Source: an uncultured bacterium
Lineage (GTDB): Bacteria; Cyanobacteriota; Vampirovibrionia; Gastranaerophilales; Gastranaerophilaceae
Direction of reading: 5' to 3'
Length of the DNA: 36,356 bases
NCBI GenBank assembly: GCA_948433295.1
Contig: CAOJDT010000011.1
Span: 1-36,356 of the forward strand
Below, piece after piece: positions 1-36,356 of the stretch. The notes beneath the pieces were generated by a model, which ran no database searches, was not told where the DNA came from, and worked only from the letters and a program-made list of their open reading frames with translations. Position 1 is the first letter of the stretch, and the number at the start of each line of letters is the position of its first letter. The position numbers and the translations under genes were made by a program.

Positions 1-1
1 A

Positions 2-613
2 CTGGAATTAACATGTATATGGCATTATATCCCATTCCCTGAATTTACAATCGAATATACATTACACAATCATATGACTGATTATAGTCCCGATGAACAT
101 GCAAATGCTGTTTTTGCTCATTCCATAGGAAATTCTTATGAAACATCAATTAGATATAAATATCACACGACTATACTAAAAACAGAAAGTTTGTATATTT
201 GTGATAAAGGTAGATATTATATATTACACCCTAAAACTGACTGGTTATACTATAACCCTGACAACTATGAAGATATTCATGTTTTTGTTAATAATGCCAG
301 TTTATCAAATAAAGGAAAAACTATTGATGAAATAGACTTTAATTATAGTGATGGTGGTTGTCATAGACAAGTAACTTTCTTCTATAATATAAAAAATTCT
401 TTTGAATATTTAGTTCAAAAAATTATAAATAAAAATTCACAGTATGATATTTATAAGGATTATTTTTTCTTCTATGATGGCTGTGGAAATAGTGAAGAAA
501 ATAAAGATATAACTTGTCCTGATAAAATATACTTATTAGAACAAAATGAAAATATTTCACAGAGATTAAGAAATGAATTTTTAAGTTTACAAAAAATAAA
601 AGGAAAAGATTAA
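2..613 (+). CDS. Unknown protein, 5' end cut off by window edge
   Basis: I do not recognise this protein. The frame is open from base 2 to the TAA at 611-613, so the first ATG inside the window (74) is probably not the true start and the gene begins to the left. The visible 203 residues are rich in Asn, Tyr, Asp and Lys, with no signal peptide or membrane segment. Its stop codon directly abuts the GTG start of the next gene (no spacer), and the ribosome binding site of that gene (AAAGGA-like, about 599-605) lies inside this reading frame. The two are therefore very likely cotranscribed and translationally coupled. Composition is more AT-rich than the housekeeping genes further right, which fits an accessory island. 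Function is open; its only clue is the HEPN/zinc-ribbon partner. Confidence 0.7.
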   Translation: MELTCIWHYIPFPEFTIEYTLHNHMTDYSPDEHANAVFAHSIGNSYETSIRYKYHTTILKTESLYICDKGRYYILHPKTDWLYYNPDNYEDIHVFVNNASLSNKGKTIDEIDFNYSDGGCHRQVTFFYNIKNSFEYLVQKIINKNSQYDIYKDYFFFYDGCGNSEENKDITCPDKIYLLEQNENISQRLRNEFLSLQKIKGKD

Positions 614-1735
614 GTGGTAGCAACAAAAAATACAAATGAAATATTAAATAGTGTTCTTATAAATGCTATTGATTTTTTAAATAAAAGTGCAGATGAATTT
701 GAAAATAATACAAAATATTCTATTATAAATTTCTTTTGTGCTATTGAACTCTTTTTAAAAGCACGCTTAATTGCTGAACACTGGAGTTTAATAGTTGGCA
801 AAAAACCAAATCTAAGTAACTTTAAAGATGGTACATCTTCAACATTACAATTTGATGAACTAATATATGTTCTAAAAAATGCGTTTGATGAACCTCAGAT
901 ACATGAGGATGATATTAAGGCTTTTGATGAAATAAGAAAAGAACGAAATCGTTTAATTCATTTTTATCATGATATTAACAAGTGTAAAAAAGAAGGTTTG
1001 AAAGAAATAAAGACAAAACTTGCAATTCAAATTCTAAAAGCTTGGTATAGATTACGTAGCTTGCTTTCCTTTTGGGATAATATATATAAAAATAATGATA
1101 GGGTTATTAATTCTATAATTAGGTTTGAAGCTAAAATCGTACAACTTAAAAATTATTATAATATCAGGTATGAGGCAATAAAAAACGACATACAAAAAGA
1201 CAAAAGCAAAAATAATGTTGAATATAGAACTTGTAATAATTGTAAAAAAGAGTCATTAAGAATAACTGATTCACATATAAAAGATATATTTTATGCTAAT
1301 TGCGTTGTTTGTGGACAAGCATTTAAAGAACGTATGATAGAAATCGAATGCCCTAATTGTAACAAAATTTCAAAGTTAAATGTATACGATTTAAAATGTT
1401 CTTGTGATATAAATCTTAATTGTGGTCATCAAATAAATTTCAATGACTTTTTGACATGTGTTAAACAAAAATATAATGATAATTCTAGAAATATTTTAGA
1501 TACTTTGGATTTTCCTGATAAGCAAGAAGATATTATAAATTGTGCATATTGTGGAGCTAGAAATTCTGTTGCATATATCAATGGTGTGTTTACATGTACA
1601 AATTGTGGAGCAGGTTCTGTATCGGTGAGAAGTTGCAGTTGGTGCAATGAACTACAACTGGGAGGGGATTTGAGAAATAGTTACCTAGAAGGGTGTGAAT
1701 TTTGTCAAGGTAGAGGCTATGAGGATAATGTCTAA
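614..1735 (+). CDS. HEPN-motif protein with multiple C-terminal zinc ribbons
   Basis: This is a 373-residue protein starting with GTG at 614, immediately after the upstream stop. The N-terminal ~180 residues look all-helical and contain RNRLIH at 111-116, an R-x4-H arrangement of the kind that forms the RNase active site in HEPN domains. The C-terminal half (about 205-364) is packed with cysteine knuckles: CxxC at 207/210, 230/233, 246/249, 310/313, 328/331, 341/344 and 361/364, plus Cys 262, 264 and 270. These are enough for about four zinc ribbons, which suggests nucleic-acid or ribosome binding. HEPN RNases are known in toxin-antitoxin, abortive infection and CRISPR-associated systems. A role in defence or RNA cleavage here is inference from the motif only. 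A non-catalytic HEPN-like helical bundle is the main alternative. Confidence 0.65.
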   Translation: MVATKNTNEILNSVLINAIDFLNKSADEFENNTKYSIINFFCAIELFLKARLIAEHWSLIVGKKPNLSNFKDGTSSTLQFDELIYVLKNAFDEPQIHEDDIKAFDEIRKERNRLIHFYHDINKCKKEGLKEIKTKLAIQILKAWYRLRSLLSFWDNIYKNNDRVINSIIRFEAKIVQLKNYYNIRYEAIKNDIQKDKSKNNVEYRTCNNCKKESLRITDSHIKDIFYANCVVCGQAFKERMIEIECPNCNKISKLNVYDLKCSCDINLNCGHQINFNDFLTCVKQKYNDNSRNILDTLDFPDKQEDIINCAYCGARNSVAYINGVFTCTNCGAGSVSVRSCSWCNELQLGGDLRNSYLEGCEFCQGRGYEDNV

Positions 1736-1746
1736 TACTTAGAGTT

Positions 1747-2241
1747 TTATTTTAGAAAATCTTTTATTTTACATTTAGTAGTGTATACATATACCGAACC
1801 AGATGCATCTGTAACATACATTTTAAGTTTTGAATTTTTATCAAGAAATTTTTCAGAGTTATATTTTTGTATAGTTTGATAAAATGGTTTTCTAATAGTA
1901 AATAAATTAGCTGTTACATCTGGTTCTAGCAATGTTGGTAAATTATCCCCTAAACAACCCATAGTGCTGGTACAACAACAAGCCTTATGTCCATATTTTA
2001 AAATAATTCCCCAGCTTACAATTTTAATTTTTCTTTGACATATGTTTGTAACAGATAGTGATACATATGGTTCATCTTTTACCCCAATATCACCAATTCC
2101 AATGACAGATGGTGAAAATTCAAATTGTAAACTTTTTCTAGTTTTTAGACGTGTTTGCCACAATGACACAATTACAGCACAAAATGTTGCAATACTTGCA
2201 CATACGCTTCCAATTCCACTTACAGCATCCCAATTTATCAT
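1747..2241 (-). CDS. Unknown single-pass membrane protein
   Basis: This 164-residue protein has one clear N-terminal membrane segment (about residues 7-29) followed by a basic stop-transfer stretch and a mostly beta-rich soluble part. There is a dense cysteine patch (KACCC, then MGC) near residue 85-95. The start at 2241 is supported by an AGAGG ribosome binding site about 5 nt upstream. It converges on the HEPN/zinc-ribbon gene with 11 nt between stops. Proteins of this shape are common in mobile islands of gut bacteria, but I cannot name a family. Function is unknown. Confidence 0.65.
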   Translation of the reverse strand: MINWDAVSGIGSVCASIATFCAVIVSLWQTRLKTRKSLQFEFSPSVIGIGDIGVKDEPYVSLSVTNICQRKIKIVSWGIILKYGHKACCCTSTMGCLGDNLPTLLEPDVTANLFTIRKPFYQTIQKYNSEKFLDKNSKLKMYVTDASGSVYVYTTKCKIKDFLK

Positions 2242-2276
2242 TAATACCTCTTTAATGTCAATAATAACAAAACAAT

Positions 2277-2531
2277 TTAAAATGCAGAAAAATGCCTTCT
2301 TAATGCAATAGGCATAGAATTATAAATATCTTCGGATAAGACAAATGTTTTATTTGGATTTAAACTTCTGTCTGCTATCCTTATACAAGGATAACCTTCT
2401 CGTTTCCTTTGCAAAAGTTCTTCTTTTCGTTGTTCAATATTATTAACTAAACCAATAGTAACAAAACCCATTATTATTGCTAATTCTTGCGTTGTAATAT
2501 CATTTTGCGGTAAAAAATACATGGCACTCAT
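2277..2531 (-). CDS. Small unknown protein
   Basis: This is an 84-residue protein. It is real by its very good ribosome binding site (AGGAGGGA about 6 nt before the ATG at 2531) and sensible composition. It has a moderately hydrophobic helix near residues 14-32, a charged helix (EQRKEELLQRKRE) and a C-terminal basic/aromatic end. It lies 35 nt upstream of the membrane protein on the same strand and is probably in one transcript with it. I do not recognise a domain. The C-terminal half could be a small DNA- or protein-binding fold, but nothing decides this. Confidence 0.6.
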   Translation of the reverse strand: MSAMYFLPQNDITTQELAIIMGFVTIGLVNNIEQRKEELLQRKREGYPCIRIADRSLNPNKTFVLSEDIYNSMPIALRRHFSAF

Positions 2532-2594
2532 AAATCCCTCCTTGAATAAAATTCTATTTTGCTATTATACAATATTTTCAAAAGATAATAAAAT

Positions 2595-2672
2595 ATGTTT
2601 AGTATTGTAAAACTGAAAAATCAAGCCACATCTTCAAGCAGCCAAGTTCTGAACTCGTCAATTCTGTGGTAA
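2595..2672 (+). other. 25-codon ORF or gene remnant ending at a terminator
   Basis: A short frame from ATG 2595 to TAA 2670-2672 encodes 25 residues that include LKNQATSSSS and ends exactly where a strong intrinsic terminator begins. No good ribosome binding site precedes it. Position and composition suggest the decayed 3' end of a gene, since a terminator would otherwise have no transcript to end on this strand. There is a faint resemblance to the LK-Q-TSSW stretch of ORF6N-type phage regulators, but it is far too short to assign. Confidence 0.25.
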
Positions 2673-2707
2673 ATAAGAAAGACGGGTATATCCCGTCTTT
2701 TTTATTT
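2671..2707 (+). terminator. Intrinsic terminator
   Basis: A perfect 9-bp stem (AAAGACGGG at 2678-2686, CCCGTCTTT at 2692-2700) with loop TATAT is followed by more T residues. The flanking AAATAA/TTTATT can extend the pairing. Confidence 0.75.
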
Positions 2708-2734
2708 ACTTGAGTATAGATTTGACTGCCTTTT

Positions 2735-2875
2735 GTGTTCGGCGGATTTGCGTACGGATGGAGCATAGCGAATCACAATAGCGAACAGATTGAGCAAGCT
2801 GTGGCGTAAACCACAAATGCGAAACTCTGTGAGTGTGGAGCAAATCCAAGATGAATCGCATCTTGAGTAAATATA
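2735..2875. repeat. Structured non-coding stretch with nested inverted repeats
   Basis: No gene is visible in 2708-2934. The stretch holds an outer 8-bp inverted repeat (GGATTTGC at 2744-2751, GCAAATCC at 2840-2847). Inside it is a small hairpin (TGTGG and CCACA around 2800-2815), and just outside is a 7-bp hairpin (CAAGATG / CATCTTG, 2847-2865). TATTTACT at about 2702-2710 is also mirrored by AGTAAATA at about 2866-2873. Words such as GAGCATAGCGAA resemble the GAGCGTAGCGAG word in the hairpin array at 12995. It is probably a dispersed intergenic repeat, possibly transcribed. Confidence 0.4.
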
Positions 2876-2934
2876 ACCAAGCTATAAACTAAAAAATAGC
2901 AAAAATTTTTTGTTCGTGTTTTAATTTTAATACT

Positions 2935-3558
2935 ATGAAAATTAATTCAATTAAAAATATTATCGGATTACCCCTTGCTGCAGGAACAATTTGTTGTGCA
3001 CCGTTTACACTTAAAGCTCAGAATAATATTGATAAAACTCCTGCAAAGGATGTGTTTGAATATACTCAAAATGTTGTACCGTCAGGTACAACAGATGAAT
3101 CCGTTTTGCTTTTTGCACCGGAATCTCAGGTTGAAATTGCCGGCGAGACTAAAAATGCAGCAATTGTTGTTGATTTGTCGAAAAATATTCTTTACCATTA
3201 CAACGAAGACGGTGATGCTATTAAGGCGTATCTTGTCGCAAGCGGAAAGAAAAGTTCTCCGACTCATACCGGTATAAGAGTTGTAACACATGTCGAGTCT
3301 TATCCTTATAAATCAGCTTCTCCTGCTTCAAAAAGAAGAAGACAGCCGTATAATTACGGTCCGAAAATTATCTGTCTTGAAACTGTTGATTCCAAAACGG
3401 GTGAGCGCGGAATTACAGGTGAATTTATTCACGGAAACAATAATCCTAACAGCATTGGTAAATATGCCTCTCTCGGTTGTATAAGAATGGATAATAACGT
3501 GATTAAAGAACTTTCGGCACAGGTTAAAAAAGGCGATATTGTTCTAATTAAAAAATAA
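2935..3558 (+). CDS. L,D-transpeptidase (YkuD domain), exported
   Basis: This 207-residue protein has an N-terminal signal sequence (about 1-29, cleavage near KAQ). A YkuD catalytic domain runs from about residue 75 to the end. The family signature is present: His166 in FIHGN and the nucleophile Cys182 in SLGCIRM, with the usual Ser/Gly/Arg neighbours. Such enzymes make 3-3 peptide cross-links in peptidoglycan or attach proteins to it, acting in the periplasm. Length is short because no LysM or other wall-binding domain is attached. There is no clear ribosome binding site before ATG 2935, and the upstream region is very AT-rich. It converges on the alcohol dehydrogenase gene with only 3 nt between the stops. 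Confidence 0.9.
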   Translation: MKINSIKNIIGLPLAAGTICCAPFTLKAQNNIDKTPAKDVFEYTQNVVPSGTTDESVLLFAPESQVEIAGETKNAAIVVDLSKNILYHYNEDGDAIKAYLVASGKKSSPTHTGIRVVTHVESYPYKSASPASKRRRQPYNYGPKIICLETVDSKTGERGITGEFIHGNNNPNSIGKYASLGCIRMDNNVIKELSAQVKKGDIVLIKK

Positions 3559-3561
3559 TTT

Positions 3562-4596
3562 TTAACTTCTGATTGCAATTTTTAAACAATTATCTTTTTC
3601 TGTTTCAAAAATTTCGTATGCGTCGGTTATTTGTTCAAGCGGCATTGTTTTTGAAATAAGAAAGTCTGTATTTATTTTGCCTTCGGAAATTAAATCAAGA
3701 AGTTTTTTGCAATGAACTGCATCAACTCCGCCTGTTTTAAAAATGAGATATTTGCCGTACATTTCAGGTAAAGGCAATGTTTGAGGTTTTTCATACATAG
3801 CAACAAGCGCAACAATCGAATTCGGACGGGCAATTTGCCATGCGGTTTGGAAAGTATTTTCTCCGCCTGCGGCTTCGATTACCCCGTCGGCTCCGCGATT
3901 TTGAGTAATATTTTTAACAAAGCTTTCGATGTCTGTTTTGTTCGGGTTTGCCGTATAATCAGCAAGATTCAATTCTTTTGCAAGTTCTAGCCTTTTTTCG
4001 TTAATGTCAATCGCAATAATTTTTCCTGCACCGAGAATTCGGGCACAAATCATCGCGCACAATCCTACGGGACCGCAGCCTATTACCGCAATTGTGTCAT
4101 CTTTTTTTATTTCACAAAGTTCTGCGCCAAAGTAACCGCTTGAAAGAATATCTCCGGTGAATAACGCATTTTCATAAGTTACGTTGTCGGGAATTACCGT
4201 TAATCCCGTATCCGCAAACGGAACTCTTACATATTCAGCCTGACAGCCGTCGATTTTACAACCGATTTCCCAACCGCCGTTTTCGCAGTTGTTTATAAAT
4301 CCGTGTTTGCAAAACCGGCATTTTCCGCAAAACGTTATGCAATTTGCCGCAACACGGTCACCTTTTTTAATGTTTGTAACGGCGCTTCCTGTTTCAACGA
4401 CTTCTCCTACAAATTCGTGCCCCAGAACAATATCTGCAACAGCTGCGGGCACCGCTCCATGCATTATATGTAAGTCGCTTGTACATATTGACGAAAGTTT
4501 AACTTTCACTATTGCGTCTCTTTCGTTTTGTATTTTCGGGATTTCTTTATCTGTTAATTCAACAGAGCCGTTTTTGCGGCAGATTAATGCTTTCAT
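3562..4596 (-). CDS. Zinc-dependent alcohol dehydrogenase (MDR family)
   Basis: This 344-residue medium-chain dehydrogenase has a GroES-like N-terminal half and a Rossmann C-terminal half. Catalytic zinc ligands are visible as Cys38 and His60-Glu61 (GHEFVGEV). The structural zinc loop has Cys90, 93, 96 and 104. The NAD(P)-binding glycine motif GCGPVG is at 173-178, and DINEKR about 20 residues later suggests NAD preference (acidic residue at the end of beta 2). The family oxidises alcohols or reduces aldehydes in the cytoplasm; the exact substrate (sorbitol-, threonine- or butanediol-type) cannot be told from sequence reading. A good AAGGAG site precedes ATG 4596. It appears monocistronic. 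Confidence 0.88.
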   Translation of the reverse strand: MKALICRKNGSVELTDKEIPKIQNERDAIVKVKLSSICTSDLHIMHGAVPAAVADIVLGHEFVGEVVETGSAVTNIKKGDRVAANCITFCGKCRFCKHGFINNCENGGWEIGCKIDGCQAEYVRVPFADTGLTVIPDNVTYENALFTGDILSSGYFGAELCEIKKDDTIAVIGCGPVGLCAMICARILGAGKIIAIDINEKRLELAKELNLADYTANPNKTDIESFVKNITQNRGADGVIEAAGGENTFQTAWQIARPNSIVALVAMYEKPQTLPLPEMYGKYLIFKTGGVDAVHCKKLLDLISEGKINTDFLISKTMPLEQITDAYEIFETEKDNCLKIAIRS

Positions 4597-4718
4597 AAAA
4601 ACTCCTTTTATCAGTCAAAAGTATAACACGAATTATCAAAAGAATTACGATTTCGGGTGATTAAAGCAGGCAGAAAAATTTATACAATGAGTTTGTAGAA
4701 AATTGAAAGGAAGTAAAA

Positions 4719-4943
4719 ATGGATAAACAACCAAAAGAAACAATGAAAGAAAAACTCAAAAACACTGCTGAAGAAGTAAAAGAAAAAGCCGCACACGTTA
4801 AAGAAGACGTCAAACACGGTGTTGAAAAAGCCAAAGAAAAAGCTCACGAAGTAAAAGAAAATGTTAAAGAAGACATTACAAAAGCTAAAGAGAAAATGGC
4901 TGAACACAAAACTAAAAAAGCTGAAGAAAAGAAAACCGCGTAA
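4719..4943 (+). CDS. Lys/Glu-rich 11-residue-repeat protein (LEA/apolipoprotein-like)
   Basis: This is a 74-residue, extremely hydrophilic protein made almost only of Lys, Glu, Ala, Val and His. From residue 17 it can be written as about five 11-residue units with Glu fixed at position 2 (18, 29, 40, 51, 62) and small hydrophobics at positions 4 and 11. This is the layout of group-3 LEA and other amphipathic-helix desiccation or membrane-protecting proteins. It has no signal peptide. A good ribosome binding site (AAAGGAAG) precedes ATG 4719 and its own terminator follows 12 nt after the stop, so it is a single-gene unit, as expected for an abundant stress protein. The function is inferred from repeat architecture only; a histone-like or coiled-coil role is possible. 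Confidence 0.75.
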   Translation: MDKQPKETMKEKLKNTAEEVKEKAAHVKEDVKHGVEKAKEKAHEVKENVKEDITKAKEKMAEHKTKKAEEKKTA

Positions 4944-4954
4944 TTGTGCGGTTG

Positions 4955-4988
4955 AAGGCGCGCAAGTAAGTTACTGCGCGCCTTTTGT
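4955..4988 (+). terminator. Strong intrinsic terminator
   Basis: A perfect 10-bp GC-rich stem (AAGGCGCGCA at 4955-4964, TGCGCGCCTT at 4975-4984) with a 10-nt loop is followed by TT, just after the 11-mer repeat gene. Confidence 0.88.
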
Positions 4989-5092
4989 ATAATAATCATG
5001 TTACTATAATATATAGCCGTTCGGGTGATAGTTTTTTAAATTTTTCTCGGTTACAATAAAAGAACTTTGAATAAATTAATGGAAGTTGAGTT

Positions 5093-5770
5093 ATGACAGC
5101 AATATCAGTTTATATAGTTGAAGATTATAAATTAACAAGAAATACCTATAAACATTATTTTGAACAAATAGAAAAAGAGATAAAAGTCATAGGTGATTTT
5201 GATACGGCTGAAGAATGTCTTGATAATATGAAGAAAAAGCGCGCAGATGTAGTATTGATGGATATAGGATTACCTTATATGAACGGGATTGAGGCCGCAG
5301 GTCATATCAAGAAAAAATTTCCAAAAACTAAAATTATTATGCTGACATCTCATGAAAGATCCGAAGAAGTACTTGCGGCTCTGGCATCGGGTGCTCATGC
5401 TTATGCTGTAAAAGATACAAACCTTTCGACACTTACTAATGCCATAAAACAAGTAAATCAAGGTATAGTATGGTTAGATTCCAGAATATCATCTATTACA
5501 TACGATTATTTACCTAAACCCCAGTCAAATGATTTGACAAACCTTTACCCCGTAAAAAAACCGAAACCTAAGCTTAAAGTAGGACTCACCGATCAGGAAC
5601 GTAATGTTCTTGAAGGTCTTAAAGCGGCTAAAACTAATAAAGAAATAGCAGAAACTTTGAATATAAGTCCGCATACATCGAAATCTCATGTATCAAAAGT
5701 GCTTAAGAAATTGAAAGTTAAAGACCGAACCGAGGCTGCTTTACTGGCTATTAAATACGATATTATTTGA
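5093..5770 (+). CDS. NarL/LuxR-type response regulator
   Basis: This 225-residue protein has a receiver domain (1-125) and a LuxR-type helix-turn-helix (about 160-222). Receiver residues are all present: acidic Glu10/Asp11, phospho-acceptor Asp57 in LMDIGLP, Thr85 and Lys107. The output domain shows the usual TNKEIAETLNIS and recognition-helix HTSKSHVSKVLKKL stretches. It is therefore a DNA-binding regulator controlled by phosphorylation. The kinase gene begins 7 nt after its stop, so the pair forms a two-component system. A GGAAG ribosome binding site lies upstream of ATG 5093. Target genes are not evident from the window. Confidence 0.9.
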   Translation: MTAISVYIVEDYKLTRNTYKHYFEQIEKEIKVIGDFDTAEECLDNMKKKRADVVLMDIGLPYMNGIEAAGHIKKKFPKTKIIMLTSHERSEEVLAALASGAHAYAVKDTNLSTLTNAIKQVNQGIVWLDSRISSITYDYLPKPQSNDLTNLYPVKKPKPKLKVGLTDQERNVLEGLKAAKTNKEIAETLNISPHTSKSHVSKVLKKLKVKDRTEAALLAIKYDII

Positions 5771-5777
5771 ATAGAAA

Positions 5778-7031
5778 ATGAAAAAAATTATGAATAAATT
5801 TATCAAACCAACAAAAATTATATTTTTGGCAATTTTTGCTCTCTCTCTTGCTTTGTGCATATATGAGGATGCAATTATGCGAAAATCCCGATGCCTTGTT
5901 AATACAGGAGTACTGGCTTTTATGATAAATGCATGTATGCAGCAAAAGAAAAAAGATAACGGTTTGTCATTGCAAAATCAAACAGATGATATTTTGGACA
6001 GTTTTCCAATCGGAGCCTTTTATACCGATACAAAAGGCAAATGTATGAATTGTAACCCGATTATTGCGAATTTGCTGCAAAAAGATGTCAGTACTCTTGT
6101 CGGCTCCAATATTCTTGTTGAATATTTTGGAGAGAATAAAGAAGTCTTTTGCGGTAATCTGCAATACGTTTTAAAGAATAAAAAGTCTATAAATTATGAA
6201 TTTAAACCTGAAAAAGGTCTTACAGGATTTTACAGAATCTATCAGGTTCCGTTTTTTGGCGACAGCGGAAATGTTAAGGGGATTATGGTATTTTTGAAGA
6301 ATATCAGTGATGAAAAAGAAATAATTAAACAAAGAAATCAGTTTATAGCTGCACTGAAACATGATTTGAAAACACCTGTTATCGCGCAAATAAGATCATT
6401 AAACATTCTTTGTAAAGAGACAGCGGATAAAATGTCACCTATGCAAAAAGAGTTGCTTAACCTTACACTGGATTCAACAAAAGAAATGTATGATATGATT
6501 TCTTCGCTTTTGAATTCATATAAATTTGAAAATAATGAAATCAGCCTGCATTATTCGGAAGTTAATATAACCGAAATGATTATCGAATGCTGTGAGCAAC
6601 TTTCGGATTGCATCAATGAACGTAAAATAAAAATTCTTATTCGCCCGAATCTTGAATCAAAAACAATAATTGCCGACCCTGAATTTTTAAAAATTGCAAT
6701 CTTGTACTTAATTGAAAACAGTGTTTCTCATGCTTTTAAAAAATCAAAAATTATGATTGAAATTACAGAAGAAAATGAAGAAGTTGTTTTTAAAGTTCAT
6801 ACTGACAGTCCGCATTTATCAAAAGAACAACTCTTATCTATGTTTGAAAAATCATCAGAAGATGCTCCAAAATACGGAAAAATAGGTCTTAGTCCAAAAT
6901 TAAATTACGCATACAAAATCATAAAGGCTCATCTTGGAGAAATTATAGCAGTAAGCTGTCCTGTAAATAATAAAAATACTTTCGGATTTAAAATTCCGAA
7001 AATTGCAGACCTGCTTCCGTTATCTGCATAA
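5778..7031 (+). CDS. PAS-domain sensor histidine kinase with a degenerate ATP lid
   Basis: This 417-residue protein is cotranscribed with the response regulator. The N-terminus has one or two short hydrophobic segments (about 14-29 and 42-54). A PAS domain follows (about 70-180), then a HisKA dimerisation domain with His195 in LKHDLKTP, then an HATPase-type domain. In the ATPase domain the N box is present (LIENSVSHAF, Asn314). The G1 box that normally reads DxGxG is replaced by HTDSPHLS (341-348), and the G2 region is reduced to GKIGLS. ATP binding may be weak or the kinase may act mainly as a phosphatase or scaffold; that is inference. ATG 5790 (MNKFIK) is an alternative start. Confidence 0.85.
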   Translation: MKKIMNKFIKPTKIIFLAIFALSLALCIYEDAIMRKSRCLVNTGVLAFMINACMQQKKKDNGLSLQNQTDDILDSFPIGAFYTDTKGKCMNCNPIIANLLQKDVSTLVGSNILVEYFGENKEVFCGNLQYVLKNKKSINYEFKPEKGLTGFYRIYQVPFFGDSGNVKGIMVFLKNISDEKEIIKQRNQFIAALKHDLKTPVIAQIRSLNILCKETADKMSPMQKELLNLTLDSTKEMYDMISSLLNSYKFENNEISLHYSEVNITEMIIECCEQLSDCINERKIKILIRPNLESKTIIADPEFLKIAILYLIENSVSHAFKKSKIMIEITEENEEVVFKVHTDSPHLSKEQLLSMFEKSSEDAPKYGKIGLSPKLNYAYKIIKAHLGEIIAVSCPVNNKNTFGFKIPKIADLLPLSA

Positions 7032-7033
7032 GA

Positions 7034-7699
7034 TTATGCTGTTATTACGCGATTCCGACCGGTGTTTTTGGCATTATAAAGCGCTTTATCCGCGCTATCC
7101 AAAAATTCACTTGCATTTGAAAATTCTTTTTCGGAAGAACTTACGCCGATACTGATTGTGACTTTTAATTCTTTACCGCCAAACGAGAACGGATAATTTT
7201 CGACTTTTTCGCGTAATCTTTCGAGCGGAATGACGGCTTTTTCAAGCGGAGTTTCTGTTAAAATTGCAACGAATTCTTCTCCGCCGTATCTGAATACCAT
7301 ATCGGTTTTTCTCAACGTATCAAGAATCATATACGAAACTTCTTTCAATACATAATCGCCGCACAAATGCCCGTGAGTATCGTTTACTTTTTTGAAAAAA
7401 TCTATGTCGATAACCGCAATACTCAAATCATTTTTGTAGCGTTTTGCGCGAAGAAATTCTCTCTCAAGATTGTTATCAAGATGTCTGCGGTTATAAAGTC
7501 CTGTCAGGGGGTCGGTTAATGAGAGGTGTCTTGTATGAGAATACATGAAATTAATCTTTTTAATAACATCAAGTTTGTTACTTTCAGGTACAGGAAAATT
7601 ATTTATAATATCTTCAATATTACGCTGAATTTCATCAAGCATTTCCGGCGGAATGTTGAAATCCATGTTATCAAATTCGTTATTGTTAATTTCTGTCAT
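7034..7699 (-). CDS. Diguanylate cyclase (GGDEF domain)
   Basis: This 221-residue soluble protein has a short N-terminal helical region (1-58) and a complete GGDEF domain (about 60-221). The catalytic motif is GGEEF at 139-143. Upstream is the inhibitory I-site RKTD (130-133) at the normal 5-residue distance, so product inhibition by c-di-GMP is expected. DIDFFKKVND (98-107) carries the metal-binding Asp. No membrane or recognised sensor domain is attached, so how it is activated is unknown. It converges on the histidine kinase gene with 2 nt between stops. c-di-GMP commonly controls pili and surface life, which may matter given the prepilin genes in this window, but no direct link is visible. 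Confidence 0.92.
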   Translation of the reverse strand: MTEINNNEFDNMDFNIPPEMLDEIQRNIEDIINNFPVPESNKLDVIKKINFMYSHTRHLSLTDPLTGLYNRRHLDNNLEREFLRAKRYKNDLSIAVIDIDFFKKVNDTHGHLCGDYVLKEVSYMILDTLRKTDMVFRYGGEEFVAILTETPLEKAVIPLERLREKVENYPFSFGGKELKVTISIGVSSSEKEFSNASEFLDSADKALYNAKNTGRNRVITA

Positions 7700-7776
7700 A
7701 ATCTTACTCTCTCTGCCCGATTAAGATTATAGCATAAAAATTGCACTAAAAATTTTTTTCTGATAAAGTTTACAAC

Positions 7777-8379
7777 ATGGAAAAATTAAGTGCTGAAGAT
7801 ATGCTTTTAAAATTTGCCAACGCTTCTTCTCATCCTGAAGAAGTTCGAAGATTGGCAATGATGCTTTTTGATGAAACGAGCTTAAAGATTAAAGATATGC
7901 CTGACCGTGACAGAGCCATTCTTGAAGCAGCAGCACTTCTTCATGATATAGGTTATTACGTTGATTCAAAATCGCATAACAAACATTCACGTGACATGGT
8001 TATTCAATACGGTCTTGAGGATTTCACTGAAAAAGAGACGTTGATTATAGCTTCTATTTGCAGATACCACAGAGGCAGTCTTCCCGATAAAGAAAAGCAC
8101 GAATTATACGGCAGTTTTGACAAAAAAGAAAGAAAGAAAGTTAAACGTCTTGCGGGAATACTTCGAATTTCAGATGGATTGGACAGAGCACATCTTTCTT
8201 TAATTAAAAAAATCAAAATAAATTATGATGAAGAAAACAATATTGCTGAAATTATTCTCACCCCTAATACTCCAGAATTCAGGTCTGATATTTCTTCTGC
8301 AATAAGAAAAAGAGATTTGTACGAAATAGGGTTCAAATGTCAGTCTGTGTTAAAGTTTGCGGATAATAACAGTTTGTAA
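7777..8379 (+). CDS. Stand-alone HD phosphohydrolase domain (GppA C-terminal type)
   Basis: This 200-residue protein is made of an HD domain resembling the C-terminal domain of Ppx/GppA exopolyphosphatases. It has a LLHDIGYYVD motif (His56-Asp57), HNKHS after it (the second metal-binding His region), IICRYHRG-like His spacing later, and LRISDGLDRAH, typical of this subfamily. The N-terminal actin-like phosphatase domain of GppA is absent, so this is either a separated regulatory subunit or an independent nucleotide/ppGpp-related hydrolase. No Shine-Dalgarno is visible; TTGCAC at 7741 and GATAAA at 7762-7767 lie just upstream, placing the transcription start almost on the ATG. Confidence 0.8.
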   Translation: MEKLSAEDMLLKFANASSHPEEVRRLAMMLFDETSLKIKDMPDRDRAILEAAALLHDIGYYVDSKSHNKHSRDMVIQYGLEDFTEKETLIIASICRYHRGSLPDKEKHELYGSFDKKERKKVKRLAGILRISDGLDRAHLSLIKKIKINYDEENNIAEIILTPNTPEFRSDISSAIRKRDLYEIGFKCQSVLKFADNNSL

Positions 8380-8452
8380 ATTTTTTGTTACAAAACCTCT
8401 AAAATTGTAACATTTCTTCAAGCAAAATACTTTATATATATAAGGGAAAAAC

Positions 8453-8482
8453 ATGAAAGGCAATCGGGTTAAGACCTGATTG
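8453..8482 (+). promoter_or_regulatory. Short leader ORF with overlapping 9-bp hairpin
   Basis: An 8-codon frame (MKGNRVKT, ATG 8453, TGA 8477-8479) has a good ribosome binding site (AAGGGA). It is covered by a 9-bp stem (CAATCGGGT 8461-8469, ACCTGATTG 8474-8482, one G-T pair, loop TAAG). It ends right before, and in the same frame as, the next gene. It has no T-run, so it is not a terminator. It may control translation of the following gene. Confidence 0.45.
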
Positions 8483-8491
8483 AGAAAGGTC

Positions 8492-8782
8492 ATGAGTGGT
8501 TTCAGTTTTAACATAGCAAGTTCAAAACCCGTAATCAGAGAAGCCGCAAATATGAATAACGACGGCGGTGGCGGGAATCTCGGTTATATGTCTCAAGGCG
8601 AAGGCAGAGAAGACGAGAAGAAAAAACATGCTTTTGACGAAAGTATTTTTACGAAGAAGAATGAATTTGACAGTTTTGTATTGCAAAATGATTTAGAAGG
8701 TTTTGAAGATGAAGAGTTTTCTGTATCAAGATTTTTTGCGAAAATCATATTTGAAATTAAAAAGTTTTTTAACATAAAATAA
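8492..8782 (+). CDS. Unknown small acidic protein
   Basis: This protein is 96 residues from ATG 8492; TTG 8480, four codons earlier in the same frame, is an alternative start. The N-terminus MSGFSFNIASSKP is followed by a Gly-rich stretch (DGGGGNLG), a charged Glu/Lys region, acidic repeats (DLEGFEDEEF) and an amphipathic basic/aromatic C-terminal helix (FFAKIIFEIKKFF) that could touch a membrane. AGAAAGG lies very close upstream (2 nt), which is a poor spacing, so coupling to the leader ORF is plausible. I do not recognise a family. Confidence 0.55.
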   Translation: MSGFSFNIASSKPVIREAANMNNDGGGGNLGYMSQGEGREDEKKKHAFDESIFTKKNEFDSFVLQNDLEGFEDEEFSVSRFFAKIIFEIKKFFNIK

Positions 8783-8857
8783 TAAAATTCTTTACATTTA
8801 GTGAAAATCGTACTAATATTATTGGTGTAAAATATACACTAATAAAAAGGACGAAAT

Positions 8858-9199
8858 ATGAGAGTTGACTTTAAACCCCAAAGATTATTGCGAAATCTTG
8901 TTTTGGAAGAAAAAATTCCTAATGGAATCAGAAGAATTATTCAAACTCAAGGAAAAAATTCAAGAACTATTGATATGGAATTGAGTAATCTGGATTCTCT
9001 TGGAAATCCTTATCCCGGAGATTATTATGTTTCTTCATACAAAGTTTATGATACAAAGTCAAGCAGACTTTTGAAAATGATGGACAGACAGGTTATCGGA
9101 ACTGCAAATTCACAAACCGCTTTGATTACTAAAAATGCCTCGGGCAAATATGATAATTTTATAATTACCAGAAATAATGACAAGATTACAAAAAAATAA
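8858..9199 (+). CDS. Unknown 113-residue protein
   Basis: This is a basic, soluble-looking protein beginning MRVDFKPQRLLRNL, without signal peptide or membrane segment. The start at 8858 is well supported by an AAGGA site 6-7 nt upstream. The upstream region has a TTTACA box and a small inverted repeat (TTGGTGT / ACACTAA, about 8822-8842), suggesting its own promoter. The predicted beta-rich middle (YYVSSYKVYDTKSS) does not match a family I can name. It lies 21 nt before hom. Confidence 0.55.
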   Translation: MRVDFKPQRLLRNLVLEEKIPNGIRRIIQTQGKNSRTIDMELSNLDSLGNPYPGDYYVSSYKVYDTKSSRLLKMMDRQVIGTANSQTALITKNASGKYDNFIITRNNDKITKK

Positions 9200-9220
9200 A
9201 GTTTGTGATAGACTTGTTTT

Positions 9221-10504
9221 ATGGAAAATTGTGAAAAGAAAATTAAAATAGGTTTAATCGGTCTTGGTACCGTAGGTTCGGGTGTTTATAAAACCCTGAA
9301 ATCATTTAAAAACGTTGAAGTTAAAAAAATTGCAGTCAGAAATTTAAACAAACCGCGTAATATTGAAGGTTTGGACGACTCAATAGTGACTGACAAACCG
9401 TTTGATGTAGTCAATGACCCTGATATTGATATCGTTGTAGAACTTATCGGCGGGCTAAATCCTGCTTATGATTTGATTAAGACGGCTATTGAGAACGGAA
9501 AACATATCGTTACTGCCAATAAAGAACTTCTTGCTAAAAAAGGCGAAGAACTTTTTACTTTTGCTGAAGAACATAACAGAGTTGTTCTTTACGAAGCGGC
9601 AATAGCGGGTGGAATTCCTATTATTATGCCTATCAAGACAATTCTTGCGGGTAATAAGATTACGAAAATCGAGGCGATTCTTAACGGAACAACAAATTAC
9701 ATTTTGACAAAAATGGATGTTCAGGGTGCCTCGTACGATGCGGTTCTGAAAGAAGCGCAAGAACTCGGTTATGCGGAAGCTGACCCTACCGGTGATGTCG
9801 AAGGATTTGATGCAGCTTATAAGATTACGACACTTGCGACTTTGGCATTCAAAAAGAGAATTAAAATCGAAAATGTTTACCGCGAAGGTATAACGAAAAT
9901 TCGCGCGCAGGATATGCATGCCGCAAACGATTTGGGTTACAAGATTAAACTTATTGCGTCGGCTTATCTTGACGAAAACGACAGAGCGGATGTAAGAGTT
10001 CATCCGATGTTGGTTTCTAAAAAATCAACTCTGGCGCATATTGATTATGTAACAAATGCGGTGTCAATAAGCGGACATCCTGTAGGTTCTATTACACTCT
10101 CGGGTCCGGGTGCGGGAGAATTTCCGACAGCAAGTTCTGTTGTGGGGGATATTCTTGCAATTGCCGCCGAACTCGGAACAACGGATTATCTTTTGCCGAT
10201 GATGAGATGTAAGCACGAATCTGCCGCGGTGCCTGTTAATATTGCGGATACCGAAAATAAATATTATCTTTCGATTAACGCTAAAAACAATAAAGGCGTA
10301 ATAGGTAAAATCGGTAAGGTTTGTGAAGACAATAACATAAGCCTTGCGAGCCTTGTTCAGCGTGGGGTTTCCGAAGATAATACCGCGGAAATTACGGTAA
10401 TTACGGAGCTTTGCAAAGAACGCGATATGCAAAATGTTATCGCAGCCTTTGAAAAAGACGATTCAATCAATAAGATTAACAGTCTTATTAGGGTTCAAAT
10501 ATAA
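9221..10504 (+). CDS. hom: Homoserine dehydrogenase
   Basis: This 427-residue enzyme converts aspartate semialdehyde to homoserine, the branch point to threonine and methionine. Visible are the NAD(P)-binding motif GLIGLGTVGSG (11-21), the TANKELLA motif with Lys101, NGTTNYIL (155-162), the active-site stretch EADPTGDVEGFDAAYK (186-201), and a C-terminal ACT domain (about 350-427) expected to sense threonine. Length is normal for the ACT-containing form. There is no Shine-Dalgarno before ATG 9221; GATAGA at 9207-9212 could be a -10 giving an almost leaderless message. thrC lies 1.4 kb downstream but is separated by opposite-strand genes, so the two are not one operon. Confidence 0.95.
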   Translation: MENCEKKIKIGLIGLGTVGSGVYKTLKSFKNVEVKKIAVRNLNKPRNIEGLDDSIVTDKPFDVVNDPDIDIVVELIGGLNPAYDLIKTAIENGKHIVTANKELLAKKGEELFTFAEEHNRVVLYEAAIAGGIPIIMPIKTILAGNKITKIEAILNGTTNYILTKMDVQGASYDAVLKEAQELGYAEADPTGDVEGFDAAYKITTLATLAFKKRIKIENVYREGITKIRAQDMHAANDLGYKIKLIASAYLDENDRADVRVHPMLVSKKSTLAHIDYVTNAVSISGHPVGSITLSGPGAGEFPTASSVVGDILAIAAELGTTDYLLPMMRCKHESAAVPVNIADTENKYYLSINAKNNKGVIGKIGKVCEDNNISLASLVQRGVSEDNTAEITVITELCKERDMQNVIAAFEKDDSINKINSLIRVQI

Positions 10505-10506
10505 TT

Positions 10507-10546
10507 AAAAAAAGGACATTCTCTATAGTGAATGTCCTTTTTAATT
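10507..10546. terminator. Bidirectional intrinsic terminator
   Basis: A perfect 11-bp stem (AAAGGACATTC at 10511-10521, GAATGTCCTTT at 10530-10540) with an A-run before and a T-run after can end both hom (+) and the convergent gene at 10548 (-). Confidence 0.88.
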
Positions 10547-10547
10547 G

Positions 10548-10997
10548 CTACATCATATAATAACCTGAACTATGCGCATTCATGTGGCGGTTATAAATCT
10601 CATAATCCATATGCGGGCGGTTTTTTACTTCATTTATATCCTCTTCAATAGTTTTGGTTTCGGATTTTAACCTGCCGTTTTCATCATAAGTTTTGATAAT
10701 TTTTATGTCATTATATCCATCACCGTCAAGGTCCATAAAAGTTTCTTCTGTTTTTAATCCGTTTGTGTCTTTATAGAATCTTGTTATGGAATAGATGTCT
10801 TCTTTACCGTCTTTGTTAACATCTTTGAAAACCGATAGTTTGTTTAAATCTCCGTTTTGATTATAGACTTTTTCTGTTTTTGAACCGTCATTGTTAAAAA
10901 CAGTCTCAATCTTAACTTTATTTCTACGTATGATTTGCGAATCGGGTTGAAGTTGCTCTGTCTGTGGATTTGTATTAGTAAATCTGATTTCTGTCAT
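10548..10997 (-). CDS. Protein with two calcium-loop (DxNxDG-type) repeats
   Basis: This 149-residue protein has repeated YD/RHS-like strand modules (KTEKVYNQNGDLNKLSVFKD). It also has two acidic loops, DVNKDGKEDI and DLDGDGYNDI, which match the calcium-binding loop of EF-hand/dockerin-type repeats. There is no signal peptide, so it is either cytoplasmic or exported by another route. ATG 10997 has a good AAAAGGAG site. It lies 25 nt after the stop of the 11023 gene on the same strand, so the two likely form an operon. Exact function is unknown; calcium-linked structural or regulatory roles are typical of such loops. Confidence 0.65.
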   Translation of the reverse strand: MTEIRFTNTNPQTEQLQPDSQIIRRNKVKIETVFNNDGSKTEKVYNQNGDLNKLSVFKDVNKDGKEDIYSITRFYKDTNGLKTEETFMDLDGDGYNDIKIIKTYDENGRLKSETKTIEEDINEVKNRPHMDYEIYNRHMNAHSSGYYMM

Positions 10998-11022
10998 AAT
11001 ATCTCCTTTTATTTTTTTATCC

Positions 11023-11439
11023 TTAAGATTTCCAATGACCTGTTTCTATCCAGTTGTCGACTTCTTTGCCTGAATGAATCATTCCTAATACTGCGCCAGG
11101 TATTGTACTGAAAACAGTTTGTCTCAAATACTGCATAAAACCTTTACGCGGCATTTTGTAACCGAATTCTGCCTCAAATGCAGCTTTTGCTTCTTTCTTA
11201 GAACATCCATGTTCTTCTCTGTAGGCTTTTACCCAATTTTTTGCTTCTTTAGATGTCATTTTGACCGGATTTTTTAATTCAGGTAATTCATCCGGAAGTT
11301 TAACTTCCGCAGATATTTGAGGTTTATTTTCAAATACGCTGTTAAGTTTCGGTGGTATGGCACTTAATTCCTCGTTTTGCACACCCTTAGACTCCAATGG
11401 TACTATCTGATTTGTGTTGTTTACTCCGTCAATACTCAT
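11023..11439 (-). CDS. Unknown 138-residue protein
   Basis: The N-terminal ~60 residues look disordered (MSIDGVNNTNQ, many Pro/Glu). The central part is a charged helical segment (KMTSKEAKNWVKAYREEHG and a second helix with KKEAKAAFEAEFG). The C-terminus has a short hydrophobic patch (TIPGAVLGMIH). AAAGGAG stands well placed before ATG 11439. It is the first gene of a two-gene unit with the calcium-loop protein and is divergent from the XRE regulator at 11618, so that regulator could control it. No family is recognised. Confidence 0.6.
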   Translation of the reverse strand: MSIDGVNNTNQIVPLESKGVQNEELSAIPPKLNSVFENKPQISAEVKLPDELPELKNPVKMTSKEAKNWVKAYREEHGCSKKEAKAAFEAEFGYKMPRKGFMQYLRQTVFSTIPGAVLGMIHSGKEVDNWIETGHWKS

Positions 11440-11554
11440 AACAATCTCCTTTCTTAATACCTGTTATTAAATATGATTTACATGTTAATAAACGGTATAT
11501 GAGATGTAAAATTTACATAATCAAAAGATTTTGTTACAAAAATTAATGGTTAAT

Positions 11555-11610
11555 AACTTGTAATAGCTATTTATTACACGTTAGAAATTTATTATTACAA
11601 ATTCTATAAT
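11555..11610 (+). promoter_or_regulatory. Operator and -10 box of the XRE regulator
   Basis: A large inverted repeat has 11-nt arms with one mismatch (AACTTGTAATA 11555-11565, TATTACACGTT 11572-11582) around a 6-nt spacer. Its half-site TATTACA recurs at 11593-11599, 21 bp on. TATAAT at 11605-11610 is only 7 nt before the ATG. This looks like an autoregulated, leaderless promoter, also near the divergent gene at 11439. Confidence 0.55.
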
Positions 11611-11617
11611 AGTTATT

Positions 11618-11842
11618 ATGGAAAAGAATTTTGACGTTGAGAAACGTTTTGGCGCAAAGCTGGCTTATGTGAGAAAATCAAAAAAGTTGTCGCAGATGAA
11701 ACTTGCGGAAATTGTTGATATGAATTTTAATTATATTGGACAAATTGAACGCGGTGAGGCTAATGTTACAATTAAGACAATGCGGGTGCTTGCTAATGCT
11801 CTTGATGTCGAATTAAAAGTTTTGTTTGATTTTTCGTTTTAA
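11618..11842 (+). CDS. Small XRE-family HTH regulator
   Basis: This 74-residue protein is made almost wholly of a Cro/C1-type helix-turn-helix. It reads FGAKLAYVRKSKKLSQMKLAEIV, then YIGQIERGEANVTIKTMRVLANAL, with the usual Q/E contacts of helix 2-3. There is no Shine-Dalgarno. A palindromic operator and TATAAT lie directly upstream, so autoregulation is likely. It sits between a divergent two-gene unit and thrC (starting 44 nt downstream), and may regulate either. Confidence 0.85.
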   Translation: MEKNFDVEKRFGAKLAYVRKSKKLSQMKLAEIVDMNFNYIGQIERGEANVTIKTMRVLANALDVELKVLFDFSF

Positions 11843-11886
11843 TTTTTTCTATGATAGAATTATTATAAAAAGAAATGAGGAAAATT

Positions 11887-12939
11887 ATGTACTATCAAGG
11901 ATTAATTAATACATTCAGAGAGTTTTTGCCTGTGTCTGACAAAACTCCCGTTATAACTTTAAACGAAGGTAATACACCGTTAATTAAGGCGGATAATCTT
12001 GCAAAAAAAATCGGGCTTGATGCTGAGATTTATTTGAAATTTGAAGGCTGCAACCCTACGGGAAGTTTTAAAGACCGCGGTATGACTATGGCGGTTTCTA
12101 AAGCAAAGGAAGCAGGTTCGGGTGCGATTATCTGTGCTTCAACGGGGAATACTTCGGCTTCTGCGGCGGCTTACGGCGCAAAGGCAGGCATGAGAACTTT
12201 TGTATTAATTCCTGACGGATACATTGCTCTTGGAAAACTTTCTCAGGCAATGATGTATGGCGCTGAAATTATTGCGATTAACGGAAACTTTGACGAGGCG
12301 CTTGAGGCTGTTCGTGCAATTGCCGAAAAATATCCGATTACCCTTGTGAATTCCGTTAACCCTTACAGAATTGAAGGTCAAAAGACTGGTGCATTTGAGA
12401 TTATAAATGCACTTGGTCAGGCTCCTGATTATCATTTTATTCCTGTGGGCAATGCGGGAAATATTACGGCTTACTGGAAAGGTTACAAAGAATGGCACGC
12501 TGCGGGTAAGATTTCTGAACTTCCTAAAATGATGGGATTTGAAGCGGAAGGTTCTGCGGCAATAGTTAAGGGCGAAAGAATATTAAAGCCTGAAACTCTC
12601 GCGACTGCTATCAGAATCGGTAACCCTGCAAGCTGGAAACAGGCAGAAGCCGCTCGTGATGAAAGCAACGGTATGATTAATTTTGTTACCGATGAAGAAA
12701 TCGTAAAAGCTTATAAATTAATCGCGTTTTGCGAAGGCGTACTTGCGGAACCTGCAAGTGCTGCTTCTGTTGCTGGCTTAATCAAGGTTAAGGATACTGT
12801 TAAAGCAGGTTCGAAAATCGTATGTATCTTAACGGGTAACGGTTTGAAAGACCCTGATAACGCTATTAAGTATTCTAACGCAGATGTTAAGAAAACTTCG
12901 TCAGATTTGACGGATATCTTAAAAGCCATGAATGTGTAA
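11887..12939 (+). CDS. thrC: Threonine synthase
   Basis: This PLP enzyme converts O-phosphohomoserine to threonine. It is 350 residues from ATG 11887. An ATG 12 nt earlier (11875) is in frame, but its own bases form GAGG, an ideal ribosome binding site for 11887, and the family normally begins xYxQGLI, so 11887 is chosen. The PLP lysine is Lys62 in [10 protein letters not shown]; the [10 protein letters not shown] and [14 protein letters not shown] loops bind phosphate and cofactor. Length and motifs match the shorter bacterial class. Together with hom it supplies the last steps of threonine synthesis; the homoserine kinase gene is not in this window. Confidence 0.95.
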
Positions 12940-12953
12940 TTAAAATTGCTGAT

Positions 12954-13190
12954 TACCGTCACTTAATGAAACAGTAACAAGCCGTGCACAGTCTGAGCGT
13001 AGCGAGTTTGCACGGCATAGGTTGAATTTAGTGACGGTATTTGGTCTGAGTGTTTCTTTTTCTTGTCTAACGTTCTTTTTCTTTTTTGAGATGAAAAGAA
13101 AAAGAACGTTAGTGTGGGTTCAGGGGCGCATAGCCCCTGAAACATAATTTAATGTTAATTAAATGGGTTTGGGTACGCAGAGTACCCAAA
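12954..13190. repeat. Array of five consecutive hairpins in a non-coding gap
   Basis: The 351-nt gap 12940-13291 has no gene. It contains an outer repeat TACCGTCACT (12954-12963) / AGTGACGGTA (13030-13039) enclosing GCCGTGCA (12981-12988) / TGCACGGC (13009-13016). Then comes a perfect 19-bp stem (13067-13085 / 13094-13112, loop TTGAGATG), a perfect 10-bp GC-rich stem (13118-13127 / 13133-13142, loop GCATA), and a 9-bp stem TTTGGGTAC (13168-13176) / GTACCCAAA (13182-13190, loop GCAGA). No T-run follows the last three, so they are not ordinary terminators. It could be a repeat cluster, an RNA, or DNA hairpins. Confidence 0.6.
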
Positions 13191-13279
13191 TATATAAAAT
13201 GTAATTTTAGGGTTAAGGTCGGTAATAGCAGCGCAGTTAGAAAAAGCAGGAGCGTTTTTTCTTTTTCCGATTTCTGTGC

Positions 13280-13285
13280 TATAAT
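13280..13285 (+). promoter_or_regulatory. TATAAT -10 box 6 nt before the ATG (leaderless)
   Basis: A perfect TATAAT is followed by exactly 6 nt and then ATG 13292, with no Shine-Dalgarno. The transcript should start at or beside the ATG. Confidence 0.55.
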
Positions 13286-13291
13286 CGTATT

Positions 13292-14206
13292 ATGAAGCGA
13301 GCTTTGTTATATGGTTTAATAATTTGCGCAACTTGCATTCCTGCTTTTTCTAACGAAATTGTCGAGGATTATATGGATATTGCAAGAAATTACGCCGTTA
13401 ACGGTGATTATAATGTTGCAATTACTTATTTTAATAAAATTCTCGCAATAGAACCAAATAATGAAGAGGTAAAAGATAATATTAAAATGCTTCAGCGTTT
13501 TGTTTCACCCGTGAAAAAGTCTTTTGTAACGCGTTACAATCCTGCGCTTGAAAATGCCGTAAACGCTAAGAAAAACGGAAATAAAGCAGGCGTTCTCGAA
13601 AATATCAAAAGTGCCTCTCAGGGAAACAGTTTTTTGTATTATAATTTTTTAGGCGAATATTACAAGGATACGAAACAGTATAATCTCGCGGTTGCCGCTT
13701 TTAATCAGGCATTGCAATTGAATCCTGAATTCACCCAGGCACATCTTGCCGTGGCTCTTTGCAGATATGAGGCAGGGGATTACGAGGGTGTAATTCCGCC
13801 TGTGACCAGATTTATATATTATAATCAACAGAATGATTTCGGTTATGCATTGAGGGCAAAGGCTTATATGAAAATGGGTCGCTACAATGATGCCGAAACA
13901 GAGATAGTTACTGCAATTGCGCTTAATGATGATGTTGAATATCAACTTTTGAAAGGAATTATACTTTGTCGTAAAAGTCATTTCAGACAGGCTGCTGAAA
14001 TTCTGGCTCCGTTATCTTCTATCGTGCAGACTTCAGACGTTTATAAATATCTCGGATATGCCTATTACGGACTGGGAGATTATAACAATGCGCTGTTGAA
14101 TCTTGATAAAGCAATCATACTCTGTGATGATGATAAAGATTTGAATACAAAGTATAATGAAGTAAAGATGAAATTAAGCGGGGCTTCCGCGGGAAATATG
14201 AGATAA
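13292..14206 (+). CDS. Exported TPR-repeat protein
   Basis: This 304-residue protein has a signal peptide (about 1-20, ending AFSNE) and at least five tetratricopeptide units. Clear examples are YAVNGDYNVAITYFNKILAI near 30-50, KQYNLAVAAFNQALQLNP near 128-146, GRYNDAETEIVTAIALN and GDYNNALLNLDKAIIL. TPRs make protein-protein contact surfaces; in the periplasm they often serve envelope or pilus assembly. It is the first of three or four genes in the same direction, with 1 nt to the metallophosphoesterase gene, so these two are almost certainly one operon. Translation appears leaderless. Confidence 0.8.
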   Translation: MKRALLYGLIICATCIPAFSNEIVEDYMDIARNYAVNGDYNVAITYFNKILAIEPNNEEVKDNIKMLQRFVSPVKKSFVTRYNPALENAVNAKKNGNKAGVLENIKSASQGNSFLYYNFLGEYYKDTKQYNLAVAAFNQALQLNPEFTQAHLAVALCRYEAGDYEGVIPPVTRFIYYNQQNDFGYALRAKAYMKMGRYNDAETEIVTAIALNDDVEYQLLKGIILCRKSHFRQAAEILAPLSSIVQTSDVYKYLGYAYYGLGDYNNALLNLDKAIILCDDDKDLNTKYNEVKMKLSGASAGNMR

Positions 14207-14207
14207 C

Positions 14208-15185
14208 ATGAAGCAAAAGAGATATAAGAAAAAAGAGTCATTTTTTACAAAGTTTATGAACGGTGTCGTAACTCTCGGGCTTGCGGGAATTATGGTTTAC
14301 GGACTTCAATGTTACAGCGCGTCTGACTTGAAGTTCGTTCAACTTAGCGATGTGCATTTTTCTGATGCGGGTGAAAACACTACTTTTAAGATGACGGGCG
14401 AATCTCCAAAACTTCTTGAAGACGCCGTTAATCAAATTAACAATATGACTGATTTGAATTTCGTAATGCTTACGGGTGATCAGGTGAATGTGCCTTACGA
14501 AAAACAGTTGAAAGGTTTTCTGTCTTATGCCGATAAAATTAAAACCCCTTGGTATTTTGCATTCGGCAACCACGACAGATGCGTAGGCGGTTATCTTACA
14601 AAAGAACTTTATCTTGATATAGTCGGCGCGCATAATGAAAATTTTAAATTTGACAAACCATATTACTCTTTTGTTCCGCGTAAAGGTTATAAAGTTATTG
14701 TGCTTGATACGATTATTGAAGACCGTGTGACTTCAAACGGCGAAATTTCCAAAACACAGCTTGAATGGCTTGACAGCGAATTGAATCAATCACAAAAAGA
14801 TATTGTATTGATATTTATGCATGTTCCGATTGTGGAACCTTTTCCGAGTAACGGGCATAAACTTTTGAATGCAGGTGCGGTTCAGGGTGTAATTGAAAAA
14901 TATAAAAATCCTATCGGCGTTTTTTCCGGTCATTATCATGCAATGAAAATCAGACAAAACGGAAATGTTTTATATGTAAGTTCCCCTGCGTTAGTCTCTT
15001 ATCCGAACGCTTTCAGAGTTGTGACGGTAAGAAATCAGCGTAAAAAAGTCGTGTTTGATATTCAAACAAGAGAAACAAACGAAAAAAATGTTCAAAGATT
15101 AGCGAAACTTCTCGTATTCGGCTCTACTGTTTATACCGGTGAAGAAAAAGACAGAAACGGCGTTTACGAAATTAAGAAAAACTGA
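14208..15185 (+). CDS. Calcineurin-like metallophosphoesterase, membrane anchored
   Basis: This 325-residue protein has an N-terminal membrane segment (about 18-34) after a very basic start, then a full metallophosphoesterase domain. All five metal motifs are visible: DVH (48-50), GDQ with Asp91, GNHD (120-123), the His of FMHVPI, and SGHYH near 246-250. The catalytic domain would lie outside the cytoplasmic membrane if the positive-inside rule holds. The substrate (nucleotide, phospholipid or phosphoprotein) cannot be told. It starts 1 nt after the TPR gene and ends 10 nt before the MBL-fold gene, making a tight operon. Confidence 0.88.
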   Translation: MKQKRYKKKESFFTKFMNGVVTLGLAGIMVYGLQCYSASDLKFVQLSDVHFSDAGENTTFKMTGESPKLLEDAVNQINNMTDLNFVMLTGDQVNVPYEKQLKGFLSYADKIKTPWYFAFGNHDRCVGGYLTKELYLDIVGAHNENFKFDKPYYSFVPRKGYKVIVLDTIIEDRVTSNGEISKTQLEWLDSELNQSQKDIVLIFMHVPIVEPFPSNGHKLLNAGAVQGVIEKYKNPIGVFSGHYHAMKIRQNGNVLYVSSPALVSYPNAFRVVTVRNQRKKVVFDIQTRETNEKNVQRLAKLLVFGSTVYTGEEKDRNGVYEIKKN

Positions 15186-15195
15186 GGGTTGAAAA

Positions 15196-16128
15196 ATGAG
15201 TGAATTTAAAGTTAAGTTTAGAGGTGTACGCGGAAGTTATCCGATTGCGAAAAGAGAATATCTTAATTATGGCGGAAATACGTCCTGTGTCGAAGTTCGT
15301 GTCGGGGGACATTTGATTGTACTTGATGCGGGAACCGGTTTGATTGACGTCGGAAACGAACTTTTGCGTGACTATATTGCCTCGGGAGTTAAACCCGAAG
15401 AACGTACTCCTGTTAAGGCTACAGTGCTTTTGTCTCATATTCACTTAGACCATATTCAGGGCTTTACGTTTTTCAGACCGCTTCATATTCCGTCTACAAT
15501 TCTGAACGTTTTCGGTAACGTTAATTATAATGAAACCCTTTCGGATGAACTTGCAGGTCTTCTTTTCGGTAAATCTTTCCCGCTTGATTTGGGCGATATT
15601 GCGGGGAATTTAAATATCCACGATATTAACGAAACTGAAGCAATAATCCTCCGTCACGGTGAATCTTCCATTATAAGAAGAATTGAAAAAGAAGAAGATT
15701 TGAATGTCGGTGAAGATGACGTTTTGATTACGTGTTACCGCTCTTACGCTCACCCGCAGGAAGGCGTCTTTATCTACAAAATTTCTTACAAAGGAAAAAG
15801 TCTGGTTTATGCAACCGATAAAGAAAGCTACCATGGCGGAGACAAAAAGCTTACGAATTTCGCACGCGGTTGTAATCTTCTAATCCACGATGCACAATAT
15901 ACTACAGAAGATTATCTTAATCCTTATACACCAAAACAGGGTTACGGACATTCAACTTTTGAAATGGCTATTGAGTCTCAAAATCAGGCAAGTGCAGAAA
16001 AACTTGTATTTTTCCACTTTGACCCTGAATATGATGATGAAAAACTGGATTCAATTAAGGAACAATACAAACCTGTTGCCGATAAAGCAATTCTTGCTTA
16101 CGAAGGGTTGGAAATTAATTTATTATAA
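15196..16128 (+). CDS. MBL-fold metallohydrolase
   Basis: This 310-residue protein begins with the compact FRGVRGSYP start typical of the PhnP/cyclic-phosphodiesterase-like branch of the metallo-beta-lactamase fold. The zinc motif HIHLDH is at 81-86, with later ligands in YATDKE (about 210) and the C-terminal HFDPEY. A GSYP-type loop and GGNTSCVEV follow the start. There is no signal peptide, so it is cytoplasmic. Members hydrolyse phosphodiesters or act in nucleotide signalling; a more precise substrate is not supported. A GAGGGTTG site lies 10 nt after the metallophosphoesterase stop. Confidence 0.88.
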   Translation: MSEFKVKFRGVRGSYPIAKREYLNYGGNTSCVEVRVGGHLIVLDAGTGLIDVGNELLRDYIASGVKPEERTPVKATVLLSHIHLDHIQGFTFFRPLHIPSTILNVFGNVNYNETLSDELAGLLFGKSFPLDLGDIAGNLNIHDINETEAIILRHGESSIIRRIEKEEDLNVGEDDVLITCYRSYAHPQEGVFIYKISYKGKSLVYATDKESYHGGDKKLTNFARGCNLLIHDAQYTTEDYLNPYTPKQGYGHSTFEMAIESQNQASAEKLVFFHFDPEYDDEKLDSIKEQYKPVADKAILAYEGLEINLL

Positions 16129-16141
16129 TTATATATAAATT

Positions 16142-16705
16142 ATGAATAAAAAAACTTTAATAGTGACACTTTTATTTTGCGCGATAATGTTTTCGGGTTA
16201 CAAAAAGCCCGAAACATACGTGATTGATTCCGAAAAAAATGCGGCGCTTCATAACAATATCGGAATTAATTACATGAAAGATTACTGGTGGTACGCGGCG
16301 ATTCAGGAGTTTAAGATTGCAATAAGTCTCAGTCCGAATGTTCAGGCATCGTCGGTATATTACAATAATCTTGGCGAGTGTTACATGAAAGTAGGCGCAT
16401 CGGATTTGGCGCAGGATTGTTTTGAGCGTGCGCTCGGGCTGTACACGTTGAATTTTAAATACTACCTTAATCTTGCGGAATGCTACGATGCACTGGGGCT
16501 TTTGGATACAAAGATTGCGCAGACATACGAAAATGATAATCCTTTAAATATGATTATGCGTGGATTATTGTTGGATAAGAAAGGTCAAATCCGTGACGCT
16601 ATTGTAACTCTTGACGAATTCACGGTAAAAGAGCCTGATTTAATTATTACGGAAGCCGTTCGGGATTACATAAAACAACTCGTGGCTAAGACTTACTCTC
16701 TTTAA
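16142..16705 (+). CDS. TPR protein with a lipobox-like N-terminus lacking the cysteine
   Basis: This 187-residue protein has a hydrophobic N-terminal segment (residues 5-19) that reads like a lipoprotein signal (LLFCAIMFSG) but continues with Tyr-Lys-Lys where the lipid-accepting Cys would stand (codon TAC rather than TGC). Three TPR units follow: GINYMKDYWWYAAIQEFKIAISLSP (split near 40-65), SVYYNNLGECYMKVGASDLA, and YYLNLAECYDALG. It probably belongs to the same run as the upstream genes (13 nt gap), though TATAAT-like bases at 16124 may add a promoter. Its 3' end overlaps the opposite-strand gene by 20 nt. It may be anchored by the uncleaved signal or cleaved at another site. Confidence 0.7.
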   Translation: MNKKTLIVTLLFCAIMFSGYKKPETYVIDSEKNAALHNNIGINYMKDYWWYAAIQEFKIAISLSPNVQASSVYYNNLGECYMKVGASDLAQDCFERALGLYTLNFKYYLNLAECYDALGLLDTKIAQTYENDNPLNMIMRGLLLDKKGQIRDAIVTLDEFTVKEPDLIITEAVRDYIKQLVAKTYSL

Positions 16706-16901
16706 TGAATTCTATTCTGTAACCGAGGATTTTGGCAATCACATCGCACTTTTTCAACGATAAAGTTTCTCTTGAAAATTTACCGTTTAAGCTGCTACGC
16801 GTATATTTTTTACCGCTTGCTGCCGTCATTTTTTGTGCCAACTGTTCGACTGTTATCTGATTAAGAGCCAATAGAGGCTTAATATATTTTTGGTACATCA
16901 T
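16686..16901 (-). CDS. Small HTH-like DNA-binding protein
   Basis: This 71-residue protein's pattern (LLALNQITVEQLAQKM, then RSSLNGKFSRETLSLKKCDVIAKILGY) resembles a Cro/C1-type helix-turn-helix with a longer loop between helices 2 and 3. The first Met (16901) is followed directly by a second Met. TATAAT on this strand (16913-16908) lies 6 nt before ATG with no Shine-Dalgarno. The 3' end overlaps the TPR gene by 20 nt. The promoter overlaps the divergent promoter of the broken XRE gene at 16975, so the two may cross-regulate. Confidence 0.65.
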   Translation of the reverse strand: MMYQKYIKPLLALNQITVEQLAQKMTAASGKKYTRSSLNGKFSRETLSLKKCDVIAKILGYRIEFIKESKS

Positions 16902-16919
16902 TTTTCAATTATATTAGTA

Positions 16920-16968
16920 TTGACAAATAAGAAGAAATGTTTTATTATATGTCTCATATACGAGACAT
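16920..16968 (+). promoter_or_regulatory. Strong sigma-70 promoter with a palindromic operator
   Basis: TTGACA (16920-16925), a 17-nt spacer and TATTAT (16943-16948) are followed by ATGTCTC (16949-16955) and GAGACAT (16962-16968) with a 6-nt centre. The palindrome covers the expected transcription start, a classic repressor site for the XRE gene that follows. Confidence 0.7.
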
Positions 16969-16974
16969 TATATT

Positions 16975-17228
16975 ATGAAAAATAAAATGAATTTACATCA
17001 AAGTTTAGGACTGCTTATTAATCAGTTGCGGCGAAATAAAAAATTTTCCAAACTGCGCTTTCCAGACTGTCGGGAGTGGCTTATGGTACCATAACTGCTG
17101 TTGAACGTGGACAAGGTGACGTGAAATTATACACACTTATTAAACTTAGTCAGGCTTTGGATACAGATGTCATACAATTACTACAAATTGCTCAAAATGC
17201 GAAGCTTGATTTTTTATTAAGTCATTAA
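16975..17228 (+). pseudogene. XRE-family regulator broken by a 1-base deletion
   Basis: From ATG 16975 the frame reads MKNKMNLHQSLGLLINQLRR and then hits TAA at 17092-17094. In the -1 frame from about 17053 to TAA 17226-17228 the sequence continues as an XRE helix-turn-helix: ALSRLSGVAYGTITAVERG, then LIKLSQALDTDVIQLLQIAQ. Adding one A to AAA at 17050-17052 joins both parts into an 84-residue Cro/C1-type protein. The promoter and operator upstream are intact, so the damage is recent or is a sequencing or assembly error. No canonical slippery heptamer in the right frame was found, so programmed frameshifting is less likely. Confidence 0.8.
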
Positions 17229-17235
17229 CGTAGTA

Positions 17236-17264
17236 TTGAAATTTATAACAATCTTTGTTATAAT
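17236..17264 (+). promoter_or_regulatory. parDE promoter with operator between -35 and -10
   Basis: TTGAAA (17236-17241), a 17-nt spacer and TATAAT (17259-17264) are interlaced with a perfect 9-3-9 palindrome (TTATAACAA 17243-17251, TTGTTATAA 17255-17263). An antitoxin bound there would block RNA polymerase, the usual autoregulation of such modules. Confidence 0.75.
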
Positions 17265-17296
17265 ATAGATATATAATGTTATAAATGAGGTATTTT

Positions 17297-17533
17297 ATGA
17301 ACATATCTTTAACACCTACATTAGAAAAATTTGTGCAAGATAAGGTTGCATCTGGACTTTATAATTCAGTTAGCGAAGTTATTAGAGAGGCTTTGAGATT
17401 GCTTGCTTCCAAGGAAGGATTTTCTCAAGAAAGACTAATACAATTAAATAAAGATATTGAAGAAGGTTTGGATGATTCTGTAATTTTAGACGGACATTCA
17501 GCTATGGAAAATTTAATTAAAAAGTATGAATAA
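17297..17533 (+). CDS. parD: ParD-like antitoxin
   Basis: This 78-residue protein has a ribbon-helix-helix N-terminus (MNISLTPTLEKFVQDKV, then NSVSEVIREALRLL) and an acidic C-terminal tail that would wrap the toxin, as in ParD/CC2985-type antitoxins. An in-frame ATG at 17285 exists, but its bases form the GAGGT ribosome binding site for 17297, so 17297 is chosen. The stop overlaps the toxin start by 8 nt (translational coupling). The upstream promoter carries a perfect palindrome, consistent with self-repression. Confidence 0.88.
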   Translation: MNISLTPTLEKFVQDKVASGLYNSVSEVIREALRLLASKEGFSQERLIQLNKDIEEGLDDSVILDGHSAMENLIKKYE

Positions 17534-17828
17534 GTTAAAACTTGAAATTACGAGTAAAGCCTATAATGATATTGAAACAATTTCGGATTATATTGCTAAA
17601 GATAACAAAAATGCGGCAGTAAAATTTGTAAAATTGTTTTATAAGACATTTGAAACTTTATGCAAAAATCCTTATCTTGGAAAAACAAAAGAAGATTTTA
17701 CATATTTGGATGTAAAATTTTATGTTATGAAAAAGAATTATTTGATTATTTATAGAATAATTGATAACAAAACGCTAAGAATATTGAGAGTATTGACGAC
17801 TTATCAAGATATTTGTTCAATACTTTAG
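17526..17828 (+). CDS. parE: ParE/RelE-superfamily toxin
   Basis: This 100-residue protein has the compact ParE fold: helical hairpin (AYNDIETISDYIAKDN, KFVKLFYKTFETLCKNPYLGK) followed by beta strands (KFYVMKKNYLIIYRIIDNKTLRILRVLTTYQD). ParE toxins poison DNA gyrase, while relatives of the RelE branch cut mRNA at the ribosome; the conserved LGKTKED loop and overall length favour ParE. The gene overlaps its antitoxin and both seem intact, so the module is probably active. It converges with the 17833 gene with 4 nt between stops. Confidence 0.85.
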   Translation: MNKLKLEITSKAYNDIETISDYIAKDNKNAAVKFVKLFYKTFETLCKNPYLGKTKEDFTYLDVKFYVMKKNYLIIYRIIDNKTLRILRVLTTYQDICSIL

Positions 17829-17832
17829 TACC

Positions 17833-18237
17833 CTAATGAATCTGAAAAACGCACTTTGTACAGTGGGCTTTCGGATGAAGAACAAGATTATCTTCAAGGT
17901 CATACATTTTCGCAATCCTTGTGACCAACGGTGCGCCGCATTTCGGACACTTCAAACCGCCGGCACCGTTCAGGATAAGTTCTTTCAAACTCTCTAAAAT
18001 CGCGCCGTCTGCAAGATAATGCGTGTCAAAATCTTTTTCAAGTTTTTTAATCTCTTCAGGGTTACAGCGCAAGCCTTTTGCAAGATTCTGGCGTACAGTT
18101 ACAGGTAAAAAAAGCTCTTTACCTGCTTCTATTTCCTCGATAAGCGTAACATCAAGGTTGCACTTCATTGCAAGGCCTTTTGGTGAAAGTCCTAAGTCAT
18201 CTCTTCTTTTTTGTACAAATTGTGCTAAAGTAATCAT
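17833..18237 (-). CDS. XRE-type HTH protein with C-terminal zinc ribbon
   Basis: In this 134-residue protein, residues 1-65 form a Cro/C1-type helix-turn-helix (FVQKRRDDLGLSPKGLAMKC, then VTLIEEIEAGKELFLPV). The C-terminus has CPKC and CTKC pairs about 30 residues apart that make a zinc ribbon. This suggests a DNA-binding regulator with a second nucleic-acid or protein contact. No Shine-Dalgarno is present; TATAAT on this strand lies exactly 6 nt before ATG 18237, so the message is probably leaderless. Confidence 0.75.
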   Translation of the reverse strand: MITLAQFVQKRRDDLGLSPKGLAMKCNLDVTLIEEIEAGKELFLPVTVRQNLAKGLRCNPEEIKKLEKDFDTHYLADGAILESLKELILNGAGGLKCPKCGAPLVTRIAKMYDLEDNLVLHPKAHCTKCVFQIH

Positions 18238-18243
18238 AGTTTT

Positions 18244-18249
18244 ATTATA
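18244..18249 (-). promoter_or_regulatory. TATAAT -10 box 6 nt before the ATG (leaderless)
   Basis: Read on the minus strand, TATAAT is followed by AAAACT and ATG 18237, with no ribosome binding site. This is the same geometry as upstream of 13292 and of 16901. Confidence 0.55.
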
Positions 18250-18256
18250 TCACAAT

Positions 18257-18285
18257 AAAAAGCCCTTTTTTAAAAAGGGCTTTTT
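18257..18285 (-). terminator. Intrinsic terminator
   Basis: AAAAAGCCC (18257-18265) pairs with GGGCTTTTT (18277-18285), with flanking T and A runs extending the stem inward. It lies 8 nt after the stop of the 18293 gene and ends that transcript. Confidence 0.85.
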
Positions 18286-18292
18286 ATATTTG

Positions 18293-19168
18293 TTATTTTT
18301 CAATGATTTCGTCTTCAATGTCTTTTGATTTAACTGCAATATCGGTATATTTGTATTCAGCGTTATTAAAGTTTACGTTCTTAACGCTTTTTGGCTGTTC
18401 GCCTTTGACCATATAACCGATTTTTCTTGCGTAATTGTCATCGTCGATTTTATAGCGCCAAACCGTATCAGGGTCGATTTTTTGCATGTAATAACCGTAT
18501 GTTTTCCAGTCTTTGTCGTCGTTTGTAGGGTGTTGAAGGTCTCTTGGAATTTCTAATTTAATCAAAAGGTTTCCGTCCTGAGTTGCCATTTTGCGTAATC
18601 TCAAAGGCGATTCGTTTTTACCTTCGATGTAACCCATTTCTTCATCATCCCAGGCAATTGATTTTGCGTCAAAGACCATTTCTGATTTTGATGAACGGTC
18701 TAAATTAAGGCTGTCTTTTAAAAGTTGTGCGTTATAAGAATCAAACCATTCTTCATTAGTAATAATTTTTCCGTCGCCCGAGTCCACACCAAGCACATCC
18801 CATTTTTCTCTGATAATAGGTGATACAGGTGAATCGTAACCGGGTTTAATCATAATTGTATCAACGGTATTTGTACCCGGAATAGTGTCTAATACATAGA
18901 TATATTCTTTTTCATATTTATCTTTGTCAGGATTTACCGTATTTTCGTGGTAAGTGTGTACGTCCAAATCTTTTTCGCAAGATGTTAATGATCCGCCTGC
19001 CAAAAGTGCTGTCAATGCTAAGGCTTTGGTCGCGTTTGTCATTGAACGGTTTGAAACTTTTGAGTATGACTGTTCGTTTGGTTCACTATTTTTGGCAGAT
19101 TTGTTGCTGCTTTTTTTGTTAAATAATCCGTTAAAATTTAAGCTGTTATCTATTGCATTAATTCTCAT
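18293..19168 (-). CDS. Lipoprotein-like protein with an unusual N-terminal extension
   Basis: This 291-residue protein starts with MRINAIDNSLNFNGLF and a Ser/Asn/Lys-rich linker, and only then has a hydrophobic stretch and lipobox-like sequence ALLAGGSLTSCEKD (Cys64). The rest is an acidic soluble domain of no recognised family. If Cys64 is lipidated, the signal is preceded by about 45 extra residues, which is unusual; ATG codons at Met43 (SMTNATKAL) could be the real start of a normal lipoprotein. A GGAGG site supports the start at 19168. Ser-Cys-Glu-Lys after the lipobox resembles gut Bacteroidetes lipoproteins. It is monocistronic, with its own terminator. Confidence 0.65.
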   Translation of the reverse strand: MRINAIDNSLNFNGLFNKKSSNKSAKNSEPNEQSYSKVSNRSMTNATKALALTALLAGGSLTSCEKDLDVHTYHENTVNPDKDKYEKEYIYVLDTIPGTNTVDTIMIKPGYDSPVSPIIREKWDVLGVDSGDGKIITNEEWFDSYNAQLLKDSLNLDRSSKSEMVFDAKSIAWDDEEMGYIEGKNESPLRLRKMATQDGNLLIKLEIPRDLQHPTNDDKDWKTYGYYMQKIDPDTVWRYKIDDDNYARKIGYMVKGEQPKSVKNVNFNNAEYKYTDIAVKSKDIEDEIIEK

Positions 19169-19204
19169 GAATCATAGCCTCCGTTTATTATTACTGGTTA
19201 GATT

Positions 19205-19259
19205 AAAAAAGAACATATTTTTTTTTGCCGATTTAGCCTTCAAAAACATGTTCTTTTTT
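19205..19259 (-). terminator. Probable recA terminator
   Basis: A perfect 12-bp stem (AAAAAAGAACAT 19205-19216, ATGTTCTTTTTT 19248-19259) with a 31-nt loop lies 22 nt after the recA stop. On the minus strand it ends in a T-run. The loop is longer than usual. Confidence 0.6.
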
Positions 19260-19280
19260 ATAAATCTTTACATTTAGGTT

Positions 19281-20303
19281 TTACTGTGCAAGTTTTTCTC
19301 TGACGAGTGATTCAACTTGATTTAAGATATCAGGGTTTTCCGTTAAGAAATCTCTTGCCTTGTCGCGACCCTGACCGAGTTTTTCTTCATTAAAGCTGAA
19401 CCAAGAACCTGCTTTTTTCACGATATCAAGGTTAACCGCAACATCAAGGATGTTTCCTACTTTACAGATACCTTTACCGAAGATAATGTCAAATTCGGCA
19501 GTTCTGAAAGGAGGTGCAACTTTGTTTTTCAAAACTCTTACTCTTACGTGGTTTCCGACATCGCCGTCATCACCTTTAACACCTTCCGTACGTTTAATTT
19601 CCATACGAACGGAAGCGTAATATTTAAGAGCGTTACCACCGGTAGTTGTCTCAGGGTTTCCGTACATAACACCGATTTTCATACGTAACTGGTTGATGAA
19701 AATAACAGTGGTATTTGTTTTTCCGATTACACCTGTAAGTTTTCTCAAAGCTTTTGACATCAAACGAGCCTGAAGTCCCATTTGTTGGTCTTCCATAGAA
19801 CCTTCGATTTCGGCTTTTGGAACGAGTGCCGCAACAGAGTCGACAACAACAACGTCAACGGCGCCCGAGCGAACAAGTTCTTCCGTGATATCAAGTGCCT
19901 GTTCGCCTGTATCCGGTTGAGAAATTAAAAGGTCGTCAACTTTAACACCTAATGCTCTTGCATATTCAGGGTCAAGTGCGTGTTCGGCGTCAACGAAAGC
20001 TGCAATTCCGCCTTTTTTCTGGCATTCTGCAACGATATGTTGTGCGAGAGTTGTTTTACCGGAACTTTCAGGGCCGTAAATTTCAATAATACGACCGCGC
20101 GGAATACCTCCTATGCCGAGTGCTACGTCAAGGGCTAAGGCACCTGTCGGAATTGCATCTACATTAACGGTAGTTTTATCGCCCAATTTCATAATTGAAC
20201 CTTTACCGAAATCTTTTTCAATTTTTTCTATTGCAAGTTTTAAAGCTTTATTTCTTTCTTCTGATGGAGAAAGTGAAGCTGTATCTTTTTCCTTAGTTGC
20301 CAT
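19281..20303 (-). CDS. recA: Recombinase RecA
   Basis: RecA is the DNA strand-exchange ATPase of homologous recombination and SOS induction. It has 340 residues from ATG 20303; a TTG two codons earlier extends the frame but AAGGG lies at proper distance from 20303. Visible are the Walker A motif GPESSGKTT, the MAW region [15 protein letters not shown], Walker [11 protein letters not shown], loop L1/L2 regions ([34 protein letters not shown]), and the C-terminal [12 protein letters not shown]. It is full length, with no intein. It follows a MerR/coiled-coil gene by about 24 nt in the same transcript. Confidence 0.98.
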
Positions 20304-20327
20304 TTCCAATCCCTTATTTTTTAACCG

Positions 20328-20825
20328 CTATTCCCAAACGTTGCGGCTTTTCTTTTTATATAATCCCAGACCTACAGGTTTATACGAACTCAAATCATTT
20401 TTGAGTTGATAAACTTCTTTGTTAAGGTCAACGATTTTTTGTCTCAAAGTTTCGTTGTCGGTTTTGCATCTGATTAATTCAACAACGACTTCATCCATGC
20501 CTTCAAGTTTTTCGTCAATAACTTTAGCGATTTTGTCGCTGAGTTTATTTTCCATTTCCTGCAAGGATGAAAGTATATTTTGAATAACAGTAGGAGCTTT
20601 TTCAGCCGATTTTACGGCAGGCATCGCTACAGGTTTCTTATGAGTCTGAACTTTCTTCAGGCTTTTAACTTCTTCATAAGAAAAGTAAGTTTGTCCTTTG
20701 CTATTTTTTCTCGGCAAGATAGAAGCTTTTTTACAAAGTTCAACAATTTCTTTGTTGTCAGTGTTTAAAATTGCTCTTACTTCTTGCGGTGATAATGTTT
20801 TTTCTTTAATTGCTTCTTTCAACAT
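20328..20825 (-). CDS. MerR-type HTH plus coiled-coil protein, upstream of recA
   Basis: This 165-residue protein has an N-terminal winged-helix-like region (LSPQEVRAILNTDNKEIVELCKK, with GQTYFSYEEVKSL later) that resembles the MerR/excisionase fold. A linker is followed by a long coiled coil (about 85-150, LQEMENKLSDKIAKVIDEKLE) and a basic tail. It may be a transcription or nucleoid-associated factor. It is cotranscribed with recA but no direct role in recombination is shown. A GAGGGG site lies about 11 nt before ATG 20825, slightly far. Confidence 0.65.
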   Translation of the reverse strand: MLKEAIKEKTLSPQEVRAILNTDNKEIVELCKKASILPRKNSKGQTYFSYEEVKSLKKVQTHKKPVAMPAVKSAEKAPTVIQNILSSLQEMENKLSDKIAKVIDEKLEGMDEVVVELIRCKTDNETLRQKIVDLNKEVYQLKNDLSSYKPVGLGLYKKKSRNVWE

Positions 20826-20949
20826 ATGTATAAATATCCCCTCAAAGCTTTCCCAACACTATTGTATTTTATTCGTAAAAAAAAAACAAATAATTTTTGA
20901 ATGTTGTAACACTACTTAATAAAAATTTTATGATACAATGGAATCAAAT

Positions 20950-21345
20950 AAAGCAGTCGGATAATCGCGCATTACATAATTGTGTGAAAGCAGCGGCGGC
21001 TTGCGAGAGTAAGCCAAATCCGCACATACAAGACAGGATGTGAGGAAAGTCCGTGCATTCAAGGACAGATTGCCGGAGAAACTCCGGACGGTGTGAACCG
21101 GTGGATAGGACCACAGAAAACATACAGCCGATGGACGAAAGTCACAGGCAATGGTGCAACGGCGAGGTAAGAGCTCACCGACGATATTGAGAAATATCGG
21201 TCAGGCAACCCCCAATCGAATGCAAGATTGAATTGAAGGTTATAAAGGCTGTCCGCCTACTTCTAACAAATCGCTAGAGATTGGAAGCAATTCCAATACC
21301 AGACAGATGATTATCTAAAACAGAACACGGCTTACGGGCTGCTTT
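20950..21345 (+). ncRNA. rnpB: RNase P RNA (M1, type A)
   Basis: This is the catalytic RNA of RNase P, which matures tRNA 5' ends. Diagnostic conserved words are present: GAGGAAAGTCC (about 21040-21050), GGTGTGAACCGG, ACAGAAAACATACAGCCGATGG, GGTAAGAGCTCACCG, and near the 3' end ACAGAACACGGCTTACGG. The ends pair (AAAGCAG at 20950-20956 with CTGCTTT at 21339-21345), which sets the boundaries to within a few bases. A T-run follows and likely serves as terminator. A TACAAT box at 20934-20939 is the probable -10. It is divergent from the recA-linked gene. Confidence 0.95.
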
Positions 21346-21355
21346 ATTTTTTATA

Positions 21356-21481
21356 TTGAAAGTTTGTGAAAAATAGTTTATAATAATACCTGAGCGCGAG
21401 CGAGCAAGAAGCCGCTTAACCCTGACACTAAATGCAGGGAAGCACGCGTAAAGAAAAAAGAAAAGAATGGAGGTTGAAACA
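21356..21481 (+). promoter_or_regulatory. Consensus promoter and 90-nt structured leader of prepilin gene 1
   Basis: TTGAAA (21356-21361), a 17-nt spacer and TATAAT (21379-21384) give a start near 21391. The leader that follows is the only GC-rich stretch here and has GC-rich words (GAGCGCGAGCGAGC, CACGCG) and a CCCTG/CAGGG hairpin (about 21420-21440). It then has an A-rich run and GGAGG about 8 nt before ATG 21482. It matches no riboswitch I know. Confidence 0.65.
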
Positions 21482-22226
21482 ATGACAGCATCTTTAAAAC
21501 GGGGGGGGGGGCAAATCCGCTTATAGCCTAGCTTTCACCCTAGCGGAAGTTTTAATTACTTTAGGAGTTATAGGAATTGTGGCGGCAATGACATTGCCTG
21601 CGCTTATTCAAAATCATCGTCGCGGAGTTGCTGAGACCGCGCTTAAAAAGTTTTACACTAATATGAATCAGGCGATTAATTTATCCGTTGTGGATAACGG
21701 CGACAAAAAATCCTGGACAATGGCTAAGGATAATACTTTAAATGAAGCCGAACTTTTTTATAATAGATATTTTAAAAAATATTTAAAAACTTTGAAAGCT
21801 GAGCCGTCTGATGTTCAAGTTAATAAAAATGGTACTATTGTGAAGGCTTTTACTATTTTCTTTGCGGATGGTTCTGCAGATGCAATGTATTATCATGCTA
21901 AAGATCATTTTTATTGTATAAATGCTAAAGATTTAAAGAATTTTGAGCAAAAGAACGGAACAACTTGTTTTAAATTCGGTTTTTATACCAGTCCTGCCGA
22001 TTTTAATTTTGATACTACCACTTATTCTGCAAGAAATTTTTTAAATAAAGGTTTAGAACCTTATGTTAATAACGACATAAGAGACGGAGAAGGAAACAGA
22101 GTGTCAGATGATGACGGAAATTCAATTAGGACAACGGAAAAAGATCTTTACGCTCAAAAGTGCTACGCTAAGATAATTCAACTTAACGGATGGCGTATTC
22201 CTAAAGATTATCCGTTGAAGTTTTAA
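21482..22226 (+). CDS. Prepilin-like protein, frame-shifted by a poly-G tract (phase OFF)
   Basis: A consensus promoter and GGAGG site mark ATG 21482. The frame reads MTASLKR, then G11 (21501-21511), and as written stops after 14 codons. With 10 (or 13) G it continues as GGGKSAYSLA then FTLAEVLITLGVIGIVAAMTLPALI and a ~220-residue pseudopilin body with three or four Cys and a QLNGWRIPKDYP end, 247 residues in all. FTLAE is the prepilin peptidase motif with the conserved Glu5; Ala rather than Gly precedes Phe1. The apparent start at 21579 lies inside the membrane helix and cannot be real. The protein would join a type IV pilus or type II secretion pseudopilus. Slipped-strand phase variation is inferred; an assembly miscount is the alternative. 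Confidence 0.8.
21501..21511 (+). repeat. Poly-G tract (11 G) in the start of prepilin gene 1
   Basis: An uninterrupted run of 11 G in an otherwise AT-rich genome, 6 codons after the ATG. Only one of three tract lengths (10, 13 and so on) keeps the prepilin frame; 11 and 12 both lead to early stops. Confidence 0.9.
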
Positions 22227-22287
22227 AAAATGTTAAAGTTTTTTTAAAAAATAGCCATTTGGCGGTTTGCTTTTTTAGAATTATTTG

Positions 22288-22367
22288 TTAGAATATAAAT
22301 TGTACACAGCTATAATTGTGTTTTGCATACTTGACTTTTTGCGGCACCTCCTGCCGCATTTTTTTGC
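22288..22367 (+). ncRNA. Possible small RNA with a CCTCC-loop hairpin, or just a terminator
   Basis: TTAGAA (22288-22293), a 17-nt spacer and TATAAT (22311-22316) could start a ~45-nt RNA at about 22323. It would end at a clean terminator: GCGGCA (22341-22346), loop CCTCC, TGCCGC (22352-22357) and seven T. The loop is complementary to GGAGG ribosome binding sites such as that of the adjacent prepilin gene. The hairpin may equally be only the terminator of that gene. The rest of the gap 22227-22476 holds nothing coding. Confidence 0.35.
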
Positions 22368-22399
22368 CGGGGTGGACGGCCCCCCCGAACATCGCGGCA

Positions 22400-22439
22400 A
22401 AAAAAGGGGATGAAACTAGTTCCATCCTCTTTTTTTTTT
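22400..22439. terminator. Bidirectional terminator
   Basis: A 13-bp stem with one mismatch and one G-T pair (22405-22417 / 22418-22430, centred on ACTAGT) is flanked by an A-run and a T-run, so it works on both strands. It is the likely end of the mfd/prsA-like transcript. A further 11-bp repeat (22359-22369 / 22395-22405) nests beside it. Confidence 0.75.
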
Positions 22440-22476
22440 ATGTTTATTTTATTGTTTTTATTGCTGTGATTATAAA

Positions 22477-23613
22477 TTATTTCTTTTTTTGTTCAACAGC
22501 TTCTTTAGCTTTTTCGCCGCTTTGTTTCATTTCTGTTTGGAGCGATTCTTTAATAGCTTGCGGATCATATTCTTTGTTTACGTATTCGATAGTTGCATTT
22601 TTCTTCAAAGATTCAACGAGATTGTCGATTGATTCAAGTTGTTTTTGATTTTCCATGAAACCTTTGATATCGTTTTTAACTTTTTCGTAAGGTTGTTGAC
22701 CTGCAGCCATTTTATCCGTAACCATGATGATATGGTAGCCGAATTGAGTTTTTACAACATCTGAAACAGTGTTAGGTTTCATTGAGAATGCAGCTTTAGA
22801 AAATTCAGGAACCATTTCCGGTGCTGCAAAGAAGCCTAAGTCTCCGCCTTTTACTGCTGTTGTTGTATCGTCAGAATTTTCTTTAGCGAGTTTTGCGAAT
22901 TGAGACGGGTCTTGTTTTGCTTCAACTGCTAATTTTTCTGCTTTAGCGATTCTTGCGGAGATTTCTTCGTCAACTTTTTTCTTAATTTCTTCTTGAGAAA
23001 GTTTTTCGTTTGCTTTGTCAGAAGTGATTACTTCTTCAATTTCTTCAGGAACGACAGAAATAAGGATATGAGAAGCTCTTACTTTATCAGGATATTTGAA
23101 TTGGGCGATGTTATCGTTGTAATATTTTTTTGTATCTGCGTCAGAAACAGTGCTGTTGCCTAGTTCTTTAGCAAGTTTTCTCATTTTAACTTCTTCTGTC
23201 AAATCTTTTTTGAATTGAGCAGTAGTTATGCCGTTTTGTTTAAGTAACTGGTTGAGTTGTTCTTTAGAACCTACTTTGTCAACGATTTCTTTAATTGCGT
23301 TGTCAACGTCTTCGTTAGTAACTTTGATGCCGCGTTTTTGGATTTCCTGATTAAGAAGTTCTCTTACTATGAGTTCTTGAACAACTTTATCTTTAATTAA
23401 ATAATACAAAAAGCTGTTTTTACCATCTTTTATATTAATACCGAGTTGAGACATCATACCGCCTTGAGCAGACTGATTGAATTTTTCATCAAACTGACCT
23501 TGGGTAATATTTTGTCCGTTTACTTTAATAATAGTCTGAGCTGATTTAATACCGCAGCCTGTGAACAAAATTGCTGATAATGCAACGGTTGCAAGTAATT
23601 TTTTTCCTTTCAT
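22477..23613 (-). CDS. PrsA/SurA-like peptidyl-prolyl isomerase lipoprotein
   Basis: This 378-residue protein has a lipoprotein signal (ILFTGC, Cys20) and a SurA-type N-terminal helical domain (about 28-150, FDEKFNQSAQGG and following). A parvulin PpiC domain follows (about 180-300, RASHILISVV, then GGDLGFFAAPEMVPEFSKAAF and TQFGYHIIMV), and the C-terminal tail is charged. It would be a membrane-attached periplasmic chaperone that helps exported proteins fold. It follows mfd by 19 nt and is probably cotranscribed with it. The domain has an insertion rich in Glu/Lys between strand 1 and the rest of PpiC (EEVITSDKANEKLSQEEIKKK), unusual in length. Confidence 0.9.
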   Translation of the reverse strand: MKGKKLLATVALSAILFTGCGIKSAQTIIKVNGQNITQGQFDEKFNQSAQGGMMSQLGINIKDGKNSFLYYLIKDKVVQELIVRELLNQEIQKRGIKVTNEDVDNAIKEIVDKVGSKEQLNQLLKQNGITTAQFKKDLTEEVKMRKLAKELGNSTVSDADTKKYYNDNIAQFKYPDKVRASHILISVVPEEIEEVITSDKANEKLSQEEIKKKVDEEISARIAKAEKLAVEAKQDPSQFAKLAKENSDDTTTAVKGGDLGFFAAPEMVPEFSKAAFSMKPNTVSDVVKTQFGYHIIMVTDKMAAGQQPYEKVKNDIKGFMENQKQLESIDNLVESLKKNATIEYVNKEYDPQAIKESLQTEMKQSGEKAKEAVEQKKK

Positions 23614-23632
23614 AAACTCTCTCTTTCTTTGG

Positions 23633-26600
23633 TTAGTTTTTGTATTCGTGACTTATTTTATGTATATAATAGAACAAATCGGTTAAAAAGTTAACTACTT
23701 CATTAAAATTCATATATGCATTATTTACAAGCAGAATTGAAGCGCCTTCCTGACAGGACGAAGGGGCAGTTGTGAATTTTATCTTTTTCAAAATTTCTGA
23801 CGGAAGTTCTCGTTGAATGATTTTCCACTCAGGCTGGGTGTATGGTGTGTAAATCCTTATATTATCCTGAGTTTCGCGGATTGCGGCAATTTTTACATCG
23901 CTTGCGGCAAGTCGAATTCTGATTAACTTTATTAAATTTTCGACACTTTCGGGCGGTTTTGAAAAACGGTCTTTCCACTCTTCTGTGATGTAATCGAGTT
24001 CCACGTTGTTTTTAACGTCAGCGAGCCGTTTGTACTCAATCATTTTTTGTTCGGCAGAACCCACCCAGTCATCTGGGATAAATGCCGTTACATTAATATC
24101 TACAATTGTCGCAACTTCTTTATCAATGTGTTCGCCTTGAATTTCCTGAACGGTTTCTTCTAATAACTGACAGTAAGTATCAAATCCGACATTAATCATG
24201 TGTCCGTGTTGTTTTGTGCCGAGAATGTTTCCGACGCCGCGGATTTCGACATCGCGCAATGCAATCTGGTAACCGCTTCCGAGCGTTGTAAATTCTTTAA
24301 TCGCTTTTAATCTTTGAACTGCTTCTTTTGTCATTTCTTTCTGGCGCTTATAGAAACAATAGCAGTACGCTTGTCTTTGTGAACGTCCGACACGCCCTCT
24401 TAATTGATAAAGTTGTGCAAGTCCGAAGCGGTCCGCATCGTGGATTATCATTGTATTTGCGTTCGGAATGTCAATGCCGTTTTCGATAATTGTTGTGGCT
24501 AAAAGCACGTCGTATTCATGGTTTGCAAAATCTATAATCACCTGCTCAAGAGCTTTTTCATCCATCTGACCATGGCCGATTGCGATACGGGCATTCGGGA
24601 TTAATTGTTGTAATTGCAGGCGGAATTCCTCAATTGTTTCAACGCGGTTATATAGATAGAAAACCTGTCCTTCGCGGTCAAGTTCGTGGACAATGGCATT
24701 TTTAACCATATTTTCATTCCAAACCCCGACAAATGTCTTAATCGGAAGTCTGTTTTTCGGCGGAGTATTGATTACGGACATGTCTTTAATTCCCGAAAGC
24801 GACATATAAAGCGTTCGCGGAATTGGGGTTGCCGACATTGTGATTATGTCGATGTTTTCGCGTAAAGATTTAAGTTTTTCTTTGTGACGGACGCCGAAAC
24901 GGTGTTCTTCGTCAATTACCAGCAAGCCGAGGTCTTTAAAAACAATTCCTTCCTGCAAAAGCCTGTGGGTTCCGACAACAACGTCGCAAGCGCCTGTTGC
25001 AAGGTTTTTTACTGTTTCTTTTTGTTCTTTATGTGAGCGGAAGCGTGACATCAATTCTACCTGAACCCCGAAAGGCTTAAACCTTTCCGAAAGTGTCTGA
25101 AAATGCTGGAGTGCAAGGATTGTAGTCGGAACAACCACGGCAACCTGTTTTCCTGAAGTTACAGCCTTAAAAATTGCCCTCATTGCAACTTCTGTTTTGC
25201 CAAAGCCAACATCCCCGCAAATAAGCCTGTCCATAGGGCTGTCACTTTCCATATCCGATTTAACCTCAAGAATTGCCTTCATCTGGTCAGGCGTTTCTGT
25301 GTACTCAAAAGCCTCTTCCATTTCCACCTGCCATGTTGTATCAGGAAGGAATTGGATACCTTTCTGCATTTTTCGGCGCGCGTAAAGCCTCAATAAGTCA
25401 TACGCGACCTGTTCAACTTCTTTTTTAACCTTAGCTTTTGTATTTTCCCAATCTTTACCGCCCATTCTGGAAAGTTTCGGCTTAATGTTTCCCGAACCTC
25501 TGTAGCGGCAGAGAAGGTTAATCTGTTCTGCAGGAATGTGAAGTTTATCCTTGCTTGCGTATTCAATCGTCAGGTAATCTTTCATCTGACCGTCGATTTC
25601 CTGTTGTGTCAAGCCTTTATAAATCCCGACACCGTGTATACTGTGGACAACGTATTCGCCCTCTTTTATATCGTTAATGCTTTCGATATATTCGGCTTTT
25701 TCCTTATAATAAGAGCGTTTTGTCGACGTAACTTCTTTTGAACGTTTGTTAAAAAGTTCGCGGTCAGTGAGGAGTATTGTTTCAAAATCTTCCAGAATTC
25801 CGCCGTGAGAAGCGATGCTTTCGGTGTATGTAATATCCGCAAAAACTTCGCGTTCTTTAAGAATTTCTTTTACGCGTTCGGGGTAGTCGGTCGCGATGAT
25901 TATGCGGTACCCCACGCCCTCAATCCCTCCCCCGCAAGGGGCGAATGAACAACCAAACCCGTCATTGCGGGCTTGACCCGCAATCGCATTACCGTCAAAA
26001 GATATATTTCTACTAATAAATTCGGCAATCTCGTCAAGGTTTGCCGCAAAATTCTTCACGGGCTGAGTGTTGAATTCCACAACCTCATCCATTTCTCCGT
26101 CAAGAAAATTATTCAGCCCGATTTTTACAAAACACGCAAGCTTTTGTAAAAATTCCGCAAATGTAAAATGATTCAAACCATCAAGTTCGTAGTTCAAGCC
26201 GAGTTTCAAATTCTCCTGGTATTGCTTTGTAAAACCCTCGTCCATAAATTCAAACTTTGCGTAAACCTCGGGAGTTTCATCGAAAATTACCGTGTAATCT
26301 TTAAAATAATCCAAAATGCTTACAAGTTCAGGATTAAAATAATTCTGATAAACCTCTATTCCCTCAAAGTAGCCTTCGTTTTCAACCTGTTCTTTAATTT
26401 CATTAGGAAGTAAAAGTTTATCGTTTGTGCGATTGCGGGTCAAGCCCGCAATGACAAAATTATCAGCGTCATTCCGCACTTGATGCGGAATCGCATTACC
26501 GTTGGATTTTGACAATACAAACTTATACACAGGAATGATTTCCACTTCCTTAATTTTTTCGACGGACTTTTGGGTTTCGTTGTCAAAGTATCGCAAATCC

Positions 26601-27181
26601 ACGACTTCATCCCCCCAGAGTTCTATACGAACAGGGTTTTTGTCAAGCGAAAAAACATCAGCAATGTCGCCTCTGATACTGAATTCTGCTATGTCCGAAA
26701 CCATTGTCGAGCGTTTGTAGCCGAGTTTTACAAGCTTTTGAGATAATTCTTTTAAGTCGATTTCGTCGCCGATTTTGATTTTAATTGCGTTATCGGTGTA
26801 AAACTTTTCGCGCGGAAATTTTTCAAGTAAAGTTTTTACGGGCGCAATGACTATATCAGGCTTTTTCCGAAGTATTTTAACCTGTTCGGCATAGTCGTAA
26901 ACGTTAGCCGAAACGCTTTCGTACATAGAAATATTCTGGAACGGCAGCAGCGCAGTCTCAAGACCGAATGCTTTTTTAAAATCATTTTGATATTTAAGCG
27001 CACTTTGTTCGGTTGAAGTCACGAAAAGAATCTTTTTCTTTGAAATTTCGTGTGCCTTTTGAACAAGCAAAAGCCGCAAAATCGTGACAAGCCCCGTAAC
27101 CGCGAACGAAATACCCGACTTGACATTAGCCTTGAAAAGTTGATAATTCTCGTTTGTATTTAGACACTCTATGCTGAACAT
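23633..27181 (-). CDS. mfd: Transcription-repair coupling factor Mfd
   Basis: This 1182-residue SF2 translocase removes RNA polymerase stalled at DNA damage and recruits UvrA. N-terminal UvrB-like domains (to about 480) are followed by the RNAP-interacting domain with the YVVHSIHGVGIY start. The motor has Walker A GDVGFGKTE near 655, DEEH near 756, SATPIPRT, and QLRGRVGRS. The C-terminal TRCF domain is complete. Two short segments, about residues 226-252 and 395-422, do not look like Mfd: they are encoded by palindromic elements inserted in frame in the N-terminal part. The start at 27181 has no Shine-Dalgarno but TAAAAT 6 nt before it. It overlaps no neighbour. Confidence 0.95.
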   Translation of the reverse strand: MFSIECLNTNENYQLFKANVKSGISFAVTGLVTILRLLLVQKAHEISKKKILFVTSTEQSALKYQNDFKKAFGLETALLPFQNISMYESVSANVYDYAEQVKILRKKPDIVIAPVKTLLEKFPREKFYTDNAIKIKIGDEIDLKELSQKLVKLGYKRSTMVSDIAEFSIRGDIADVFSLDKNPVRIELWGDEVVDLRYFDNETQKSVEKIKEVEIIPVYKFVLSKSNGNAIPHQVRNDADNFVIAGLTRNRTNDKLLLPNEIKEQVENEGYFEGIEVYQNYFNPELVSILDYFKDYTVIFDETPEVYAKFEFMDEGFTKQYQENLKLGLNYELDGLNHFTFAEFLQKLACFVKIGLNNFLDGEMDEVVEFNTQPVKNFAANLDEIAEFISRNISFDGNAIAGQARNDGFGCSFAPCGGGIEGVGYRIIIATDYPERVKEILKEREVFADITYTESIASHGGILEDFETILLTDRELFNKRSKEVTSTKRSYYKEKAEYIESINDIKEGEYVVHSIHGVGIYKGLTQQEIDGQMKDYLTIEYASKDKLHIPAEQINLLCRYRGSGNIKPKLSRMGGKDWENTKAKVKKEVEQVAYDLLRLYARRKMQKGIQFLPDTTWQVEMEEAFEYTETPDQMKAILEVKSDMESDSPMDRLICGDVGFGKTEVAMRAIFKAVTSGKQVAVVVPTTILALQHFQTLSERFKPFGVQVELMSRFRSHKEQKETVKNLATGACDVVVGTHRLLQEGIVFKDLGLLVIDEEHRFGVRHKEKLKSLRENIDIITMSATPIPRTLYMSLSGIKDMSVINTPPKNRLPIKTFVGVWNENMVKNAIVHELDREGQVFYLYNRVETIEEFRLQLQQLIPNARIAIGHGQMDEKALEQVIIDFANHEYDVLLATTIIENGIDIPNANTMIIHDADRFGLAQLYQLRGRVGRSQRQAYCYCFYKRQKEMTKEAVQRLKAIKEFTTLGSGYQIALRDVEIRGVGNILGTKQHGHMINVGFDTYCQLLEETVQEIQGEHIDKEVATIVDINVTAFIPDDWVGSAEQKMIEYKRLADVKNNVELDYITEEWKDRFSKPPESVENLIKLIRIRLAASDVKIAAIRETQDNIRIYTPYTQPEWKIIQRELPSEILKKIKFTTAPSSCQEGASILLVNNAYMNFNEVVNFLTDLFYYIHKISHEYKN
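25915..25996 (-). repeat. In-frame palindromic element inside mfd (copy 2)
   Basis: GTCATTGCGGG, loop CTTGA and CCCGCAATCG (stem 25964-25971 / 25977-25984), then CATTACCGT, translate on the minus strand as GNAIAGQARND. Next to it is CCCC-GCAA-GGGG (25930-25941), encoding SFAPCGGGIEG, which looks like a second repeat type. Both are read through within Mfd. Confidence 0.75.
26430..26503 (-). repeat. In-frame palindromic element pair inside mfd (copy 1)
   Basis: Two hairpins, ATTGCGGG-TCAAG-CCCGCAAT (26432-26452) and a second with stem ATTCCGCA / TGCGGAAT (26471-26491), form a larger inverted unit ending CGCATTACCGT. They encode GNAIPHQVRND and VIAGLTRN, a wording typical of dispersed coding palindromes and foreign to Mfd. 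Confidence 0.75.
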
Positions 27182-27187
27182 AGCAGT

Positions 27188-27193
27188 ATTTTA
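27188..27193 (-). promoter_or_regulatory. TAAAAT -10 box 6 nt before the mfd start
   Basis: On the minus strand TAAAAT is followed by ACTGCT and ATG 27181, lying between the prepilin stop and mfd. It would give mfd its own leaderless message independent of the upstream frameshifted gene. No clear -35 is visible. Confidence 0.4.
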
Positions 27194-27206
27194 GCATGAA
27201 AAATTA

Positions 27207-28053
27207 TTATTTCGGAAGATTTTTAAAATAATCTTTCTCTGTCAAAGCTCTGTATGTACACGCAGCACCGTTCCATTGATGAGAACTTGACGCTGAACAA
27301 TACTCATTCATGCTCGTAAATTTTGTACCCGGAGCACCCATCGGTAATAATTTCCCTTTATCGGTGACTGCAAACGTAAAAATATCATGTCCCCAGGCGT
27401 TTGGCAATTTATTCAAACCGTTTACATCCACACTTATCATAATACCATATTCTTTCAGATCACTGTTCTGTACCATAATAAACATAGAATCAGTAAGCAT
27501 TATCTGCCCTTCGTCAAAAAGTGAGTTCTCAAGATAACGGCTTTTGCTATAAGTTTTATAACGCTTTGATAACCTGTAATCGTCAGCAGACGGATCAGAT
27601 TTGTCTAATACTTCACACGCGGAATGTCCACAATCGCCAAAACCTGAAAAATATTTTTTAAAAGTCAAAATAAATGTTTTATCGGGAAAATTATCGTAAT
27701 TAATTGTTAGTCCCGTATCTTCACCCATTCTCAAAATCGCCTGCGACAAGACAGAATATGATTTTTTTAATTGAGTATTCAATTCTTTGTGTTTAATATT
27801 ATTAATCAATGTCGGCAAAGTCATTGCGGCAACAACGCCGATAATGCCAAGGGTGATTAAGACCTCGGCTAAGGTGAAACCGTATGTTCGGGTCAATCCC
27901 AAAAAAGCATTTTTTGTCAAAAACGATTCGAAATGTTTCGTGTGCTTTGTAATTTTCGTGCTAAGTGGCTTTGTAAAGGTCTTTCCGGTGTGGAAAGTAG
28001 CTAAGCTACCCCCCCCCCCCTGTCGGGAATCCTTTTGTAGTCTGTGTTTTCAT
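27207..28053 (-). CDS. Prepilin-like protein 2, frame-shifted by a poly-G tract (phase OFF)
   Basis: ATG 28053 has a strong AAAGGAGA site. The frame reads MKTQTTKGFPT, then G12 (28020-28009), and stops at TAG as written. With 11 (or 14) G it runs on for 281 residues: a Gly-Ser start, a ~58-residue basic leader ending LTRTYG, then FTLAEVLITLGIIGVVAAMTLPTLI, a prepilin peptidase site (cleavage after Gly58, Glu at +5), and a pseudopilin body with several Cys. The leader is far longer than usual (5-25). The TTG at 27920 that opens the downstream frame has no ribosome binding site. A 13-bp palindrome (27997-28009) directly follows the tract. It lies between the SIMPL gene and mfd on the same strand. 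Confidence 0.78.
28009..28020 (-). repeat. Poly-G tract (12 G) in the start of prepilin gene 2
   Basis: Twelve consecutive C on the + strand are read as G on the coding strand, 11 codons after the ATG. Only 11, 14 and so on keep the frame; 12 gives TAG and 13 gives a stop two codons later. Confidence 0.9.
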
Positions 28054-28068
28054 TGTTTTCTCCTTTTC

Positions 28069-28821
28069 TTATTTTACAAAAAAGCTTGCATTAACGTTTG
28101 CAAAGAGTTTGATTACGCCGCTTTGAATCGGTGTTGATGACATCTCAAGCGCAGCTCCTGCCGCACTGTCCATTGCCATGTTACTTTTAAGCATTCTGTA
28201 ATGTACTACATTATTATTAGTACTGCAGCTAATGTTCATTGATTTTACACCTGTAACGTATGAACCTGCATTTTTCGCGATAACATCAGCACGGGTTTTA
28301 GCTTTTTTGGTGGCAATTCCGAGTAAATCATTGCATTGTACATCGTAGTTTGAAACCGAGAAGTTTACGTTGTTGACGTTAGTTGCACCGAGTCCGATTG
28401 CTTTATCAATAATTTCTCCCGCTTTTGAAATATTTTTTGTATGTACAATTACGTTGTTGGAAACAACATATTTATTAAAATGTCTTTTTCCGTTTGAATA
28501 AATATATTCCGGAGTTGCAGAAAAGTCTGCGGTTTTCACAAAATCCTTGTTTTCAGGAGTAATCATTGATTTTACTGCCGCATATACTTTATCTGAAATC
28601 TCTTTATTTTTTGTTGTAGCAACTTGAAGAGATTTTGAATCTTCTGTTCTTACTGCGATGCTGATTTCTACAATATCAGGCGATAATTCCGTATTTGCGG
28701 AAGTGTCAACTGTAATATAACCTTTTTCATCTGTATTTATCAGCGTAGCAGCGTTAACCGTTGTTGCTGCAATTCCTCCTGCTAAACCGATAATAGCGGC
28801 GGCAATAACAAATTTTTTCAT
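28069..28821 (-). CDS. SIMPL-domain (DUF541) exported protein
   Basis: This protein is 250 residues from ATG 28821, chosen because GGAGA lies 5 nt before it and the product then begins with a clean signal peptide (MKKFVIAAAIIGLAGG, cleavage after VNA near 24). The frame is open 13 codons further upstream. The SIMPL domain is recognised by its start (GYITVDTSANTELSPDIVEISIAVRTE, split over 35-62), a central IIDKAIGLGATNVNNVNF-like segment, and a C-terminal KLFANVNASF strand. Such periplasmic proteins form large oligomers with poorly known stress roles. Its stop is 15 nt before the prepilin start, so the two are cotranscribed. Confidence 0.85.
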   Translation of the reverse strand: MKKFVIAAAIIGLAGGIAATTVNAATLINTDEKGYITVDTSANTELSPDIVEISIAVRTEDSKSLQVATTKNKEISDKVYAAVKSMITPENKDFVKTADFSATPEYIYSNGKRHFNKYVVSNNVIVHTKNISKAGEIIDKAIGLGATNVNNVNFSVSNYDVQCNDLLGIATKKAKTRADVIAKNAGSYVTGVKSMNISCSTNNNVVHYRMLKSNMAMDSAAGAALEMSSTPIQSGVIKLFANVNASFFVK

Positions 28822-28877
28822 AGCTTCTCCTTTTTTATATTTATTGTTACTTTCAAACAATAGTCGTTTTTATAAGT

Positions 28878-29294
28878 TTAAGAGTGTTTTTCCGAGATAT
28901 CTTTATTTTCGATTTTTTCGGCATCTTCGGATTTTTCCTGTTGTTCTTTCATAATGATAGAATTTAATCTTCTGGCTTCTGCCTGAATTTTGATTCTTTC
29001 CATAAGTGTTTTCATCTCTTCGTCGCTCAGTTGAGAGGTGCTTTTGAATGAAAGCATGGTGCTTTTTGTATTAATAATATAAACAGAAAGCGCAATTCCT
29101 GCCCATAGCAAAAGTCCTTGCCAGAAACAAATTTCAGGTAACGGAAGATAGTTAAAAGCCAAATAATTCCATGCAGCGGCTGCAACTTTTGCAGGAAACA
29201 CGATAAATCCCGCTCCAAGACATACTGCAACAAATGCTACCATAAATATTCCGCGTAAACCTCTTATTTCAATTATTTTAGCTTTTTTTCTCAT
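28878..29294 (-). CDS. Small two-helix inner-membrane protein
   Basis: This 138-residue protein has a basic start (MRKKAKIIEIRGLRG) and two hydrophobic helices (about 16-42 and 54-74). A C-terminal cytoplasmic tail follows with a charged helix (LSDEEMKTLMERIKIQAEARRLN) and a Glu/Lys-rich end. It begins 3 nt after the ligA stop, with its AAAGG site inside the ligA end, so it is translationally linked. The family is not recognised; topology suggests a small scaffold or regulator in the membrane. Confidence 0.65.
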   Translation of the reverse strand: MRKKAKIIEIRGLRGIFMVAFVAVCLGAGFIVFPAKVAAAAWNYLAFNYLPLPEICFWQGLLLWAGIALSVYIINTKSTMLSFKSTSQLSDEEMKTLMERIKIQAEARRLNSIIMKEQQEKSEDAEKIENKDISEKHS

Positions 29295-29297
29295 ACT

Positions 29298-32142
<2,845 letters not shown>

Positions 32143-32256
32143 ACTCCCCTCACTTTCTTCTTATGATATTTTAACATAAAACTTAATTTATTAGCAATTA
32201 TTTTAAGCTTGTTGTTTTTATAAATTATATACAGTACAAAATGTAGGAGTGAATTT

Positions 32257-33513
32257 ATGATTAGGTCTCTTGGTATGAATACGGTTAGTTTCAGCGGTAC
32301 AAACCTTTTGGAACAATTTAAAGAAAAACAAAAAAACGTTAATTTGACGACTGATGAAAAACCGAGACTTGAAGGTGCGGATGTTTTGACAAACTATGCA
32401 AAAGCATGGATAAATCAGCCTCCTTCAATTGTTAATGAACTCAAACCTGCCGAATTGGTTACAATCAAAGGCGATGAAGCCGATACTTTACAAGGTGAAA
32501 AAGTCTTGAATTCAAACGGTGTCCTTGAGGCAATTGTGGTCAAAGGTGATTCGACTACAAAAGAATACCATTTCTTTGCAGATAAACAACTAAGTAAAAT
32601 CGTAGAAAAAGAGAACGAAACGGGAAAAGTCCTGAAAGCTGTTAATTTTGGTACTGAAAATAACAAACTTACCTGCGCCGGAGTAACCGAATACGGTGCG
32701 AATAAAGGTGATGAAAAGTATACAGCCTTTGATGAGGGCAAAGTTTCATTTGTTCTTGAAACAAAATTCGGACAACATCGTTCGGTAGGATTTAACGAAG
32801 ACGGAAGCCTGAGAAGCACCTCGGAATACGATGTACCGAGCGGCGCAGACAAAATTACAAGATACAATGACGGTAAAATTGAATCTATCAGATACTACAG
32901 AGATGGCAGAATTGTTTCAAAATCAGAATACTCACCTGATGGCGGCGAAGTTGTTCAATATTCTAAAGGCAAAATGCTCATTCCTGACTTTGATTTAGAA
33001 AAAATTAAAGCCGAAATGGCACCCGCTGATATCAATTCTGTAAAAGTTCCCGAAAATATCGAAACAATTCAGGGCGAAAAGAAATTCCGCTCGAACGGAA
33101 CTCTCGAAAGTATTGAAGTTAAAGGCGAAAACGGCAAATCTACAGAATACAAAGTAGATTTTGAAGGCAAGAAAATTACAATGGGTACCGAAATCGAAAA
33201 CGGCAAACCTGTAAAAAATTTCGGTCTCGATGAAGATGGTTCCGTACTGTTAATTACAGAAATGGGTGAAAAGGATAAGACAACACATTTTAAAGACGGA
33301 AAACCTCATGCTGTAACTGTAATGGCTGATGGTGTGCAGAAATCTATTGAGTTTAGAAAAGACGGTAAAAACCTTCGCGGATACAGTGAATGGGATACAA
33401 AAACCGAAAGAGATATTCGTACAGTCGAATTAGATGATAACGACGAAGTTATTAGTTATACAAAAGATACTCCTGACGGGTATATGACTACGAAAAAAGG
33501 TTTATCCGACTAA
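32257..33513 (+). CDS. Duplicated-module protein with N-terminal NTVSFSG motif
   Basis: This 418-residue acidic/Lys-rich protein has two similar halves (about 64-245 and 256-418). Each begins PA(E/D)xxxxK, then QGEKxxxSNGxLE(A/S)I.VKG, followed by several short YD/MORN-like beta repeats ending in DGK or DGR. The first residues (MIRSLGMNTVSFSGTNLL) have the (N/S)FxG style also seen in the 18293 protein. There is no signal peptide. AGGAG lies before ATG 32257. Its stop overlaps the opposite NAGPA-like gene by 4 bp. Function is unknown; the repeats suggest an elongated beta surface protein or scaffold. Confidence 0.7.
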   Translation: MIRSLGMNTVSFSGTNLLEQFKEKQKNVNLTTDEKPRLEGADVLTNYAKAWINQPPSIVNELKPAELVTIKGDEADTLQGEKVLNSNGVLEAIVVKGDSTTKEYHFFADKQLSKIVEKENETGKVLKAVNFGTENNKLTCAGVTEYGANKGDEKYTAFDEGKVSFVLETKFGQHRSVGFNEDGSLRSTSEYDVPSGADKITRYNDGKIESIRYYRDGRIVSKSEYSPDGGEVVQYSKGKMLIPDFDLEKIKAEMAPADINSVKVPENIETIQGEKKFRSNGTLESIEVKGENGKSTEYKVDFEGKKITMGTEIENGKPVKNFGLDEDGSVLLITEMGEKDKTTHFKDGKPHAVTVMADGVQKSIEFRKDGKNLRGYSEWDTKTERDIRTVELDDNDEVISYTKDTPDGYMTTKKGLSD

Positions 33514-34304
33514 TAGACAAGAATGAACGATTTTAATTCTCGTCCGGCGCCATCGCCTTTTGTAGAAATTACGTTGTACTTATTAAGGTAATTCATAGAG
33601 GTTGAACTTCCGCCATCAAGACCCATTGCGCGGTCAAATCCGAGTTCTTTACACAATGCCTGAACTTCGTACATATCCATAGGGTGTTCATCCGTAATTA
33701 TTAATATATGCAAATCGCCGTCCTTGATTCCGAGGACGGTTCTTGCTACTTTGTGAAGAACCGAACAGGATTCTCTTACTACTTTATCGCCGTCTTTTAC
33801 CACAAACAGCTCTTCTTCCAGCCTGAGTTGCGGTAAAATCAGAGGTCCGCCCTGCACTGCGTATTTCATATCACAGGCAAAATCTACAGGGGTATTGTGC
33901 GGAACTATTTCGTATTTATATTTGCTGTCGCATTCTATTATTCTGAATTCTGTTCTGTTGAGAATTTTGTTTAGATTTTTTCTCAAAAATGCGTTTCCGA
34001 GAAGATTTTCGTTTAACATAGGATCTTCATAAGTCTGGCTTTCCATTGTTACGTACGAAATTGTTTTTTTGTTGGCGGGGTCGAAGTATCCCGCATTAAC
34101 GGTCAAACGCGCTCCGCTTTCTTTGTGAACTTCGGCGTTTGTTTTCAAACCCGAGACCGCATGAACTTTTATCTTTTTCTTAATCTTGTCGCCTTTCAGA
34201 GTTATGTGATAAATCCCGTCGTCAAATTTTATGTCAATCGGTTCTTTTGCAATTGCTGCACCTGATACGAGGATTGCTATAAAGATTAAAAAAAGTTTTT
34301 TCAT
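33510..34304 (-). CDS. NAGPA-like phosphodiester glycosidase, exported
   Basis: This 264-residue protein has a signal peptide (MKKLFLIFIAILVSGAAIA) and a phosphodiester glycosidase (NAGPA/DUF2233) domain. Typical stretches are TVNAGYFD, YAVQGGPLIL, RTVLGIKDGDLHILIITDE and the C-terminal GLDGGSSTSMNY followed by GAGRELKSFILVY. The family cleaves sugar-phosphodiester bonds and is often tied to exopolysaccharide or wall sugar turnover, acting outside the cytoplasmic membrane. It follows the LptF/G gene by 3 nt and may be in the same transcript as lptB. Confidence 0.85.
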   Translation of the reverse strand: MKKLFLIFIAILVSGAAIAKEPIDIKFDDGIYHITLKGDKIKKKIKVHAVSGLKTNAEVHKESGARLTVNAGYFDPANKKTISYVTMESQTYEDPMLNENLLGNAFLRKNLNKILNRTEFRIIECDSKYKYEIVPHNTPVDFACDMKYAVQGGPLILPQLRLEEELFVVKDGDKVVRESCSVLHKVARTVLGIKDGDLHILIITDEHPMDMYEVQALCKELGFDRAMGLDGGSSTSMNYLNKYNVISTKGDGAGRELKSFILVY

Positions 34305-34307
34305 TAA

Positions 34308-35420
34308 TTAAATATCCTTAGATTTGTAAAAACCGATTATTGCGAAAAGGAACGCGAGCGGAGGGAAGATTGCAGTAACAAGCGGAGGGAGGATTCCTTT
34401 TTCCGCAAGAAGATCGAAGAACGGAAGAGTTATGTAATATACAAAAATACATCCGATTGCAATCGTGAATCCGACAAGTCTTTGTTCGCGCGGTTTGCTG
34501 AAACCGAGCAATGTGCCCATAATAGCCAACAGTACACATACGAACGGGTGGAAAAATCTTTGAAGATACTTGTTCAACATATAACGGTATTCTTCGTCCA
34601 TGCCTTCTTTTTTAAGAAGTTTAATGTAATTTCTCAAATTATGGTTTGTGATTTCGCGTTCTTTTTTTGTTGAATAAGTCATGAGAGTGAACGCGTTGTT
34701 TGCGGCTTCACCGTTCAAAATATCCATTGATTTGAGTTTGCGGGTTTCGGTGTAAATTCCGTCACTATTAATCTGATATTGTGTAATGTCGTTCAAAGTC
34801 CACTTGTCGCCTAAATATTTGCCCGTTTTTGCGGAAAAAATATTTGAAAGCTGGTGAACATCCGTATAATATTTACTTGAAAAATCAAGTACAATAACGT
34901 TATTCATCGTATCTTTGCGGAATCTTGAGATTACGACCGCAAGTTCAGGGCTTCCGTTTTCGGATTTTTGAGTATAAATATACTGTGTTGACGGATATCT
35001 GTCTTTTATTGCGTTAATACGGTTTGCCGAAATCGGAATCAATTTGTCGTAAGTCACAAAGCAGCATGCGGTTACTATAATACTTAAAACAAGTACGGGC
35101 GCAAGAATTCTCTGAAAAGACATTCCGACCGCTCTAAAGATTGTGAGTTCCGAATCCTTGCTTAATTTATCGAAAGTGAAGAGGGTTCCCAGAAGCAATC
35201 CCACAGGAAAAGCTTTTCCCAGAATCTTCGGTAATTCGTAAAATAGTACCAGGCATGCGGTTTTTACCGTATAAGTGCCCTCAAGTGTCTTTTTAATTGT
35301 ATTCAAAAGCATTTCAGGCGCAATCCAGACGACCGTAAACAATAAAATTGCAACGAATGTTGTGATTAAAACCTGATTAAAAATATATCTGTCATAAATC
35401 GTAATCTTAGGAAATTTCAT
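34308..35420 (-). CDS. LptF/LptG-family permease (LPS export)
   Basis: This 370-residue membrane protein has the LptF/LptG architecture: three membrane helices at the start (about 12-35, 50-75, 96-120), a periplasmic beta-jellyroll domain (about 130-280), then three helices (about 290-365). The IYDRYIFNQVL start and FDKLSKDSELTIFRAVGMS coupling-helix segment, which contacts LptB, are typical. It works with LptB to extract lipopolysaccharide from the inner membrane. Which paralogue (F or G) it is cannot be told, and the second permease is not in this window. ATG 35420 overlaps the lptB stop by 1 nt (TAATG). Confidence 0.9.
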   Translation of the reverse strand: MKFPKITIYDRYIFNQVLITTFVAILLFTVVWIAPEMLLNTIKKTLEGTYTVKTACLVLFYELPKILGKAFPVGLLLGTLFTFDKLSKDSELTIFRAVGMSFQRILAPVLVLSIIVTACCFVTYDKLIPISANRINAIKDRYPSTQYIYTQKSENGSPELAVVISRFRKDTMNNVIVLDFSSKYYTDVHQLSNIFSAKTGKYLGDKWTLNDITQYQINSDGIYTETRKLKSMDILNGEAANNAFTLMTYSTKKEREITNHNLRNYIKLLKKEGMDEEYRYMLNKYLQRFFHPFVCVLLAIMGTLLGFSKPREQRLVGFTIAIGCIFVYYITLPFFDLLAEKGILPPLVTAIFPPLAFLFAIIGFYKSKDI

Positions 35421-36148
35421 TACAGTACAAAATCCTTTCCTAAGTAAAATTCTTTTGCAACAGGGTCGACAGCTACGTCTTGACTTCTTCCCTGAATTTT
35501 AATTTGTCCGTCGAAAATTACGTAGGCTCTGTCTGTGATTGAAAGCGTTGCTTTAGGGTTGTGGTCGGTAATCAGTACGCCAAGCCCTTTTTCTTCGGAA
35601 ATTTTTCTTATGTTATCTTTAATATCCCCGATTGCAATAGGGTCGATGCCCGCAAAAGGTTCATCAAGAAGCATGAAATCAGGGCTTGCTGCAAGTGCTC
35701 TGGCAATCTCGACGCGTCGTCTTTCACCGCCTGACAGCGCAACCGCAGGATATGAACGAAGTCTCAATACACCGAATTCAGACAAAAGTTCTTCGAGTTT
35801 GCGGCGTTTTTCGTTTACGGTAAGTTTATCGTTCATTTCAAGAACGAGTTTGATATTATCTTCAACGCTTAATTTTCTGAAAATAGAGGCTTCCTGCGGG
35901 AGATAACCCACCCCGAGGCGCGCTCTTTCGTTCATAGGCATTGCGGAAATATCTCTGTCATCCAGAAATATATGACCTTTGTTAGGTTTAACCAGACCTA
36001 CAACCATATAGAAAGTTGTGGTTTTTCCTGCACCGTTCGGTCCCAAAAGACAAACGACTTCGCCTTTGTTTACATGAAACGAAACGTCGTTTACTACACT
36101 TCTGTCGCCGTATATTTTTATAAGATTTTTTGCCTCAATTCTTCTCAT
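35420..36148 (-). CDS. lptB: LPS export ABC transporter ATPase LptB
   Basis: This 242-residue ATPase powers LPS transport. Visible are Walker A GPNGAGKT (36-43), Q-loop YLPQEASIFRKLSVEDNI, signature LSGGERRRVEIARAL, Walker B FMLLDEPFAGID, and the H-loop ITDHNPKATL. These details are those of LptB rather than general ABC importers. The AAGGGGA site before ATG 36148 is good. It is coupled to the LptF/LptG gene. The presence of this pathway argues for an outer membrane with LPS. Confidence 0.95.
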   Translation of the reverse strand: MRRIEAKNLIKIYGDRSVVNDVSFHVNKGEVVCLLGPNGAGKTTTFYMVVGLVKPNKGHIFLDDRDISAMPMNERARLGVGYLPQEASIFRKLSVEDNIKLVLEMNDKLTVNEKRRKLEELLSEFGVLRLRSYPAVALSGGERRRVEIARALAASPDFMLLDEPFAGIDPIAIGDIKDNIRKISEEKGLGVLITDHNPKATLSITDRAYVIFDGQIKIQGRSQDVAVDPVAKEFYLGKDFVL

Positions 36149-36246
36149 ACAATCCCCTTTTTATAATAATGACATTTTACTTAAAAAAAATCATTATTGC
36201 AAGTTTTTCGATACTTATATATAAGTTTACACCAGATGTATTTAAT

Positions 36247-36347
36247 ACTGTCATACTGAACTTGTTTCAGCATCTCTTAAAGAAACGGAGATTCTGAACA
36301 TTAACAAATCATGTAAAACGGAACAGTCCACGTTTCAGAATGACAGT
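36247..36347. repeat. Dispersed palindromic element in the intergenic end
   Basis: Arms ACTGTCATACTGAA (36247-36260) and TTCAGAATGACAGT (36334-36347) pair with one mismatch and enclose an inner pair CAGCATCTC / GAGATTCTG (36269-36277 / 36288-36296). The GTCATTCTGAA...TTCAGAATGAC wording is that of a widely dispersed bacterial intergenic repeat. Nothing coding is seen in 36149-36356. Confidence 0.6.
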
Positions 36348-36356
36348 GTTGGAAAC

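Follow-up and report, generated by a model that had tools for sequence, protein, structure and literature searches.

Poly-G leaders at a shared frame offset precede prepilin-like genes in a Gastranaerophilaceae genome

Two prepilin-like genes with poly-G leaders

The window, the whole stretch of 36,356 nucleotides that was analysed, is contig 11 of a source genome of 1.96 Mb with 36% GC. On the plus strand, a Shine-Dalgarno sequence, read as GGAGG (21469 to 21473), precedes an ATG at 21482. This ATG opens a leader ORF of 14 codons in the zero frame, MTASLKRGGGQIRL (21482 to 21526), which is closed by TAG at 21524 to 21526. By direct count, 11 G residues lie at 21501 to 21511 of the same strand. 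The prepilin-like frame, KSAYSLAFTLAEVLITLG... (21512 to 22226, plus strand), lies at +1 from the leader ATG, and no start codon of this frame occurs ahead of the prepilin motif. Read from 21513, it gives KSAYSLAFTLAEVLITLGVIGIVAAMTLPALIQ... and stops at 22226; FTLAEVLITLGVIGIVAAMTLPALIQ is carried by this frame, one base off the leader ORF. The original prediction had described the Shine-Dalgarno sequence, the ATG at 21482 and the closure after 14 codons exactly, and recomputation of the G11 tract and of the one-base displacement of the prepilin frame gave the same result.

The sequence FTLAEVLITLG, a class III signal (short leader, xF[TS]LAE, hydrophobic helix), is present in both prepilins of the window. 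In gene 1, Ala replaces Gly before the F, and neither the N_methyl nor the TIGR02532 model reported the protein; the post-tract part of the protein matches PF20318 (DUF6613) across its residues 31-236. No ATG, GTG or TTG occurs in the prepilin frame between tract 1 and the motif, and an alternative start for this prepilin was ruled out on that ground. The full-length prepilin can thus be made only if the frame changes at the tract or close to it. A one-base change in the length of G11 joins or breaks the frame.

Upstream of gene 1, the promoter-like sequence TTGAAA-17-TATAAT (21356 to 21384, plus strand) lies directly 3' of the RNase P RNA (20949-21350). It had been called a consensus promoter and does match at 11 of 12 positions, but it is a consensus match only; the consensus scan returned 7 promoter-like sites in the region versus 3.3 expected. 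Downstream, between prepilin 1 and a convergent peptidyl-prolyl isomerase-like gene, the segment 22316-22440 contains two terminator-like hairpins, one with the loop CCTCC, and a C7 run.

The window has just one further prepilin motif, on the minus strand at 27878, with the same leader design. Leader ORF 2, MKTQTTKGFPTGGGG (28006 to 28053, ATG at 28053), comprises 15 codons in the zero frame and stops immediately after a directly counted tract of 12 G (28009 to 28020). The prepilin-like frame of gene 2 (27207 to 28007, minus strand), with FTLAEVLITLGIIGVV at 27878, is at +1 relative to leader 2 and contains an N_methyl domain; N_methyl and TIGR02532 both scored above the cut-off. The arrangement had been presented as a feature of a single gene. 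This did not hold, as the second prepilin of the window carries G12 at the same offset and the tracts occur throughout the genome.

Poly-G leaders in the source genome and its relatives

We counted G/C runs in the 1.564 Mb of the 1.96 Mb genome that was read in detail, with contigs C69-C131 outside it. Runs of 4, 5, 6, 7 and 8 nt were found 1786, 227, 18, 2 and 2 times, and those of 9, 10, 11, 12 and 13 nt were found 10, 8, 34, 13 and 2 times. The run-length distribution is thus bimodal, with a steep fall to 8 nt and a renewed rise from 9 nt. There were 67 runs of 9-13 nt versus 0.04 expected for at least 9 nt by geometric extrapolation over the same 1.564 Mb. The whole genome has approximately 101 G-tracts of at least 9 nt, for which the chance expectation is below 1.

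Nearly all tracts lie 19-40 nt 3' of an ATG or GTG with a Shine-Dalgarno sequence, mostly ahead of prepilins. The leader types are few and related: MKTIDMTAFA-, -IIASKLKK-, MKTQTMKGFPT- and a fourth type with a GTG start. Tracts accompany 46 of the 92 prepilin motifs that have 60 or more residues behind them, and 18 of the 46 tractless motifs were too near the end of the fetched stretch for a tract to be included. A poly-G leader heads about half to two thirds of the genome's genes for pilus-like surface proteins. Between tract and motif, a single reading frame, that of the prepilin, stays open over stretches that can exceed 100 codons, indicating that translation comes from across the tract. 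Dispersed repeats that are translated in frame (GLTRNRV-, HPELVSGS-, HHPDTKMQGGTSKGRGKRKIA-, NSIENGGCMKK-) add to the length of some fused leaders; such leaders, at L012, L025, L040, L064 and other loci, extend for up to more than 130 codons from tract to motif. At L017:9136 and L145:1497, the same tract leader precedes ORFs that lack a prepilin motif, and the module thus extends beyond prepilins.

Four contigs end in runs of 28-53 G (L025/L026 at the end of C8, L067 at the start of C35, L072 at the end of C40 and L098 at the end of C66), and further contigs end in or at tracts. These long terminal runs are probably an artefact at tracts of the Illumina "G's end" effect, which is known for the G-tracts of Bifidobacterium breve (PMC9187656). 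Contig ends are enriched in tract-bearing prepilins. A prepilin peptidase domain (PF01478) was detected over the cut-off at C35. Both MutS and MutL are intact in the source genome, which ruled out the loss of mismatch repair as the cause of the tracts. A scan of 1.56 Mb, about 80% of the genome, detected no tRNA-Gly(CCC).

At least one tract is present in 126 of 146 genomes of the family, with a range from none to about 130 per genome. The pattern of Shine-Dalgarno sequence, ATG and tract gave hundreds of matches in 11 genomes of the same genus versus 4 in a reversed control, and it was present in 9 of 13 genera tested. Two architectures were found. At 108 loci, the prepilin frame is joined to the leader and lacks a separate start (fused type). 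At 32 loci, the leader is separate, and the prepilin has its own Shine-Dalgarno sequence and ATG about 150-190 nt past it; 31 of these loci belong to five related species (G010, G151, G102, G150 and G048), and one (L049) to the source genome. A terminator-like hairpin stands between leader and prepilin at 14 of the 32. When prepilin bodies were more than 70% alike between genomes (8 pairs), the similarity of their leaders was no higher than background. The similarity of leaders does not follow that of the bodies, which suggests that leaders have been exchanged or homogenised between loci.

Two genera of the family showed other states. G036 and G066 (genus g36) have no G tract of at least 9 nt, no MutL over the cut-off and MutS below the cut-off. 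The tract-rich genomes have both MutS and MutL, a contrast that concerns two genomes of one genus. G077 and G123 (genus g41) have many G9-G11 tracts followed by A/T, often not 3' of a start codon and in some cases intergenic; this is a different use of G-tracts within the same family.

Frame offset and tract length

We determined the offset between leader and prepilin frame at callable loci, where the start was clear and the prepilin frame open. Among the 44 callable loci of the source genome, 38 were at +1, 4 in frame and 2 at +2. The +1 offset was also found at 65 of 75 loci in the 11 relatives of the same genus. When the leaders of the genus were clustered at 75% identity, 69 of the 82 resulting types were at +1, 6 in frame and 7 at +2 (+1 versus +2, binomial p ~6e-14, with the clusters taken as independent, which is true only in part). 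The OFF state in the window is no accident of one gene.

The +1 offset prevails in all three classes of in-frame length, namely 1 mod 3 (n = 11), 2 mod 3 (n = 9/12) and 0 mod 3 (n = 10). Within one subfamily of leaders, the distance from the start to the end of the tract is constant at 45 nt for n = 9, 10, 11 or 12. The +1 frame is thus kept at tract lengths from 9 to 12, and it is the frame, not the length, that is conserved. In the separate-leader loci, the total from start to tract end is likewise held, at 40 nt. A stop follows within 12 nt past the tract in the start-codon frame at 36 of 54 loci of the source genome and 69 of 90 loci of the genus; the corresponding numbers for the third frame are 12 of 54 and 31 of 90. 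A prfB-like +1 frameshift at the post-tract stop was set aside, as the preceding codon is neither conserved nor slippery. In the genus of G022, the resting state is n = 10 with an offset of +2, that is, one G short.

In leaders with a start-to-tract distance of 29 nt (77 loci, genus-wide), codon 6 is nearly always ATA or ATG and never ATT or ATC, and codon 6 with the next base usually forms a stop in the prepilin frame. The preference for ATA/ATG pointed to a -10 promoter element inside the leader, which was set aside as no -35 element accompanies it.

Tract lengths were compared between paralogous loci, not between cells or strains of one species. Four loci of the source genome share the identical 29-nt leader ATGAAAACCATTGATATGACTGCATTTGC and have 11, 10, 12 and 11 G. 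L038 and L061, which are identical in the leader and the next 16 nt, differ by one G. In G003, which belongs to a different genus, 40 leaders with a constant start-tract distance comprised 3 with 9 G, 10 with 10 G, 22 with 11 G, 4 with 12 G and 1 with 13 G, and the lengths differed in 21 of 25 pairs with identical leaders. Little variation in tract length was found in G010, G151 and G122. Copies with identical leaders are unequal in tract length, so the tracts do slip, and slippage at the DNA level is well supported by these comparisons.

Possible functions of the tract and comparison with known systems

We lean towards a default-OFF contingency gate on the prepilin repertoire, operated by slipped-strand phase variation. 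A shared leader module, consisting of a Shine-Dalgarno sequence, ATG, about 10-12 codons, C, 9-12 G and then a near stop in the start-codon frame, would gate a large family of prepilin-like genes. The resting tract would be the in-frame length plus one base, so that the ribosome would halt just past the tract and produce no prepilin. Replication slippage with the loss of one G, or the gain of two, would fuse the leader to the prepilin frame and turn the cell lineage ON. The leader residues encoded by the tract would precede the FTLAE cleavage motif, so the mature pilin would be the same with in-frame tracts of 7, 10 or 13 G. What the sequence shows directly is the leader design and its recurrence, the one shared offset, the stop that closes the leader, and tract lengths that differ between otherwise identical copies. 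According to the gate, tract length would also change within strains, ON cells would make pilin from which the leader is cleaved, and selection would hold OFF+1 as the default. As G11 is inherently slip-prone and the copies are unequal in length, a population should keep producing ON variants. Four loci of the source genome are already in frame, which was counted in favour of the gate. Counted against it were the tracts of G010 and G151, almost all of them G11, though most prepilins in these genomes have their own start.

Slipped-strand phase variation had been put forward for gene 1 from the outset, and this part of the original prediction is partly supported by the anatomy of a contingency tract and by the variation in length between copies. 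Random switching among ON, +1 and +2 fails as an explanation, since the +1 offset is shared whatever the tract length. We simulated slippage at Campylobacter rates (PMC8224891, Table 2). The simulated tracts were mostly 7-10 G, with a mode of 9 G under neutrality and mostly 7-8 G under selection against ON, and no common offset arose under neutrality or under a constant cost or benefit of ON. Plain random phase variation at these rates was therefore rejected, as neither the simulated lengths nor the offsets match those observed. With MutS and MutL intact, slippage may be slower than in Campylobacter. The uniform +1 calls for one of two conditions: a slippage bias different from the one simulated, or an advantage of the +1 state as such. 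The second leads to a function in recoding or as a leader peptide, and both of these are serious rivals of the gate.

It is a tentative possibility that the G run is mainly a recoding or RNA-pairing element of the shared leader, selected at OFF+1, which sets a low or regulated output of dozens of prepilins per genome through a single programmed change of frame. If the recoding were programmed, the DNA would stay at OFF+1, and RNA polymerase slippage or a +1 ribosomal frameshift would give a low, steady level of prepilin. This is consistent with the conservation of the offset rather than the length (totals of 40 or 45 nt from start to tract end while n = 9-12), with the close stop in the start-codon frame at 36 of 54 loci here and 69 of 90 in the genus, and with other genera being locked the opposite way (n = 10, offset +2). 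Every tract is also at least 9 nt long, a minimum comparable to the RNA-DNA hybrid of about 9 nt. However, near-identical copies do vary in tract length, some loci are in frame, and the fused type has no common slippery codon or conserved stimulatory fold; we consider programmed recoding unlikely. A reading error would require a true tract that is in frame and length calls that overshoot it by one base. G-tracts are difficult to read, in B. breve the lengths given in the annotation were wrong or mixed, and the four contigs ending in 28-53 G resemble the "G's end" effect (PMC9187656). Such an error is highly improbable, because tracts of every length from 9 to 12 G show the same +1 offset in genomes of several different assemblies, other genera show the opposite offset, and the post-tract stop is conserved in the called frame.

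The separate-leader loci point to a leader-peptide attenuator, in which translation of a short ORF with GGG codons would decide the folding of the downstream RNA, with the G run as a pairing partner and the fused loci as derived forms. The 32 separate leader ORFs, the prepilins with their own start 150-190 nt on, the 14 terminator-like hairpins and the 40-nt total that is kept at these loci too all agree with it. The predicted pairing partners of the G run in 24 separate leaders are UUUCC and CCUCCG, with 99% of cells paired and an energy of -19.9 versus -2.7 (sd 1.8) in column shuffles; these sequences are close relatives from two genomes and contain almost no compensatory changes. The attenuator layout of leader ORF, terminator and gene with its own start is partly present at the 32 loci but absent at both window genes, which, like most loci of the source genome, have no second start or terminator from tract to motif. 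No conserved fold was found in the fused loci, with a consensus folding energy of zero for the source genome and for G146/G122. An attenuator is less likely than programmed recoding. Small perfect hairpins with a stem of 4-5 bp occur within 16 nt past the tract at 17 of 55 loci of the source genome versus less than 3% in shuffles (CAACTGAGTTG, CGACTGAGTCG and CAGACTGAGTCTG), and their arms vary in a compensatory manner. The same resting frame everywhere allows a clean test of DNA switching, as in the default-OFF gate, against recoding of RNA.

Gastranaerophilales are widespread gut bacteria on the non-photosynthetic side of the Cyanobacteria. A search of mainly open-access literature for Gastranaerophilales or Melainabacteria together with phase variation of pili found no report, in line with the statement in the original prediction that no description of phase-variable prepilins in this lineage was known. 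If the gate is real, it is among the largest single-family contingency repertoires known to us; an entire set of surface proteins seems to be kept OFF by default until one G is lost.

The known bacterial slippage sites are mostly A/T runs, from which the G runs here differ. Described cases of programmed transcriptional slippage and ribosomal frameshifting share with the present G-tract system a conserved out-of-frame homopolymer and a close zero-frame stop (PMC1088944, PMC5009743). A G-repeat in an mRNA leader can also act as a pairing target, as that of the tlpB leader does for the sRNA RepG in Helicobacter pylori, where expression is graded by repeat length (PMC8295292). Poly-G contingency loci of Campylobacter jejuni and Neisseria resemble the prepilin loci in having G tracts of 8-13 in surface genes and frame switching by slippage. 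C. jejuni NCTC11168 has 29 poly-G/C tracts of at least 7 nt (PMC4965091), whereas the genome studied here has about 100 of at least 9 nt, mostly in one gene family, at one position and at one offset, in the presence of MutS and MutL.

The closest likeness is to B. breve, also a gut commensal with pilin genes split by a G-tract whose annotated length is one base over the in-frame length (PMC9187656). The pilus loci bbr_0113 and bbr_1889 are annotated with G11 and G10 and are in frame at G10 and G9; their ORFs are fused by -1 replication slippage, and the in-frame forms were enriched in the mouse gut (PMC9187656). This experimentally demonstrated fusion provides a tested parallel for the proposed default-OFF gate on prepilins. 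B. breve differs in having Gram-positive sortase pili at two loci, in contrast to the class III signal prepilins, dozens of loci and uniform offset found here. The proposed poly-G prepilin gate is ordinary in principle and unusual in extent, with a frame lock that plain switching does not account for. Elements of this kind have been described in Campylobacter, Neisseria and Bifidobacterium; what is new is the scale, the concentration in a single gene family and the uniform offset.
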